A stretch of DNA of 64,000 nt, taken from Bacteroidota bacterium. GTDB taxonomy: Bacteria; Bacteroidota; Bacteroidia; Cytophagales; Cyclobacteriaceae. The notes beneath the pieces are model-generated. The model was not told the origin of the DNA. It ran no database searches and saw nothing but the letters and a program-made list of their open reading frames with translations. A program made the position numbers and the translations under genes. How positions within the stretch are numbered: position 1 is the first letter of the stretch; every line of letters begins with the position of its first letter. The stretch is taken from positions 186,001 through 250,000 of the forward strand of contig VGMW01000001.1 in NCBI GenBank assembly GCA_016866235.1, written 5' to 3'. Shown here piece after piece: positions 1 to 64,000 of the stretch.

Positions 1-2
1 CT

Positions 3-911
3 CATATTTTAAAGACCTTCGTTCCGCTGCTTAATCGCTACGGTAACCTGGCCATTTCCGACAATATTAATCGCCTTGCTGAGGATGTTTGTGATTGGAT
101 TAATGCCAACCCTGTGCCCTGGTCACCCTACATCGCTCAGCCCGCACAAGCCATTTCTGAATCCCGCAGCCCTGACCTATTGGGAATTTTTGTTGCGCTT
201 AGTGAAGCCAAGGCGAGACTGGATCAGGCCCAATGGTGGTGTTGTAAGAGTATGGAGTCGGTTGCTTATACCGATTTAATTGAGGCTGCAGGGTTAAAAC
301 CTGTCTACATCCATTTGTATAGAGATGGAAGAGATGTGGCATTATCTTTTATGAAGGCGGTAGTTGGGCCAAAGCATCTATATCATCTGGCACAAAAATG
401 GAGGGAGGATCAGGAGCAGGCCCTACGTCTCAGGCCACTCGTGCCGGAGCCTCGGTTCATATCCCTTCGATATGAAGATCTTATTGCCACACCTGAACCG
501 ATTCTTAAATCACTTTGCGCAACACTACAGTTGGACTTTAGGCCAGAGATGCTGAATTATTTTGAGAGCTCGGAATCAAAGAACACATCCAAAGCAGGGA
601 AGATGTGGGAAAATCTGCAAAAGCCTGTGCTGTCCGGCAACAAACAGAAATTTCTTTCTGAAATGAGCCGCGATGATCTCGCACTCTTTGAAGCGATAGC
701 GGGTGGTATGCTCACCAGGCTTGGTTACGAATTATTTACCTCCAAATCAGAGCGGATCTTGCCTGATATAGAACAAATCAAAATTTTTGATGCTGAAAAC
801 AAAAGACGGATGTTGGAAGTGGGTAAAACTGCCGATCAGGCGGATCTGGAACGACGTCGGCCACAAGAAGAATTATTAAAGAAAATTTTATCACGTCCAA
901 TTATTGATTGA
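3..911 (+). CDS. sulfotransferase domain protein (5' end outside window)
   Basis: The frame is open from the window edge, so the true start lies upstream; about 302 residues are visible. The stretch at bases 306-355 (YIHLYRDGRDVALSFMK) matches the 3'-phosphate-binding strand-loop-helix of PAPS-dependent sulfotransferases, and the later RYEDL segment is also typical. The N-terminal 5'-phosphosulfate loop must lie outside the window. Such enzymes move a sulfuryl group from PAPS to a hydroxyl or amine in the cytoplasm; the acceptor cannot be read here. The C-terminus is charged and probably helical. The gene overlaps the arylsulfotransferase-like gene downstream or sits very close to it, which suggests co-transcription and a shared sulfation theme. 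Confidence 0.8.
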   Translation, partial: HILKTFVPLLNRYGNLAISDNINRLAEDVCDWINANPVPWSPYIAQPAQAISESRSPDLLGIFVALSEAKARLDQAQWWCCKSMESVAYTDLIEAAGLKPVYIHLYRDGRDVALSFMKAVVGPKHLYHLAQKWREDQEQALRLRPLVPEPRFISLRYEDLIATPEPILKSLCATLQLDFRPEMLNYFESSESKNTSKAGKMWENLQKPVLSGNKQKFLSEMSRDDLALFEAIAGGMLTRLGYELFTSKSERILPDIEQIKIFDAENKRRMLEVGKTADQADLERRRPQEELLKKILSRPIID

Positions 912-931
912 AACGCAATTCCATTAAAGCA

Positions 932-2269
932 ATGAATCGAGTCCTGATTTTTTTAGCGGCAGCTCTTTTGACTGTTGCTTGCACACCTTTTAAAGGCGAT
1001 CCGTCTGTGGCTTTTAAAAACAACAATGCCTTAATGCCTGAGGTATCTTATGCATTGAAGGATTCACTTCAAAGTTGGATTGAATTTTGGCCTTCAACCT
1101 CAGGAGTTTCGGTAAGAAAGTCGAGCCCAAAAAAATCTATTTCCCAAAAAACCACCTTATTAAATCTTTTGCCGGACCGTGAGTACCGCTATCAGATCGT
1201 GGCCATTGGTACTGACGGAGATACCCTTCGTAGCAGGGAATTCGGATTTAAAACTGGAATGATGCCCGAAGCCATATACCAGGTTAGAAAAGACAAAATC
1301 GATTCAACACAGTTTTCAGGACATATTCTGTTGCGCCGATACTATGGAACTGGTGCCGACGTTCTCATGAACAGCAAAGGTGAAATCGTGTGGTACAACC
1401 TCTATGACACTGCTGTCCGAAGGCCGATTACCTATACGCCCAAAGGCACATTTTTGTCTATTTATGACTCAGCGATTATAAGGGAAAACGATCTCTATGG
1501 AAATGTTAAATTAAATCTGGATTTAGAAAAGCTGGGACAGCCTGAACGGTTTCACCACGAAGTTTTATACGATGCACAGGAGAACATAATTTCTCTGGGT
1601 GTAGACTCAGCCAAGCGGGATCTCCGTCGATGGGGAGGAGAAAAAGACCAGTATTTGCGCGCCGACGGAATCGTGCGGATGGATAAAACTGGTAAGATTT
1701 TATGGAAATGGAATCTTCTGGAAAAATTCAATCCTGATCCACGAAAAGACTCAGTTAACATTAAAGATGTCTGGGGTCACGCCAATGCAATGGTTATCGA
1801 TAAGGACGGAAATTATTTAGTTTCCTTCCGCGACTTTTCACAAGTATGGAAAATCAATTCGGCTACCGGCGAGGTAATGTGGCGCTTGGGGAAAGGCGGT
1901 GACTTCAACATGCCTGTCGAAGCTCATTTTCTCAGACAGCACAGCATCAACTGGACCAAAAATGGTGATCTAATCATGTTCGATAATGGAGAGAGAAAGG
2001 TTCGCTCGGAATCTAGGATTTTGGTTTTGCGACTCGATCAAAAAAATAAAAAAGCATCGGTGGTAAACCTGATTTCCTTACCCCGGGGTTATGCCTCGTA
2101 CCGCATGTGTAGCGCACAAAAACTTTCAGACGATCGGTTCCTGGTTTGTGTCACCAGAAAAGATGCAACCGTTATGATTGTAGACAATCAGGCCAGGATT
2201 TTGTGGAAAGCTGTCTGTAATTATTCTTCCTACCGGGCGGAAATGCTTGAAAATCCTTTTCCTTTTTAG
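932..2269 (+). CDS. arylsulfotransferase (ASST)-family lipoprotein
   Basis: The start was set at ATG 932 rather than an upstream TTG at 908 because residues 1-17 then form a lipoprotein signal (hydrophobic run, LTVAC lipobox, Cys17). An Ig-like N-terminal segment is followed by a propeller-like region with recurring G-x-I-x-W strands ([21 protein letters not shown]) and the [20 protein letters not shown] and RQHSINW...FDNGERK blocks typical of the ASST family. ASST enzymes work outside the cytoplasm through a histidine nucleophile and phenolic sulfate donors, without PAPS. The His in RQHSINW is a candidate catalytic residue, by family analogy only. The gene's end overlaps the accD stop codon by four bases in convergent orientation. 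Confidence 0.8.
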
Positions 2270-3105
2270 GCGAGCATTTTAAGCAACGTCGAAAGGCGCA
2301 ATTTCAAATTTCTTCGGTCAACGATAAAGTCCAGGAAGCCATGTTCCTGTACGAATTCAGCGCTCTGAAAACCTTCCGGTAAATCTTTGCCGATGGTTTC
2401 GCGAATGACCCTCGGTCCGGCAAAACCTATTAGTGCACCTGGCTCAGCAATGTTGAAATCGCCAAGCATGGCATAAGATGCTGTTACGCCACCGGTTGTT
2501 GGGTCGGTCAACAATGAAATGTAAGGTATGCCGGCTTTGTCCAGTAAAGCTAGCCTTGCTGAGGTTTTGGCCATCTGCATTAAAGACAACCCCGCCTCCA
2601 TCATCCTGGCTCCACCGGAACGGGAAATCATCAGGAATGGAGTTTTTTTATCCAGGCTGTAGTTGATGGCACGCGCAATTTTCTCACCCACCACCGAACC
2701 CATGGAGCCTCCAATAAAACTAAAGTCCATACAGGCAATGGTAACGGTTAAGCCATTCATCTTACCCGTAGCGGTACGAACTGCATCCTTTAATTCAGTT
2801 TTTGATTGCGACTCCTTAATTCTTTTTGGATAGGCTTTGGTGTCAGAAAATTTGAGCGGATCGGCCGACTCCATCTTTTCATCCAGCTCCTCAAACTTAT
2901 TATCGTCAAAGAGAATCTCGAAGTATTCCTTAGACCCGATCCTTACATGGTGATCCTCTTCAGGAACAACATAGGCGTTGTTCTTGAGTTCCCTGGTGTG
3001 TATGATCTTGCCTCCTGGTGATTTAAACCACAATCCATCCGGAACCTCCCGTTTGGATTCGGTTGGTGTAAGAATTCCTTTGTCGGTTCGTTTAAACCAG
3101 GGCAT
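2266..3105 (-). CDS. accD: acetyl-CoA carboxylase carboxyltransferase subunit beta, zinc-finger cysteines lost
   Basis: This 279-residue protein has the AccD crotonase-fold core: [55 protein letters not shown] and [12 protein letters not shown]. It pairs with AccA to carboxylate acetyl-CoA in fatty-acid synthesis. The N-terminus (WFKR..KGI.TPTE.K..VPDGLW) is normal, but the two CPxC knuckles of the usual zinc ribbon read SPGGK and VPEED, so all four cysteines are gone while the spacing and the rest of the domain are kept. It lies 12 bp downstream of the aldolase gene on the same strand and is probably transcribed from the aldolase promoter. Identity is very secure; the loss of zinc binding is inferred from sequence. 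Confidence 0.95.
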
Positions 3106-3117
3106 AGTCTTGCCTGA

Positions 3118-4191
3118 TCAGGCTACGGTTACGGTTTGATCGAGGTATACATCCTGAATGGCTTGAAGGATTTCAACGCCTTCATCCATGGGTCTCTGGA
3201 AGGCTTTCCTTCCACTAATCAGACCCATTCCACCCGCACGCTTGTTGATGACTGCAGTACGTACTGCATCTGCCAGGTCGCTGGCACCTTTAGATTCACC
3301 ACCGGAGCTAATAAGACCAGCGCGGCCCATATAACAATTGGCCACCTGGTAGCGACACAGGTCAATAGGATGGTTGGTGGTGAGTTCTGTATAGATGCGC
3401 TCATCCAGTTTACCGTAAGAACTACCGCCGGTATTGAGTGCTTTATAGCCGCCGTTGTTTTCGGCAAGCTTTTGTTTGATGATGTCCGCCTGGATGGTAA
3501 CGCCAAGGTGATTGGCTTGTCCGGTAAGGTCAGCAGAAACGTGGTAATCCACTCCGTCTTTTTTGAAGGCATTGTTTCTGGTGTAGCACCACAGGATGGT
3601 CGCCATTCCAAGTTGATGGGCCTCTTCAAATGCTTTGGCCACTTCAACTATTTGTCTGGTTGAATTGTCTGATCCGAAATAAATGGTTGCGCCGATCGCC
3701 GCTGCGCCAAGATTCCACGCATCGCGAACTGTACCAAACATGATTTGATCTGCTTTGTTTGGATAGGTCAGCAGTTCGTTGTGATTCACTTTAACCACAA
3801 ATGGGATTTTGTGTGCATAACTCCTAGACATCATGGCCAACACACCATAGGTGGTGGCAACAGCATTGCATCCGCCTTCCATGGCTAGCTTGATGATGTT
3901 TTCCGGATCAAAATAGATTGGATTTTTTGCGAAAGAGGCGCCACCACTGTGCTCAATTCCCTGGTCGATTGGCAGGATAGAAAGAAACCCTGTGCCTGCC
4001 AGGCGACCTGTATTAAACATGGCGGAAAGGTTCCTTAAGACGTTGGTGTTGCGGTTGGACTGTACAAACACTTTGTCCACCATGTCATTGGATGGTAAAT
4101 GAATGCTCTCTTTAGAAATCGTTTTGCAGGTATGGCCGAGCAGAAAATCGGCGTCCTTGCCTAAAAGCTCGGAAATTGACCTTTTTGCCAT
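3118..4191 (-). CDS. fbaB: class I fructose-bisphosphate aldolase (FbaB/DhnA type)
   Basis: This 357-residue protein belongs to the FbaB/archaeal-type class I aldolases, which cleave or form fructose-1,6-bisphosphate by a Schiff-base lysine without a metal. [13 protein letters not shown] (72-84) and the ADIIKQK segment, with Lys239 as the likely Schiff-base lysine, match the family, as does the phosphate-binding region [14 protein letters not shown]. Length is as expected. It is the first gene of a two-gene unit with accD. A strong phylum-type promoter lies 23 bp upstream of the ATG, and a shared terminator separates it from rplS. Confidence 0.93.
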
Positions 4192-4213
4192 GATTTTTTG
4201 GTTATAGGGGAGG

Positions 4214-4244
4214 CAAATATAACCTTAACGGGGGTGGGTTCAAA
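4214..4244 (-). promoter_or_regulatory. promoter of fbaB-accD
   Basis: Read on the minus strand this is TTTG (4244-4241), a 19-bp spacer, then TATATTTG (4221-4214). That is an exact match to the Bacteroidota primary sigma promoter (-33 TTTG, -7 TAnnTTTG). The aldolase ATG follows after 22 bases. Confidence 0.8.
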
Positions 4245-4271
4245 AAAGCCAAAGGCCCCCTTAGGCCAATA

Positions 4272-4303
4272 AAAAATCCCATTCCTTTTGAAATGGGATT
4301 TTT
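4272..4303 (-). terminator. intrinsic terminator after rplS
   Basis: A perfect 12-bp inverted repeat (AAAAATCCCATT and AATGGGATTTTT) surrounds an 8-base loop. The minus-strand transcript of rplS, ending at 4326, runs straight into it and meets the U-run. The symmetry would let it work in both directions. Confidence 0.8.
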
Positions 4304-4325
4304 GAGATTCAGGTGAACGAGAATA

Positions 4326-4697
4326 TTAAGCCTCTGTTGATGCAGAGAGCTTTTCTTTGATCCTGGCAGATTTACCCTGACGGCCTTTCATGTAATAAAG
4401 CTTCGCCCTACGCACCTTACCAGATTTGATCACTTCAATTTTATCAATGCTAGGGGAGAGGATTGGGAAAATACGCTCAACACCTACGCCATTAGAAACT
4501 TTACGAACGGAAAAGGTTTCACCGTTCGTGTTGTAGCCTCTTCTGTAGAGCACCACACCCTGGAACTGCTGGATCCTTTCCTTGTTACCTTCACTGATTT
4601 TAACGTGAACATTTACGGAGTCACCAGCTTTGAATGCCGGCAAACTGGCTCTTTTTGATGCCAGTTCCTGCTCTGCGATCTTCATTAAATCGGCCAT
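4326..4697 (-). CDS. rplS: 50S ribosomal protein L19
   Basis: This 123-residue protein shows the L19 signature: [86 protein letters not shown]19 sits at the 30S-50S interface near the peptidyl transferase side of the ribosome. Trailing residues after KLSAST are short, as in other members of the phylum. It has its own promoter and is separated from trmD by 116 bp, unlike the tight rpsP-rimM-trmD-rplS operon of Proteobacteria; rpsP and rimM are absent here. Confidence 0.97.
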
Positions 4698-4723
4698 GGC
4701 CTTGTTTTTTTAAAAATGGACTG

Positions 4724-4754
4724 CAAATATAGGGAACTGAGTGTCCTGAGCAAG
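4724..4754 (-). promoter_or_regulatory. promoter of rplS
   Basis: On the minus strand there is CTTG (4754-4751, three of four bases of the -33 box), a 19-bp spacer and TATATTTG (4731-4724), an exact -7 box. The rplS ATG begins 26 bases further on. Confidence 0.7.
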
Positions 4755-4813
4755 TTATGGGAAGCCATCCCGGCTGAAATCAAGGTTTTTTGACTGAATT
4801 ATTGGTTTTTTCC

Positions 4814-5488
4814 TCAACCAATCATTCCTGGCCTTCTTTTTCTTGTTCTGGCTTCTGCTTGTTCCTCCTTCCAGGCTTCAATTTTAGCCTGATGGCCGCT
4901 GAGTAAAACCGGAGGAACGCCCCAGCCTTTATAATCAGCCGGTCTTGTATAAACCGGAGGTGAAACCATACCGTCCTGAAAAGAGTCGGTCAGGGCACTG
5001 CTCTCATCACCCAATACACCCGGGAGCAGGCGTATCACCGCATCGCAGAGTACTGCTGCGGGAAGCTCGCCACCAGAAAGAACGTAATTACCTATGCTGA
5101 TTTCTCTGCTGACCAGGTGTTCACGGACGCGCTCATCAACGCCCTTATAATGTCCGCAGAGAAGAATAAGGTTTTTGGAAAGGCTAAGTTGGTTGGCGAG
5201 GGGTTGGTCCAACAAATTGCCATCCGGGCTCATGAAGATGATTTCGTCGTATGTCCTGACTGATTTAAGTTTTGAAATACACCGGTCGATGGGTTCAATC
5301 ATCATCACCATACCAGCCCCGCCGCCAAAGGCATAGTCATCGGTGGTCCGGTGCTTGTCCGTGGCGTATTCCCGCAGGTCATGGATGTCGATGCTGACCA
5401 GGTTTTTATCCAATGCCCGCTTGACAATCGACTCGGTCAGGGGACCGGTCAGCAGACCAGGAAGGCAGGTGATGATGTCGATGTGCAT
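4814..5488 (-). CDS. trmD: tRNA (guanine(37)-N1)-methyltransferase
   Basis: This 224-residue protein is the SPOUT-class methyltransferase that methylates N1 of G37 in tRNAs reading CNN codons and so prevents +1 frameshifting. The trefoil-knot SAM site is intact: [14 protein letters not shown], then [11 protein letters not shown], followed by [14 protein letters not shown] and [22 protein letters not shown]. The [16 protein letters not shown] block is also canonical. Length agrees with the usual 220-250 residues. It is divergent from rpsL, sharing a 177-bp intergenic region. Confidence 0.97.
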
Positions 5489-5530
5489 GGTGCCTTGGTT
5501 GTTTTATGGGGCTTTTTTGCAGAATTGGAA

Positions 5531-5538
5531 CAAAATTA
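5531..5538 (-). promoter_or_regulatory. candidate -7 element for trmD
   Basis: The minus strand reads TAATTTTG here, an exact TAnnTTTG -7 box, 42 bases before the trmD ATG. No TTTG lies at the usual 19-bp distance, so this is weaker support than for the neighbouring promoters. Confidence 0.4.
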
Positions 5539-5585
5539 GGCCCGTTTGGGTTAAGGAGGGTGAATCCAAAATAATGAGCGGCCGG

Positions 5586-5616
5586 TTTGGTGGCTAAAGT
5601 CTTTTAAATACCTTTG
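5586..5616 (+). promoter_or_regulatory. promoter of the rpsL-rpsG-fusA-rpsJ operon
   Basis: TTTG (5586-5589), a 19-bp spacer and TACCTTTG (5609-5616) match the phylum consensus exactly. The leader before rpsL is then about 40 bases long. Confidence 0.8.
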
Positions 5617-5665
5617 CAGTCCCAAAATTTAAAGGGATAAAAAACGATCAAAAAGCGGACTTTAA

Positions 5666-6073
5666 ATGCCTACCATTCAGCAATTAGTTAGAAAAGGGCG
5701 CAAAAAGATGACCTGGAAATCCAAGTCACCTGCCCTGGATTCCTGCCCTCAGCGCAGGGGTGTATGCACAAGGGTTTACACCACGACTCCTAAAAAGCCG
5801 AACTCAGCGCTGCGTAAAGTAGCCCGTGTGCGGTTGACCAACACCAAGGAGGTAAACGCATACATTCCAGGTGAAGGCCACAACCTTCAGGAGCACTCAA
5901 TTGTGCTGATTCGCGGAGGCAGGGTAAAAGATCTTCCCGGTGTTCGTTACCACATCATCCGTGGTGCTTTGGATACCGCCGGTGTGAACGGAAGGCTTCA
6001 GGGTCGTTCAAAATATGGTGCAAAACGTCCTAAGGCAGGTGCAGCAGCTCCAGCCGCAAAGGGCAAAAAATAA
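5666..6073 (+). CDS. rpsL: 30S ribosomal protein S12
   Basis: This 135-residue protein carries the invariant S12 decoding-site segments [19 protein letters not shown] (from residue 39), [28 protein letters not shown] and SKYGAKRPK. Both lysines linked to streptomycin sensitivity (the second K of PKKPNS and the K of GRVKDLPG) are present, so no classical resistance substitution is visible. The C-terminal Ala/Lys-rich tail is short. It is the first gene of the str operon, 11 bp before rpsG. Confidence 0.98.
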
Positions 6074-6084
6074 TTTAAGCTGAA

Positions 6085-6552
6085 ATGAGAAAGTCAAAAC
6101 CTAAAAAGAGATACCTCCTCCCGGATCCAAAATTCAAAGATCCGATGGTAACCAAGTTTGTGAATTACCTGATGGAGCAGGGAAAGAAGAGTGTTGCTTA
6201 TTCTGTTTTCTACGATGCCATGTCATTGGTTGAAAAGAAGGCGAACGAAAGCGGACTCGAAGTTTGGAAGAGGGCGATGAACAATGTGATGCCTGCCGTA
6301 GAGGTGAAAAGCCGTCGCGTGGGTGGAGCAACATTTCAGGTTCCGGTTGAAATTCGTCCGGAGCGTAAAATCAATCTCAGCATCAAATGGATCATCGAAT
6401 TCGCCCGTGCGCGTGGTGAAAAAACGATGCAGGATAAACTTGCTGCAGAACTAATTGCAGCATCAAAAGGCGAAGGTGCCGCCATCAAAAAGAAAGACGA
6501 TACCCACCGTATGGCAGAAGCCAACAAGGCATTCTCCCATTTCAGGTTCTGA
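6085..6552 (+). CDS. rpsG: 30S ribosomal protein S7
   Basis: This 155-residue protein has the S7 features [42 protein letters not shown] and [19 protein letters not shown], with [12 protein letters not shown] at the end. It initiates assembly of the 30S head by binding the 3' domain of 16S rRNA. It lies between rpsL and fusA in the usual order. Length is normal for the family. Confidence 0.98.
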
Positions 6553-6594
6553 TTTAATTTTTATCCCCTCAACACAACCACTTACATTTTTTAA

Positions 6595-8697
6595 ATGGCC
6601 AGGGACCTAAAATACACACGCAACATTGGAATTGCGGCCCACATCGATGCAGGTAAAACCACGACCACAGAGCGTATCCTTTACTATGCCGGTGTGAATC
6701 ACAAAATTGGTGAGGTGCACGATGGTGCAGCGACCATGGACTGGATGGAACAGGAGCAGGAGCGTGGTATCACCATTACCTCTGCTGCTACCACCGTTTA
6801 CTGGAATTACCGCAACAATAAATTCCATGTTAACATCATTGATACACCTGGTCACGTTGACTTCACCGTTGAGGTTAACCGCTCTCTGCGTGTATTGGAT
6901 GGTCTGGTTTTTCTCTTTAGTGCGGTGGACGGTGTAGAGCCTCAGTCTGAAACCAACTGGCGCCTTGCAGATAATTATAAAGTGGCCCGTATCGGATTCG
7001 TTAATAAAATGGACCGCGCCGGCGCCGACTTCCTTGACGTGTGTAAGCAGGTTAAAGAAAAGCTTGGCAGCAAGGCAGTTCCACTTCAACTCCCCATCGG
7101 CGCTGAAGATAATTTCAAAGGCGTTGTTGACCTGGTCAACTTCCGTGGTGTTATCTGGAATGAAGAAGACAAAGGAATGACCTACACAGTGGTTCCAATT
7201 CCTGACGATCTCATGGAAGATGCAAAGGAATACAGAGGAAAGCTTCTGGAGGCCGTCGCCGAATACGATGAGACCCTCATGGAGAAGTTCTTTGAAAATC
7301 CTGAATCAATCTCCGAGGCTGAAATTCTCAGCGCGCTCCGCCGCGCGACAATCGATATGGCCATCGTTCCTATGGTTTGCGGTTCATCCTTCAAAAACAA
7401 GGGTGTTCAAACCATGTTGGACTATGTAATGGAGTTGTTGCCTTCACCACTTGATAAAGACAACATCATTGGAACAGATCCTGATACAGAGGGTGAAGTA
7501 ACCATTAAGCCAGACGAATCAGAGCCTTTCACGGCACTCGCATTCAAAATTGCCACTGACCCGTTCGTGGGAAGACTTTGTTTCATTCGTGCTTATTCAG
7601 GCGCACTGGATTCTGGTTCTTACGTTTACAATTCACGCTCTGGAAACAAGGAAAGGATTTCCCGTGTGTTTCAGATGCACGCCAACAAACAGAATCAAAT
7701 TGAAAGATTATCAGCCGGCGATATCGGTGCGGTAGTCGGATTCAAAGACATTAAAACCGGTGATACCCTCTGTGACGAAAAGAGAAAAGTAATTCTCGAG
7801 TCAATGGTGTTCCCTGAGCCTGTAATCGGTTACGCCATTGAGCCTAAGAAACAGGCTGATGTGGATAAACTAGGTATGGCCATTGCCAAACTGGTTGAAG
7901 AGGATCCTACCCTCAGAGTTAACACCGATCAGGAAACAGGCCAGACCATCCTTCGTGGAATGGGGGAACTTCACCTGGAAATCATCATTGATCGACTTAA
8001 GCGCGAATTCAAGGTAGAAATCAACCAGGGTGCTCCTCAGGTGGCGTACAAAGAAGCGCTCACCAGCTCTGTTGAACACAAAGAGGTTTACAAGAAACAG
8101 ACCGGTGGTCGCGGTAAATTCGCTGACATCGTATTTGAAATCGGTCCCCGTGACGACGGTAAAGAAGGGCTGGAGTTTGTTAACGACATCGTTGGTGGTG
8201 CCATCCCGCGCGAATTCATTCCTGCGGTTCAGAAAGGCTTCGACCAGGCAATGGTTAACGGCCCACTCGCTGGTTATCCGCTCGACTCGATGAAAGTAAG
8301 GTTGTTCCACGGTTCATACCACGATGTGGACTCCGATTCACTTTCCTTCGAATTGGCGGCAAGAATCGGTTTCAAGGAATCAGCAAGAAAGTGTTCACCT
8401 CAACTTCTGGAGCCTATCATGGGTGTGGAAGTGGTTACGCCTGATGAATTTACGGGCTCAGTAACCGGTGACCTTAACCGCAGGAGAGGTATCATGAAAG
8501 GTATGGACACCCGCGGAACTGCCCAGGTTATTAAGGCCGATGTGCCACTCGCAGAGCTTTTCGGTTATGTGACCGACCTGCGTACGATCACTTCAGGCAG
8601 AGCGGCGGCAACCCTGACGTTCTCACACTACGCTCAGGTACCTAGAAACCTCGCTGAAAAAGTAATTGAAGAAGTAAAAGGCGCAACAGCCAAATAA
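6595..8697 (+). CDS. fusA: translation elongation factor G
   Basis: This 700-residue GTPase drives ribosomal translocation. The G-domain motifs are complete: AHIDAGKT (15-22), [10 protein letters not shown] (switch I), [18 protein letters not shown]. Domain IV is recognisable from the GGRGKFADI and [13 protein letters not shown] segments, and domain V from [27 protein letters not shown]. Length equals that of the housekeeping EF-G rather than the shorter or divergent paralogues. It lies in the standard str order; no tuf gene follows. Confidence 0.98.
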
Positions 8698-8718
8698 GCC
8701 TGCTAAAGAAAAAGCATT

Positions 8719-9024
8719 ATGAACCAGAAAATCAGAATCAAACTAAGGTCATACGACCACAACCTGCTGGACAAATCCTCTGAAAAGATTGTCCGTGCGG
8801 TAAAGGCAACTGGTGCAGTCGTTAGCGGTCCTATTCCGCTCCCTACTGAGAAAGAAAAATTTACAGTATTGCGTAGCCCGCACGTGAACAAAAAGTCACG
8901 TGAACAATTCCAGCTGTGCGCCTTCAAGCGCCTGGTGGATATTTACTCCAACAGTGCCAAGACTGTAGATGCGCTCATGAAGCTTGAGCTGCCTTCTGGT
9001 GTTGATGTAGAAATCAAAGTGTAG
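8719..9024 (+). CDS. rpsJ: 30S ribosomal protein S10
   Basis: This 101-residue protein has the S10 core: [49 protein letters not shown] and [18 protein letters not shown]. It binds the 30S head and NusB in antitermination complexes. In many relatives it begins the long S10-spc ribosomal cluster; here transcription is closed immediately by a terminator and no rplC follows. Confidence 0.97.
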
Positions 9025-9042
9025 TACCACTTAAGAGCACAC

Positions 9043-9072
9043 AAAAAAAATCCCGCTTATGCGGGATTTTTT
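9043..9072 (+). terminator. intrinsic terminator after rpsJ
   Basis: A 13-bp perfect stem (AAAAAAATCCCGC with GCGGGATTTTTT) encloses a TTAT loop and ends in a T-run. It lies 18 bp after the rpsJ stop and also faces the end of the convergent DUF1080 gene, so it can serve both. Confidence 0.85.
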
Positions 9073-9093
9073 GTTGGTCGACGTTGAATTCTT

Positions 9094-9828
9094 TTAAAGT
9101 CTTCTGAGCCAGATGTTGCGGTAGCTGACAGGATTTCCGTGATCCTGAAGTCGGATGGATGCTGCTCCATGTTTCTCATAATAGGGTAGACCAATGTATT
9201 GGCTGGGTCCCCATATTTCAGTGTTATTTTGAACAACGACGCCGTTGTGGATAACGGTGATTCTGGCCGGTACCGCAATTCTTCCATTGTCGCTAAATCT
9301 GGGCGCCATAAAAATGACATCATAGGTTTGCCACTCACCCGGCTTGCGGCACGCATTAACCAGCGGAGCAGTCTGTTTATAAATAGAGCCTGCTTGTCCG
9401 TTGGGATAAGTCACATTTTGAAAATTATCAAGCACCTGCAGCTCATATCTTTCCTGAAGGAAAATTCCGCTGTTACCACGTCCTTGTCCATCGCCTTCCA
9501 CCTGTGCAGGTGTTCTCCATTCGATGTGCAGCTGGATGTCACCAAAGGTTCCCTTCGTTTTGATGTCGCCCGTGCCTTTGGCAACCGTCATGATGCCATC
9601 CTTTACTTCCCATTTCGCTGGTTTACCATCGGGTGTTGACCAGCTGTTGAGGTCTTTGCCGTCGAAAAGTATTTCAGCATCGGATGGTGCATTGCCATAG
9701 GCTGCACCAGGGCTAATGGTTGGAGGTGTAATGGCCCATACCTCGGTGGTTTTAGGGTCTTTTCCTGGCTCTTGTGCCGATGCTAGCCCGGCCGAGAATA
9801 CCAGTAGGAGTAAGATATAATGCTTCAT
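9094..9828 (-). CDS. secreted DUF1080 / 3-keto-disaccharide hydrolase-domain protein
   Basis: A 244-residue protein with a clear Sec signal peptide (residues 1-18, cleavage after ASA). The body has the DUF1080 jelly-roll hallmarks: DAEILFDGKDLNSWSTPDGKPAKWEVKDGIMTV, FGDIQLHIEWRTP, GRGNSGIFLQERYELQVLDNF, and EWQTYDVIFMAPRF. Members are concanavalin-like carbohydrate-binding or hydrolase domains; some cleave 3-keto-glycosides. No biochemical role can be fixed from sequence. The HAD gene lies 66 bp upstream on the same strand, so the two may be co-transcribed. Confidence 0.85.
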   Translation of the reverse strand: MKHYILLLLVFSAGLASAQEPGKDPKTTEVWAITPPTISPGAAYGNAPSDAEILFDGKDLNSWSTPDGKPAKWEVKDGIMTVAKGTGDIKTKGTFGDIQLHIEWRTPAQVEGDGQGRGNSGIFLQERYELQVLDNFQNVTYPNGQAGSIYKQTAPLVNACRKPGEWQTYDVIFMAPRFSDNGRIAVPARITVIHNGVVVQNNTEIWGPSQYIGLPYYEKHGAASIRLQDHGNPVSYRNIWLRRL

Positions 9829-9894
9829 GGTTTGAGTTTTAACTATACCAATTTAAGGAGAAAGGCTGGAAGCCTGAAGTTTGGGAACCCAGAC

Positions 9895-10515
9895 TTATAG
9901 AAAACCTGATTTTTTTAATTCTTCTTTGAGCGCTTCCGGTCCGGTAAAATGGATGCTGGGAATCCCCAGTTCTCTGGCTGCCTCAATGTTTCGAAGGTTG
10001 TCGTCGATAAACAGGGAGTTTTCAGCCTTCACCGAATAGCGGTTGAGTAGGATTTTGTAAAACTCCGCGTGTGGTTTTCTGGTTTTCTCCTCACCAGACA
10101 TAACGATTCCGTGGAACCAGTCCAGGAAGTCATATTTTTTTCTGGCTATGGGGAAAGTCTCTGCCGACCAGTTGGTGAGGGCTAGAATTTTGTATTGTCC
10201 TGATTGCCTAAGTTGATTGAAAATTTCCACTGTACCCTCAATGGGGCCGGCAAGCATCTCTTCCCAACGTTCCCAAAAGGCATGAATTTCATTTCTGAAT
10301 TCAGGATGGTTTTGACTGAGCGTTTGTACGGCATCTGCAAATGGTCTTCCTGCATCCTGTTCCTCATTCCAGTCTGAGGTGCAGATGTTGGCAAGAAACC
10401 ATTCCATTTTTTCCTCGGAATCAAAAATTTTACGATAAAGGTGTCTTGGATTCCAGTCAATCAAAACTGCGCCCAGGTCAAAAATGATGGTATTGGTTTG
10501 TTGGATGGTCTGCAT
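9895..10515 (-). CDS. HAD-superfamily hydrolase (YihX-like, subfamily IA)
   Basis: This 206-residue protein has the four HAD motifs: IIFDLGAVLID with nucleophile Asp13, LALTNWS, KTRKPHAEFYKILL carrying the motif III lysine, and LFIDDNLRNIEAARELG. The Asp+2 position is Gly rather than Asp, as in the YihX group of alpha-D-glucose-1-phosphate phosphatases. Substrate is therefore probably a small sugar phosphate, but this is family inference. There is no signal peptide, so it is cytoplasmic. Confidence 0.8.
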   Translation of the reverse strand: MQTIQQTNTIIFDLGAVLIDWNPRHLYRKIFDSEEKMEWFLANICTSDWNEEQDAGRPFADAVQTLSQNHPEFRNEIHAFWERWEEMLAGPIEGTVEIFNQLRQSGQYKILALTNWSAETFPIARKKYDFLDWFHGIVMSGEEKTRKPHAEFYKILLNRYSVKAENSLFIDDNLRNIEAARELGIPSIHFTGPEALKEELKKSGFL

Positions 10516-10590
10516 ATATCCAAAATTGGCATTAATTTGAACGCGTTACAAAATCGATGCTCCGTCACCTCACTTAATTCGCCCTAACTC

Positions 10591-11409
10591 ATGGCAACAA
10601 CTACGACCACCAAATCAACTTCTGATCAGTGCCAAATACCCCCGTTGGGTTCCATTGTTGCGCTTGTCATGCTTCTTCTTTTGATACCGAAATTTTCCTT
10701 CTCCTGGGGTGTTACCGGTCACCGTGCTATTGGTCTGATTGCTGAGCAAAACCTAAAACCTAAGGCAAAAAAGAAACTTCAATCACTGCTTGCGGGCGAC
10801 AAGCTTCCGCTCGCCACTACATGGATGGATGACATCCGCTCCGCTCAGGCGTACAACCACACTGCCGATTGGCATTGGGTGACCATTGAAACCGGAACAA
10901 CCTATCAGGAGAGCACAAAAAATAAAAACGGTGATGTTATCGAGACGCTCCACCGACTGATGCGGGAGATAAAATCCGGTCAACTTACTACAGAACGGGA
11001 AGCCGAACACGTGAAGATGATCCTTCATTTGGTTGGAGACATCCACCAGCCCTTGCATGTGGGTTGTTGCGATGACCAGGGTGGGAATAAGGTTCGTTTA
11101 AAATGGTTTGGTGAGGACACAAACCTCCATCGGATCTGGGACAGCGACATGATCGACGGTACAAAATTGAGTTTCACTGAACTGGCATATTCACTGAAGG
11201 AAATAGCAGAGCCAGAAAAAATTAAAATTCAAAGCGCTTCAGTTGAAGATTGGGCAAAAGAAAGCATGGCCCTGCGGTCAAAAGTTTACGATACCGGAGA
11301 TGGAAAGCTTGGTTATACCTATGCGTATAAAAACATGCCCCTGGTAAAAGAAAGACTCCTGCTGGCTGGATTAAGGCTGGCAGGAGTCCTCAATGAATTG
11401 TATGGCTAA
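10591..11409 (+). CDS. secreted S1/P1-type nuclease
   Basis: A 272-residue zinc-dependent phosphodiesterase of the S1/P1 family, acting on single-stranded nucleic acid outside the cytoplasm. A signal peptide (about 1-38) precedes Trp39; in this family the mature N-terminal Trp binds zinc, and WGVTGHRAIG begins exactly there. Other metal ligands are visible in WMDDIR, NHTADWHWV, LHLVGDIHQPLH, GGNKVRL and NLHRIWDSDM. The long polar Thr/Ser-rich stretch before the hydrophobic core makes the exact start slightly uncertain. The gene ends two bases from the stop of the convergent lipoprotein gene. Confidence 0.92.
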   Translation: MATTTTTKSTSDQCQIPPLGSIVALVMLLLLIPKFSFSWGVTGHRAIGLIAEQNLKPKAKKKLQSLLAGDKLPLATTWMDDIRSAQAYNHTADWHWVTIETGTTYQESTKNKNGDVIETLHRLMREIKSGQLTTEREAEHVKMILHLVGDIHQPLHVGCCDDQGGNKVRLKWFGEDTNLHRIWDSDMIDGTKLSFTELAYSLKEIAEPEKIKIQSASVEDWAKESMALRSKVYDTGDGKLGYTYAYKNMPLVKERLLLAGLRLAGVLNELYG

Positions 11410-11411
11410 AA

Positions 11412-12044
11412 TCAGTCTACGATCAGTGTAAATGAAATATCAAAATCGGTTTCCCCATCACCCGCGCCGGATGATGTGGATTTTATTCCTGGCTGGTGTT
11501 TTAAAATTATCCTGAAGGTTCCTGCTGAAATGGCTCCTGTTGATGCAGTTTTCCATTTGGTTTCCAATCCAAGTGGCAGGTTTTTGTTGTCTGAATCGAG
11601 ATAATTGACCGGATCATTTCTGCTGTCAACGTTTCCGTTGCCTTGGGGAGAGTCAAAAATTCCATTCGTCCAGCCAAACAGCAGTAAATGCTCGTCGCCT
11701 TCCTCCTCCACCTCCTTACCAATGTCGTAACCATCAGAATTGGGATCAGCAAGGCCATTAAACATTTCCAGCGAAAGAATGTATTCTGTGTTTCCGTTCA
11801 ACACGATGTCCTTGTCTGCCAGAAGATCTAACACGCCCTCCCCATCCGGATCATTGGCAGTTACTACTATTGCCGCACTACCGTCGGTAGGTGCAAACGT
11901 TAGCTTGACCTGTGTGATGGTTTCCGGCGCATTCTCTTTTTTAGGATCGTCAGGGTCACATCCTGATAAGGTTAACATAGAAGTTAAAACCATAGCATTC
12001 AGGAAAATTATTTTTTGAATCAATTTTAAAATATGGATTTTCAT
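11412..12044 (-). CDS. acidic lipoprotein of the TonB-receptor operon
   Basis: A 210-residue protein with a lipoprotein signal (hydrophobic residues 12-27, LTLSGC lipobox, Cys29). The mature part is Asp/Gly-rich, contains alternating beta-type segments (TEYILSLEMFNG, FRIILKHQPG, FDISFTLIVD) and an EVEEEGDEHLLLFGW stretch. I do not recognise a named family. It lies 17 bp downstream of the TonB receptor on the same strand, so it is probably the surface- or periplasm-facing partner of that receptor, perhaps capturing the substrate. The function is inferred only from position. Confidence 0.7.
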   Translation of the reverse strand: MKIHILKLIQKIIFLNAMVLTSMLTLSGCDPDDPKKENAPETITQVKLTFAPTDGSAAIVVTANDPDGEGVLDLLADKDIVLNGNTEYILSLEMFNGLADPNSDGYDIGKEVEEEGDEHLLLFGWTNGIFDSPQGNGNVDSRNDPVNYLDSDNKNLPLGLETKWKTASTGAISAGTFRIILKHQPGIKSTSSGAGDGETDFDISFTLIVD

Positions 12045-12061
12045 GGTTGATAGATTAAAAA

Positions 12062-14473
12062 TTAAAAAATGATGTTTGCCGAAATTCGAATGTTTCTTCC
12101 CAGCTCGTCGGCAAAATATCGAAGCCGGTTGGTGTAATCCCGGTATGAAGTATTCAATAGATTGTCGCCGTGCACACGGAATTCATACCTTGATTTTTTT
12201 TGAGGCACACTCAGGCCCACTGATGTTCCAAGCAGAAAATAGCCATCGGGAGCTTCCTGAAAATCGAAGTTTTTTTCACTTCCTTCCAGTGGATCCGCAA
12301 CCTCGCCATTTAGCTCCTGGAATTTGATGGGTAAAATCACCGGCGGGGCACGGTTTTGTCTTAGCACATATAGCCAGCGGATTTCAGCAAAGAAAGAATT
12401 TGCGGACCCCTTTGGCTTCCATTCTTTTTTAACCTGACTTTGAACACGATTGGCGGGAATAAATGCGAGTAAATCATTGTTCTGTTCATCCGATGCACGA
12501 GTCCACGATGCCCTTAGATTAAGTGTGGTGTTTGAAGCGATTTCAACAGTCCCTTCTGCATCGGCGCCTATGAATAGAGCATTGGTTTGTTCGTAGCGGA
12601 AATAGGGGAAAGCACCTCGCACATTTTTGGTAATTCCTCCTGGCCGAAGCCAGAAATAATCCAGAACATAATTGACGTAACCGGTGACCTCGGCATCTAC
12701 CTTCCGTCTGTTTATTTTCCAGCCGCTGACCCATTTGAATGCACGCTCACCTTTAACCGCCAATTCACTTTGCGGTCTGATCCTGTTGGTTCGCGGATCC
12801 AACAGCAAACCATATTCGATGGCTGCAGCGCTTTGGTGGGTGCCAAGGCTGAACAACTCTGCAACGTGAGGTGGTCGCCAGGCGCTACTGAGTGTGATGT
12901 TCACCACCTGATCACCACCCACAGCCGCTGAGATGCCTAACGTGCCACTCAGATTTCCAAAGTCCATCTTTCTTCGATACAAGGAATTGCTGAAGTCATA
13001 CCCCGCTACACTGTAATAACGGTAGTCGAAGCGGATGCCACCGTCTAGGGTAATCAACGAACGTTTTCTGCTTATCGCACCAAATATCCCTCCACCCGTA
13101 TGATTGAAGTCAGGTATAAATGGAACGCGCTGGGTGCCGTAAACATTTTTGTTGGATTGAAACACTCCACTAATGCCAAACGTCCTTCTTGTTTGTGTTG
13201 GATCACCCATATCCCACGCAACTTCTGCACTGTGTGTATCAAGGGTGAGGTTCATGGCTGGCAGCTCAGACAATCCGCCTCGACGGATATCAAATTCTTT
13301 ACGTTCATTTTTCTGCCAAGCATAGTGTGCATCAACTCTGCCTTTCGACAAAATCCGGTGACCTCTTAAAATATTCAGTTGGTGCACTACCTCTTGCCGC
13401 GGCTCTGAAATATTATAACTGAAATCCGAGGTAAATGCAGGAACGCCTGCCGTCATCGCTGTCGCCAGATCACTGATGTTACCAACTGATGTAGCCCTCA
13501 GGATACCAAGGTCGGTCGTGAATCGGCTGGTGTACAATTCAAAACCACCATTATGGCTATGGTATCCTGTTGTGCCGGAGTAGTTCAACTCACTCAATGC
13601 CGTGTTGGTCAGCTGGTAGCCTGGCGCATGGAAATCACCAGCGCGTCTCGCAGTTCCCTGCAATCGCCAGCCCCAACCGGGGGCACCCGTGACACCACCC
13701 TGCAAGCTGCCCGATGCAATGCCTGACCGCCCATTCGATTGTCCGACCAACTGAATGCTTCCGCCCATTCCTTCGCGATCAGGAATTTCAGCCGGTGTGA
13801 CCACCACAACACCCCCTAGAGCGTCTGACCCATAGCGAATAGAGCTGGCATCCTTAACCACTCGAATCGTATTGGCCGCCAAAGGATCAATCTCCGGCGC
13901 GTGCTCTGCACCCCACTGCTGACTTTCCTGTCGGATGCCGTTGTTTAGAATCAAAATCCGCTGGCTGTGCATGCCATGAATCACAGGCTTGAAAATTCCT
14001 GGACCAGCCTGCAAGCTGGTTACGCCGGTAATGTTGTTTAGGGTTTCCCCTAAACTTTTACCGGCTTGATTAAACAAGTCTTTTTGATTCATGACGCTGA
14101 TGTTCAGCATGCCCTGATCCTGTAACCTGTCTTCATGAACCACTACTTCAGAAAGCTGTGTGGTTTCTGTGTCAAGTTTAGAGTTCACATGGAGGCTTTC
14201 ACTAATCCGTATGGTATCATAAATCGTTTGGTAACCGACCAATCGAATCTCTATTCTGTAATTACCTGGACAGATGTTTCTAAGGACGAAATTTCCATTC
14301 GGGTCAGTAGCCGTTCCATGTTGGCCCGGCGTAAGCACAATTGCAGCGCCTTCTGCGCCTTCCATTTCGGTAATCGAAATTTTACCTGAAAGAGTAAGCT
14401 CACAGTGCTGGGCAGGTGCTTTTGCGCACCCTACAAAAAGGACGATAAAGGCTACTAACCTTTTTACGGACAT
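12062..14473 (-). CDS. TonB-dependent outer-membrane receptor
   Basis: An 803-residue receptor. Residues 1-22 form a signal peptide; about 25-110 form a CarboxypepD_reg-like domain (GKISITEMEGAEGAAIVL, ATDPNGNFVLRN, YRIEIRLVGYQT). A plug domain follows (SVMNQKDLFNQAGKSLGETL, GPGIFKPVIHGMHSQRILIL, VVKDASSIRYGSDALGGVVVV), then a long beta-barrel ending in a terminal Phe. It imports a ligand by energy from TonB-ExbBD. The plug has several His residues (HGMHSQR, GAEHAPEIDP). With the His/Cys-rich gene upstream this favours a metal or metal complex as substrate, but this is inference; the receptor could instead import a small organic chelate. Confidence 0.9.
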   Translation of the reverse strand: MSVKRLVAFIVLFVGCAKAPAQHCELTLSGKISITEMEGAEGAAIVLTPGQHGTATDPNGNFVLRNICPGNYRIEIRLVGYQTIYDTIRISESLHVNSKLDTETTQLSEVVVHEDRLQDQGMLNISVMNQKDLFNQAGKSLGETLNNITGVTSLQAGPGIFKPVIHGMHSQRILILNNGIRQESQQWGAEHAPEIDPLAANTIRVVKDASSIRYGSDALGGVVVVTPAEIPDREGMGGSIQLVGQSNGRSGIASGSLQGGVTGAPGWGWRLQGTARRAGDFHAPGYQLTNTALSELNYSGTTGYHSHNGGFELYTSRFTTDLGILRATSVGNISDLATAMTAGVPAFTSDFSYNISEPRQEVVHQLNILRGHRILSKGRVDAHYAWQKNERKEFDIRRGGLSELPAMNLTLDTHSAEVAWDMGDPTQTRRTFGISGVFQSNKNVYGTQRVPFIPDFNHTGGGIFGAISRKRSLITLDGGIRFDYRYYSVAGYDFSNSLYRRKMDFGNLSGTLGISAAVGGDQVVNITLSSAWRPPHVAELFSLGTHQSAAAIEYGLLLDPRTNRIRPQSELAVKGERAFKWVSGWKINRRKVDAEVTGYVNYVLDYFWLRPGGITKNVRGAFPYFRYEQTNALFIGADAEGTVEIASNTTLNLRASWTRASDEQNNDLLAFIPANRVQSQVKKEWKPKGSANSFFAEIRWLYVLRQNRAPPVILPIKFQELNGEVADPLEGSEKNFDFQEAPDGYFLLGTSVGLSVPQKKSRYEFRVHGDNLLNTSYRDYTNRLRYFADELGRNIRISANIIF

Positions 14474-14521
14474 GAAATCTTAACTAAATGAGTTGGAAAA
14501 ATTATCAGCGACTAGCAGAGG

Positions 14522-14926
14522 CTAGACCGTGGGTGGTCCCCTTGATTCCTTGTGGACCAGCGCAATGCTATATGCTTGCTCTGGTTTAAGGGATTTATTT
14601 TTTACGTCTTGAGTATGATCACTTGAGTAGGTAGCCAACAATAAAAGCTGATCCGATTCTTTCGATCCCGGGCAGAAAGGACATTTTTTGTTTTCAGATA
14701 GGTGCGTGGGATGGCTACAATCTTCCGTCGGCACATTATGGAAAACCACACGGTGACAGGCATTCTTTTCCTGTTCCTCAGTGTGCAATGCGCCATCACT
14801 ATGCCCGTGAAATAGTTTATGGATAGAATCAGTCTGAAGGAAACCGAGCGCATACAATAAGACCAGGACCAGAAGAAAATATCTTCTGAATTCGGCTTTA
14901 AATTGTTTGGTTCCTTTGAAGGACAT
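14522..14926 (-). CDS. membrane-anchored His/Cys-rich small protein
   Basis: A 134-residue protein with one N-terminal hydrophobic segment (about 16-31) and a periplasmic tail dense in metal ligands: IHKLFHGH, ACHRVVFH, DCSHPTHL, KKCPFCPG (a CxxC pair). It resembles unnamed small proteins that precede metal-related TonB receptors. It lies 48 bp upstream of the receptor on the same strand and appears to be the first gene of a three-gene operon. I infer a role in binding or sensing a transition metal such as zinc or copper. No other in-frame ATG exists near the N-terminus, so the start is well fixed although the promoter is extremely close. Confidence 0.65.
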   Translation of the reverse strand: MSFKGTKQFKAEFRRYFLLVLVLLYALGFLQTDSIHKLFHGHSDGALHTEEQEKNACHRVVFHNVPTEDCSHPTHLSENKKCPFCPGSKESDQLLLLATYSSDHTQDVKNKSLKPEQAYSIALVHKESRGPPTV

Positions 14927-14930
14927 CGGA

Positions 14931-14961
14931 CAAAAATAGGGAGTAGTTACCCCAAATCAAA
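14931..14961 (-). promoter_or_regulatory. promoter of the His/Cys-rich protein-TonB receptor-lipoprotein operon
   Basis: On the minus strand TTTG (14961-14958), a 19-bp spacer and TATTTTTG (14938-14931) match the phylum promoter exactly. Only four bases separate the -7 box from the ATG at 14926, so the start of transcription should fall at or very near the start codon. Confidence 0.7.
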
Positions 14962-14971
14962 ACGGCAAAAA

Positions 14972-16369
14972 TCAGCTTTTGTTATAGCCCAAAACCTGCA
15001 TCATGCTTTCGCTGGACTGCTCTGGAGCAAAAAGGCTGGTGGTAATTTCTCCGTCTTCATTGCGGTTGATCAGCACATGCTTTGGTGCCGGTACCAGACA
15101 ATGTTGTATGCCTCCATATCCGCCCAGTGATTCCTGATAAGCCCCGGTATGAAAAAATCCGATGTATAGCTTCTCGGTCTCTGCGTTCACAGGTAAGAAA
15201 ACTTCGCCGCGATGTGCCTCAGAGTTATAATAGTCCATGCTGTCGCAGGTCAGTCCGCCCAGGTTTACCTTATGGAACGGATCGTCCCATTTGTTCACGG
15301 CCAATAAAATATACTTCTGGTTAAGTCCCCAGGCATCCGGAAGATGGGTAATGAAAGATCCGTCGATCATGTACCAGAGCTCTTTGTCATTTTGAAGTTT
15401 CTGGTCAACAATGGAATAAAGCACGGCTCCACTTTCCCCAACGGTGTAGCTGCCAAACTCTGTAAAGATGTTGGGCACAGGAACATTATTTTTATCGCAG
15501 ATCCATTTAATGTTTTCCACGATCTGTTCGATCATGTACTTATAGTCGTAGGAGAAGGTAAGCGACGTCTTGATCGGGAATCCGCCGCCAATATCTATCG
15601 AATCCAGGCTGTCACATATTTTTTTCAGCTCACAGTATTTAAAAACAAACCGGCTGAGTTCACTCCAGTAATAAGCGGTGTCTTTTATGCCTGTGTTGAT
15701 GAAAAAGTGCAACATCCGAAGGGCAGCTTTCGGGCTGTTCGCGATTTTATCTTTATAGAACGGAACAATGTCGTTGTAGCGAATTCCTAGCCTGGAGGTA
15801 TAAAACTCAAATTTCGGTTCTTCATCCGAAGCAACCCGTATACCCACCTGATAAGGACCATTTACCTGTGACTCGTAAACTTCAATTTCATTGAGTTTAT
15901 CAAGGATCGGAATACAATTATTGAAACCACTGTTAATCAGATCACAGATATTTTGGGTGTACAACGGCATTTTGAAACCGTTGCAAATTATATAGGTGTC
16001 TTTGGTGATTTTACCACGCTCATACAGATTCCGAACAATCGGAATGTCGAACGAAGAAGAAGTTTCGATGTGTACACCATTTTTCAAAGCTTCTTCCATG
16101 ATAAAGGAGAAGTGAGATGATTTGGTGCAGTAGCAATAAGTGTAGCTGCCTGAATATTTATGTTTCTCTAAAGCCTGACTAAAAGCAGCTTGAACAAAGC
16201 GAATGTTTTCGCTGATCTTTGGAAGATAGGTGAGCTTTAGTGGCGTGCCGTATTGCCGGATGATGTCCATCAGCGGCACTTCATTGAAAAGCAGTTCATG
16301 TTCCCACACCTTGAACTCCTCTTGAGGAAATTCAAATGACTGCTCAATCAGATCTCTGTAACTTTTCAT
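14972..16369 (-). CDS. speA: arginine decarboxylase, short PLP fold-III type
   Basis: A 465-residue PLP enzyme converting arginine to agmatine, the first step of polyamine synthesis. The PLP lysine lies in YCYCTKSSHFSF; other barrel segments are HIETSSSFDIPIV, VGIRVASDEEPKFEFYTSRLGI, LHFFINTGI, SIDIGGGFPI, TEFGSYTVGESGAV and LGGLTCDSMDYY. It is much shorter than the roughly 630-660-residue SpeA of E. coli, in keeping with the compact form in Bacteroidota. It is divergent from the ureohydrolase gene across about 215 bp; no clear -7 box was found there. Confidence 0.9.
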   Translation of the reverse strand: MKSYRDLIEQSFEFPQEEFKVWEHELLFNEVPLMDIIRQYGTPLKLTYLPKISENIRFVQAAFSQALEKHKYSGSYTYCYCTKSSHFSFIMEEALKNGVHIETSSSFDIPIVRNLYERGKITKDTYIICNGFKMPLYTQNICDLINSGFNNCIPILDKLNEIEVYESQVNGPYQVGIRVASDEEPKFEFYTSRLGIRYNDIVPFYKDKIANSPKAALRMLHFFINTGIKDTAYYWSELSRFVFKYCELKKICDSLDSIDIGGGFPIKTSLTFSYDYKYMIEQIVENIKWICDKNNVPVPNIFTEFGSYTVGESGAVLYSIVDQKLQNDKELWYMIDGSFITHLPDAWGLNQKYILLAVNKWDDPFHKVNLGGLTCDSMDYYNSEAHRGEVFLPVNAETEKLYIGFFHTGAYQESLGGYGGIQHCLVPAPKHVLINRNEDGEITTSLFAPEQSSESMMQVLGYNKS

Positions 16370-16584
16370 CTATCGATTACACAGGCTCAGGTTGTCCTTT
16401 GCTGAGAGGGTGCAATATTGACATTAATTTGCCATCTTTGCAACACTATGTTCACACGCTTCAACCTATTGATTTTCAGCGTTGCACATGGACTTCCCGG
16501 GTACTGACTTCCTGGCCGGCGGGTCCTGATCTAAGTCCCGCAACCTCCTGTTTTTCTAGTCGTTTACCATTAGTCAGTCAAGCC

Positions 16585-17535
16585 ATGAAGGAAATCATCA
16601 TTATAGAAGTTAAATCTGAAATTGGGGCAGGTACCCGCGGCGCCAGCCTAGGAGTAGAATCCATAAAAATTGCGAGCCTTGATTCTGGATCCGATCTGTT
16701 CCGTAAACTCCCAACCGTTGAAGTTGAAAACGTAAATGAACTGCTCTTCAACAGCGCAGAACACACGTACGCCAAATTCATTGATGGCGTGCTCATCATG
16801 GAAGAGCGGGTTTGTCTTGAAGTTTACGAGCAACTCTTCGAAGAGCGGTTTCCAATCATTATGTCCGGTGACCACAGCACAGCCTATGGCACCATCGCAG
16901 GAATAACCAAGGCTTTTCCAAAAAAGAGGGTAGGAGTAATTTGGATCGATGCGCATGCCGATATGCACACGCCATACACCACGCCTTCCGGTAACCTGCA
17001 CGGCATGACACTTTCTATGGCCTGTGATTTCGATAACCTGGAATGTAAAGTCAACAATCCAAGAGGGGAGACCTTGGAATATTGGGAGCAAATTCAAAAC
17101 GTAGGAACACCCGGCGCCAAAGTTTATACGGAGGACATCGTTTTTATTTCAGTCAGAGATCTGGAAAAACCTGAAAACTACCTTATCAATAAGTACGGAA
17201 TGGGGTTTATTGAAGTGGATGAGGTTCGTAAGCAAGGTCCGGAGTCAGCAGCCAAACGTGCGCTTCAAATGTTGGAGCATTGTGATTTGATCTATGTTTC
17301 ATTCGATGTGGACAGCATCGATAGTCGCTTTTCATCCGGAACCGGTACGCCGGTGCCCAATGGTCTTACGCCAGAAGAGGCTAAAGTCATCAACGCCACC
17401 CTCGCACTTGATCCAAAAGTCTGTGCCTGGGAAGTTGCAGAAGTTAACCCTACCCTCGACACCGAAAACAGAATGTCCGAAACCGCCTTCGATGTAATTC
17501 AGGCAGTCGTTGCGTCCGTTCAGTCCAGAGCCTGA
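16585..17535 (+). CDS. arginase/agmatinase-family ureohydrolase
   Basis: The start is set at ATG 16585; an 83-residue upstream extension in the same frame is low in family similarity and overlaps the speA region. The 316-residue product has the binuclear manganese site: MSGDHSTAYG, WIDAHADMHTPYTT, SGNLHGMTLS and SFDVDSIDSRFSSGTGTP. The GNLHGM and ATGTP-like blocks resemble arginase, while the setting (beside arginine decarboxylase and a deoxyhypusine-synthase homologue) fits agmatine hydrolysis to putrescine. Substrate is therefore left open. It hydrolyses a guanidino group to release urea. Confidence 0.88.
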   Translation: MKEIIIIEVKSEIGAGTRGASLGVESIKIASLDSGSDLFRKLPTVEVENVNELLFNSAEHTYAKFIDGVLIMEERVCLEVYEQLFEERFPIIMSGDHSTAYGTIAGITKAFPKKRVGVIWIDAHADMHTPYTTPSGNLHGMTLSMACDFDNLECKVNNPRGETLEYWEQIQNVGTPGAKVYTEDIVFISVRDLEKPENYLINKYGMGFIEVDEVRKQGPESAAKRALQMLEHCDLIYVSFDVDSIDSRFSSGTGTPVPNGLTPEEAKVINATLALDPKVCAWEVAEVNPTLDTENRMSETAFDVIQAVVASVQSRA

Positions 17536-17635
17536 CCGGTAAAATCATCCAATCGTTTATTAATCATTCTGGTAAAATCCCCTGCTTTCCAGGGGGAAAT
17601 AATTGATTAATTTCGCACGCCCGAAAATTGAAAAT

Positions 17636-18610
17636 ATGAGCCAAAGACCCATTTCTGATTTCATTGAAAAGAACTATCTGCACTTCAATGCAGCGGCATT
17701 GGTTGATGCCGCCAAAGGATACAAGAAGCACCTCGCAGAAGGTAAAAAAATGATGGTAACCCTGGCCGGTGCAATGAGCACCGGTGAACTCGGTATAAGC
17801 TTTGCCGAGATGATCAGACAAGATAAAGTGCACATCATTTCATGTACTGGTGCCAACCTTGAGGAAGACATCATGAACCTGGTGGCTCATTCCCACTACC
17901 GTAGAATTCCGAACTACAGAGATCTTACGCCGGAGCAGGAGTGGGATCTACTTCAAAACCACCTGAACCGAGTAACAGACACCTGCATCCCTGAAGAGGA
18001 GGCCTTCAGAAGGCTTCAAAAGCATTTGTATAAAATTTGGAAAGACGCCGAGGATAATGGCGAGCGGTTGTTTCCACATGAGTTCATGTTCCGCATGCTC
18101 AACAGTGGTGACCTCAAACAATACTATGAGATCGATCCAAAAAACAGTTGGATGATCGCCGCCGCAGAGAAAAACCTTCCAATGGTGGTGCCAGGTTGGG
18201 AAGACAGCACCATGGGCAATATTTTTGCCTCCTACGTGTACACCGGCGAGCTTAAGGCTTCGACCATGAAAAGTGGCGTTGAGTATATGGTCTGGCTCGC
18301 AGACTGGTACATCAAAAATTCCGGAAAAGAGGGAATTGGATTCTTTCAAATCGGCGGAGGCATCGCTGGTGACTTTCCGATTTGCGTAGTGCCCATGCTG
18401 CATCAGGACCTCGAAAAAGACAATGTGCCGTTCTGGAGCTACTTCTGTCAGATCAGTGACAGCACTACCAGCTATGGTTCATACTCCGGTGCCGTTCCAA
18501 ACGAAAAAATCACCTGGGGAAAACTGAGCATCACCACACCGAAGTTTATCATCGAAAGCGACGCTACGATTGTGGCTCCATTGATGTTCTCTTACATCCT
18601 GGATCGTTAA
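17636..18610 (+). CDS. deoxyhypusine synthase-family protein
   Basis: A 324-residue NAD-dependent aminobutyltransferase-family protein, started at ATG 17636 in preference to TTG 17603. Family marks include TLAGAMSTGELGISFAEMI, ISCTGANLEEDIMNL, the GIGFFQIGGGIAGDFPIC segment and the catalytic Lys296 in ITWGKL. Bacteria lack eIF5A, so such proteins act on free polyamines, for example making homospermidine-type products from putrescine or spermidine. Together with arginine decarboxylase and the ureohydrolase it outlines a route from arginine to a longer polyamine. argS follows after 7 bp. Confidence 0.88.
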   Translation: MSQRPISDFIEKNYLHFNAAALVDAAKGYKKHLAEGKKMMVTLAGAMSTGELGISFAEMIRQDKVHIISCTGANLEEDIMNLVAHSHYRRIPNYRDLTPEQEWDLLQNHLNRVTDTCIPEEEAFRRLQKHLYKIWKDAEDNGERLFPHEFMFRMLNSGDLKQYYEIDPKNSWMIAAAEKNLPMVVPGWEDSTMGNIFASYVYTGELKASTMKSGVEYMVWLADWYIKNSGKEGIGFFQIGGGIAGDFPICVVPMLHQDLEKDNVPFWSYFCQISDSTTSYGSYSGAVPNEKITWGKLSITTPKFIIESDATIVAPLMFSYILDR

Positions 18611-18617
18611 TTCGGGT

Positions 18618-20381
18618 ATGACCCCTGATGACTTATTAAAGGAGGCCCTTGAATCGGCAGTCGTTGGATTGTTTGGGAAGTCGGCAGATCTGCAGATCCA
18701 GCCAACCAACCCTCAGTTCGAAGGCTCGCATACGTTGGTTTGCTTTCCGCTAACCAAACTTTCAGGGAAGTCACCCGAAGAAACCGGAAAACTAATCGGT
18801 GAAGCTGTCCTCAAGGGTAGCGACACGGTCTCCTCCTTCAATGTTGTTAAGGGATTCCTGAATTTCGTACTCTCCGATAAAGTTTGGAGCAGCAGATTTA
18901 ATCAGATCAATGCCAACCCATCCTTTGGGACATTTTCTCCCAACGGAAAGGAGATCATGGTGGAGTACTCTTCACCCAACACCAACAAGCCTCTGCACCT
19001 CGGTCATCTTAGAAATAACTTTCTTGGTTTTGCTGTAGCGGAAATCTATCGTGCAATTGGCTACAAAGTTCACAGGGTCCAGATCATCAACGATCGAGGC
19101 ATTCACATTTGTAAGAGCATGGCGGCCTGGAAACTTTTTGGAAATGCTGAGACACCTGCATCGGCTTCTGTAAAGGGTGACCATCTCGTTGGAAAGTATT
19201 ATGTGCTTTTCGACAGACACTACAAGGAACAAACCGCGGAATTGGAAAAAAGTGGTTTGGCCAAAGAACAGGCAGAGAAAGAAGCGCCCATCATGAAGCT
19301 TGCTGTGGCCATGCTTCAGCAATGGGAAAATCGTGATCCGGAAATTTTGCAATTGTGGCAAACCATGAATGGTTGGGTTTATGAAGGATTTGGAAAAACC
19401 TATGAAAGAATGGGTGTGTCCTTTGATAAGCTTTATTATGAGTCCGAGACCTATTTGCTGGGTAAGGAGGAAGTTCTCAAAGGACTGGAGTCAGGTGTAT
19501 TTTTCAAAAAAGAAGATGGTTCTGTTTGGGTTGATCTCACCGCTGACGGCCTTGATCAAAAAGTCTTGTTAAGGTCAGATGGCACCTCGGTTTATATGAC
19601 CCAGGACATTGGAACGGCTATCCTTCGCTTCAGGGACTTCCCTTCCATCGATGGCCAGGTGTACACCGTTGGAAATGAACAAGAATATCATTTCAAAGTC
19701 TTATTTCTGATTCTGAAAAAACTTGGATTTAAATGGGCTGAGAAATGTTTTCATCTTTCCTATGGAATGGTGGACCTGCCTACTGGGAAAATGAAATCCA
19801 GAGAAGGAACCGTGGTGGACGCCGATGACCTCATGGAAGAGATGGTTCAGGCAGCAGCGAAACAGTCACAAGAGCTTGGTAAAGCAGAACCATCTGAAGC
19901 CACCAATGAAATGATCGGCCTTGGAGCATTGAAATATTTTCTTCTGAAGGTAGATCCTAAGAAGAGGATGTTGTTTGATCCCAATGAGTCTATTCAGATG
20001 CAAGGCAATACCGCGCCCTTCATTCAATATACCCACGCGAGAATTCGTGCGCTAATCCGAAAAGCGGAAGAACAGAATTTGAATTTTTCAGGATCATTTT
20101 CTGGCATTAAACTGGAACCCGGGGAACGCGCCCTCATCAGCCTGATCAGCCGCTACCCGGAAACGATCACTTTAGCGGCATCGGGATATTCACCTTCGGT
20201 GGTGGCCAATTACGCTTACGAGCTGGCCAAAGAATACAATCAGTTTTATCAGACTGTCAGGATTTTCGGTGAACAGGACAACCAAACGCTTTTATTCAGA
20301 ATTGCCCTTTCGGCCCAAACGGCGAAAATCATCAGGCACGCCATGGCACTTTTGGGCATCGGATGTCCCGAAAAAATGTAA
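18618..20381 (+). CDS. argS: arginyl-tRNA synthetase
   Basis: A 587-residue class I synthetase. The HIGH-type motif is HLGH (127-130) following the EYSSPNTNKPLH signature; the KMSK-type loop is KMKSREGTVV near residue 391. The N-terminal Add-1 domain and the C-terminal anticodon-binding helices (HARIRALIRKAEE, YELAKEYNQFYQTVRI, ALLGIGCPEKM) are complete. It charges tRNA-Arg in the cytoplasm. Its position immediately after polyamine genes that start from arginine may be chance or may couple arginine use. Confidence 0.97.
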   Translation: MTPDDLLKEALESAVVGLFGKSADLQIQPTNPQFEGSHTLVCFPLTKLSGKSPEETGKLIGEAVLKGSDTVSSFNVVKGFLNFVLSDKVWSSRFNQINANPSFGTFSPNGKEIMVEYSSPNTNKPLHLGHLRNNFLGFAVAEIYRAIGYKVHRVQIINDRGIHICKSMAAWKLFGNAETPASASVKGDHLVGKYYVLFDRHYKEQTAELEKSGLAKEQAEKEAPIMKLAVAMLQQWENRDPEILQLWQTMNGWVYEGFGKTYERMGVSFDKLYYESETYLLGKEEVLKGLESGVFFKKEDGSVWVDLTADGLDQKVLLRSDGTSVYMTQDIGTAILRFRDFPSIDGQVYTVGNEQEYHFKVLFLILKKLGFKWAEKCFHLSYGMVDLPTGKMKSREGTVVDADDLMEEMVQAAAKQSQELGKAEPSEATNEMIGLGALKYFLLKVDPKKRMLFDPNESIQMQGNTAPFIQYTHARIRALIRKAEEQNLNFSGSFSGIKLEPGERALISLISRYPETITLAASGYSPSVVANYAYELAKEYNQFYQTVRIFGEQDNQTLLFRIALSAQTAKIIRHAMALLGIGCPEKM

Positions 20382-20403
20382 AAAGATTATTTCCTGTAAC
20401 TCC

Positions 20404-20458
20404 ACTCTTAAATGGTAGGTGTTCACTCTCCTCTATGAGAATGAACCCTCACTTAAGC
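20404..20458 (+). repeat. imperfect inverted repeat after argS
   Basis: CTTAA...TTAAG outer arms and TGTTCACTCTC / GAGAATGAAC inner arms surround a short loop. It could fold in RNA between argS and the peroxidase genes, but there is no T-run, so a classical terminator cannot be claimed. Confidence 0.35.
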
Positions 20459-20497
20459 CTGATCCTGTAACATATTTGCATCCTAATCAATCTTATT

Positions 20498-20998
20498 ATG
20501 AAAACGATTATCGCCATTATGCTGATTTCGATGCTTTCTGTTCCTGAAAAAGGCTTTTATGATTTTAAGGTCAACAGCCTTGAAGGTTCACCCGTTGATT
20601 TTAAGGCTTACAAGGGGAAGACCGTTTTGGTGGTCAACACCGCGTCCAAATGTGGCTATACACCGCAATACAACGATCTTCAGAAACTTCACGAACAATA
20701 CGGTGGCAAAGTGGTGGTGTTGGGATTTCCTGCGAATAATTTCGGTGGACAAGAGCCGGGTTCCAATGCTGAAATCAAATCATTCTGCAGTCAGAATTAT
20801 GGTGTAACCTTCCAAATGTTTGAAAAAGTTTCGGTGAAGGGAGACGATCAACACCCCTTGTTTCAGTGGCTCAAGGAGAAATCCGGTAGCGAACCAACCT
20901 GGAATTTCTGCAAATACCTGATCAAGGCCGACGGCTCCGTGAAGTTCTTTTCTTCCAAAGTGAAGCCATTGGATGAGCAGATTTTGAAAGAGCTCTGA
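20498..20998 (+). CDS. glutathione peroxidase-family protein (copy 1)
   Basis: A 166-residue thiol peroxidase. A short hydrophobic leader (1-15) suggests export. The catalytic Cys is in NTASKCGYTPQY, the Gln in GFPANNFGGQEPG, and the Trp/Asn pair in WNFCKYLI, giving a Cys-type (non-selenium) enzyme of the family that usually uses thioredoxin. It reduces hydroperoxides. Its stop codon shares one base with the start of copy 2 (TGATG), so the pair should be translationally coupled. Confidence 0.93.
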   Translation: MKTIIAIMLISMLSVPEKGFYDFKVNSLEGSPVDFKAYKGKTVLVVNTASKCGYTPQYNDLQKLHEQYGGKVVVLGFPANNFGGQEPGSNAEIKSFCSQNYGVTFQMFEKVSVKGDDQHPLFQWLKEKSGSEPTWNFCKYLIKADGSVKFFSSKVKPLDEQILKEL

Positions 20999-21522
20999 TG
21001 AACCAATCAGTTTTAATTTTTATTATGTTTTCCTTGTTTGCAAAGCCACCGGTGGTGGCACAACAAAGCATTTACGATTTTCAATTGCCCTCACTGGAAG
21101 GAGATCAAATTGACTTCTCTAGGTTTAAAGGCAAATGGATCCTCATCGTGAACACAGCCTCCAAGTGTGGATATACCCCCCAGTACAAGGAGCTCCAGAA
21201 GCTACACGAGTTGTATGGCGATAAAGTGGCTGTCCTCGGCTTCCCTGCGAATAACTTTTTCTGGCAGGAGCCTGGTAGCAATGATGATATCGCTGAGTTC
21301 TGTGAAAAAAATTACGGGGTATCTTTTCAAATGTTCGAAAAAGTCTCTGTCAAAGGTGCCAGCAAACATCCGCTGTACCGTTGGCTCGAAGCCAAAAGCG
21401 GAAAAACTCCTACCTGGAATTTTTGTAAGTTCCTGATCGGCCCGGATGGCTCCTATCGAAATTTTTATGCTTCGGCTATAAGCCCGATGGACCAACAAAT
21501 CATCAGACAAATCAGCAATTAA
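20998..21522 (+). CDS. glutathione peroxidase-family protein (copy 2)
   Basis: A 174-residue paralogue of the preceding gene with a better signal peptide (residues 1-21, cleavage near VVAQ). The catalytic Cys (NTASKCGYTPQY), Gln and Trp/Asn (TWNFCKFLIG) are all kept. The loop around Gln differs: GFPANNFFWQEPG replaces GGQEPG, placing Phe-Trp next to the active-site Gln. The tandem arrangement and close similarity point to local duplication with later change of specificity. Confidence 0.93.
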   Translation: MNQSVLIFIMFSLFAKPPVVAQQSIYDFQLPSLEGDQIDFSRFKGKWILIVNTASKCGYTPQYKELQKLHELYGDKVAVLGFPANNFFWQEPGSNDDIAEFCEKNYGVSFQMFEKVSVKGASKHPLYRWLEAKSGKTPTWNFCKFLIGPDGSYRNFYASAISPMDQQIIRQISN

Positions 21523-21532
21523 ACATCGCCTT

Positions 21533-21931
21533 ATGAAATGGATGAATCAGACCAAACCATTGGCCTTCGATTTGGCCACCCTTGCGTTAAGGCTGGCCGG
21601 TGGATTGCTTTTACTGCACGGTATTCCTAAGGTTCTGAATTTTGGTGAGCGGATGAATACCTTCGGAGACCCTATTGGCATCGGTAGCACAGCATCTTTG
21701 GTGCTTTGTGTTTTTGCAGAGTTTTTCTGCACTGCGTTGGTGGTTCTCGGATTGTTTACCAGGTATGCTCTGGTACCCATCATCATCAATATGGCTGTAA
21801 TTGTTTTTGTCGTCCATGGTGCAGAACCTCTTAAAGAAAGAGAACTCCCCGTCATGTTCCTTCTGATTTATTCTGCGCTGTTTTTTACCGGGCCAGGCAA
21901 ATATTCAGCCGACGGCCTGCGTGGCCTGTAA
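21533..21931 (+). CDS. DoxX-family membrane protein
   Basis: A 132-residue protein with four predicted membrane helices (LALRLAGGLLLLHGIPKV, ASLVLCVFAEFFCTALVVLG, YALVPIIINMAVIVFVVHG, ELPVMFLLIYSALFF) and the DoxX-type HGIPKVL and GPGKYSADG ends. DoxX proteins are linked to redox defence in several bacteria. It follows the peroxidase pair by 10 bp and overlaps the possible GTG start region of menA, which suggests an oxidative-stress operon that runs on into menaquinone synthesis. Confidence 0.8.
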   Translation: MKWMNQTKPLAFDLATLALRLAGGLLLLHGIPKVLNFGERMNTFGDPIGIGSTASLVLCVFAEFFCTALVVLGLFTRYALVPIIINMAVIVFVVHGAEPLKERELPVMFLLIYSALFFTGPGKYSADGLRGL

Positions 21932-21938
21932 TAACCTT

Positions 21939-22844
21939 ATGCCCTCCCAGCGTAGGTTTGGTAATTGGATAGCGGCAGCACGACCCAGAACCCTTCCACT
22001 GGCGCTGTCAACCATCGGAATGGGGGGCTTTCTCGCTGCAGCAGAGGATCAATTTAATGTCACTATTTTTTTGCTGTGTTGCCTCACAGCCTCACTGCTT
22101 CAAATTCTCTCCAACCTTGCCAACGATTACGGCGACCATATTCATGGCGCTGACCACATAAACCGCATCGGACCGTCGCGCGCGGTTCAATCGGGACAAA
22201 TTTCAGCACAGGCCATGAAAAGAGCAGTTTACCTGCTCGCATTCCTTAGCCTGTTATCCGGTCTTTCCCTGCTGTTCACCGCATTTCCTGGCAGTCTTCT
22301 GTCAATTGTTTTTTGGACAGTTATAGGCATTCTATCCATTGGCGCTGCCATCACCTATACGTCAGGCAGCAAACCCTATGGGTATATTGGTTTGGGTGAC
22401 TTATCTGTTTTTATATTTTTCGGACTGGTGGGCGTACTTGGATCCAGGTTCGTGATTTCAGGTACCGTTATTTATTACGATTTATTACCCGCGACTTCGG
22501 TAGGGCTTCTTTCTGTGGCTGTGTTGAACGTTAATAATGTACGGGATATTGAATCCGATCGGCAGGCAGGTAAATTTTCTATCCCTGTTCGGATAGGTCG
22601 GAACAATGCAGCCGGCTACCATGTTTTTTTGCTGGGTTCCAGTCTGCTCTGCGGATTGATTTACTTTTACCTCATCGCCAATCCGTGGGTAATTTTTTTA
22701 GCGGTGACACCTCTTTTTTTGGGGATTGCTCGCGCGGTAAAATCAGTTCCTGATCATTCCCTCGACCCGTGGCTGAAGAAAATGGCGATTTCAACTTTAA
22801 TTTTTGTGTTTCTTTTCGGAACAGGATTGTTGCTCGGTTCCTGA
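21939..22844 (+). CDS. menA: 1,4-dihydroxy-2-naphthoate polyprenyltransferase
   Basis: A 301-residue UbiA-family integral membrane enzyme, started at ATG 21939. The first Asp-rich motif is NDYGDHIHGAD (62-72) preceded by SNLA, and the second is NNVRDIESDRQAGK (199-212); both bind the Mg-prenyl diphosphate. The WIAAARPRTLPLAL start and the internal GIxxY-rich helices fit MenA rather than UbiA or heme O synthase. It attaches the isoprenoid tail in menaquinone synthesis. Confidence 0.9.
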   Translation: MPSQRRFGNWIAAARPRTLPLALSTIGMGGFLAAAEDQFNVTIFLLCCLTASLLQILSNLANDYGDHIHGADHINRIGPSRAVQSGQISAQAMKRAVYLLAFLSLLSGLSLLFTAFPGSLLSIVFWTVIGILSIGAAITYTSGSKPYGYIGLGDLSVFIFFGLVGVLGSRFVISGTVIYYDLLPATSVGLLSVAVLNVNNVRDIESDRQAGKFSIPVRIGRNNAAGYHVFLLGSSLLCGLIYFYLIANPWVIFLAVTPLFLGIARAVKSVPDHSLDPWLKKMAISTLIFVFLFGTGLLLGS

Positions 22845-22879
22845 GTTTTTTTAATGGATGACATAAATCAGGGTTGGAA

Positions 22880-22893
22880 TTGATCAAAGTCAA
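22880..22893 (+). promoter_or_regulatory. CRP/FNR-family operator-like site
   Basis: TTGATCAAAGTCAA matches the FNR/Anr consensus TTGAT-N4-ATCAA at nine of ten positions. Its centre lies about 41 bp before the transcription start implied by the -7 box at 22916, which is the class II activator position. Confidence 0.55.
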
Positions 22894-22915
22894 TTCTGTC
22901 CCCCGCACTCATAGG

Positions 22916-22923
22916 TACATTTG
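22916..22923 (+). promoter_or_regulatory. -7 element of the universal stress protein gene
   Basis: TACATTTG is an exact -7 box, 18 bases before ATG 22942. No TTTG -33 box is seen at the usual spacing; only TTCTG is present, in keeping with an activator-dependent promoter. Confidence 0.55.
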
Positions 22924-22941
22924 ATCAAATCCAAAAGTCAA

Positions 22942-23778
22942 ATGAAAAAAATCCTTGTGCCCACCGATTTCTCCGAACAATCCATCAATGCATTTCGTTT
23001 TGCGATTCAGTTGGCTGTTGCTCAAAAATCTCAAATTCAGTTGCTTCATGTGATTGAATTACCCGTGATGCACGACACTACCCTGATGCCCACCTTATCT
23101 TTCGAACAGCAATACATGAAAGATGCATCTGATATGGCTGAGAAAAATTTTAAGCGTCTGATTAAAGTGGCAAAAGGAGAGAATGCCATATCATGGTCGG
23201 TTGAATATGGCAATGCAACAACCATGATTCTTGATTATTGCAAAAAGAAAAAAGCTGATCTAATTGTGATGGGCACCAAAGGGGCGACAGGTCTTAAAGA
23301 ATACTTTGTTGGTTCTAATACTGAAAAGATTGTTCGGCTTTCGCCTGTTCCCGTCATAGCACTTCCCGAAGCCACAACCCTATCCTCTATCAAAAACATT
23401 ATTTTCCCCACGCCACTTTATGGCAGTCAGGAAGCGGTAGTACCTCAGATTAGATTGTTACAGTCTATGTTGCATGCAAAATTGCACGTGGTATACATCA
23501 ATACGCCGGCGAACTTCCGTCGTGATAAACAAACCACAGCTTTATTGGAGCAGTTTGCTAAAAAGAATCAGCTTAAAAATTATGATCTGCACGTTTACAA
23601 CGATATCTCCGAGGAGGAAGGGTTGGTAAATTTTGCATCCCATATCGGCGGTTGCCTCCTCGCTATGCCAACCCACGGTCGTCGCGGAATTGCACATTTG
23701 ATGGCAGGCAGTATTGCTGAGGATGTCGTAAACCACATTCATTTCCCGGTCTGGACATTCAGAACAGGCAGGCGCTAA
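22942..23778 (+). CDS. tandem-domain universal stress protein
   Basis: A 278-residue protein of two Usp domains, started at ATG 22942 rather than TTG 22921, which lies inside the -7 box. Domain 1 begins KKILVPTDFSEQS and has a full ATP-binding motif, GTKGATGLKEYFVGS (111-125). Domain 2 is more divergent and ends PTHGRRGIAHLMAGSIAEDV with a shortened motif. Such proteins respond to respiration and energy stress, by mechanisms that differ between members. The preceding CRP/FNR-like site suggests induction by oxygen limitation or a related signal. Confidence 0.88.
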   Translation: MKKILVPTDFSEQSINAFRFAIQLAVAQKSQIQLLHVIELPVMHDTTLMPTLSFEQQYMKDASDMAEKNFKRLIKVAKGENAISWSVEYGNATTMILDYCKKKKADLIVMGTKGATGLKEYFVGSNTEKIVRLSPVPVIALPEATTLSSIKNIIFPTPLYGSQEAVVPQIRLLQSMLHAKLHVVYINTPANFRRDKQTTALLEQFAKKNQLKNYDLHVYNDISEEEGLVNFASHIGGCLLAMPTHGRRGIAHLMAGSIAEDVVNHIHFPVWTFRTGRR

Positions 23779-23834
23779 ACAATGGTTGGGGGTGATTTAG
23801 GCAGAGAATAATTAACTTGCAGTGAATCACCGAT

Positions 23835-24335
23835 TTGACCAGAAAGTTTTTTCCGCTGGACAAAAATTATCTCCTGGAACAAGCACAGTTCCGGCTACGC
23901 AATCCACTGCTCTCTCAATTACGAGAAAAGGTTCGTTCCCGTTTCCTGGAGATCAACAACCCTTTGGGTCTGATGGACTCTTTTGCACTTAGGATAGAAG
24001 AAAATCCCAACAACGCCCTCGAATCCCTGTATCCTTTTTATGACATGCTTTCGGCGGTTTACCGCCTTCAAAAGGGAACCAATCAATTGGAAATTCTATG
24101 GAATGGAAAAGACCATAGTGATCAATTTGCTGAGGAATGGAAAGCTGTTTTCAGCGATTGGACTGAATCCTTTTGTAGGGACAATTCTTTTCTTCAGGCG
24201 ATACTCGACCTGACGGTCTTTTATCCATCAAACAGCAAATCACCAATGGCTGAAAGTCGAATGCAAGCTTTCATTCTGCGTCGTTTTGACTTGAAATGGC
24301 ATAAAACAAAGCATGTGCTGTTGGCACAAGGCTGA
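23835..24335 (+). CDS. protein of unknown function
   Basis: A 166-residue soluble protein, not recognised. A stop lies four codons upstream and the first in-frame ATG is at residue 47, so the TTG at 23835 (MTRKFFPLDKNYL) is the best start. The protein is mostly helical in appearance, with many aromatic residues (WNGKDHSDQFAEEWKAVFSDWTESF) and no cysteine-rich, signal or membrane segment. It lies 56 bp after the universal stress protein and 48 bp before the glutamate-synthase-like gene, all in one direction. Confidence 0.6.
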   Translation: MTRKFFPLDKNYLLEQAQFRLRNPLLSQLREKVRSRFLEINNPLGLMDSFALRIEENPNNALESLYPFYDMLSAVYRLQKGTNQLEILWNGKDHSDQFAEEWKAVFSDWTESFCRDNSFLQAILDLTVFYPSNSKSPMAESRMQAFILRRFDLKWHKTKHVLLAQG

Positions 24336-24383
24336 CCCAACCGGGAATTTTGGTTAACTTAAGGTCAATCAAAATTCTTTCCT

Positions 24384-25976
24384 ATGAGTGTTCGCGGATG
24401 GTTCTGGTTAATTTCTATTGCTGTCATCGCTCTCGTTGCAGCCTTAGCATTTTATGTAAATGTTGGTTTTCTGTACCTGTATTTACTGGTAGTGCCGGTG
24501 GTATACATGGGCGTCGAGGATATTCTTCAAAAAAATCAATCCATCCGAAGGAACTTTCCTGTTCTGGGCAGACTTCGCTACGTTTTTGAAGACCTCCGTC
24601 CTAAAATTCAACAGTATTTCGTGGAGTCCGATACCGACGGAACACCACTCAACCGAAATGAGCGATCCGTTGTTTACCAACGTGCTAAAAAGCAGGTCGA
24701 TACGACCCCATTCGGCACACAACTGAATGTTTATGCAGAAGGTTATGAATGGATGGCGCATTCAGTAACGCCCAAAGACTTCCACCGCATGAACCACCAT
24801 CCCCGAGTTCAGATAGGTGGGTCCGATTGCAAACAACCCTATGAAGCAAGTGTATTGAATATTAGTGCTATGAGTTTTGGTTCTCTGAGTAAAAATGCTG
24901 TCATGGCCTTGAATGGTGGCGCTCAAATGGGAGGTTTTGCGCACAATACAGGAGAAGGAGGAATCAGTGCTTACCACCTCGATCCGGGAGGTGATTTGAT
25001 TTGGCAAATTGGGACTGGATATTTTGGTGCCCGTGATAAGGAAGGAAGATTTAATGATGAAGCCTTCCGTTCTAATGCCCTGAAGCCAAATGTGAAAATG
25101 ATCGAAATAAAATTATCCCAGGGTGCAAAGCCTGGGCACGGTGGAATTCTCCCTGGTAAGAAGAATACTCCTGAAATCGCTGCGATTCGTTTGGTCGAAC
25201 CAGGCACGACAGTTTTTTCACCGCCTTACCACTCTGCTTTTAGTACACCTTCGGAGCTCATTAAGTTCGTGGCTCGTTTAAGAAATTTATCCGAAGGGAA
25301 GCCTGTTGGTTTTAAGCTTTGCATCGGAAACCGCAGTGAATTTTTATCCATCTGCAAGGCCATGGTACAATTGAATACCTATCCGGACTTTATCACTGTC
25401 GATGGCGGTGAGGGCGGAACAGGTGCGGCCCCTCCTGAGTTTTCCAACTCAGTTGGTATGCCTTTGTTGGACGCTTTAGCATTCGTAGACAATGCACTGA
25501 GAGGATTTTCAATCCGGCAAAAAATAAGAATTGTATGTTCAGGGAAAATCCTCACAGGATTTCATATGATGAGGGCAATGGCCCTTGGAGCCGACGTGTG
25601 TAATAGTGCTCGCGGAATGATGTTGGCCCTGGGATGCATTCAGGCACTTGAATGCAATAAAAATTCCTGCCCTACGGGTGTGGCTACCCAAGATCCTGCT
25701 TTGACCAAGGGGCTCGTCGTCGAAGACAAGGTGTCAAGAGTAGCTAATTTCCACAAGCATACCATTGAAAGCTTTGTGGAATTATTGGGCGCAGCGGGTC
25801 TGGAGCATCCCGATCAAATCGACCGTACCCACATCTTCCGCAGGGTATTTATGAATTTGGTGAAGACTTATGAAGAGATCTATCCAACCATTCCGGACGG
25901 ATCGTTGCTGGAAGGTGGCGATCCGCCGTTTGAGTTGATGGCTGAGTTGTCACGGTCGTCCGCCGAACGTTTTTGA
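24384..25976 (+). CDS. membrane-anchored FMN glutamate synthase-like oxidoreductase
   Basis: A 530-residue protein. Residues 7-43 form one or two membrane helices; the rest is the FMN-binding TIM-barrel of the glutamate synthase large subunit (ISAMSFGSLSKNAVMALN, HNTGEGGISAYH, GAKPGHGGILPG, ITVDGGEGGTGAAPPEF). A 3Fe-4S cysteine set is present as C418-x5-C424-x4-C429. The glutaminase domain is missing, so it does not by itself make glutamate from glutamine. These stand-alone FMN_bind Glu-synthase proteins are widespread and their substrate is unsettled. Confidence 0.88.
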   Translation: MSVRGWFWLISIAVIALVAALAFYVNVGFLYLYLLVVPVVYMGVEDILQKNQSIRRNFPVLGRLRYVFEDLRPKIQQYFVESDTDGTPLNRNERSVVYQRAKKQVDTTPFGTQLNVYAEGYEWMAHSVTPKDFHRMNHHPRVQIGGSDCKQPYEASVLNISAMSFGSLSKNAVMALNGGAQMGGFAHNTGEGGISAYHLDPGGDLIWQIGTGYFGARDKEGRFNDEAFRSNALKPNVKMIEIKLSQGAKPGHGGILPGKKNTPEIAAIRLVEPGTTVFSPPYHSAFSTPSELIKFVARLRNLSEGKPVGFKLCIGNRSEFLSICKAMVQLNTYPDFITVDGGEGGTGAAPPEFSNSVGMPLLDALAFVDNALRGFSIRQKIRIVCSGKILTGFHMMRAMALGADVCNSARGMMLALGCIQALECNKNSCPTGVATQDPALTKGLVVEDKVSRVANFHKHTIESFVELLGAAGLEHPDQIDRTHIFRRVFMNLVKTYEEIYPTIPDGSLLEGGDPPFELMAELSRSSAERF

Positions 25977-26567
25977 TTACTTGTTACCGGAGATTTTTAC
26001 GGTAACATTTTTGTGTCCTGCTGATTTCAGGAAATTTTCAATCCAGGATTTTGCACCTGTTTCTGTTTGCTCAATGATTTTATTTGCAACTGCGATGCGA
26101 ACCAGGCTGTCCTTCCTTTGGTTGATTTGATCCTGAATAGACTCCACAACCAGTGGGTAGTGTCGGGTTCCAACCTGAACAGAAAAATTCCCTGTCTCAC
26201 GAATACTCATTTTTTCAATTTCGTAAGTGGGCTGACCAACCTTTGCCTTGGGTATTAAAACCAAGGTTTCTTCTTTAAAATTTTCAGAAATGATAATCCC
26301 ACGAAGATCGACGTAAGCGGTGATGGTTACTGGAATTTGAACGATTGCAACAATCGGTTTTTCAGGGTTATTCTTTTTATGGAGGAAAAATAAATCGGTG
26401 TAGCGGTGCTTTACCAGGTGCAGTTCTTTGATTTCTGTGATTTCATGTAAGTGAATTCTACCTTCGGGATTGGCCTTACTCTTGGCTGAACCAAAAATCA
26501 GCCAAATGCATAAAAACGAAACTGCGCCCGCCAAAAAGGATAAGCCAAGGTTGGTGTAGTTTTTCAT
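25977..26567 (-). CDS. DUF4230 domain protein
   Basis: A 196-residue protein with an N-terminal membrane anchor (8-26) and a DUF4230 body (GRIHLHEITEIKELHLVKHRYTD, VAIVQIPVTITAYVDLRG, then a region of charged helices). The domain has no established function. Its stop directly abuts the stop of the convergent glutamate-synthase-like gene. Probably faces the periplasm. Confidence 0.75.
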   Translation of the reverse strand: MKNYTNLGLSFLAGAVSFLCIWLIFGSAKSKANPEGRIHLHEITEIKELHLVKHRYTDLFFLHKKNNPEKPIVAIVQIPVTITAYVDLRGIIISENFKEETLVLIPKAKVGQPTYEIEKMSIRETGNFSVQVGTRHYPLVVESIQDQINQRKDSLVRIAVANKIIEQTETGAKSWIENFLKSAGHKNVTVKISGNK

Positions 26568-26808
26568 GGGGTTTGTCCGGTAAAATCTAAACGGACCTTA
26601 CCCTGTATACGACAAATCCTTAATGGTCGGAGTTGTACTTAGCGTAATTTTAAATGACAAATTTTACGCTCATCCTCAAACTATTATTTGATTGGCACGT
26701 TTGTATACACTCATTGATGGTCGATAATGGTTCTTTTAAAACCATTTTATTTTAGCTGAAAAGCAATCGACTGTCTTTTTGATTAAATCCTACGATTCCG
26801 TCGCTCGA
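26568..26808. other. intergenic region with small inverted repeats
   Basis: No gene is seen. It holds an inverted repeat with AGCGTAA / TTACGCT arms (26641-26670), a hairpin with AATGGTT / AACCATT arms (26726-26746), and two GTATAC palindromes. No exact -7 box for the DUF4230 gene was found. The second hairpin lies where the end of the ppk2 message is expected but lacks a clean T-run on that strand. Confidence 0.4.
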
Positions 26809-27750
26809 TCAATTTTTTTTACTCACCTTTTTTCCATTCCCATCTTTCTGGTCTCCTTCGCTCATTAGTTTTTGCTTCGCCTTCTCCAGCTCCTGTTTTT
26901 GAATTGGCGTCACCACCGGATAGCGTAGGTCTAGTTTTTCGAATCGGCGATAAATGGCTGATGCAATGGCCAGCCTTGCGAACCATTTATCATCTGCCGG
27001 TATAACATGCCATGGCGCAAATTCAGTGGACGTACTGGAGAGAACATCGGCGTAAACCTCCTGGTACGTATCCCAATAGGCGCGCTCCTTTAAATCGGAC
27101 ATCGAAAATTTCCAGTTTTTAGATGGATCCTCTATTCTTTGAAGGAATCTTTTCTTTTGCTCTTTTTTCGACAAATGCAGGAAAAATTTGAGAATAATTG
27201 TTCCGTTTTCAGATAGATTTTTTTCAAATCGTCTGATCTGCTTGTAGCGTTTTTTCCAGAATTCTTTGGTAATGTCCTTAACCGACTCAATGCCGGGAAT
27301 ATTTTCATTCAACACCCATTCCGGATGTACCTGTGTGACCAAAACGTTTTCGTAATGGGAGCGGTTATGAATGGCTATTTCGCCTCGGGCAGGCAAGGCA
27401 ATTTCGTGCCGCCAGAAATAATGATGATCGAGCTCAGCAGCGTTAGGCGCTTTAAAGCTGTGGACCTTAACGCCAAGTGGATTGAATCCACTCATAATAT
27501 GTTTTACAGCACCATCCTTACCCGCTGCATCCATGGCTTGAAAAATTATTAGAATGCTGTACCGGTTGTGCGCATACAATTTGTCCTGAATTTCAGACAA
27601 ATGACGCCGACCATTTTCAAGCATGACCTGTGCGTCTTCCTTATTTAAGGTTTTTCCTTTATACCCGGTTTCAAATTCACTCAGTTTGATATTGGTGCCT
27701 GGTTTCACCAACATATTCTTTAATGAAATGATTTTTTCGTCCTCCAACAT
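26809..27750 (-). CDS. polyphosphate kinase 2-family phosphotransferase
   Basis: A 313-residue PPK2-family enzyme moving phosphate between polyphosphate and nucleotides in the cytoplasm. The Walker A-like loop is QAMDAAGKDG (71-80), the Walker B region is NRSHYENVLV (129-138), and the lid segment RFLQRIEDPSKNWKFS and VIPADDKWFARLAIA are typical. The single-domain length fits class I or III; which nucleotide (AMP, ADP, GDP) it prefers cannot be read. A Lys-rich tail follows the domain. Confidence 0.92.
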   Translation of the reverse strand: MLEDEKIISLKNMLVKPGTNIKLSEFETGYKGKTLNKEDAQVMLENGRRHLSEIQDKLYAHNRYSILIIFQAMDAAGKDGAVKHIMSGFNPLGVKVHSFKAPNAAELDHHYFWRHEIALPARGEIAIHNRSHYENVLVTQVHPEWVLNENIPGIESVKDITKEFWKKRYKQIRRFEKNLSENGTIILKFFLHLSKKEQKKRFLQRIEDPSKNWKFSMSDLKERAYWDTYQEVYADVLSSTSTEFAPWHVIPADDKWFARLAIASAIYRRFEKLDLRYPVVTPIQKQELEKAKQKLMSEGDQKDGNGKKVSKKN

Positions 27751-27995
27751 AGATTTTAAATGGTTATATTCTTACCGCCATCATTAGGACAATTTAGTGA
27801 TAAACGTTTACTGTCCGGATGATTTTCATCACCCTTCCTTCATTTATCATCAAACCATCGGTTTGTGCTGTGGTTTGGTGGTAATTCCTTCGAAAAAAAA
27901 TCTGCCTCTGTTCTCATTTACGGCATTGACGTCACTCATTACCCGCCCCTGGCCGGTCGCGCCATCTTGCTTGTTCAATAATTAATCCAACAATT

Positions 27996-30900
27996 ATGAA
28001 CAGAAAAGCGACAGTGATGGAGAAATTCCAGTCCTCTTGGACTGGTATGCGGAGTTGGGTGATTCCGCTTATTCTGGCCCTGATGGGGTCGGTTCACGTG
28101 TTGGCGCAAAGTCCGCCTTACACGGTAAAACTTTCTGGTTTCAATACAGCTTCTGCAAACCTGGATCAAGCGCGCAATGGCGCTGCCGATGATCCGGTAA
28201 GTCCCGTTGACTGGGTGAATGGAAATGCAGGTGCCAGCAACGCGCATTATATCGAAGGGTTTTCAATTCCTTACCGGATTGTCATGCGAAACCTCCCGAC
28301 CACTTCACAAATTGTGGCTGCAGGAGGAGCAGATGGAAAAGTGCACATGATTCTTGAGTATGATATCCGAAACAGCAATAAGCACGCTGTTGATTACCTG
28401 ACCGGATACCAGCGACTTGAACCGCATACCCAATTCACGAACATCGATCCTACCCACCTGGCTGAGGAGGTGAATCCTCTATACGATCCGTCAACCGGAT
28501 TTTTAATTTTTAATGGCACAACTCCAACGCCCTCCATGTTCCCGATTCCTGAGCCTCCAACGCCAGGAAGTGATCCTACCGCCATGCCACGCGCCAGTTT
28601 CAACCACTTGCCACCATCAGAGCGGATGTTGGTTCTTTGGGGTGGACAAATCACCAACATCTCTTATGGTCCAGCCGGCGACCTCACCGCCAAAAATGCG
28701 CCTCAGTTAATTTATATCTCTTTCATTCCAACAGGGGGTACAGCATTGCTTTCATTCGGTGGACATATTGCCTCCCGTCTGGACTGGGGTCCAAACGAAT
28801 CCGCCTCTGGAATCAGTGGTTCACCTTACCACATGCATCTTGTGGATTGGAATCTGAATAACCTGGGCAACCAGGACAGGTCTCTTTCAACGGCTGCGGT
28901 AATAGTTTTCCCCCCATGTGAAATCTCAGGTCCAAAATGGATATGCACCAATGACTCAGGTCCGTTTATTTACACAGCCGATGTTAGTACGATGCCCGGT
29001 GCAAGGTTAAGTTATCTATGGTCACTGTTCGACAATACCGCGGGGGCCTCAATTGTATCAGGCACCCAGACTCAACAACAAGCCTATATCAATCCGGGAA
29101 CAACCGGTGGATCATTTAAAGTGAAAGTGGTGATAACGGATTTGGATACACGCGTTTCCAGTACATGTTATTTACACGACATGAACGGATCTGATTCTAT
29201 GGAGGGGGCACTACCTGTTCAGGTTGTTGCTGTTTCTGTAGATGCTGTTGCGACAGATGTTAGTTGCTATGGACTTCAAAATGGAACATTGGCTGTAACC
29301 GGATCAGGTTATTCAAGCCTGGTATTGTTTAAAGACGGAACACAACTCGGCGATACAGTCACCACCGCCGGGAGCTATACATTCACCGGACTTGCTCCGG
29401 GTAGTTATGTAGTGCGCGCCTATGCAGATTCTTTGTCATGCAATAAAGCCAGCGATCCCGATATTATCCGGCAGCCTCCTCAAGTTAGTGTCTCGGTTTC
29501 TTCAAAAGATATTACTTGTTATGGTGCTGCTGATGGTTCTGTTACCGTAACCGGATCAGGGTATACAAACCTAAAACTATTTTTAAATGGTGTTTTGTCA
29601 TCAACAGTAACCACCACCACCTCGCCATATAATTTTTCTGGTTTATCACCGGGCTCCTATTATGTAGAGGCTTCGGCACAAGGTTATCGGGGTGCAACCT
29701 GTTCCGTCACAAGCGGTACAGAGAACGTAGAACAACCTGCACAGATCACGATCAGGATAAGCAGCACGGATGTGACGTGTTATGGAGAGGGAGACGGCAG
29801 TGTTACAGCGACGGGAAGTGGATACACGTCCCTGAAGCTTTACCGCGGCAGTGAGGTGGTAGGCACGGTAACGACTACAACTTCACCATATGTTTTCTCT
29901 AACCTGACGCCTGGGGTGTATAAGGTTGAAGCCATTGCGGCTGGTAATGAGCGTGCAACCTGTAACGCGATGAGTGGTACAGAGAGCATTGAGCAACCTG
30001 AACAGGTTACAGTAAGAATTACTGCGCAGGATGTGGTTTGTAATGGTGAATCAAATGGATCAGTCACTGTGTATGGTGATGGATACTCCAGACTTGAATT
30101 GTATGATGAATCTGAAAGGGTTCAAACCTCAAGCACCAGCTCCAATCCGTATGTCTTTGAAAACTTACCGCCTGGAAGCTATAAGGTGATTGCCTTTGGA
30201 AATGGTAATCAGGGTGCTGAGTGTCAGGCTGAAAGTTCAACCCTAAGGATAAATGAGCCAGCATTAATCTCCTGTCAGATAGCGGAACCTGAGTTCGATA
30301 AACCAGTATGTGGAACGCATCAGAGCAATGTACTTGAAGCCACTGCACAAGGTGGAACAGGAACAATCACCTACAGTTGGTCTGTCAATGCCTCCAATCC
30401 TACCGATCAATCCCGCTGGGGCATATGGTCTGGCCAGGGTACGAATTCAATTATTTTCCGTGCAGGAAATTATCCTGCAACCTTTATCCTGACGGTGACC
30501 GATGTCAATGGCTGCGATTCACAATGTTCCATTGAAGTTAGAGGTTGCGCAAGTGAGTACTATTGTACCTATACGCAGGGCTTTTATGGAAATACGGGAG
30601 GCAAAGGATGCTCTGCTCAGGGTGAACAGTCAACTGCTTTACAGATGATGACCAGCGTGTTACCTTCTGGATCCACCAATTTTGGCAATGGAAGCAAACG
30701 TTTTGAGTTGTTTAGTACTGATCTCACCAATGGTAATATTTTTAAAATGTTGCCAGGCGGTAAGACACCGGCTGCTCTTAAAGGTTATGCTACCTATTCA
30801 GTAACCTCAACCTGGCCGAATGTCCCAATAGAACGAAAGGGCTCCAATGATGGTAAAATTGCCAACAACCTTCTGTCTCAAACCATGGTGCTCTATTTCA

Positions 30901-31604
30901 ATATAGGTCAGAATTTAGCTTTTAATCTTGCATCCTTAAAAATCACTGGCCCGTATCTGATTACTGCAAAAGCTGAGAATTGTGGAACCAGATTAGCGAT
31001 TCCATATGAGGACCTCTATACCATCATTCCGCAAGGTGTAATCGACTATATGTCGACCGCCTATGCTTCCAGTGGTGGAGCAACAGTTGGAAATTTACTC
31101 AGACTTGCCAACCATATTCTTGGTGGTGGTAGTGCCGGATCGCTCACACCATCAATGGTCAATTCAGCGGTAGATGCCATCAACCGTGGATTTGATGAAT
31201 GCAGGGTGTTCATTGAGTTCAGCGCTGTACAGCCTGGTATGATAGCATCCAGAAATGCTTACATCCCAAAATTTGCTGGAGCGGATGAGCTTTCGGATCA
31301 GCCTTCTGAGATGTTGAAGGACGAGCCTTCCAAGCTCAAGGCCAATGCCTATCCAAATCCATTTGGTGATAAGGCAATAATTTCCTTCACGCCGGCAGAA
31401 AATACCACCGCTACGGTTCAAGTGTTTTCCTTGAACGGTGTAAAAGTCAAGGACCTTTTCCAGGGAGCGGTAGAAGGGGGTAGGAATTATGAATTTGAAT
31501 TCAATGATTCCGCAATCGGTGGAACGGTATTCATCTACAGAATTGTGACGCCTCTTGGCTCACAGGTGGGTAGATTAATCCGAACCCGAACTGCCGAACG
31601 ATAG
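27996..31604 (+). CDS. large secreted protein with SprB-like repeats and T9SS sorting domain
   Basis: A 1202-residue surface or secreted protein. An extended signal peptide (to about residue 38, LAQ) is followed by a roughly 380-residue N-terminal region with a PKD/Ig-like end. Four repeats of about 85 residues follow, starting near 420, 504, 591 and 678, each with D-V-x-C-Y/N-G-x-x-x-G-S-V-T-x-x-G-x-G-Y and a PPGSYKV-like end; these are SprB-type repeats. Then comes an Ig-like domain, a CTYTQGFYGNTGG domain with paired cysteines, and a type A C-terminal sorting domain (YPNPFGDKAIISFTP...GVKV) used by the type IX secretion system. SprB itself is a gliding adhesin; adhesion is a likely role. 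Confidence 0.85.
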   Translation: MNRKATVMEKFQSSWTGMRSWVIPLILALMGSVHVLAQSPPYTVKLSGFNTASANLDQARNGAADDPVSPVDWVNGNAGASNAHYIEGFSIPYRIVMRNLPTTSQIVAAGGADGKVHMILEYDIRNSNKHAVDYLTGYQRLEPHTQFTNIDPTHLAEEVNPLYDPSTGFLIFNGTTPTPSMFPIPEPPTPGSDPTAMPRASFNHLPPSERMLVLWGGQITNISYGPAGDLTAKNAPQLIYISFIPTGGTALLSFGGHIASRLDWGPNESASGISGSPYHMHLVDWNLNNLGNQDRSLSTAAVIVFPPCEISGPKWICTNDSGPFIYTADVSTMPGARLSYLWSLFDNTAGASIVSGTQTQQQAYINPGTTGGSFKVKVVITDLDTRVSSTCYLHDMNGSDSMEGALPVQVVAVSVDAVATDVSCYGLQNGTLAVTGSGYSSLVLFKDGTQLGDTVTTAGSYTFTGLAPGSYVVRAYADSLSCNKASDPDIIRQPPQVSVSVSSKDITCYGAADGSVTVTGSGYTNLKLFLNGVLSSTVTTTTSPYNFSGLSPGSYYVEASAQGYRGATCSVTSGTENVEQPAQITIRISSTDVTCYGEGDGSVTATGSGYTSLKLYRGSEVVGTVTTTTSPYVFSNLTPGVYKVEAIAAGNERATCNAMSGTESIEQPEQVTVRITAQDVVCNGESNGSVTVYGDGYSRLELYDESERVQTSSTSSNPYVFENLPPGSYKVIAFGNGNQGAECQAESSTLRINEPALISCQIAEPEFDKPVCGTHQSNVLEATAQGGTGTITYSWSVNASNPTDQSRWGIWSGQGTNSIIFRAGNYPATFILTVTDVNGCDSQCSIEVRGCASEYYCTYTQGFYGNTGGKGCSAQGEQSTALQMMTSVLPSGSTNFGNGSKRFELFSTDLTNGNIFKMLPGGKTPAALKGYATYSVTSTWPNVPIERKGSNDGKIANNLLSQTMVLYFNIGQNLAFNLASLKITGPYLITAKAENCGTRLAIPYEDLYTIIPQGVIDYMSTAYASSGGATVGNLLRLANHILGGGSAGSLTPSMVNSAVDAINRGFDECRVFIEFSAVQPGMIASRNAYIPKFAGADELSDQPSEMLKDEPSKLKANAYPNPFGDKAIISFTPAENTTATVQVFSLNGVKVKDLFQGAVEGGRNYEFEFNDSAIGGTVFIYRIVTPLGSQVGRLIRTRTAER

Positions 31605-31625
31605 GTTAAAAAAACCAGTGTTTAT

Positions 31626-31660
31626 AAAAAGGCTGCTTCAACTTAGAGGCAGCCTTTTTT
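31626..31660 (+). terminator. intrinsic terminator after the repeat protein
   Basis: AAAAAGGCTGC and GCAGCCTTTTTT form an 11-bp stem with a 12-base loop and a T-run, starting 22 bp after the stop codon. Confidence 0.85.
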
Positions 31661-31698
31661 ATTATTAAATATTCTGAGAACTTGGGCATTCCCGTCCA

Positions 31699-32865
31699 AT
31701 GACCAAAAGATCCATCCGATTACTTCGCGTTACCACGGCGCCAATTTCACTTCGTTATTTGCTCGGCGGACAATTAGAATATATGAAGGCCTCTGGTCTG
31801 GAAGTTCTTGCGGTGAGTGCCGATGGACCGGAGGTAAAACAAGTTATTGCCAATGGAATTCCACTTCAGGTTGTTCCTATGACCAGGCAGGTTACGCCAT
31901 TCTGGGATCTCTATTGTTTGTGGTGTTTGATTAAAGTGATTCGGGATTTTAAGCCTGATGTTGTCCACAGCCATACCCCAAAGGCAGGGCTGTTGGCCAT
32001 GCTTGCCGCCCGGATCACCGGAGTTAAGGTACGAATGCATACAGTCGCAGGATTGCCATTGATGAGGTATTCTGGTTTCAAGCGTTGGTTGCTTGGTCGC
32101 ATGGAGTGGTTGACCTATAGCTGCGCTACCTACGTTCACGTCAATTCATCCGGACTTCGGGATTTTATTTTGAACAACATTACAAGAAGGTTTCCGCTGC
32201 ATCTTATTGGTCGAGGAAGTTCGAATTGGGTGGATGTGCAATTTTTCTCACCTGAAAATTTCGTGGACCAGGGTATGGTGGTTAGAAAAACGAATTTCAT
32301 TCCTGAAGATGCTTTGGTTTATTGTTTTGTTGGAAGATTGGTAAAAGACAAAGGCGTTCAGGAATTGGTTCTGGCTTTTGATAAAATTCGTTTGGAAAGA
32401 CCAGAGGCTTACTTGATGCTGGTCGGATATATGGAGCCGGAACTTGACCCGCTACCAAAGCAGATAATTGATCGCATAGAATCAGGAGGTGGGATTGTTC
32501 TAATTCCATTTCAGGAAGATATTAGACCCTATCTTGCGGCATCGGATGTTTTGGTTTTACCAAGTTATCGTGAAGGTTTTCCGAATGTGTTGCTGCAGGC
32601 CGGCGCAATGGAATTGCCTTGCATTGCCACCGACATTAATGGCTGCAATGAAATTATCCGGGATGGCACAACTGGTTTTTTGGTTGAGGTTGGAAATATC
32701 GAATCGCTGACTCAGGCGATGATTAAATTATCGGATTTAAAAATTATAGATCGGTTTGGGAAGAGTGCTCGTGAAATTATCAGGGTCACCTATACCCAAC
32801 AAGAATTCTGGGAGCAACTGAAAGGTATTTATTTAAACCTCTATTCAAAATTTGGTGTTAAATAA
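31699..32865 (+). CDS. glycosyltransferase family 4
   Basis: A 388-residue GT-B glycosyltransferase. N-terminal sugar-acceptor half: RVTTAPISLRYLLGGQL, VVHSHTPKAGLLAMLAAR, MHTVAGLPLM. Donor half: LVYCFVGRLVKDKGVQELV, then ASDVLVLPSYREGFPNVLLQAGAMELP, where the usual EX7E second acid is Gln, as in some relatives. It transfers a sugar from a nucleotide donor to a lipid-linked glycan on the inner face of the membrane. It is cut off from the main polysaccharide locus by the repeat block downstream. Confidence 0.88.
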   Translation: MTKRSIRLLRVTTAPISLRYLLGGQLEYMKASGLEVLAVSADGPEVKQVIANGIPLQVVPMTRQVTPFWDLYCLWCLIKVIRDFKPDVVHSHTPKAGLLAMLAARITGVKVRMHTVAGLPLMRYSGFKRWLLGRMEWLTYSCATYVHVNSSGLRDFILNNITRRFPLHLIGRGSSNWVDVQFFSPENFVDQGMVVRKTNFIPEDALVYCFVGRLVKDKGVQELVLAFDKIRLERPEAYLMLVGYMEPELDPLPKQIIDRIESGGGIVLIPFQEDIRPYLAASDVLVLPSYREGFPNVLLQAGAMELPCIATDINGCNEIIRDGTTGFLVEVGNIESLTQAMIKLSDLKIIDRFGKSAREIIRVTYTQQEFWEQLKGIYLNLYSKFGVK

Positions 32866-33060
32866 AATTACTTCTGTTCCCGCTTTTTTAGTTCTCTGAG
32901 CCGACCCCTGAGCCGACACCTGAGCTGACCCCTGAGCCGTCCTCTGAGCCGACCCCTGAGCTTGTCGAAGGTGTCGAAGGTGTCGAAGGTGTCGAAGATG
33001 TCGAAGGGGGAGTCGATGAAGCCGATTTAAATCCAAGCCATCAAATCATCAATCAACTAA
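32866..33060. repeat. tandem 12-bp (CCTGAGCCGACC-like) and 9-bp (GTGTCGAAG) arrays
   Basis: From about 32895 to 32954 five units of a 12-base motif (CCTGAGCCGACC with small changes) occur head to tail. At 32956 the motif passes through CTGAGCTTGTCGAAG into five 9-base units of GTGTCGAAG (32962-33006). The two halves of the widespread bacterial element CCTGAGCCTGTCGAAGG are thus each expanded. A 63-codon minus-strand reading frame here is just a translation of the repeats. Confidence 0.8.
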
Positions 33061-33086
33061 AATCAGATATTCAATTGAGTAATTAG

Positions 33087-33115
33087 ACACCTGAGCCTGT
33101 CGAAGGTGTCGAAGG
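33087..33115. repeat. single copy of the CCTGAGCCTGTCGAAGG element
   Basis: CCTGAGCCTGTCGAAGG followed by one extra GTGTCGAAGGG. This is the unexpanded form of the element that makes up the arrays just upstream. Confidence 0.75.
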
Positions 33116-33199
33116 GAGATTCAAATTTCATTTGTGCTAATGAGAATTCAGGCATTGGATACTGTGGCTTCGATCACCTCGGTCAACTCCTTCTAATTC

Positions 33200-33348
33200 T
33201 CCTTCTCATTCTGTTTTTTTCATACTTTTTTCTCGCTCTCGCTCTCGATCTAAATTAAGATGGAGATGGGCGTTCGAGTGGGGAGATCGAGTTCGAGATC
33301 GAGTTTCGAGTATAGTTGCCTTTCTCTCCCTTCTCGCTCTCGCTCTAT
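33200..33348. repeat. 149-bp direct repeat, copy 1
   Basis: The same 149-bp sequence recurs 225 bp further on with few changes. It contains a pyrimidine-rich run of CTCG/CTCT units (33230-33250) and, about 40 bases later, purine-rich GATCGAGTTCGAGATCGAG (33286-33305). The two arms are imperfect inverse complements and can form a long hairpin around TAAATTAAGATGGAGATGGG. No protein-coding sense is seen. Confidence 0.8.
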
Positions 33349-33424
33349 CCTAAGATCGAGTTGGGAGAGCGAGATGGAGTTGTCGTCGTTCCCAGTCCAT
33401 TTTGAATCCTATGAACCTCCCCAC

Positions 33425-33573
33425 TCCTTCTCATTCCGTTTTTTTCATTCTCTTTTCTCGCTCTCGCTCTCGATCTAAATTAAGATGGAGATGGGCGTAC
33501 GAGTGGGGAGATCGAGTTCGAGATCGAGTTTCGAGTGTAGTTGCCTTTCTCTCCCTTCTCGCTCTCGCGCTAT
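33425..33573. repeat. 149-bp direct repeat, copy 2
   Basis: Second copy of the preceding repeat, at a constant offset of 225 bp. Differences are scattered single bases (for example GTTCGAG to GTACGAG, GTATAG to GTGTAG), pointing to a fairly recent duplication. The sequence between the copies also carries CTCG- and GAGA-type runs. Confidence 0.8.
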
Positions 33574-33592
33574 AACTAATACCATCAATCCT

Positions 33593-33622
33593 TTTGATTT
33601 TATCGGAGATCGAGTAATTTTG
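33593..33622 (+). promoter_or_regulatory. promoter of the winged-helix/UpxY pair
   Basis: TTTG (33593-33596), an 18-bp spacer and TAATTTTG (33615-33622) form a good phylum-type promoter, 11 bases before the ATG at 33634. It begins directly after the second long repeat. Confidence 0.65.
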
Positions 33623-33633
33623 TTGCTCGCTCT

Positions 33634-34206
33634 ATGTTAGATACCCTTATAACCTCCCGCACCCGACTGAATCTATTGCTAAAATTTTTTAGCAATCCTC
33701 AGACAATCAGTTATTTAAGAAGCCTAGCGGAGGAATTTGGGGAATCTACCAACAGCGTACGCCTCGAACTGAACCGCCTCTCCGAAGCAGGTTACCTCAA
33801 CAGCAAGGCCGACGGAAATACCATAACCTATCGCGCCAACACCAGCCACCCACTTTTCCCCGAGATTTCTCGAATTGTAAGCAAATACCTTGGCCTCGAT
33901 AGCCTCATGGAGCAGGTGATTTATAACCTTGGTGATCTCCGAAACGCCTGGATCATAGGTGATTACGCCAAAGGAAAGGACACCGGACTCATTGATTTGG
34001 TAATCGTTGGTGCGCCCGATCAGCAATACTTAGATACCCTGTTGGCCCGGGCAGAACAAATGATCAGCCGCAAAATTCGCGTACTCGTTCTCTCTGCAGA
34101 GGAACTTCCCCGTCTCCGCGAAACCCTCGGCCTCGACCAGGGAATTCTTTTGGTTGGAAACCGACCCAATCCACCCCATAAATCGCAAGTTTCTGAAAAT
34201 GAGTGA
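33634..34206 (+). CDS. winged-helix regulator fused to a degenerate nucleotidyltransferase domain
   Basis: A 190-residue protein. Residues 1-75 form an ArsR-like winged helix (LITSRTRLNLLLKFFSNP, SLAEEFGESTNSVRLELNRLSEAGYL, GNTITYRANTSHPLF). Residues 95-165 resemble a minimal nucleotidyltransferase, with IIGDYAKGKDTGLIDLVIVG in place of GSFARGxxxxxSDIDLLV: the first Ser is Asp-Tyr and the catalytic Asp pair is reduced to one. It therefore probably binds rather than catalyses. Its gene overlaps UpxY by 8 bp, so the two are co-translated and likely act together in regulating the polysaccharide genes. Confidence 0.7.
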   Translation: MLDTLITSRTRLNLLLKFFSNPQTISYLRSLAEEFGESTNSVRLELNRLSEAGYLNSKADGNTITYRANTSHPLFPEISRIVSKYLGLDSLMEQVIYNLGDLRNAWIIGDYAKGKDTGLIDLVIVGAPDQQYLDTLLARAEQMISRKIRVLVLSAEELPRLRETLGLDQGILLVGNRPNPPHKSQVSENE

Positions 34207-34705
34207 TTTAGAAAATTTAAAGTGGCTGGTCCTCTACACCAAACCTCGCAACGAGAAGGTTGTTGCTGATCGTATTGAGCAATTAGGCATCGAGTCGTAT
34301 TGCCCGCTTCGTAGGTCTAAAAACCGCTGGTCTGACCGCTGGAAATGGGTGGAAACACCCCTCATTAAATCATATTGCTTTGTAAAGATCAACCCTTTAA
34401 AGATCAAGCAAATTCATTCCATTCCTGGGATGTTAAAGGTCTTATACTGGAACGGTAAGCCTGCAACTGTTCGGGATGAGGAGATAAATCGATTAAAAGC
34501 ATGTTTAATGGATTTTGACCACGATTCACTTGAAGTTATTAAATGTGATGTTGGAGATCGTGTGCTGTTAAAATCCGGTCCTTTTATGGACTTGAAAGGT
34601 GATGTTATTGAAAAGACTGGTAGATTTTTTAGCGTTCAACTGGTTGAACTAGGAATAACAGTTAGGGTGAATACTAAGGCCAATTTGTTCGAAAGAATTT
34701 CTTGA
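34199..34705 (+). CDS. UpxY-family transcription antiterminator (NusG paralogue)
   Basis: A 168-residue protein, started at ATG 34199 rather than TTG 34154. It has the NGN fold (LKWLVLYTKPRNEKVVADRIEQLGIESYCP, TPLIKSYCFVKINP, IPGMLKVLYWNGKPA) and a C-terminal KOW domain (VGDRVLLKSGPFMDLKGDVIEKTG). In Bacteroides, UpxY proteins sit at the head of capsule operons and let polymerase read through the leader of their own locus. The same role is inferred here, since the whole downstream locus runs in the same direction. Confidence 0.9.
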   Translation: MSDLENLKWLVLYTKPRNEKVVADRIEQLGIESYCPLRRSKNRWSDRWKWVETPLIKSYCFVKINPLKIKQIHSIPGMLKVLYWNGKPATVRDEEINRLKACLMDFDHDSLEVIKCDVGDRVLLKSGPFMDLKGDVIEKTGRFFSVQLVELGITVRVNTKANLFERIS

Positions 34706-34944
34706 GGCCTCTAAAACATTTAATTTTTTAAGTTCTCAATTGGGACTGACAGGGCGGAGCCACGTTTTAGAGTTAAAGCAAACTTATTTTAGTAGTGGTC
34801 GAACGTCTTAAAAAAATAATTTCGAACCTCTCAGCCAAGTTTTAAGTTTAAATCGAATGCCAACGATAACAGACACAAATCTTTTTTGACTCAAAAAAAT
34901 CCTATTATCACATAACGATCCTAATGGTTTGATAGAAAATATTT

Positions 34945-36054
34945 ATGAAAAAAGCGTTAATAACCGGGATTACTGGACAAGATGGAGCCTACCTAACCGA
35001 ATTTTTGTTAAAAAAGGGTTATGAAGTTCATGGAATAAAAAGAAGGTCCTCACTTTTTAACACCCAGCGTATTGATCACATCTATGAAGATCCGCATACA
35101 CCACATCGCCATTTATATCTCCATTATGGCGATTTGACGGATAGCACAAATGTCATCCGAATTATCCAAGAGGTAAAGCCAGATGAGATTTACAACCTTG
35201 GCGCCATGAGCCACGTGCATACGAGTTTCGAAGAGCCAGAGTACACAGCAAATGCTGATGGGGTTGGCACCCTTAGGGTTTTGGAGGCAGTAAGGCTTTT
35301 AGGACTAAGAGAAAAAACTAAAATTTATCAAGCTTCGACCTCCGAGTTGTATGGGCTTGTACAAGCAGTTCCACAAAAGGAATCAACACCATTTTATCCT
35401 CGAAGTCCATATGCTGTTGCAAAGTTGTATGCCTATTGGATCACGGTCAATTATCGGGAGGCTTATAGAATGTTTGCAAGCAATGGAATACTATTTAATC
35501 ATGAATCTCCACTACGTGGTGAAACATTTGTAACCCGAAAAATTTCACGAGCAGTAGCCAAAATTGCCCTTGGGCTGCAAAACACCTTATACCTTGGAAA
35601 TCTAAATGCACAGAGGGATTGGGGTCACGCCGCAGACTACGTTGAGGGAATGTGGAAGATACTTCAAGCTGAACATCCAGATGATTTTGTTTTAGCTACT
35701 GGTAGAACAACTTCTATTCGTGAATTTGTTCGCATGGCATTTCAGGAAATTGGTGTACAATTAGAATTTGAGGGTAAAGATGAACTCGAAGTTGGTAAGG
35801 TGATTTCCTGTTCGGATTCATATAAAGTTCCAATTGGTAAAATAGTTGTGGAAGTTGATCCGAGATACTTTAGACCAACCGAGGTGGAATTGTTGGTTGG
35901 AGACGCAACTAAAGCACAGAAGATTTTGGGTTGGTCACCTAAAAGAAATCTGGAGCAATTGGTAAAGGAAATGGTTACTGGAGATATCGAAATTTTTAAA
36001 AAGGAACAAATTCTAAAGGAGAAAGGCTTCAAACCTAAAAACGAATTTGAGTAA
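34945..36054 (+). CDS. gmd: GDP-mannose 4,6-dehydratase
   Basis: A 369-residue extended short-chain dehydrogenase. The NADP-binding loop is [15 protein letters not shown]; the catalytic segment is QASTSELYG and [42 protein letters not shown] and [15 protein letters not shown] are specific to Gmd. It makes GDP-4-keto-6-deoxy-mannose, the precursor of GDP-fucose. A 239-bp region without -7 box precedes it, consistent with transcription through from UpxY. Confidence 0.97.
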
Positions 36055-36101
36055 GAAATTGATAGGCCCCTTGTCAAGGGCAATAACTCTAGATTTAAAA
36101 T

Positions 36102-37055
36102 ATGCTTTCAATTAATTCTAAAATATATGTGGCGGGTCACTCAGGAATGGTTGGGAGTGCTATGGTGCGTAAACTGTCTTCACTTGGTTTTAAAAATCTT
36201 TTATTTCGTAAATCATCCGAGTTAGATCTTACAAACCAGGATCATGTAAATTTATTTTTTAAAAAAGAAAGACCTGAAATCGTTTTTCTGGCTGCGGCTA
36301 AGGTTGGTGGAATCATGGCCAACACAGGTTTTCCAGCAGAGTTTATTTATCAGAATCTAATGATCGAGGCAAACATAATTCACGCCTCATATAAATGCGA
36401 TGTAAAAAAACTATTATTTCTGGGCTCCTCTTGCATATATCCGAAATTTGCTGATCAACCTATGAGAGAGGAGGCGCTCCTTTCTGGTTATCTTGAAAAG
36501 ACCAACCAGCCTTATGCTGTAGCCAAGATAGCAGGTATAGAATTATGCGATTCCTACCGAAAACAATATGGCTGTAATTTCTTTTCCGTTATGCCGACCA
36601 ATCTCTATGGTCCTAACGATAATTATGACTTAAACAGCTCCCACGTACTTCCTGCATTATTACGTAAATTCGTTTTGGCAAAAAAAAATGGTGATAGCCA
36701 AGTTACCATTTGGGGTTCGGGAACACCTAAAAGAGAATTTCTACATGCAGATGATTTGGCGGATGCTTGCGTTTTTTTAATGCAATCGAAAAAAACGGAT
36801 ATTGGTTCGGATGATTATTTTGGGCTGATCAATGTTGGATCAGGAGAGGAAGTTTCTATATCAGATTTGGCAGCTTTAATTGGAAGGCTCACAGAATTTA
36901 AAGGTCAGATCATTTATGATAAAACAAAGCCTGACGGCACTCCTCGAAAACTACTTGATTCGTCAAGGCTTATGGATTTGGGCTGGCATCCTTCGATAAG
37001 CCTTGAGGGGGGTCTTAAAAATTTGCTAACACAGGTTAGTCAATTACCATTTTAA
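36102..37055 (+). CDS. fcl: GDP-L-fucose synthase
   Basis: A 317-residue epimerase-reductase using the product of gmd. Marks: [47 protein letters not shown], the [12 protein letters not shown] active site with YxxxK, and [24 protein letters not shown]. It makes GDP-L-fucose as a sugar donor. Together with gmd it indicates fucose (or a derivative) in the polymer. Confidence 0.96.
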
Positions 37056-37218
37056 GTCGATTTAGCTTTATAAATTATCCTTTTAAAGCTGCTAGAGCTA
37101 TTAGGTAACCATGTCATAGGAAAGCCCATTTATATGGGAAATGGTTTCTTTTTAAGATATTTGCGGCCTCTTTTTAAAAACATAAAAAACTCGATCTTTT
37201 TGACTTATCACTAAGCAA

Positions 37219-39852
37219 ATGGAAGTCCCCACTTTTATTGTTCGATTCTTGGTCAAATTGGAGAATTCTCTTCGAATTCCACCACTACTGCTCTGCCTAC
37301 TACTTTCAATTGGGGTCGTTTATGCGCAAATTCCTTCAGGAGACCTTTCAACCTTTAACCTCGAACAACTTGGAACAGATGCGCCACAGCGCATTTATGA
37401 AAGTTTCCAAAGGTCGGGCCTGAATGAATCACAATTTTTTGAATCCCTTACATCCCGTGGACTTCCTGTTACTGAATTGCAAAAGTTGAAAGTCTATTTT
37501 CAAAAACTGCAATCAACAAAAGGAATCGCTGCTGGTCGATTTTCGGGCAAACAAGGAGTTAATACCACTACGCCTACTCAGGATGAGTTACTTGGTAATA
37601 CTGAATCTAAAAACAAATTGATCGAACAAAGATTGTTTGGTTTCAAAATGTTTAGTTCGGATCAAACCGGAGGCTTTGAACCAAACATGAACATGGCTAC
37701 TCCTAAAGATTATGTGGTTGGCCCCGGGGACGAATTGGTATTGCAGATTTATGGTGTGGCTCAGAAAAAATATGAAACCAAAGTAACCAATGAAGGCAAA
37801 ATAACACTTGACGACATTGGCGTTATACATGTTGATGGCTTCACTATTGATGCCTTGCAATCTATGTTGACTGCAAAACTGAGCCTCAGGTATTCTGGAA
37901 TGTCAGGAAAAAGTCCAAATACTTTTTTACAAATCTCTGTCACTAATATTAGGACCATCAAGGTAAACGTACTCGGAGAAGTAAATCGACCTGGGACATA
38001 CTCGCTTCCCTCTTATGTTAATGTTTTTAATGCCTTATACTCTGCAGGTGGACCTAACTTCCGTGGAACATTCAGAAATATTCAGGTATTCAGAAGCAGC
38101 AAGCAGATTGCTTTGGTAGATCTGTACGACCTTTTGGTGAATGGAAAAACCAGTCAAAATATTCGCTTGGAAGATAACGATGTAATCCTTGTTGGTCCGT
38201 CAGTAGGACGAGTTGATCTGACAGGCGAAATCAGAATTCCTGGATTATTTGAATTAAAACCTAAAGAGACCTTTCAAGATCTTTTAAAGTTCTCAGGAGG
38301 TTTTACGGATAAGGCTTATCGTAAACTCGTTAATGTAAGAAGAAGAGGAACTTTTGAAAATGAATCTTTTGACCTCCCTGAAGGTTCATTTGAGACGGGA
38401 TTATTAAAGGATGGCGATTCAATCACTGTAAGTCAGATTTTAGAGCGATTCCGCAATCGCGTTCAGATAACTGGAGCAGTCATAAGACCTGGGGCCTATG
38501 AGCTAATGCCCGGTATGCGCGTTACGGATTTGATCGAAAAATCCGGAGGACTTAAAGGCGATGCTTTTTTAAGCAGAGCACTCTTATATCGCACTAAAAG
38601 TGATTACACTCAGGAATCATTGAGCATAGATATTTCACAGTCCAGCAAATCAAGTTTCGATCACAACCCTTTACTTCAACGTGAAGATCTATTGAGTATT
38701 CCCGCTGTAAGTGATCTTCGTCAGGAGTTTTATGTGCAAATAAGCGGAGAGGTAAATAGCCCTGGAGCCTATCCGTTTGTTCAAAATATGTCTGTTGCGG
38801 ATTTGATTTTGCAATCAGGAGGATTTAAATACTCGGCCTATTCATCAGAAATCGAGGTTGCTCGACGAGAGCCGAACGACCTTTCAAGAATTGCAGAAAT
38901 TTTTAAAGTGTCGGTTGATTCTGGTCTGGTCGTTGGATCGTCTGACATTAACTTTATTTTGTCTCCATTCGATCATGTGTTTATTCGGAACAAGCCTGGA
39001 TTTCAGGTGCCCAAAACAGTCTCTATAAGGGGTGAAGTAATGTATCCGGGTCTTTATGTTATAGATAAAAAGGAAATGAGAATATCAGACCTGATCAAGA
39101 GGTCAGGTGGTCCAACCAAATACGCTTATATAAAAGGAGCCTCATTACTTCGTAAAAGACCTGATTCAGATAAAGTGCCTGAAGCAGAACAGGAAAAAAT
39201 TCTTTTAAATGAGATAAGATCAAATATCTCAAAAAACGCTCAGTACTCGACGGCTGATGCCTCATTAGAATTGGATAAACGTCTCAAAAGTAAAATCTCC
39301 GAATTGGACAAAATTGCCGAAGCTGAAAAGTTAAAAGAGAAAGAAAAAGAACGCGAAAAAGAAATTATATCAGGAGCAGGTTCACTTCAACAATCACAAG
39401 GAGTCAAAAAATCAAACTTAGAGGACCAGGAATTAGTAGCAGCAGATTTTGAAAAAATTTTAAGATCGCCTGGAAGTACTGAGGATATTTTTCTCAAAGA
39501 GGGTGATGTTATTACTATTCCTGAGTTCCTTGAAACAGTAAGCGTACAAGGCGGCGTTTTATATCCTGTTTCAGTGAAATATAAAAAGAGCATGAGTTTC
39601 AAAAAATATGTCAGCAGGGCGGGGGGATATGCGCCAAGAATAAATCGCAACAGATCTTATGTTGTCCAGGCGAATGGCGAGGTTGATCGGGTAAGGAACT
39701 ACCTGGTGCTCAGAGATTACCCCAGAGTCCTTCCCGGCGCAAAAATAGTTGTACCTGACGCTATCGTACAGCGAAATGGCTTCTCTTTTGAACGTGGATT
39801 AGGTATTATCACAAGCTCTCTGACCTTATTATTTCTTTTAAGATCACTTTAG
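37219..39852 (+). CDS. polysaccharide export protein with six SLBB domains
   Basis: An 877-residue Wza-related protein. A signal anchor (22-36, LLLCLLLSIGVVYAQ) precedes a helical region and the poly_export domain (DYVVGPGDELVLQIYGVAQK). Six SLBB units follow, each starting as V.G.v..PG.Y (VNVLGEVNRPGTYSL, VDLTGEIRIPGLFEL, VQITGAVIRPGAYEL, VQISGEVNSPGAYPF, VSIRGEVMYPGLYVI, VSVQGGVLYPVSVKY). A Lys/Glu-rich coiled linker (about 687-717) separates the last two. A hydrophobic C-terminal end may lie in the outer membrane. It should form the channel or periplasmic conduit for export. Confidence 0.9.
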   Translation: MEVPTFIVRFLVKLENSLRIPPLLLCLLLSIGVVYAQIPSGDLSTFNLEQLGTDAPQRIYESFQRSGLNESQFFESLTSRGLPVTELQKLKVYFQKLQSTKGIAAGRFSGKQGVNTTTPTQDELLGNTESKNKLIEQRLFGFKMFSSDQTGGFEPNMNMATPKDYVVGPGDELVLQIYGVAQKKYETKVTNEGKITLDDIGVIHVDGFTIDALQSMLTAKLSLRYSGMSGKSPNTFLQISVTNIRTIKVNVLGEVNRPGTYSLPSYVNVFNALYSAGGPNFRGTFRNIQVFRSSKQIALVDLYDLLVNGKTSQNIRLEDNDVILVGPSVGRVDLTGEIRIPGLFELKPKETFQDLLKFSGGFTDKAYRKLVNVRRRGTFENESFDLPEGSFETGLLKDGDSITVSQILERFRNRVQITGAVIRPGAYELMPGMRVTDLIEKSGGLKGDAFLSRALLYRTKSDYTQESLSIDISQSSKSSFDHNPLLQREDLLSIPAVSDLRQEFYVQISGEVNSPGAYPFVQNMSVADLILQSGGFKYSAYSSEIEVARREPNDLSRIAEIFKVSVDSGLVVGSSDINFILSPFDHVFIRNKPGFQVPKTVSIRGEVMYPGLYVIDKKEMRISDLIKRSGGPTKYAYIKGASLLRKRPDSDKVPEAEQEKILLNEIRSNISKNAQYSTADASLELDKRLKSKISELDKIAEAEKLKEKEKEREKEIISGAGSLQQSQGVKKSNLEDQELVAADFEKILRSPGSTEDIFLKEGDVITIPEFLETVSVQGGVLYPVSVKYKKSMSFKKYVSRAGGYAPRINRNRSYVVQANGEVDRVRNYLVLRDYPRVLPGAKIVVPDAIVQRNGFSFERGLGIITSSLTLLFLLRSL

Positions 39853-39864
39853 ACGTCGGTTTAA

Positions 39865-41046
39865 ATGACCAGTTCTGAAAATAAACGGTTGAACAGTCTT
39901 ACTGGGGAAATTACCCTCAAAGACCTGATTTCTTTCCTGAAGGAATTCAAACCAGTTAGAAAGGCCGTTTTAATTGCTTGTTTAATTCCAACCGTGCTTT
40001 TTGTAGCCCTTGGATATATTGCCAAAATCACTTCTACAAAAGAATTTGAATCTACTTGTGTTCTCTATAGCGAAGAATCTCAGGGGGGGCAGTCAGGGTC
40101 AATTCAGGCGCTCGCATTGTTGGCTGGCATAAAGGGCACAGAGCCTTCTTATGCAACTGGGGGCGATTTATATCAACTAATTCTAACCAACAAGCCGTTT
40201 CTGCTGGAGTTATCACAAACTCCCATACCTACCAGCAATTCCGGAAAATCAATTTTTCTTGGGGAGTATTTCACTGAGGACACTAATGATGATGCAATTC
40301 ATTCGACGTTTGAGGCTATTAAGAATTTTCCAAAAACAATTGTTACTCTATTCTCAGGCACCAAAGAGCCAATTAAAAAGGTAACTAAAAAGATTGGAGT
40401 AAAGCGTGATTCAATCCCTTCAAGTTTCGTAAGCAGAGCCTTAATTTCTGAATTGACAGGTGATGACAAACGAATCATTGCTATTTTATCCCAAAGAATA
40501 AAGCTTGTTCAAAACGGCAAGCTCAGTACGTTACAGGTTAAAATGCCAGATCCAGTCCTCAGTGCAGAAGCCAACAAAGTTGTCCTGGAATTGCTTCTAA
40601 AATATGCCATTCGTTTTAAGGCAAGTAAACAATTAGAAAATGTTGAGTTTCTCGAAAAGAGAGTGCATGAAGCTGAAGTCTTATATAAAGAAAGTCAGCA
40701 GAAACTGGCAAAATTCAAAGACACCAATTTCAATGTTGTTTTCCAGAGCGTGCAGGCTGAAGAACGATTTCTGGAGAGCAACTTTGCGCTTTACTCGGGA
40801 TTATATTCACAGTTGGTGGGTCAGTTGGAGCAAGCGAGGATACAACTTAAAAAAGATTCGCCGCTCTTTACAATTGTAGAACCTGTATATATCCCTGATC
40901 AGGTAATAAAAAATAATGATAAGATTTTCGCCTACTTTAAATATGGTTTTGTTATTGGTTTTTTAATTACAGGATTCATTGTCTTTAAGCGATTAAGAAT
41001 CGTCCTTAAAAACTCACAAAATTCTTTAAATGAAAACAACAGATAA
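39865..41046 (+). CDS. Wzz-like chain-length determinant protein
   Basis: A 393-residue polysaccharide co-polymerase. Membrane helices at about 34-54 (AVLIACLIPTVLFVALGY) and 355-375 (YFKYGFVIGFLITGFIVF) flank a periplasmic loop with a long coiled coil (RVHEAEVLYKESQQKLAKFKD) and the GNVR-like end (SPLFTIVEPVYIPDQV). There is no tyrosine-kinase domain. It is coupled with the next gene by a 17-bp overlap and probably interacts with the SLBB protein upstream. Confidence 0.85.
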   Translation: MTSSENKRLNSLTGEITLKDLISFLKEFKPVRKAVLIACLIPTVLFVALGYIAKITSTKEFESTCVLYSEESQGGQSGSIQALALLAGIKGTEPSYATGGDLYQLILTNKPFLLELSQTPIPTSNSGKSIFLGEYFTEDTNDDAIHSTFEAIKNFPKTIVTLFSGTKEPIKKVTKKIGVKRDSIPSSFVSRALISELTGDDKRIIAILSQRIKLVQNGKLSTLQVKMPDPVLSAEANKVVLELLLKYAIRFKASKQLENVEFLEKRVHEAEVLYKESQQKLAKFKDTNFNVVFQSVQAEERFLESNFALYSGLYSQLVGQLEQARIQLKKDSPLFTIVEPVYIPDQVIKNNDKIFAYFKYGFVIGFLITGFIVFKRLRIVLKNSQNSLNENNR

Positions 41047-42322
41047 AAAAATTGCAGTAATAGGTTTGGGTTATGTTGGACTTCCCTTGGCAATTGAATT
41101 TGGCAAGAAGTATCGGGTACTAGGTTTTGATATAGACCAGGCTCGGATTAATGAGCTGTCAACTGGAAAAGATCGGACCCGCGAAGCGGATTTAGAAGGC
41201 ATGAAAATGGCCACGGATCTGTACAAATCCAACCCTAATGTGGGCCTGACGTTTTCAAATTCACTGGAAGAGTTAAAAGCCTTTAATGTTTTTATAGTGA
41301 CAGTCCCAACGCCAATCGACCAGTTCAAGGCGCCGGATCTTACACCCTTGATAAAAGCATCCACTATGTTGGGTGGGGTACTAAAAAAAGGTGACGTTGT
41401 TATTTATGAGTCAACCGTATACCCGGGTTGTACAGAGGAGGATTGTGTTCCAGTATTAGAGAAAGCCTCTGGTTTGAAATTTAATCAGGATTTCTTTTGT
41501 GGTTATTCCCCAGAAAGAATTAACCCCGGTGATAAGGTTAACACTTTAACGAAAATAAAAAAGGTAACCTCCGGCTCAACCAGTCAAATTGCCGATTTGG
41601 TCGATGGACTGTACGCCAGCATTATTACAGCCGGCACACATAAGGCTCCCAGTATAAAAGTGGCGGAAGCCTCTAAGGCAATTGAAAACGCACAGCGAGA
41701 TGTTAATATTTCTTTTGTCAATGAGCTGGCTTTGATTTTTGACCGAATGGGAATTGACACAACGGATGTAATTGAAGCTTCGGGTACCAAATGGAATTTT
41801 CTTAAATATAAACCTGGTTTGGTTGGCGGTCATTGTATTGGGGTTGATCCCTATTACCTGGCTCATAAGGCTGAAAGCCTCGGTTATCATCCGCAGGTTA
41901 TTTTGAGTGGACGACGCGTTAACGACACCATGGGTATGTTTGTCGCCAATAAAGTGGTGAAGCTAATGATCCATAAGGGACTGAAGGTAAGTGAATCCAA
42001 GGCTTTGATTCTTGGTATAACCTTTAAAGAGGATTGCCCTGATATTAGAAATTCAAAGGTGATTGATATTTATCGAGAATTAATCCAATTCGGTATCAAT
42101 GTAGATGTCTATGATCCACATGCAGATCATCATGAAGTTAATAAGGAGTATGGTCTGAGTTTAATTGATGAGCCTGGTGAAGAATATGACGCAGTTATAC
42201 TTGCAGTGTCCCATAGTGAGTTCCGGGAATTGAAATATTCTTCCTTGATAAAAGGTAACGGTTCTGTTTTGTTTGATACAAAGTCTTTTTTAGATCGTTC
42301 AATTGTTGATGCCAGACTTTAA
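41030..42322 (+). CDS. wbpA: UDP-N-acetyl-glucosamine 6-dehydrogenase (WbpA/TviB type)
   Basis: A 430-residue nucleotide-sugar dehydrogenase. NAD site: IAVIGLGYVGLPLAIEFGKK. Active-site features: TVPTPID, ESTVYPGCTEEDCVPVLE, FCGYSPERINPGDK, the helix KVAEASKAIENAQRDVNISF and the Cys loop GLVGGHCIGVDPYYLAHKAE. The pattern matches the TviB/WbpA branch that oxidises UDP-GlcNAc to the uronic acid. It is the first of four genes that together equal the Pseudomonas wbpA-wbpE-wbpD-wbpB set. Confidence 0.9.
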   Translation: MKTTDKKIAVIGLGYVGLPLAIEFGKKYRVLGFDIDQARINELSTGKDRTREADLEGMKMATDLYKSNPNVGLTFSNSLEELKAFNVFIVTVPTPIDQFKAPDLTPLIKASTMLGGVLKKGDVVIYESTVYPGCTEEDCVPVLEKASGLKFNQDFFCGYSPERINPGDKVNTLTKIKKVTSGSTSQIADLVDGLYASIITAGTHKAPSIKVAEASKAIENAQRDVNISFVNELALIFDRMGIDTTDVIEASGTKWNFLKYKPGLVGGHCIGVDPYYLAHKAESLGYHPQVILSGRRVNDTMGMFVANKVVKLMIHKGLKVSESKALILGITFKEDCPDIRNSKVIDIYRELIQFGINVDVYDPHADHHEVNKEYGLSLIDEPGEEYDAVILAVSHSEFRELKYSSLIKGNGSVLFDTKSFLDRSIVDARL

Positions 42323-42333
42323 GTAATAGAGTC

Positions 42334-43461
42334 ATGAAAATCCAAATGGTTGACCTTAAAGGTCAATACGAAAAAATTCAATTGGAGATTGATGCTGCAC
42401 TGCTGAAAGCCATTCGTAATGCAAGTTTTATCAATGGTCCTGAGGTAGCATCTTTTACCCAAAATTTAGCATCTTATTTGGGTGGGGCCCATGTTATTCC
42501 CTGTGCTAATGGAACAGACGCCTTACAAGTGGCCATGATGGCACTTGGTTTGGAACCTGGTGATGAGGTGATCGTTCCTTCATTTACTTATGTGGCAACA
42601 GCAGAGGTAATTGGTTTACTAAAACTCACGCCGGTAATGGTGGATGTAGATCCTCTCCACTTTAATATTACAAAGACCAATATTGAAGAGGCAATCGGAC
42701 CTAAAACAAAAGCTATCGTTCCCGTTCATTTGTTTGGACAATGCGCCGATATGGAGCCGATTCTGGAACTTGCCAGAGAAAATGGTTTGTATGTAATTGA
42801 AGATACTGCGCAAGCCATAGGAGCGGTTTATACTTTTAGTGACGGAACTCAAAAGCAAGCTGGTACCATGGGCCATGTTGGATGTACATCATTCTTTCCG
42901 TCTAAGAATCTCGGCTGTTATGGTGATGGTGGGGCCATTTATACAAATGATCCAATATTGGCCGACAGAATCAGGATGGTGGCAAATCATGGGCAAGAAA
43001 AGAAATATGTGCATAAGTATATTGGTGTTAATTCAAGACTGGATACGCTACAGGCGGCCATTTTAGATATCAAATTGAAATACCTTGATCAATATAGTTC
43101 TGCACGCAGAGCTGCCGCTGATCGCTATGATCGTTTTTTAGCTGGGATTGATGAATTAAAGACACCAGTCAGAGCCAGGAATTCAACCCACGTTTTTCAT
43201 CAATATACCGTGCTGATTGCAAACAATAAAAGAGATGCATTGAAGCAATACTTGGAAGCATTAGGTATTCCGGTTATGGTCTATTATCCTGTACCACTGA
43301 ATGAGCAGGAAGCATTCAAAACCATTGGTTCAATTGTCGGCTCATTACACGAAACAAAGCGCTTATGTTCCTCTGTACTTTCGTTGCCCATGCATACAGA
43401 ATTAACGGAAGAGCAACAGGTATTTATTGCTGATTCGGTAAAGTCCTTTTTCAAATTGTAA
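42334..43461 (+). CDS. wbpE: DegT-type aminotransferase, WbpE-like
   Basis: A 375-residue PLP-dependent sugar aminotransferase. The PLP lysine is K191 in SFFPSKNLGCYGDGGA; other motifs are PCANGTDALQVAMMALGL and VPVHLFGQCADMEPI. In the WbpA-B-E-D route WbpE adds the amino group at C3 of the 3-keto-UDP-GlcNAc uronic acid. The neighbours WbpA, WbpD and WbpB give strong support for the same task here. Confidence 0.88.
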   Translation: MKIQMVDLKGQYEKIQLEIDAALLKAIRNASFINGPEVASFTQNLASYLGGAHVIPCANGTDALQVAMMALGLEPGDEVIVPSFTYVATAEVIGLLKLTPVMVDVDPLHFNITKTNIEEAIGPKTKAIVPVHLFGQCADMEPILELARENGLYVIEDTAQAIGAVYTFSDGTQKQAGTMGHVGCTSFFPSKNLGCYGDGGAIYTNDPILADRIRMVANHGQEKKYVHKYIGVNSRLDTLQAAILDIKLKYLDQYSSARRAAADRYDRFLAGIDELKTPVRARNSTHVFHQYTVLIANNKRDALKQYLEALGIPVMVYYPVPLNEQEAFKTIGSIVGSLHETKRLCSSVLSLPMHTELTEEQQVFIADSVKSFFKL

Positions 43462-43463
43462 TC

Positions 43464-44036
43464 ATGAATAATTTTATACATCCTACGGCGGTGATCGATG
43501 ATGGATGCGAGATAGGTGCCGGCACAAAAGTCTGGCATTTCTCACATATTATGCCCGGTTGTAAGTTGGGTGAAAATTGCAATATCGGTCAGAATGTTGT
43601 GATTTCTCCGGAGGTTGTATTGGGGAAAAATGTTAAAGTTCAGAACAATGTATCCTTATACACTGGGGTTACCTGTGGGGATGATGTATTCCTTGGTCCA
43701 TCCTGCGTATTCACCAATGTTACCAATCCTAGGAGTGCAGTTAACAGAAGAGGTCATTATGCCAAAACTCATGTGGGTCGAGGAGCCAGTATTGGCGCGA
43801 ATGCTACCATTGTTTGTGGTCATGATATTGGTGAATATGCATTTATTGGGGCTGGTGCTGTAGTTACCAAAACAGTACCGCCATATGCCCTTGTAGTAGG
43901 CAATCCTGCCAGGCAAGTTGGCTGGATGAGTGAATATGGACACCGGTTGGAGTTTGATTCAAATGGCCTTGCTGTTTGTAAAGAGTCCGGCCAACGTTAC
44001 AGGCGTATTGATAATTTGGTAGAAAAAATTAACTAA
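43464..44036 (+). CDS. wbpD: sugar N-acetyltransferase, WbpD-like
   Basis: A 190-residue left-handed beta-helix acetyltransferase made of hexapeptide turns (FIHPTAVIDDGCEIGAGTKVWHFSHIM, NIGQNVVISPEVVLGKNVK, VGRGASIGANATIVCGHDIG). The His in WHFSH and the GNPARQVGWMSEYGHRL end match WbpD. It acetylates the new 3-amino group to give UDP-2,3-diacetamido-2,3-dideoxy-glucuronate. It begins two bases after wbpE. Confidence 0.9.
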   Translation: MNNFIHPTAVIDDGCEIGAGTKVWHFSHIMPGCKLGENCNIGQNVVISPEVVLGKNVKVQNNVSLYTGVTCGDDVFLGPSCVFTNVTNPRSAVNRRGHYAKTHVGRGASIGANATIVCGHDIGEYAFIGAGAVVTKTVPPYALVVGNPARQVGWMSEYGHRLEFDSNGLAVCKESGQRYRRIDNLVEKIN

Positions 44037-44040
44037 TGGT

Positions 44041-44982
44041 ATGAAAAAGTTTGTTTTGATTGGAGCAGCAGGATTTATCGCGCCCCGACATATGAAGGCG
44101 GTTAAAGACACGGGTAATGAAATCGTTGCTGCACTTGATAAGTTTGACAGTGTTGGAATTTTGGATAGTTATTTTCCAGAAGCTGATTTCTTTACAGAAT
44201 TCGAGCGGTTCGACCGACATGTTGAGAAATTGAGAATGAAGGGATCTCCTATTGATTACGTTAGTGTTTGTTCACCCAACTATCTTCATGACTCACACAT
44301 AAGATTTGGATTACGAAATCATGCTGATGTCATTTGCGAAAAGCCTCTTGTGCTTAATCCATGGAACATTGACTCACTTGCTGATCTTGAAAAAGAATTT
44401 GGAAAGAAGGTTTATAACATTCTCCAACTAAGGCTTCATCCGGCTATTATTTCGCTTAGGGAAAAAATTAAAAATGGTCCGGCAGATAAAATTTATGATG
44501 TTGACTTAACATATATTACCTCCAGGGGGAGTTGGTACTATTCGAGTTGGAAAGGGGATATCCAAAAGTCTGGTGGTGTGGCTACCAATATTGGTGTTCA
44601 TTTTTACGATATGCTTTCGTGGATTTTTGGACCGGTAAATAGAAATATTGTCCATGTCCACGACCATGATCGCGCTGCGGGCTATCTGGAATTCCAGCGT
44701 GCACGAGTCAGGTGGTTTCTCAGCATAAACCACAACACCATTCCAAAAGAAGTTCGAGAGAGCGGAAAGCGCACTTACCGACTCTTATCCTTGGATGGAG
44801 ATGCCTTTGAATTCAGCGAAGGATTTACCGAACTACACACTGAAAGTTATAAACACATTTTATCTGGGAAGGGCTTTCCTTTGATGGAGGCTAAGACTGC
44901 GATAGAAATAGTTCATGAAATCCGTTCACAGAAAGCTATTGGTGCTCAAGGAGACTACCATCCTTTCGTTTCTTCTAAATAA
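44041..44982 (+). CDS. wbpB: Gfo/Idh/MocA oxidoreductase, WbpB/WlbA-like
   Basis: A 313-residue NAD-dependent oxidoreductase. NAD region: FVLIGAAGFIAPRHMKAV; active site: VICEKPLVLNP, YNILQLRLHPAI, DLTYITSRGSWYYSSWKGD and GGVATNIGVHFYDMLSWIFGP. The last two blocks are nearly diagnostic for WbpB/WlbA, which oxidises C3 of UDP-GlcNAc uronic acid. Completes the four-enzyme route with WbpA, WbpE and WbpD. Confidence 0.92.
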   Translation: MKKFVLIGAAGFIAPRHMKAVKDTGNEIVAALDKFDSVGILDSYFPEADFFTEFERFDRHVEKLRMKGSPIDYVSVCSPNYLHDSHIRFGLRNHADVICEKPLVLNPWNIDSLADLEKEFGKKVYNILQLRLHPAIISLREKIKNGPADKIYDVDLTYITSRGSWYYSSWKGDIQKSGGVATNIGVHFYDMLSWIFGPVNRNIVHVHDHDRAAGYLEFQRARVRWFLSINHNTIPKEVRESGKRTYRLLSLDGDAFEFSEGFTELHTESYKHILSGKGFPLMEAKTAIEIVHEIRSQKAIGAQGDYHPFVSSK

Positions 44983-44999
44983 AATTTCTAAACAATAGT

Positions 45000-45995
45000 A
45001 TGATAGGTGCAATGAAATTAGAAAATTCCAAAATTTTAGTAATAGGCGGAGCTGGTTTTATAGGGAGTTTTGTGGTTAAAGAATTATTAAAACATCCGGT
45101 AAAGTCGGTTATTATTTTTGACAATTTTGCACGCGGGAAGAATGAAAATATAACGGATTGTTTATCTGATCTGAGATGTAGCATATACCCGAATGGAGGA
45201 GATATTAGGGATTTGGATATTCTTGATGCGGCGATGAAAGGTGTAGATTATGTTTTTCACCTCTCTGCGATGTGGTTGCTTCATTGTAAGGATTTTCCCC
45301 GCACAGCCTTTGAGGTGAATATTGCTGGAACGTTTAATGTGCTGGAGGCATGCGTTAAAAATGGAATTAAAAAATTAATATATTCTTCATCGGCTTCCGT
45401 TTATGGTGATGCATTAGAGGTTCCAATGAGGGAGACCCATCCTTTTAATAACAAAAACTTTTACGGAGCGAGTAAAATCGCTGGCGAAGCAATGTGTACC
45501 GCATTTAATGATAGGTATAACCTACCTGTAATTGGATTGCGTTACATGAACGTTTACGGACCGGGCCAGGACCAGACTGCCGCTTATACGGGAGTTGTGC
45601 CAATCATGCTGAATAAGATTGAAGCGAATGAAGCTCCAACGATTAATGGGGATGGTTCACAGGCGTATGATTTTATTTATGTTGAAGATGTAGCACGCGC
45701 TAATGTGTGTGCACTGACTAGTGGTGCCCTACATGGATTTTATAATGTGGGCACTGAAATTCAAACCAGTATCAAAACATTATGTGATACAATTCTTCAG
45801 CTAAAGAGATCAGATCTGAAAGTTAATTATAAGCCTTACTCAGCTGATGATGCACGAGCGTTGGTACAAAACAGAATCGGATCAGCGGAAAAAGCAGAGA
45901 ACGAAATTGGATTCCGTTATCAGTATAATCTTGAAGAAGGCTTAAAAAAACTTATTGATTGGAGAATTCAAACCGGAGTAGATAAAAGAAATTAA
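45000..45995 (+). CDS. NAD-dependent nucleotide-sugar epimerase/dehydratase
   Basis: A 331-residue extended SDR. Rossmann loop VIGGAGFIGSFVVKELL; catalytic segment IYSSSASVYG and the YxxxK in FYGASKIAGE; NVYGPGQDQTAAYTGVVPIM. It resembles the UDP-glucose/UDP-GlcNAc 4-epimerase and dTDP-sugar groups, but the exact reaction cannot be settled. It may serve together with the aminotransferase at 48143. A second in-frame Met at 45012 is an alternative start. Confidence 0.85.
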   Translation: MIGAMKLENSKILVIGGAGFIGSFVVKELLKHPVKSVIIFDNFARGKNENITDCLSDLRCSIYPNGGDIRDLDILDAAMKGVDYVFHLSAMWLLHCKDFPRTAFEVNIAGTFNVLEACVKNGIKKLIYSSSASVYGDALEVPMRETHPFNNKNFYGASKIAGEAMCTAFNDRYNLPVIGLRYMNVYGPGQDQTAAYTGVVPIMLNKIEANEAPTINGDGSQAYDFIYVEDVARANVCALTSGALHGFYNVGTEIQTSIKTLCDTILQLKRSDLKVNYKPYSADDARALVQNRIGSAEKAENEIGFRYQYNLEEGLKKLIDWRIQTGVDKRN

Positions 45996-46000
45996 CATCT

Positions 46001-46846
46001 ATGGAAGATCCCCAATGGGATGTGGTTATTGATGCTAAGGAATCAAAAGGCAGATCCAGTTTCAAAGATCTTTGGAGATATAGGGACTTGTTATGGTTGT
46101 TGGTCAGAAGAGATTTTGTTTCCTTTTATAAACAAACCATTCTGGGCCCTATATGGTTTTTAATTCAGCCTATCTTTACTGCAGCAATTTACCTTTTCGT
46201 CTTTGGCAATTTAGCGGGATTATCTTCGGACGGAATTCCTCCGCCCTTATTTTATATTTCTGGCATTACTGCGTGGACATACTTCTCTGAAACGCTTGTT
46301 AAAACATCAGGTGTACTAAGGGATAATGCCTCCATTTTCGGTAAGGTCTATTTTCCACGTTTGATTATGCCCTTGAGTATTATTTTCTCCAACTTATTTA
46401 GATTGGGCATTCAATTAATGTTAATATTCATAATAATGTCCTATTACCTGATCACCTCTGATCTAGTAATCATAACACCTGCTATCTTTCTTTTGCCATT
46501 TGTAATAATTGTGATTGCTGTACAGTCAGTTGGTATAGGTTTGTTTGTGTCAGCGATAACTTCAAAATATCGTGACCTTGCGTTATTATTAGGATTTGGT
46601 TTGCAGTTGCTGATGTTTACTTCCACAGTGGTTTATCCATTATCTGGTGTTGGTGGAATATTTAAGCTGATTGTTGCAGCCAATCCGCTCAGTTTTGCTA
46701 TAGAACTTTTTCGTTTTTCAATGTTTGGAAAGGGAACAATCCCTATCGAAGGGTTATTGTATTTATGTGGAATCACAACAACTATTTTCATGCTGGGCCT
46801 CATCTCCTTTAATCGTGCTGAGAAGACATTTGTTGATACAATATAA
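46001..46846 (+). CDS. wzm: ABC-2 type polysaccharide export permease (Wzm-like)
   Basis: A 281-residue inner-membrane protein with about six helices and the family marks LLWLLVRRDFVSFYKQTILGPIWF and NPLSFAIELFRFSMFGKG. It forms the membrane part of an exporter that moves the completed lipid-linked chain across the inner membrane. It is followed after 5 bp by its ATPase, as expected. Confidence 0.92.
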   Translation: MEDPQWDVVIDAKESKGRSSFKDLWRYRDLLWLLVRRDFVSFYKQTILGPIWFLIQPIFTAAIYLFVFGNLAGLSSDGIPPPLFYISGITAWTYFSETLVKTSGVLRDNASIFGKVYFPRLIMPLSIIFSNLFRLGIQLMLIFIIMSYYLITSDLVIITPAIFLLPFVIIVIAVQSVGIGLFVSAITSKYRDLALLLGFGLQLLMFTSTVVYPLSGVGGIFKLIVAANPLSFAIELFRFSMFGKGTIPIEGLLYLCGITTTIFMLGLISFNRAEKTFVDTI

Positions 46847-46851
46847 AAGTC

Positions 46852-48138
46852 ATGAGTGTTGCAATTCAAATAAATGGAATCTCTAAGGCATATCAGCTCG
46901 GTGTTATTAATACTGGTTCCTTTTCTTCTGACCTAATTCGATGGTGGGCGTTAAAAAGAGGAAAAGAAGACCCATATCTTCAAATTGCTGAAGAAAATGA
47001 TCGATCCTCTTTAGGTTCTAGTAATATCGTTTGGAGCTTAAAAGACGTCACTTTTAATATACTACAGGGTGATTCAGTTGGAGTTATGGGAAGAAACGGT
47101 GCCGGAAAGAGTACTTTGTTGAAGATACTTTCTCAGGTAACTCATCCGACTACTGGTCAAATAAAAATTAAGGGTAAGGTGGCTAGTTTACTTGAAGTTG
47201 GCACGGGATTTCACCCAGAGCTAACCGGCCGGGATAATATATTTTTGAATGGCGCAATTTTGGGTATGCGGAAGCAGGAGATCAAAACGAAGTTTGATGA
47301 AATCGTAGCTTTTTCAGGTGTAGAGCGATATATCGATACTCCAGTTAAGCGTTATTCCTCGGGTATGTATGTGCGACTTGCATTTGCTGTTGCTGCTCAT
47401 CTTGAATCAGACATTTTAATTGTGGATGAAGTTTTAGCGGTTGGAGATGTGGAGTTTCAAAAAAAATGCATGGGGAAAATGAATCAACTGGGTAAATCTA
47501 ACGGTAGAACCATTTTATTTGTAAGCCATAACATGGCGGCAATCAAATCACTTTGTAAACAGGCATTATTCCTTGAAAAGGGAAAGGTTAAGAGCTTTGG
47601 TGAAACAGGTACCATCGTAAACGATTACTTATCTGCTTATTCGGTTAGACAGGCAGGTGATGGAGCTATTCCGTGCGGCTCCAGTTTGCATGGAACCGGA
47701 GAAGCACGTTATACCAGATTTCAAATCTGTAAAAATGGAAATGGGTGTGAGGATTTTTTCTTTGGTGAAAAGCCCTCTTTATTGGTGCACATGGAAGTAT
47801 ATCAGCATATTTCAGATGCTGTAGTAGGTGTTCATTTAGTAAATATTTATGGTGAGAAGATAATGATGATGACACCTGATAAAAACTATAAATCAGTGAT
47901 GCTTGAAAAGGGCTCTTATCAGTTTAGCATTGAAATCGATGAGATATTAATGCCCGGTGAGTATTCATTCAATCTTGCTGTCTCAAAATATAATACCGGA
48001 TCAGATATTGATTATCTGGAATCAGTAGGTACCCTAAGGGTGCTTCGGGATTCAATCGATCATGAATTGGATTACCCCTGGGCTACCATACACGGTTTCT
48101 TGAAACCTCAATCTATTTGGGACATTAAGCGCATTTAA
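46852..48138 (+). CDS. wzt: polysaccharide export ATPase with C-terminal Wzt-like domain
   Basis: A 428-residue ABC ATPase. Walker A is GRNGAGKST (80-88), the signature is YSSGMYVRL, Walker B is ILIVDEVLAVGD and the H-loop is VSHNMA. Residues from about 270 to 428 form a Wzt_C-type beta-sandwich (FFFGEKPSLLVHMEVY, DAVVGVHLVNIYGEK, GSYQFSIEIDEILMPGEYSF), which in known cases binds the non-reducing end cap of the polymer. Thus chain ends may be recognised by a specific cap, perhaps a methyl group (see the methyltransferase at 51732). Confidence 0.92.
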   Translation: MSVAIQINGISKAYQLGVINTGSFSSDLIRWWALKRGKEDPYLQIAEENDRSSLGSSNIVWSLKDVTFNILQGDSVGVMGRNGAGKSTLLKILSQVTHPTTGQIKIKGKVASLLEVGTGFHPELTGRDNIFLNGAILGMRKQEIKTKFDEIVAFSGVERYIDTPVKRYSSGMYVRLAFAVAAHLESDILIVDEVLAVGDVEFQKKCMGKMNQLGKSNGRTILFVSHNMAAIKSLCKQALFLEKGKVKSFGETGTIVNDYLSAYSVRQAGDGAIPCGSSLHGTGEARYTRFQICKNGNGCEDFFFGEKPSLLVHMEVYQHISDAVVGVHLVNIYGEKIMMMTPDKNYKSVMLEKGSYQFSIEIDEILMPGEYSFNLAVSKYNTGSDIDYLESVGTLRVLRDSIDHELDYPWATIHGFLKPQSIWDIKRI

Positions 48139-48142
48139 CTAC

Positions 48143-49285
48143 ATGAATCAAAAAAGAAATATTCCTATTTCTCTACCCAGCATGGGCCAAGATGAGTGGG
48201 AGGCGTTAAAAGAGCCAATTTTTTCAGGTTGGATCACTCAAGGTCCTAGGGTAAAGGAATTCGAAAACCTCTTTGCTGAAACACATCGGGTTAAGCACGC
48301 TCTTGCTGTTTCCAATTGCACCACTGCGCTTCATTTGGCTTTAGTTGCCTTAGGTATCAAAGAGGGTGATGAAGTTCTGGTGCCAGCATTTACCTGGGTA
48401 TCAACTGCTAATGCGGTAATGTACTGCAATGCTACACCTGTTTTTGTAGACGTGGATCCTGTCACTTTCAATATTAATCCTGAAGAGATCCTTAAAAAAA
48501 TTACACCAAGAACAAAAGCAATTATCCCTGTTCACCTTTTTGGTTTATGTGCTGATATTGAAGCGATCAAAAGAATAGCACCTAATCTCAAAATTGTTGA
48601 AGATGGCGCTTGTGCAGCTGGTTCTGCATTGGATGGCAAGCCGGCAGGAAGCCTAGGTGATATTGGTTGTTTTTCCTTCCACCCGCGCAAATCAGTTACT
48701 ACTGGTGAAGGAGGTATGCTCACCACTAATGATGACCAGTTAGCCGATACTTTGAATAAACTTCGTAACCATGGTGCTTCTATTTCAGAAGAACAGCGAC
48801 ACAAAGGTCCTAAGCCTTATATTTTACCTGAATTTGATTTTGTGGGATTTAATTACCGCATGACAGATCTTCAAGGTGCATTAGGTGTTGTTCAATTAAA
48901 AAAGCTTGATAAGTTTATCGAGGAGAGAAATGAACGTGCTAATTTTTACAATAAAAATTTAGCGTCGATAGAGTGGTTAAGGACTCCAAGTTATGGAGCT
49001 CGTTTTAAGCATGGGTGGCAATCGTATGTCCTTTTCGTTGATGAAACTAGGTCGCCTATAAATCGCAATGAGCTAATGGAATTTCTTCAACAAAAGGGTA
49101 TTAGTACTCGACCAGGAACACATGCAGTTCATATGTTAGGTTTTTATAAAAATACCTATCGAATAAATGCAAGTGATTATCCTGGCGCGTTTCAATCCAA
49201 TGAATACTCAATGGCCATTCCGCTGCACAATCGTATGGTAGCCGAAGACTATGAATATGTTGTAGAGGTGCTTAAAACGTTATAA
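48143..49285 (+). CDS. DegT/DnrJ/EryC1-family aminotransferase
   Basis: A 380-residue PLP-dependent sugar aminotransferase. PLP lysine K183 in SFHPRKSVTTGEGGM; other motifs are NCTTALHLALVALGI, PAFTWVSTAN and IVEDGACAAGSALDGKPAGSLGD. The HPRKSVTTGEGG form is typical of the C4 (or perosamine-type) aminotransferases, as opposed to the FFPSKNLG form of WbpE upstream. Its substrate might be GDP- or UDP-linked 4-keto-6-deoxy sugar; for example the Gmd product could be used to make perosamine. Confidence 0.88.
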   Translation: MNQKRNIPISLPSMGQDEWEALKEPIFSGWITQGPRVKEFENLFAETHRVKHALAVSNCTTALHLALVALGIKEGDEVLVPAFTWVSTANAVMYCNATPVFVDVDPVTFNINPEEILKKITPRTKAIIPVHLFGLCADIEAIKRIAPNLKIVEDGACAAGSALDGKPAGSLGDIGCFSFHPRKSVTTGEGGMLTTNDDQLADTLNKLRNHGASISEEQRHKGPKPYILPEFDFVGFNYRMTDLQGALGVVQLKKLDKFIEERNERANFYNKNLASIEWLRTPSYGARFKHGWQSYVLFVDETRSPINRNELMEFLQQKGISTRPGTHAVHMLGFYKNTYRINASDYPGAFQSNEYSMAIPLHNRMVAEDYEYVVEVLKTL

Positions 49286-49286
49286 G

Positions 49287-51182
49287 ATGTGTGGCATTGT
49301 AGGTGTATTTAATCTGAATGGTGAGCCTTTTGGTTTGCCGGCCATCAAAAAAATGGCGGACGCGATCGCGCATCGCGGACCAGACGGAGATGGCTATTTC
49401 ACTGAAGACAACATTGCAATGGCACACCGTCGGTTATCCATATTAGATGTTTCTGTTCGCGGTGCCCAGCCGATGACCTCTAAAAATGGTGACTGGGTAA
49501 TTACCTTTAATGGCTGTATCTACAATTTTTTAGAGCTCAAACAAGAATTACAGGCCAAAGGACATGAATTTTCATCTACTTCAGACACTGAAGTTATTGT
49601 GGAAGGTTTGGCGGAATATGGAACAAATTTTTTCGAAAGGCTTGATGGTATGTTCGCTGTAGGTGCCTGGCACAAAAGTGAAAAAGCGCTTTATTTATCG
49701 CGTGATCGTTTTGGTGTTAAACCACTTTATTATTGGTTTACAGGCAGAACTTTGGTATTTGCATCTGAAATCAAAGCCATCATCAAACATCCTGCGTTTC
49801 AGGTAAAGCTCAATTATTCTGCACTCAATGAATACTTCACTTTCCAGAATATGTTCACTTTCCATACCCTTTTTGATGGGGTGTGGATGTTGCCACCAGC
49901 CAATACCGTACGCATCGATGCTGCCAGTACCGGCGTGAAACATCGTTCTTGGTGGGATTATGATTTTTCGAAAACTGACGAATCCATCAGTTTTGAAGAT
50001 GCTCGAAGCCAAACAGAAGCCCTATTCATGCAGGCAGTGGCGAGGCAAATGATTTCAGATGTGCCTGTAGGTTCTTACTTGTCGGGTGGTATGGACAGTG
50101 GCTCTATCACGGCCTTGGCAAGTACCCACGTTCCGCGTTTGGCCACTTTCACCTGCGGTTTTGATATGAGTGAGGTAACCGGTGTAGAGGCCAATTACGA
50201 CGAACGCCGCGATGCAGAGCTTATGGCTAATCATTTTAAAACTGAACATTACCAACAGGTTTTGAATGCTGGTGACATCCGTTGGTCGCTTCCCCGCGTG
50301 GTTTATCACCTCGAAGATTTGCGCGTGGGGATGAGTTACCCGAATTATTACATTGCACGTCTGGCATCGAAATTTGTCAAGGTTTGTCTCCAAGGCACTG
50401 GAGGCGATGAATTGTTTGGTGGCTACCCTTGGCGTTATTACAGGGTTTTTAACTCGGTAAGCCAATCGGAGTTTTTCGACTTATATTATGATTTCTGGCA
50501 ACGTTTGGTGCCCGATAACCAGCGTGAATCACTCTTTACCACAGATGCGCGACGCAAGGTAGACTTTTACGAGCCCAGAGCAATTTTCGAACGTGTATTT
50601 ACCTTCAATTCAAAATTGAAATACGAACGGCCTGAGGACCACATTAACAATTCCTTGTATTTTGAAGCAAAAACCTTTTTACCTGGCCTATTGCTGGTAG
50701 GCGATAAGTTGTCGATGGCCAATGGTTTAGAAGAACGTTTTCCATTTCTTGATAATTCTTTGGCAGAATTCGCTCAAAAAATACCTGTAAAACATAAACT
50801 CGGCAATCTTGAAGAAATGCTGAAAATTGACGAAAACGAAGAAAAGAAAAAGAATAAAGCTTACCGGGAATTTGATGATGGTAAAAATGTTTTAAGAAAA
50901 GCTATGCTGGGTTTTATGCCAGAGAAAATAATTAATAGAAAAAAACAAGGCTTCAGTGCGCCTGACGAAAGTTGGTATCGAGGTGAAAATGCAGCCTACA
51001 TTCGTGAACTTTTACTAGAAAATAAAACGGTTTCATCCGATTTCATCAATCAAGATTACATCCGGAAAATTGTTAGTGAGCATACTGAACAACATATCAA
51101 TCATCGCTTGTTAATCTGGAGTTTTATGAATTTTGAATGGTGGTGTAGGATTTTCTTAAAAAATGAAAAATTTTCAATATGA
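49287..51182 (+). CDS. asnB: asparagine synthase-like amidotransferase (copy 1)
   Basis: A 631-residue glutamine-hydrolysing protein. Cys2 is the class II glutaminase nucleophile (MCGIVGVFN); HRGPDGDGYF, the SYLSGGMDSGSITAL PP-loop and GTGGDELFGGYPWRYY are intact. In polysaccharide loci such AsnB relatives (WbpS, WbmE) amidate sugar uronic acids rather than aspartate. The preceding WbpA-type uronic acid genes give a natural substrate, but housekeeping Asn synthesis cannot be excluded. The stop overlaps the next start by four bases (ATGA). Confidence 0.92.
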   Translation: MCGIVGVFNLNGEPFGLPAIKKMADAIAHRGPDGDGYFTEDNIAMAHRRLSILDVSVRGAQPMTSKNGDWVITFNGCIYNFLELKQELQAKGHEFSSTSDTEVIVEGLAEYGTNFFERLDGMFAVGAWHKSEKALYLSRDRFGVKPLYYWFTGRTLVFASEIKAIIKHPAFQVKLNYSALNEYFTFQNMFTFHTLFDGVWMLPPANTVRIDAASTGVKHRSWWDYDFSKTDESISFEDARSQTEALFMQAVARQMISDVPVGSYLSGGMDSGSITALASTHVPRLATFTCGFDMSEVTGVEANYDERRDAELMANHFKTEHYQQVLNAGDIRWSLPRVVYHLEDLRVGMSYPNYYIARLASKFVKVCLQGTGGDELFGGYPWRYYRVFNSVSQSEFFDLYYDFWQRLVPDNQRESLFTTDARRKVDFYEPRAIFERVFTFNSKLKYERPEDHINNSLYFEAKTFLPGLLLVGDKLSMANGLEERFPFLDNSLAEFAQKIPVKHKLGNLEEMLKIDENEEKKKNKAYREFDDGKNVLRKAMLGFMPEKIINRKKQGFSAPDESWYRGENAAYIRELLLENKTVSSDFINQDYIRKIVSEHTEQHINHRLLIWSFMNFEWWCRIFLKNEKFSI

Positions 51183-51721
51183 ATAGGTATGAAGGCCTAC
51201 AAGGGGATCAATCTCTAATTGATTTATTTAATAAGCTAAATAGTCTGAAAGAGCAAATTGACATTCTTTTAAAGGAAAGTTTTGATCGCGCCTTACCTTT
51301 CCCAGACGTTCTATTTGATCGTTGGCAACGTGCTACCAAACTAGGCTTTGGGCGAGGCACTTCTATATATGACTCTTCATACATTTTTGGAAAGGTACAT
51401 GTTGGTGAAAATACCTGGATAGGTCCATTTACAATTTTAGATGGGAGTGGTGGGCTTCGAATTGGAAATAATTGCAGTATTTCAGCTGGTGTTCAAATTT
51501 ACACTCATGATACAGTTAATTGGGCGGTAACAGGAGGCGTTGCTCCTTACGATTATGCAGAAACCTCGATTGGAAATAATTGCTACATAGCACCAAATTG
51601 TATTATCTCTAAAGGTGTTCACATTGATAATAACTGTATAATTGGAGCTAATAGTTTTGTAAATGCTTCATTTCCTGCTTATTCTAAATTGGCAGGAAAT
51701 CCAGCTAAACTCATTTCTTAA
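51179..51721 (+). CDS. hexapeptide-repeat acyltransferase
   Basis: A 180-residue left-handed beta-helix acyltransferase with an N-terminal helical segment (1-60). Turn motifs: SIYDSSYIFGKVHVGENTWIG, GLRIGNNCSISAGVQIYTHD, TSIGNNCYIAPNCIISKGVHI. The candidate catalytic His is in YTHDTVNWA. It probably O- or N-acetylates a sugar of the repeating unit. Start at ATG overlapping the AsnB stop. Confidence 0.85.
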   Translation: MNRYEGLQGDQSLIDLFNKLNSLKEQIDILLKESFDRALPFPDVLFDRWQRATKLGFGRGTSIYDSSYIFGKVHVGENTWIGPFTILDGSGGLRIGNNCSISAGVQIYTHDTVNWAVTGGVAPYDYAETSIGNNCYIAPNCIISKGVHIDNNCIIGANSFVNASFPAYSKLAGNPAKLIS

Positions 51722-51731
51722 ATTATATAGT

Positions 51732-52697
51732 GTGGAAAAAGTTAATTTCGTTGACCTATTTTTGAATAGGGTTACGATTAATAGAAATTTTATTAGTGTT
51801 CTCGATCCTAATAAACTTGATTTAGGAAAGGACCAGTTGCAAACTTCTGATATTTTCAGTGATAAGTGGATTGAAGCTGAAGGATATCATAACATTAAAC
51901 AGCTTTATAATTTTCAGTTCAATTGGTTTTTGTCACTTTATGGTTTTCAATCCGAGGATGACTTAAAAGCCTATCTAAGCAGTAAGAAAATAATTCTTGA
52001 TACTGGATGTGGTTTAGGTTATAAGGCGGCATGGCTTGCGAGGCTTGCGCCACATGCAATAGTTTTAGGAGTAGATTTATCAGAATCCATCTATTTGGCA
52101 GCAAAAAACTTTATTGATATTCCTAATTTATTTTTTTTTAAAGGCGACATTGCTTCTACAGGTCTGAAAGAGGGAGTAATTGATTTTACTGTTTGTGATC
52201 AAGTAATTATGCACACGGAGGAACCTGAAAATACCTTTGAGCATCTATCTCGACTAACGACAAAAGGTGGTGATTTCCTCTGTTACGTTTACTCAAAGAA
52301 GGCTTTACCAAGGGAATTGATAGATGATTATTTTAGAAAGGAGACACACAACATTCCAAAAGAAAAAATATGGGAACTCTCAGAGCAGTTAACAATTTTG
52401 GGAAAAAATCTTTCTGAATTAAAGGCAACCTTTTCTTGTCCATCTATACCTCTTTTGGGTATCAAGGGTGGTGACTATGATGTTCAGCGATTCATTTATT
52501 GGAATTTTTTAAAATGTTTTTGGAAAGAGGATTGGGGTTTTAATCTGAGTAAGAGTACCAATTTTGACTGGTATGCACCTAGTAATGCAAAGCGTTTTAC
52601 GAAAGATGAGTTTTTGAAAATGGCATCTGACAATAGTCTTTCTGTTTCATTCCTTCATGAGGAAGAAGCATGTTATTCAGGAAGATTTAAAAAGTGA
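51732..52697 (+). CDS. SAM-dependent methyltransferase
   Basis: A 321-residue class I methyltransferase. The GTG at 51732 was chosen as start because the frame further upstream lies inside the acyltransferase gene. SAM motif I is ILDTGCGLGYKAAWLARL, followed by VLGVDLSESIYLAAKN and CDQVIMHTEEPENTF. It may methylate a sugar; in ABC-exported polysaccharides methylation often caps the chain end that Wzt recognises. The gene is AT-rich. A 228-bp region without any seen signal follows. Confidence 0.8.
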   Translation: MEKVNFVDLFLNRVTINRNFISVLDPNKLDLGKDQLQTSDIFSDKWIEAEGYHNIKQLYNFQFNWFLSLYGFQSEDDLKAYLSSKKIILDTGCGLGYKAAWLARLAPHAIVLGVDLSESIYLAAKNFIDIPNLFFFKGDIASTGLKEGVIDFTVCDQVIMHTEEPENTFEHLSRLTTKGGDFLCYVYSKKALPRELIDDYFRKETHNIPKEKIWELSEQLTILGKNLSELKATFSCPSIPLLGIKGGDYDVQRFIYWNFLKCFWKEDWGFNLSKSTNFDWYAPSNAKRFTKDEFLKMASDNSLSVSFLHEEEACYSGRFKK

Positions 52698-52925
52698 TCC
52701 CAACTTATGTTAGATTCCTAACAGGAATATTTAAATCCTATTCTAGAAAAAACGTACCTGATCTTTGGATCAGTTGCCTCAGAGTTCATATTTATTCAAA
52801 CTACCTTCTGGTCAAAACCATCTTTAAATAGCTTTCACCGGTAAATAATTTGTCAAATTCGTCTGTTGAATCTCCGACCATTTTAAGTGTTGGTCAAAAA
52901 CATCAATTTATTATTTTTAGTATTT

Positions 52926-54248
52926 ATGAATCCAATCGCACTATTATTTAAACTAGGTTATTTTTTACGGATTTGTATTAGGGAGATTTTAATTTTATGC
53001 TTATATCCTTTTTTTTATTTTTTCTTAATTTCTAATTTCTTACTGGTATGCTTTTTCCGAAGGAGCGTAATAAAACCCAGGCTGGTTTGGGGGCCAGATC
53101 CAATTATATCAAATAAATATTGGTGCGAGGCTATGAGGGAAATAGGATATGAATCGGTGACCCTAATGACTACTCATTATGTCATTAATTCTAAAAATGA
53201 CTACAATGAGTACTTCGAAGATATGTTTAAAGACCTCCTTAAAATACCAATTCTCAAATGGATGGTAAAACGGAATTTATTTTATCTTATATTTATTAAC
53301 TCAGTTAAAAGATTTGATATTTTTCATATTCCCTTACATGGATTCGTTCTCCGCTTTACTTGGTTAAAAAAATGGGAATCTCAACTAATTCATTTTGCTG
53401 GTAAAAAAGTTATTGTATTACCTTACGGTGGGGATATTTATCGATATTCTAAAATACATGACCCTAGTTTAAGACATGCTTTAATACTTTCTTATCCGGG
53501 CCCAGCGCGTTCTGAAAATTTATTGGAGGAGCAGTTTAATCGTTGGGTCAAGGATGCTGATTTTTTCCTTCCCTTCTTTCAAATTGATTCCGTTGGGCGA
53601 TGGGATTCGCTTCCTTTTAGTGCAGTTGTTATTGATTGTCGGAAATGGACAAGGAATATTCCTTTAGGTGGGTCTGATGGAATAAACACGACAGTAAAAA
53701 TTATTCATACACCTAATCATCGTGGTTTTAAAGGAAGTGAATTTATTATCAATGTGGTAAATCGAATGAAAGAGGAGGGCTTCAAAGTTGAGCTTATATT
53801 ATTAGAGAAAAGATCTAATGATGACGTTCTTGAGGCAATGAGGTCTGCAGATATCCTTATTGAGCAATTAATTGCAACTGCTTATGCGTTAAGCGGAATC
53901 GAAGGTATGGCATGTGGATTGCCAGTTATTAGCAATCTGGAATCGGATTATTATACGCAAGTATTTCGGAGATACTCATATTTAAATGAATGCCCGATAT
54001 ATTCCGCTAGTCCTGAAAATCTATATGAGAGACTAAAAGAGTTAGTTATTTCACCCGGCCTTCGTAAAGAATTAGGAATTCGCGGTAGAAAGTATGTGGA
54101 AAAATACCACTCGTACAAATTTGCACAGACTTTTTTCCCGAAGATATATGAAAATATCTGGAACGATGGTAAGAATGATCTGATTACCTACTTTGATCCA
54201 AATAACCCAAACTCATACAACAATACTTTTAGCAATTCAATTGAGTAA
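52926..54248 (+). CDS. glycosyltransferase, GT-B type
   Basis: A 440-residue protein from ATG 52926 (a GTG at 52887 is possible). A hydrophobic N-terminus (about 10-45, LGYFLRICIREILILCLYPFFYFFLI) may attach it to the membrane. The C-terminal donor half shows IIHTPNHRGFKGSEFIINVV, ILIEQLIATAYALSGIEGMACGLPVISNLES and GRKYVEKYHSYKFA, the pattern of family 4. It is related in this half to the gene at 55732. Sugar specificity is unknown. Confidence 0.75.
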   Translation: MNPIALLFKLGYFLRICIREILILCLYPFFYFFLISNFLLVCFFRRSVIKPRLVWGPDPIISNKYWCEAMREIGYESVTLMTTHYVINSKNDYNEYFEDMFKDLLKIPILKWMVKRNLFYLIFINSVKRFDIFHIPLHGFVLRFTWLKKWESQLIHFAGKKVIVLPYGGDIYRYSKIHDPSLRHALILSYPGPARSENLLEEQFNRWVKDADFFLPFFQIDSVGRWDSLPFSAVVIDCRKWTRNIPLGGSDGINTTVKIIHTPNHRGFKGSEFIINVVNRMKEEGFKVELILLEKRSNDDVLEAMRSADILIEQLIATAYALSGIEGMACGLPVISNLESDYYTQVFRRYSYLNECPIYSASPENLYERLKELVISPGLRKELGIRGRKYVEKYHSYKFAQTFFPKIYENIWNDGKNDLITYFDPNNPNSYNNTFSNSIE

Positions 54249-54842
54249 TCTTTATTTTTATTTAATCTGTAGTCAGGAAAAATGTTGTTTTCTAGGGCTA
54301 ATTAAATTCCTAATCAGCAAGGATACCTAATAAGTTGTAATATTTTGATATAGACTTTTTCGATATTGGCCTTCGCATATATTTCCCGGTTATAGCAAGA
54401 GGGTATTTTCTGAAATCTTTTTATCTTTCATTCATCTTTAATTATCCGTGGTTTGATTTTTGAAAGTTCAAAATTCCGGTTGCGAGTCAATACGTTGATC
54501 AAATGTCAAAGCACTGTTCAATTATAATTCATTTTATATTTTGTAAATGCTATTGTGCTATCAAACAATCCTGTTTTAGATATCAAAGATTATATTGTTG
54601 AGCCTCCAAAAAAAAGTGGAGTGCGATTCCAAAAATATTTAACAATTAGATTATTGTTCTGGCCTATAGAGTCACGAATATATTCTTGGGATATTTTTGA
54701 AAGATTTCGTTTCTATCATTTTTCAAAAGATATTAATAGGGCGTAAAGAATTGGGCGTAAAATTGCGGCAGCTTATTTAAGACATCTTAGTTTTAGAAAA
54801 ATTGCGGCCCGATTAATCATAAAAAAAATTTTAAAATCGATT
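54249..54842. other. 594-bp region with a possible decayed reading frame
   Basis: No confident gene. The first 300 bp show nothing. From 54555 an open frame of 63 codons (starting MLSNNPVLDIKDYIVEPPKK) ends at TAA 54744, then continues without stop for 32 codons in the same frame into ATG 54843 of the next gene. A remnant of an older gene fused upstream, or simple chance in AT-rich DNA, would both fit. Confidence 0.3.
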
Positions 54843-55727
54843 ATGCGGAAATACCGAATATTAGTGACTGGTGCCAATGGCCTTTTAGGAAGACATGTTT
54901 TGAAAGCCTTCAGTGCTAAACATGAATTACATGCAATGGTCCGTGAGATGCCAGCTGAACCTATACATGGGGTAACTTATTATGAGTGTAATTTCAAGAA
55001 TGACTGGTCTACTGAGGGTTTACCAAATGGCATCGATACTATATTACACCTTGTGCAATCAGAAAAATTTAGAAATTTTCCAAATGATGCCCTTGAAGTA
55101 TTTAATGTTAATGTGGCCTCCACAATTAAATTATTAGATTTTGCCAAAATCAATAATGTCAAAAAATTTATTTTTACTTCCACCGGTGGATTATATAAAA
55201 CGGGTATTGATTCTGTGACGGAGAACACTCCAATTAATACCTTTGGTACCTTAGGCAATTATTTAGCATCTAAATTCTGTTCTGAAATTTTAATGCATAA
55301 CTACTCTAGTTATTTTAATGTAATGGTTTTGAGACTTTTCTTTATGTACGGACCAGGCCAAAATAAAAGTATGTTGATGCCTCGGTTGGCTAGTTCCGTA
55401 AAAAAGAAAATCCCAATTAAAATAAGTTTAACTGGAGGAATAAAAATTAATCCAATCCATGTTAATGATGTGGTTACAATTTTTGAGCGAATCCTGGATA
55501 TTGATGAAAGTTTGACTCTAAACGTAGCTGGTCCTGAGGTTCTTTCGATTCGTGATATTTCTGAAATCTTGGGAAAGGCGGTAGGTATAGAGCCGATATT
55601 TGAAGTTGTAGAAAAAGAAAATTCTGGGTTAATCGCAAATATAGATTTATTGAAAAATAAACTATACTCACCTTGCCTAACTTTGGATCAAAGAGTTAAT
55701 GATGTTTTATTAAGTATTAATGACTAA
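54843..55727 (+). CDS. NAD-dependent epimerase/dehydratase
   Basis: A 294-residue extended SDR. NAD loop VTGANGLLGRHVLKAF, active site FTSTGGLYKTG and YLASKFCSEI (YxxxK), and MYGPGQNKSMLMPRLASSV. Somewhat shorter than gmd or fcl. It probably modifies a nucleotide sugar; the exact reaction is not clear. The next gene follows after four bases. Confidence 0.85.
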   Translation: MRKYRILVTGANGLLGRHVLKAFSAKHELHAMVREMPAEPIHGVTYYECNFKNDWSTEGLPNGIDTILHLVQSEKFRNFPNDALEVFNVNVASTIKLLDFAKINNVKKFIFTSTGGLYKTGIDSVTENTPINTFGTLGNYLASKFCSEILMHNYSSYFNVMVLRLFFMYGPGQNKSMLMPRLASSVKKKIPIKISLTGGIKINPIHVNDVVTIFERILDIDESLTLNVAGPEVLSIRDISEILGKAVGIEPIFEVVEKENSGLIANIDLLKNKLYSPCLTLDQRVNDVLLSIND

Positions 55728-55731
55728 GTAA

Positions 55732-56970
55732 TTGAAAGTTTGCGTAGGATTAAATAGCGTTGCGTCGATTATTCCTGAGATAAAATCATCTTTCGAAAAG
55801 CAAGGAATCGCAACTATTACCGTATCTCGAGTCGAAAGTCAATCAGTACTTATAAATAATGAGATAGATTTTTGTATTCCCACTTGGAAAGCCCGTTGTC
55901 CTGTGTTTAGGCCTGGAAGATTTTATGTGCGGTTTAAAAAGTGGTGGGATAAAAAGGTTGAGTCCTTTATTTGGAATAAAGTTCTGAACGAATGCGATAT
56001 CTTTATTTTCATCGTATTATCTTTTAAAGATGATTTTTCAGACTTAGAAGAATTAGTAAAAAGAGGAAAAAAGATTTTTTTTGTTTTTGTAGGTGATGAT
56101 GTTCGTTGGTATTACGCAATGAAATCGGAATTCTCACTTTACAATTTGCATCCTGTTGAATACGGAATAGATGGTATTGACTCTATACAAACTTTAAGAT
56201 CAAGATTAGCTAGAATTAGAATCGCTGAAAAATATGCAACCGCAATCTTTAGCCGATTGGATCAGGCTCAACTACAACTTCGGCCATATTATAGGTGGAA
56301 CATGATGGTTATTCCTGAAAATTATAATGTTGTACTGAATCAACGAAAGAAAAATCCTGTTATCATACATGCACCAAGTAATCGAAGTATCAAGGGAACC
56401 AAGTATATCCTTGATGCTATAAATAGAATTCAAAATATTGATAAAATTGAGATTACATTTAGGCTAGTTGAGAATATAGCTCATAGTGAAGCACTATTAA
56501 TGTATGAATCAGCAGATATTGTTATTGACCAGTTGTTACTGCCTGGAACCGGAAAACTTGCAACTGAGGCATTGGCAATGGGAAAAGTCGTACTATCAAA
56601 TATGTCATATGAAAAATACCCGCAAAAAAACCCTGCAGAATGCCCAGTTATAGATGTTAATCCAGATACAATTTATGATGTACTGAAAAAAATAATTATT
56701 GATTTTGAATTTAGGTCTTCCCATGCAGCCTTGGGGAGAAAGTATGTTGAGACATACCTTGATGTTGCTTTATTTTGTAGCAAGGTTTTAGATTTAGCTA
56801 CCGGAAAACACATAGAATACGACTACATTCCAAATTTCTTTCGTGATTGTTATAATTCTGATAATTCGGATGAAGTTCAGGCAATCAATCATTGGACTGA
56901 TTTTATTAAAGACACTGATTGGTATAAGACTTTTGTAAAACCTGGTTCCAGAGGAGATTTTATTTTTTAA
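55732..56970 (+). CDS. glycosyltransferase, GT-B type
   Basis: A 412-residue protein with TTG start (four bases after the previous stop; no ATG fits better). C-terminal half: IIHAPSNRSIKGTKYILDAI, ADIVIDQLLLPGTGKLATEALAMGKVVLSN, GRKYVETYLDVALF, all family-4-like. The N-terminal half has CIPTWKARCPVFRPGRFY, a Cys-rich acceptor loop. It shows paralogy to 52926 in the donor half. Sugar specificity is unknown. Confidence 0.72.
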   Translation: MKVCVGLNSVASIIPEIKSSFEKQGIATITVSRVESQSVLINNEIDFCIPTWKARCPVFRPGRFYVRFKKWWDKKVESFIWNKVLNECDIFIFIVLSFKDDFSDLEELVKRGKKIFFVFVGDDVRWYYAMKSEFSLYNLHPVEYGIDGIDSIQTLRSRLARIRIAEKYATAIFSRLDQAQLQLRPYYRWNMMVIPENYNVVLNQRKKNPVIIHAPSNRSIKGTKYILDAINRIQNIDKIEITFRLVENIAHSEALLMYESADIVIDQLLLPGTGKLATEALAMGKVVLSNMSYEKYPQKNPAECPVIDVNPDTIYDVLKKIIIDFEFRSSHAALGRKYVETYLDVALFCSKVLDLATGKHIEYDYIPNFFRDCYNSDNSDEVQAINHWTDFIKDTDWYKTFVKPGSRGDFIF

Positions 56971-56979
56971 GCTTAATTA

Positions 56980-58182
56980 GTGGGAACTAATAAAAAAATA
57001 TTAATAATATCTTACTCATCACTGAAAAGTGATCCACGCGTACTGCGGCAGATTAGGATACTTGGACAGCGGTTTGAAATAATTACTTGTGGTCTTGAGC
57101 CAAGTAATTTACCATTTGTAAAACATTTTGTGCCATTTACAATCAACGGCCTCCAAATGTTTGATATTTCTAATTTTTTCAGGCGTTGGTTTTTAATTGT
57201 CTTCTATTTATTTCCAGTTCGGCTTATCAATAAGTTTCGATTATTTCACAGGCTAAGAGTCTATAAATTATACTACTGGAATCTTGGTAATTTAAAATTA
57301 GAGAGGAAGTTATTGAGGTATAATGTTGACCTAATTATAGCAAATGATCTAAATACCTTGCCTCTTGCATTAAGGGTTAGCCGAAAGTTAAAGGCTAAGG
57401 TATTATTTGATGCGCATGAATATTCTCCTCTGGAATTAGAAAATGATTCGACTTGGATGAAATGGGAATCTCCTTATCTCACATGGCTTTCTAAAAAATA
57501 TATACCCTTAGCCGACAAATGCATCACCGTGGGCTACCAAATTGCTAAAGAATATGAAAAACTAACAAAAAAGAATTTTGATGTTGTTTTGAATGCTCCA
57601 AAATTTCAGCAATTGACGCCGTCGCCCGTTAACGAAGTACTTCAATTTATTCATCACGGGGGTGCGATGAAAGCGCGAGATCTACATGTCTTGGTCGAAT
57701 GTTTTCTGCAGCTACCAGAGAACTATATCTTGAATCTTCTCTTAACAAAATCCGATCCTGAGTATTATGCGTATCTTCAAAAACTTGCGTCTAATTCAAA
57801 AAATATAAAATTTCATGATCCAGTGCCCACTGAGGATATAGCTGCATTTATTAATAAGTTCGATGTTGGTTTGGCTTATATTCCTCCAGTTAACTTCAAC
57901 TATATGTATTGTTTACCCAATAAATTCTTTGAATTTATTCAAGCTAGGTTAATGATAATCACTGGTCCTTCTCCAGAGATGGAAAAAATTACTAATGACT
58001 ATAAGCTTGGTCTCGTTACAGACGGTTTTAAGGCTGATAATTTACGAAATGCGATTTTAAGCCTTACTCCCGAAATGGTAATTAAGTATAAGCAAGCAGT
58101 TGATAATGCTGCTTTTAATTTATCGGCCAACAAGTCAATGAAAACCTTTGACAATCTAATTTTTGAACTATGTGTGGAATAA
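56980..58182 (+). CDS. glycosyltransferase family 4 (copy A of a pair)
   Basis: A 400-residue GT-B protein with GTG start. N-terminal LIISYSSLKSDPRVLRQIRIL and VDLIIANDLNTLPLALRVSRKLKAKVLFDAHEYSP are classical; C-terminal IKFHDPVPTEDIAAFINKFDVGLAYIPPVNFNYMYCLPNKFFEFIQARL closes the donor site. It is closely similar to the gene at 60027. Overlaps the following asnB by 13 bp. Confidence 0.87.
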   Translation: MGTNKKILIISYSSLKSDPRVLRQIRILGQRFEIITCGLEPSNLPFVKHFVPFTINGLQMFDISNFFRRWFLIVFYLFPVRLINKFRLFHRLRVYKLYYWNLGNLKLERKLLRYNVDLIIANDLNTLPLALRVSRKLKAKVLFDAHEYSPLELENDSTWMKWESPYLTWLSKKYIPLADKCITVGYQIAKEYEKLTKKNFDVVLNAPKFQQLTPSPVNEVLQFIHHGGAMKARDLHVLVECFLQLPENYILNLLLTKSDPEYYAYLQKLASNSKNIKFHDPVPTEDIAAFINKFDVGLAYIPPVNFNYMYCLPNKFFEFIQARLMIITGPSPEMEKITNDYKLGLVTDGFKADNLRNAILSLTPEMVIKYKQAVDNAAFNLSANKSMKTFDNLIFELCVE

Positions 58183-60020
58183 CTGGAGTAATTAATGCTA
58201 GGGGTAGGATTGACTCAACTGAGATTTGTAGAAAAATGTCAGAAGCAATAGCACATCGTGGACCAGATGGGGACGGTTACTGGTGTAACATAAATTCTAC
58301 TGTGGCACTGGCCCACAGGAGATTGTCAATAATTGATTTGTCAAGCTCCGCCGATCAGCCGATGTTCGTCGCTGGTCGATATACAATAGTTTTTAATGGC
58401 GAGATATATAATTATCTGGAGTTAAAAAAAATTTTAATTGAATACGGGTATTCATTTTTAACTGAATCTGATACTGAAGTTTTGGTAGCGATGTATCAGC
58501 ACTATGGGGTTCAATGTTTGGATTACTTAGACGGGATGTTTGCATTTGTACTCTACGATCAACTAGAAGATTTAATTTTTATTTCTAGAGACAGATTTGG
58601 AGAGAAGCCATTCTATTATTCAATTGACAATGATATATTTTACTTTTCTAGTGAGATTAAGTCTTTTTGGAAAATTGGGTTGCCTAAAATCGTGGATGAT
58701 GAGATGCTTGGATATTTCCTACACTATGCGCAAGTCCATCATCCTCACAATAATTCAAAAACCTTTTTTAAAAATATAATTAAACTTAAACCCGCTCACT
58801 ACTTATTTGGCACGCCACAAAATTTATTTAAGGCTTCTCAAATTCAATATTGGAGATTGCCCGAGAATCGTGACACATCTTATGATAGCTTGTCAGAAAA
58901 AGAGATTTTTAATAAATTTTATATTCTCTTTGAAACCTCTGTAAAAAGGAGGCTTCGTAGTGATGTCCCTGTTGGAAGTAGTTTGAGCGGCGGTTTAGAT
59001 TCCTCTTCCGTTGTTTGTATGATTCATCAGCTTAAAAGGGAATCGAATATTTCGCAGTCAACGTTTAGTGCAAGATTTCCTGGTTTTGTAAAAGATGAAG
59101 GCAACTTCATGAAATTCGTAATCGACGCAACAAACACTAGTGCTTTTTTTGCTTTTCCTGATAAAGAGGGTTTCTTAAGTAACTTTTCAACCATGGTTTT
59201 TCATCAGGATGAGCCATTTGGCAGTGGAAGTATTTATGCGCAGTTTGAGGTTATGAGGTTAGCGAAAGAAAAATCAGTTACGGTTTTACTTGATGGTCAA
59301 GGTGCTGATGAAATGCTTGGTGGTTATAGTTACTATCGAGACACTTTGAATGCACAAAACTTTGTACACTCACTTGGTCCTCAAGTCTCGCCAAATACAC
59401 CGCCAATGTCCGCTAGGCAAATGCTCAAGGCGTTTATAAAATCTAAAGCACCTGGTATTCTGGATGTATACCGTGGCTTAAAAATAAAATCTGCATCTGG
59501 AATTATCTATTCTCCTTATAGTAAGGAGTTTTCATATTTTTTGAAGAAGTTGAAATCTCCTTATCCCAATCACACCTCTCTATATGAGCATTTGCGCCAT
59601 GACTTAACATCTGGCAATTTGGAAGACCTCTTACGATATGCTGACAGGAATAGCATGGCCCATAGTCGTGAAGTTAGGTTGCCTTTTTTGAATCATCAAT
59701 TGGTTGAATTCGTCTTAGCCTTAAACGATTCGTATAAAATTAATGGCGAATGGACTAAATGGGTTCAGAGAAAATCAATGTCTCGGATAATGCCTAATGA
59801 AATAACCTGGCGTAAGGATAAAATAGGATATGAGCCACCCCAACAAAGTTGGATGGATGATATTGATTTTAAAGAACGTGTCATGGATTCCAAAAATATT
59901 TTATTTAAAAACGGAATAATTAATAAGCGCGAAAAAGAAATGACACCAACTTCTGCTGGTTCGAATCAGCGTGGTGATAATAGTTGGGCCTATTTAATGT
60001 CAGGAGTGCTTTTTGAGTAA
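58170..60020 (+). CDS. asnB: asparagine synthase-like amidotransferase (copy 2)
   Basis: A 616-residue paralogue of the gene at 49287, with the same catalytic parts: Cys2 (MCGITGVIN), HRGPDGDGYW, the SLSGGLDSSSVV PP-loop and DGQGADEMLGGYSYY. It stands between two related glycosyltransferases. A locus with several AsnB copies is more easily explained by amidation of different sugar acids than by asparagine synthesis. Confidence 0.92.
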   Translation: MCGITGVINARGRIDSTEICRKMSEAIAHRGPDGDGYWCNINSTVALAHRRLSIIDLSSSADQPMFVAGRYTIVFNGEIYNYLELKKILIEYGYSFLTESDTEVLVAMYQHYGVQCLDYLDGMFAFVLYDQLEDLIFISRDRFGEKPFYYSIDNDIFYFSSEIKSFWKIGLPKIVDDEMLGYFLHYAQVHHPHNNSKTFFKNIIKLKPAHYLFGTPQNLFKASQIQYWRLPENRDTSYDSLSEKEIFNKFYILFETSVKRRLRSDVPVGSSLSGGLDSSSVVCMIHQLKRESNISQSTFSARFPGFVKDEGNFMKFVIDATNTSAFFAFPDKEGFLSNFSTMVFHQDEPFGSGSIYAQFEVMRLAKEKSVTVLLDGQGADEMLGGYSYYRDTLNAQNFVHSLGPQVSPNTPPMSARQMLKAFIKSKAPGILDVYRGLKIKSASGIIYSPYSKEFSYFLKKLKSPYPNHTSLYEHLRHDLTSGNLEDLLRYADRNSMAHSREVRLPFLNHQLVEFVLALNDSYKINGEWTKWVQRKSMSRIMPNEITWRKDKIGYEPPQQSWMDDIDFKERVMDSKNILFKNGIINKREKEMTPTSAGSNQRGDNSWAYLMSGVLFE

Positions 60021-60026
60021 AATCTT

Positions 60027-61172
60027 TTGTACACAATTTTAATTCTTTCATACTCAAAACTTCACTCTGATCCCAGAGTGCTTCGGCAGATTCAGGTTTT
60101 GGAAAAAGACTTTGACGTATATACTGTCGGTCTAAGTGCTTCAGGCAAGTCAAAAACTATTCACATCTCAGCAAAAGCAAAAAAGAAAAATACTAAGCTA
60201 GATACGTTGTATGAGGCTCTCTTGTCTTTGATGCAATGCGATGATGAGCTTTATTGGAGATCTCCTCATGTTAGCGAGCTTTTTGATAAAATTTGTGGCT
60301 GTTTTAAGAAAAAAATTCCTGATGTGCTTATCTGTAATGAAATTGGTTATTTACCACTTGCGGTTAGGTTAAGCGAAACCTTTTCTTCCAAGTTAATGGT
60401 TGATTTACACGAATATGCACCAACTGAGTTAGAAGAAAATTTCTTTTGGAGGTTAAGGTTTCGTCAATATTACACCAGACAATTTAAAAAATACTTGCCA
60501 AAAGCTAATGCGGTAACTACGGTATGCTTCTCGATTTGTCAATTATTGAAAAAAAAATTCAATGTTCATTCAGAGGTTATTTATAATGCTCCTTTTTATA
60601 GAGATTTAACCCCTTCTGAATTATCTCCTCGAAGAATTCGGCTCGTGCATCATGGCGCTGCAATAAGATCTCGGCATTTAGAGATTATGATAGATTCAAT
60701 GAAGTATCTGGATGATACTTTTGAACTTAATTTGATTTTGATTCCCACTGATTTAAATTATATAAAGGAATTGAAAAATCTTTCAAGGGGGCTCCATGTA
60801 AATTTTCATTTGCCCGTTCCTACTGAAGAAATTCCGGGTTATTTGAATCAATTTGATATTGGTATTTTCATTCTTCCTCCAGTCAATTTTAATTACTCAA
60901 TTGCATTACCAAATAAATTATTTGAATTCATACAGGCTCGATTAGCAATTGTTGTTGGGCCTTCTATAGAGATGGCTTCAATTGTTAAAAAATATGATTT
61001 GGGAAAGGTAACTCAAGGCTTTTCGGCTGAAGAAGTGGCGTTAAGTATAAAAAGTGTTAATAAGGAAACCTGGATCCATTATAAGCACCAATCGAATGCA
61101 ATTTCCAAGGAATTGAGTTTTGAAAAATCTGCTACTATTTTAAACAAGCTAATAACCGATATACTTAAATAA
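60027..61172 (+). CDS. glycosyltransferase family 4 (copy B of a pair)
   Basis: A 381-residue paralogue of the gene at 56980, with TTG start. Shared marks: LILSYSKLHSDPRVLRQIQVL, DVLICNEIGYLPLAVRL, MVDLHEYAPTELEENFFWRL, VNFHLPVPTEEIPGYLNQFDIGIFILPPVNFNYSIALPNKLFEFIQARL. It probably arose by duplication of a glycosyltransferase-AsnB module. Confidence 0.86.
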   Translation: MYTILILSYSKLHSDPRVLRQIQVLEKDFDVYTVGLSASGKSKTIHISAKAKKKNTKLDTLYEALLSLMQCDDELYWRSPHVSELFDKICGCFKKKIPDVLICNEIGYLPLAVRLSETFSSKLMVDLHEYAPTELEENFFWRLRFRQYYTRQFKKYLPKANAVTTVCFSICQLLKKKFNVHSEVIYNAPFYRDLTPSELSPRRIRLVHHGAAIRSRHLEIMIDSMKYLDDTFELNLILIPTDLNYIKELKNLSRGLHVNFHLPVPTEEIPGYLNQFDIGIFILPPVNFNYSIALPNKLFEFIQARLAIVVGPSIEMASIVKKYDLGKVTQGFSAEEVALSIKSVNKETWIHYKHQSNAISKELSFEKSATILNKLITDILK

Positions 61173-61174
61173 TT

Positions 61175-62232
61175 ATGATGAAAATTATCCTTATCGTTGG
61201 AGCTCGTCCGCAATTTATAAAACATTTTCCGCTCGAAATTGCTCTGGCTAAAATGCTTAACGTTGTGACTATTCATACAGGTCAACATTATGATTCTAAT
61301 ATGAGCGATATTTTTTCAATGACCTAGGAATTTCCAGACCTAATTATCTTTTAAGTCTTGTGAAGACATCACATGGTGGTCAAACAGCTGAGATGTTGCA
61401 GCAAATTGAAGGTATACTTTTTCAGGAAAAGCCTGATGCAGTTTTGGTTTATGGGGATACTAATTCAACTTTGGCAGGAGCATTAGCAGCAGTAAAAATC
61501 CAAATCCCTGTTATCCATGTCGAAGCTGGCTTAAGAAGTTATAATAAAGAAATACCAGAAGAGATTAATCGAATAATGACTGACCATGTCTCTACACTTT
61601 TGTTCTGTTCCTCGCCAAATGGAATTTTAAATTTGCAATCAGAAGGAATTACTAAAGGAGTCTTTGATTGTGGTGATTTAATGAAAGATGCCTTGATTTT
61701 GCTACAACATAGACTTCAAGATTCTGTCAAGGAAAAATATATTTTTGCGACTTTTCATCGACCTTACAATATCGATAGGATTGAAAGACTCACTCAAATC
61801 CTTGACATCTTAAATAACCTGTCAGTAAAAGTAATTTTTCCGCTACACCCAAGAACCAGAAAAGCTATCAACAGTAATAATCTGAAGTTGTCTGATTACA
61901 AAAATATCCGTTTTATTAATCCTGTTGGTTATATCGATAGTTTAAGATTTCAAAAATATTCTGATTGTGTTATTACTGATTCTGGTGGTATTCAGAAAGA
62001 GGCTTATTGGTTAAAAAGAAAGTGTATTACAATTCGCAGTGAAACTGAGTGGATCGAGACATTAAAAGGCAGCTGGAATGAGCTTATTTTTGATCATTTG
62101 CCATTTATTGGCTCAGCTTTGAGAAATACACCAATTGAAAGTGAATATCAAACTAGTCTTTATGGAGAAGGTGATGCTTCCGGGCAAGTATCTAAAACTA
62201 TTTTTACGTTTTTAAAATCTCTTAAAAAGTAA
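61175..62232 (+). pseudogene. UDP-GlcNAc 2-epimerase-family gene (WbpI/WecB-like) with one-base frameshift
   Basis: The first frame reads from ATG 61175 (KIILIVGARPQFIKHFPLE, TGQHYDSNMSDIF) and stops at TAG 61325. The second frame, open from about 61315 to 62232, gives FFNDLGISRPNYLL, SHGGQTAEML, VYGDTNSTLAGALAAV, HVEAGLRSYNKEIPEEINR, TDSGGIQKEAYWLKRK and TEWIET. The break is a run of six T at 61311-61316; a seventh T would restore one 352-residue frame, which is the length of WbpI. WbpI epimerises the WbpABDE product to the ManNAc3NAcA form. Real mutation, phase-variable switch and sequencing error are all possible. Confidence 0.85.
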
Positions 62233-62376
62233 ATAAGTCTTCTTTAAAAATTGGTCCTCTATAATTATCCACATTGGCTTATAAAAGAGCGAGATTTGAA
62301 TATCTTGATGGTGATATATTTTTATTAGCCGTATTTGGATAAGCTGAATTCAATTGATAAGTGCAATTTTTGAAAC

Positions 62377-62412
62377 AACGGTAAAAAAGCTTTTGAGGGC
62401 TTTTTTACCGTT
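62377..62412 (+). terminator. hairpin terminator inside the IS, upstream of the transposase
   Basis: A perfect 14-bp stem (AACGGTAAAAAAGC with GCTTTTTTACCGTT) and an 8-base loop. It is placed between the left end of the element and the transposase ATG, so it would block transcripts entering from the neighbouring operon, as in other IS elements. Confidence 0.7.
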
Positions 62413-62442
62413 TCCCCGCGTAGTGCAATCTTTGGATTGTCT

Positions 62443-63454
62443 ATGGCCAAAACTTACAACCACCTCGGTTCGGCACAAAGGTATCGAATCGAAGCCTTTA
62501 TGAAATCAGGCTTGAAACAAAAGGAAATTGCCGAGAAACTCGGTGTACACCCTTCTACCATTAGCCGGGAACTTAATCAGAATACACCTAAACGAGGCTG
62601 CCTTGCCGGAATTTATGATGCCGATAATGCTCAACGAAGGACCCGCTTGCGACATTCCATCAAGCCTAAGCATCAGGTATTTGACCATGCTATGAAGCAA
62701 ATGGTAAAGAGGTACTTGGAGAATGAAAAATGGAGTCCTGAGCTTATTAGTAAATGCCATGAGGGCCCAATGGTCAGTCATGAGTGGATTTATCAATGGA
62801 TCTGGAATTGTAAGTTCAGTAACAAGCGAAATGACCGGCCATACAAGGGTCTATATGAATATCTACGGCATGGGCGCAGACGCCGAAAAAGGGGCATCAG
62901 GCATGATAATCGAGGAGTAATACCAAATCGAATACCGATTGAAATGCGACCTGCAGTAGTTGGGAAAAGACGAAGAATTGGAGATTTGGAAGTTGATCTG
63001 TTGATGGGTAAAAAGCACAAAGGAGCGATCCTGGTAATGACCGACCGAGGTAATGACCGACCGAGCCACCTTGCACACCAAACTGCTTAAGCTAAAGAAC
63101 AAAGAATCAGAAACGGTTTATGAGGCCTCTGTGAAATATCTTATGGAGAGTAATTACCCTATCAGGACACACACCTTTGATAACGATAAGGCATTTAGTG
63201 CCCATGAAAGTATTTGCAACAAACTTGGAGCTAAGAGTTACTTCACAAGGCCCTACACCAGTCAGGACAAAGGCACCGTTGAAAATCGAATTGGAGTGCT
63301 GCGAAGGTTTTTTCCAAAAGGTATAGATTTGAAAAAGGTAACTCACCATCAGGTTTCCAGAGCAGAAGACTTACTAAACAACAGACCAGTAAAAAAGTTT
63401 AACTATTTAACCCCTAACCAAGTGCTACAGGGAAAAATTGCACTTATTACTTGA
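62443..63454 (+). pseudogene. IS30-family transposase broken by a 16-bp tandem duplication
   Basis: The first frame from ATG 62443 gives the IS30 N-terminal helix-turn-helix (MAKTYNHLGSAQRYRIEAF, GLKQKEIAEKLGVHPSTISR), and RRRRIGDLEVDLLMG carries the first catalytic Asp before the frame runs off to a stop at 63090. The unit GGTAATGACCGACCGA occurs twice in a row (63033-63048, 63049-63064). With one copy removed the frame runs through to 63454 (ATLHTKLLKLKNKESETVYE, HTFDNDKAFSAHE with the second Asp, and KGTVENRIGVLRRFFPKG with the Glu). The repaired protein would have all DDE residues. Confidence 0.88.
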
Positions 63455-63733
63455 ACTTAGAATTGATTATTTGACTTGGATTAGGACGCTTTGAAAAATG
63501 TGGCAATTGCTAGAAAATACCAATTTAGTTTCCATGCCGGAGTTTAAGTTTCTTGAAAATAGACAAAGCTATTTCCGATTTTTTAAACGCCACTTTGCCA
63601 AAAAATTCAAGAAATATTTGTTCTTTGAAGATCTTTAATTTAGACCAATAGTCTTTTAAAGAGGAGTTCACAACGACTGCAAAACCAATTTAGGATTACC
63701 ATTGTATTTAATGAATTTCAATCGGTCTCTATT

Positions 63734-64000
63734 ATGTGTGGTTTAGTAGGATACTTTGCTCCCTCAGGCACCTTGCATGAGGATTCTTTTCGCGCTTCTT
63801 TGCAAGCGATTGCTCATAGGGGTCCGGATGATGAAGGAATTAACTATTTCGAAGGCACAAACGGCATAGTTTGTTTAGCTCATAGACGATTAAGCATCAT
63901 TGATTTATCGGCCAACGGTCATCAGCCATTCTTCGATAACACTGGCCGTTATGCAATGGTTTACAACGGGGAAGTCTTCAATTATACGGAACTTCGTACC
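63734..64000 (+). CDS. asnB: asparagine synthase-like amidotransferase (copy 3, cut by window end)
   Basis: The open frame from ATG 63734 runs to the window edge. The 89 visible residues have Cys2 (MCGLVGYFAPSG), AHRGPDDEGINYFE, LAHRRLSIIDLS and MVYNGEVFNYTELRT, the glutaminase half of an AsnB. It is the third such gene in 15 kb. The 278 bp before it show no gene and no clear promoter. Confidence 0.88.
   Translation, partial: MCGLVGYFAPSGTLHEDSFRASLQAIAHRGPDDEGINYFEGTNGIVCLAHRRLSIIDLSANGHQPFFDNTGRYAMVYNGEVFNYTELRT

Follow-up and report, generated by a model that had tools for sequence, protein, structure and literature searches.

The window (the whole 64,000-nucleotide stretch of DNA analyzed here) carries a WbpI-type sugar 2-epimerase gene, needed for one form of a surface sugar, at 61175-62232, whose two reading frames part at a run of six T at 61311-61316. 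We put at roughly 0.5 the probability that this break is a real and recent loss of one base from the run, inactivating the only WbpI-type gene detected in the genome, and we consider this reading more likely than an error of the assembly. The broken gene consists of the following parts:

61175..61327, + strand: 5′ piece of the broken WbpI-type 2-epimerase gene, 50 codons and then TAG; 47 amino acids match residues 3-50 of chain 8sxy_A
61311..61316, + strand: T6 run where the frames part; homologs have a conserved Phe-Phe here
61318..62232, + strand: 3′ piece in the other frame, 304 codons open; Epimerase_2 (PF02350), 267.6 bits

The 5′ frame opens with the ATG at 61175 and closes after 50 codons with the TAG at 61325-61327, the open reading frame listed in the 3′ frame starts at a GTG at 61360 and encodes 290 amino acids, and no single open reading frame covers the gene. 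The spacing from anchor to anchor across the T run is 53 bases here versus 54 in homologs aligned at the same anchor residue, and the gene is therefore one base short. When solved structures were searched, the 47 residues of the 5′ piece aligned with residues 3-50 of chain 8sxy_A (E 1.8e-8) and the 3′ piece with residues 53-356 of the same chain (E 4.8e-72), which identifies the two pieces as adjacent parts of one protein; judged by sequence comparison, the match of both to one chain is far beyond chance. The sequence-only reading had claimed that a T6 run breaks a WbpI/WecB-like gene, and the run, its coordinates and the reading frames all proved to be as it described them.

The 3′ piece scores 267.6 bits against a cut-off of 30.6 for the Epimerase_2 family, and with the 5′ piece the family sequence spans the whole protein. 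The best solved relative of both pieces, matched nearly end to end, is the Thermus UDP-2,3-diacetamido-glucuronic acid 2-epimerase, which carries out the WbpI reaction. Scores of the 3′ piece were 246 bits against the UDP-GlcNAc3NAcA 2-epimerase, 199 against the UDP-GlcNAc 2-epimerase 4neq and 102 against 1f6d. This order was reversed for a control homolog of the other type from the genus (L019; 301 bits for 4neq versus 246 for 8sxv), and a homolog placed on the same side of the tree as the window gene (L009) scored 412 bits against the UDP-GlcNAc3NAcA 2-epimerase versus 293 against 4neq. A FastTree phylogeny of the 3′ region joined the window piece to an Arcicella sequence (L033; support 0.98) and then to G296 (0.77), with L019 across the midpoint root; among named homologs an Arcicella sequence is nearest, and the best identity to a named homolog is 53%. 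On these comparisons the gene is of the WbpI type, closer to UDP-GlcNAc3NAcA than to UDP-GlcNAc 2-epimerases, with a predicted activity. The genome (2.77 Mb in 12 contigs) is Bacteroidota-like by its type IX sorting domains and by the Arcicella sequence as the nearest named homolog of the gene. A single Epimerase_2 place was detected in it; as its completeness is 95%, another 2-epimerase may be encoded in the part that is missing. The WbpI-type identity proposed earlier is thus upheld, 8sxy_A being the best match of both pieces and the gene the sole Epimerase_2 gene detected. The gene is like the Thermus thermophilus enzyme (WP_011172736, PDB 8SXY) and Pseudomonas aeruginosa WbpI in its sequence, in having WbpA, WbpB, WbpD and WbpE in the cluster and in having HisH, HisF2 and WbpG downstream; it differs in that its frame is interrupted and that ~16 kb and many genes lie between it and WbpA-E-D-B.

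The surrounding polysaccharide cluster includes the following genes:

41030..42322, + strand: WbpA-type UDP-GlcNAc 6-dehydrogenase; TIGR03026, 387.5 bits, cut-off 189.8
42334..43461, + strand: WbpE-type aminotransferase; best solved relative WbpE 3nu7, E 7e-97
43464..44036, + strand: WbpD-type N-acetyltransferase; best solved relative 3mqg, a lipopolysaccharide biosynthesis acetyltransferase, E 9e-65
44041..44982, + strand: WbpB-type 3-dehydrogenase; WbpB 3oa2, E 1.1e-113, and 3o9z, E 1e-98
45000..45995, + strand: NAD-dependent sugar-nucleotide epimerase/dehydratase; PF01370, 196.7 bits
46001..48138, + strand: Wzm/Wzt-like polysaccharide ABC transporter, permease and ATPase; weak Wzm match below cut-off, ABC_tran over cut-off
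58170..60020, + strand: asparagine-synthase-like amidotransferase, with two more in the cluster; exceeds the TIGR01536 cut-off at 437.3 bits
60027..61172, + strand: putative glycosyltransferase, 2 bases upstream of the epimerase; weak TuaH match below cut-off, no Pfam match
62437..63454, + strand: IS30-family transposase in two frames; 16-bp tandem duplication at ~63033; the only place detected in the genome
63734..64000, + strand: start of the third asparagine-synthase-like gene, which runs past the window

The earlier view of an otherwise complete WbpABDE-type pathway holds for WbpB, WbpD and WbpE by their solved relatives, and for WbpA at the level of a nucleotide-sugar dehydrogenase only; with WbpA read at that level, all four accompany the epimerase gene. 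The WbpA-type gene scored 544.6 bits with its best equivalog model, TviB, below the cut-off of 592, shares 61-64% identity with WbpA of ten genus loci and had no solved relative at E 1e-60 in the search of solved structures. The WbpB-type gene is the only place detected in the genome at E 1e-40, and the ABC_tran match of the transporter ATPase lies at C1:233038-233433. The three asparagine-synthase-like amidotransferases lie at 49287-51182, at 58170-60020 and from 63734 onward; for the two of these that were scanned, the second-best model was XrtA/PEP-CTERM TIGR03108, below its cut-off, a family discussed beside WbpS in the available excerpt of PMC7468200. Beyond the window the third of these genes is followed by a putative glycosyltransferase and then by HisH, HisF2 and WbpG (L031:6870-9388, or 66870-69388 in window numbering, on the same contig), which are acetamidino modification genes in open frames that match their families (HisF2, 349.9 bits, cut-off 310; WbuX-type amidotransferase, 277.3 bits, cut-off 203.2). 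The WbpE, WbpD, WbpB and asparagine-synthase-like genes are likewise in open frames and match their families. The gene set resembles the P. aeruginosa O5 B-band cluster. As to relatives, the Arcicella homolog L033 lies within ~7 kb of WbpB, WbpD and WbpE, and G296 has an unbroken WbpI-type homolog beside HisH, HisF2 and WbpG. The IS30 gene, 205 bp downstream of the epimerase, owes its break to the duplication and not to a homopolymer; a search of the genome with the rve model PF00665 gave no match although the window carries IS30, and its negative result is therefore uninformative. Upstream of the cluster, 27996-31604 encodes a protein of 1202 aa that contains SprB repeats and has a weakly matching type IX sorting tail (25.4 bits, below the cut-off of 27).

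WbpB (E at most 1e-40) was found in 47 of the 62 genomes of the genus, the window genome included. Epimerase_2 over the cut-off was absent from five of the 62, and WbpB was present in all five (G276, G238 and G001, 96-100% complete; G641 and G012, 73-76% complete). The order WbpA-E-D-B was kept in each of the ten genus loci inspected, a chosen and not a random set (nine besides the query locus). The genus loci L177-L186 have an operon of WbpA-galE-WbpE-WbpD-WbpB with rfb genes after WbpB in most, where the stretch reaches; the window genome instead has the Wbp set inside the polysaccharide cluster, its genes sharing 58-73% identity with those of G276. HisF2 exceeded its cut-off in 19 of the 62 genomes. 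The survey suggests that WbpA-E-D-B is a widespread set in the genus and WbpI an accessory. Because the set is widespread and occurs without WbpI, the break would close one branch and not the whole pathway; to say that the frameshift switches the pathway off is too strong, since all five genus genomes lacking Epimerase_2 over the cut-off keep WbpB.

A comparable arrangement is found in Porphyromonas gingivalis, for which the available excerpts of PMC4031482 and PMC7468200 give wbpA, wbpB, wbpD and wbpE homologs and no wbpI homolog, and describe WbpABED as feeding a linking sugar of type IX secretion that is gluco-configured. The window genome resembles the P. gingivalis Wbp/Vim system in combining type IX sorting domains (12 over the cut-off) with WbpA, WbpB, WbpD and WbpE, in having no working 2-epimerase as assembled and in the asparagine-synthase-like amidotransferases of its cluster. 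It differs in that the wbp genes of P. gingivalis are scattered and, in those excerpts, come without a wbpI homolog, whereas the cluster here also has acetamidino genes. UDP-GlcNAc3NAcA would then probably have a use without WbpI, and, by analogy with P. gingivalis, the window genome may make a type IX linking sugar. In Tannerella forsythia the linking sugar is manno-configured, a 2-N-glycyl, 3-N-acetylmannuronic acid, and its epimerase, BFO_2566, is a prediction in the excerpt available (PMC7468200); this manno Wbp product illustrates a possible state here if the epimerase worked on a linking sugar. The comparison is limited in that the epimerase is broken here and that a linking sugar is known there and none is known here.

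Apart from the single base, the epimerase gene is well preserved. Among 61 near-invariant columns, defined as conserved in at least 95% of 115 intact homologs, the two window pieces keep 58, differ at two and have a gap at one (58 of 60 scorable), and the 5′ piece keeps 12 of 12. The intact homologs themselves miss none of these positions in 82 cases, one in 17 and at least two in 16. Further inactivating mutations, which the sequence-only reading had named as the mark of plain decay, were looked for in the 304-codon 3′ piece and none was found. Since the near-invariant positions are kept, there is no sign of decay beyond the one base.

The position of the break is a common one for long runs in this family. 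Both pieces were found in 127 of 137 homologous loci (the window not counted), and 125 of the 127 are in one frame; the two others are L027 of genome G018, broken at the same run in a noisy assembly, and L080, broken elsewhere. Nearly all homologs aligned have Phe-Phe at the site, encoded with T runs of 2 to 8. Of 119 homologs, 56 have 6-8 T at the site (at least six T in 40 of the 71 from the genus or order and in 16 of the 48 named ones), all in frame there, and 118 of the 119 are in one frame throughout, L080 being in frame at the run and broken further on. The 119 loci are the 137 less 18, namely ten found as one piece, seven in-frame loci that did not match the Phe-Phe motif (including L020, with an N at the site, and L154, with Phe-Phe in an altered motif) and L027 of G018. 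In the 115 intact homologs this one site holds 55 of 295 runs of at least six bases and 22 of 84 runs of at least seven, which makes it the family's natural weak point, such that repeated hits there need no selection. In a 334-kb sample of the genome itself (the window plus 30 kb of flanking sequence and 12 stretches that were chosen; stop-to-stop frames of 250 codons or more make up 271,665 bases of it), these long open frames contain 621 runs of at least six of any base, of which 177 are at least seven and 40 are 8 or 9 long; the count is biased towards unbroken genes. With homolog lengths of 2-8 and 621 comparable runs, the window T run is neither unusual nor specially kept, and it is neither conserved as a tract nor longer than coding needs.

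Some other irregularities were seen among the homologs. The 2-epimerase of Ca. Brocadia pituitae, a complete genome, shifts frame at a different site (L080, ~6100-6140). Locus L139 (G009:C1:1021500-1023500) has a duplicate 5′ Epimerase_2 fragment less than 2 kb from an intact gene, and we rejected it as a frame break because it duplicates part of the 5′ end. In G023 (L020) the run contains a single N, which we did not take for run variation, N being scattered across that locus.

The alternative that stands up best, possible though clearly behind a real mutation, is a sequencing or assembly error, in which the WbpI gene of the cell is intact and the assembly is one base short in the run. Homopolymer errors of one base are a known fault of assemblies, and both the lack of erosion and the open frames of the downstream acetamidino genes fit an intact gene. 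G018, of the same genus, shows such an assembly, with five frame changes in galE, WbpE and WbpB within ~4 kb of its Wbp operon besides the epimerase (L027) broken at the same run as the window gene. Against an error stands the quality of the window genome's own assembly: a homology-based frame-break test gave five merged sites in 10.6 kb of G018 versus one in 27.6 kb of the window genome, that one being the 2-epimerase gene itself, all 32 full ABC_tran domains and five additional partial matches lie in open frames, and the 621 runs of at least six bases also count against it, with their bias towards unbroken genes. The IS30 gene, the second frame-broken gene of the window, was missed by this test. 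A codon-score frame-break detector was discarded as insensitive, as it returned 0 events everywhere, including in G018 with its certain breaks. Its Viterbi version treats breaks as overlaps between genes and served only for listing genes and adjacent pairs, and the run counts are independent of it. Wider scans of the family (295 genomes) and the order (390 genomes) give only the best-scoring matches and are silent on broken copies. We rejected the same-site break of G018 as support for a hot spot or a switch in view of the frame changes in three other genes, and an assembly so full of frame errors offers no clear evidence of a switch. The G018 assembly, sampled at loci L095 and L185, has many frame breaks, and broken genes there are not reliable at face value.

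Considerably less probable is the contingency switch that the sequence-only reading had proposed, in which slippage in the run reversibly toggles WbpI and the surface sugar alternates between gluco and manno forms. Polysaccharide genes are frequent targets of phase variation, the run lies close to the 5′ end of an otherwise uneroded gene, and either state may be viable because WbpB genomes with and without Epimerase_2 exist in the genus. The closest precedent is Helicobacter bizzozeronii, where, in the excerpt available (PMC3234257), a UDP-GlcNAc 2-epimerase with a frameshift that splits it at a 5′ C14 run is tabled among potentially phase-variable genes. The likeness is a 2-epimerase split at a 5′ homopolymer; the tract there is C14 versus T6 here, and a mismatch-repair defect is reported there, whereas MutS here is in an open 870-aa frame and its gene therefore gives no sign of a mutator. 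Short runs can revert too, as Listeria monocytogenes inlA passes from A6 to A7 at about 1e-7 according to the part of PMC2831843 available. That case shares with ours a run of six or seven bases near the 5′ end in which one base fewer truncates the product, and differs in that isolate variation and reversion were measured there, while the break here is known from one assembly. The proposal is weakened by the properties of the run, which covers a conserved Phe-Phe, varies from 2 to 8 in homologs and sits at a site with 55 of the 295 long runs of the intact homologs, by the 621 comparable runs and the many longer ones in the genome's own open frames, by the open MutS frame, and by the fact that the sole same-site parallel, G018, is a noisy assembly. 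Among the papers examined from the matches listed, in a literature with thin coverage of subscription journals, none reports a WbpI frameshift or switch. A more specific version, in which the run reversibly switches epimers where the metabolic pathway branches, between a gluco-only state and one with an added manno supply, strikes us as slightly more doubtful still. If it were true, the gluco-only state would correspond to a type IX linking sugar like that of P. gingivalis, the alternative state would add either a manno acetamidino polymer similar to P. aeruginosa O5 or a manno linking sugar similar to that of T. forsythia, and the stereochemistry of a protein anchor or an O-polysaccharide would be changed by slippage in one gene.

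Older decay, with the epimerase an established pseudogene in a cluster that is losing function, is improbable. The frame-broken IS30 copy 205 bp downstream and the 594-bp stretch at 54249-54842, whose only listed open reading frame has 63 aa and no Pfam match, would fit a decaying region. Yet the IS30 break is that gene's own duplication and lies outside the epimerase gene, the 3′ piece keeps its invariant positions with no second inactivating change in its 304 codons, and WbpE, WbpD, WbpB, the asparagine-synthase-like genes, HisH, HisF2 and WbpG are in open frames. Recoding, by which ribosomal frameshifting or transcriptional slippage at the run would yield full-length enzyme, is more improbable yet: a T-rich run is a possible slip site and transcriptional slippage occurs at poly(A) tracts in Buchnera (PMC2831843, in the part available), but 118 of the 119 Phe-Phe loci are in one frame, L080 is in frame at the run and broken elsewhere, and among the 127 two-piece loci noisy G018 alone shares the break.

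We thus favor a recent one-base loss as the cause of the break. In this mechanism, one base was lost from the T run over the conserved Phe-Phe and the WbpI-type gene was thereby inactivated; neither the 50-codon truncated product nor a 290-aa product from reinitiation downstream would be active, as expected from a break that cuts the N-terminal motifs off from the remainder of the protein. The UDP-GlcNAc3NAcA that WbpA, WbpB, WbpE and WbpD produce would no longer be converted to the manno form, and the four enzymes would stay useful through a WbpI-independent branch, most likely leading to a gluco sugar such as a type IX linking sugar, and/or to a polymer bearing the gluco epimer. Against this reading, HisH, HisF2 and WbpG are in open frames and such genes accompany an unbroken homolog in G296, which suggests that the manno branch operated until recently or operates even now. 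On the favored reading the allele would be an ordinary loss-of-function allele at a mutable site and not an evolved switch.

The state of the gene fits a recent accident or a fault of the assembly better than it fits an evolved on/off switch. If the break is an assembly error, the case cautions against inferring switches from single assemblies. The enzymes upstream of the epimerase step may well keep a use without the epimerase, and if the break is real, this genome would hold a natural WbpI-null that keeps the rest of the pathway, which would allow one to ask what role the gluco product has in Bacteroidota with type IX secretion.
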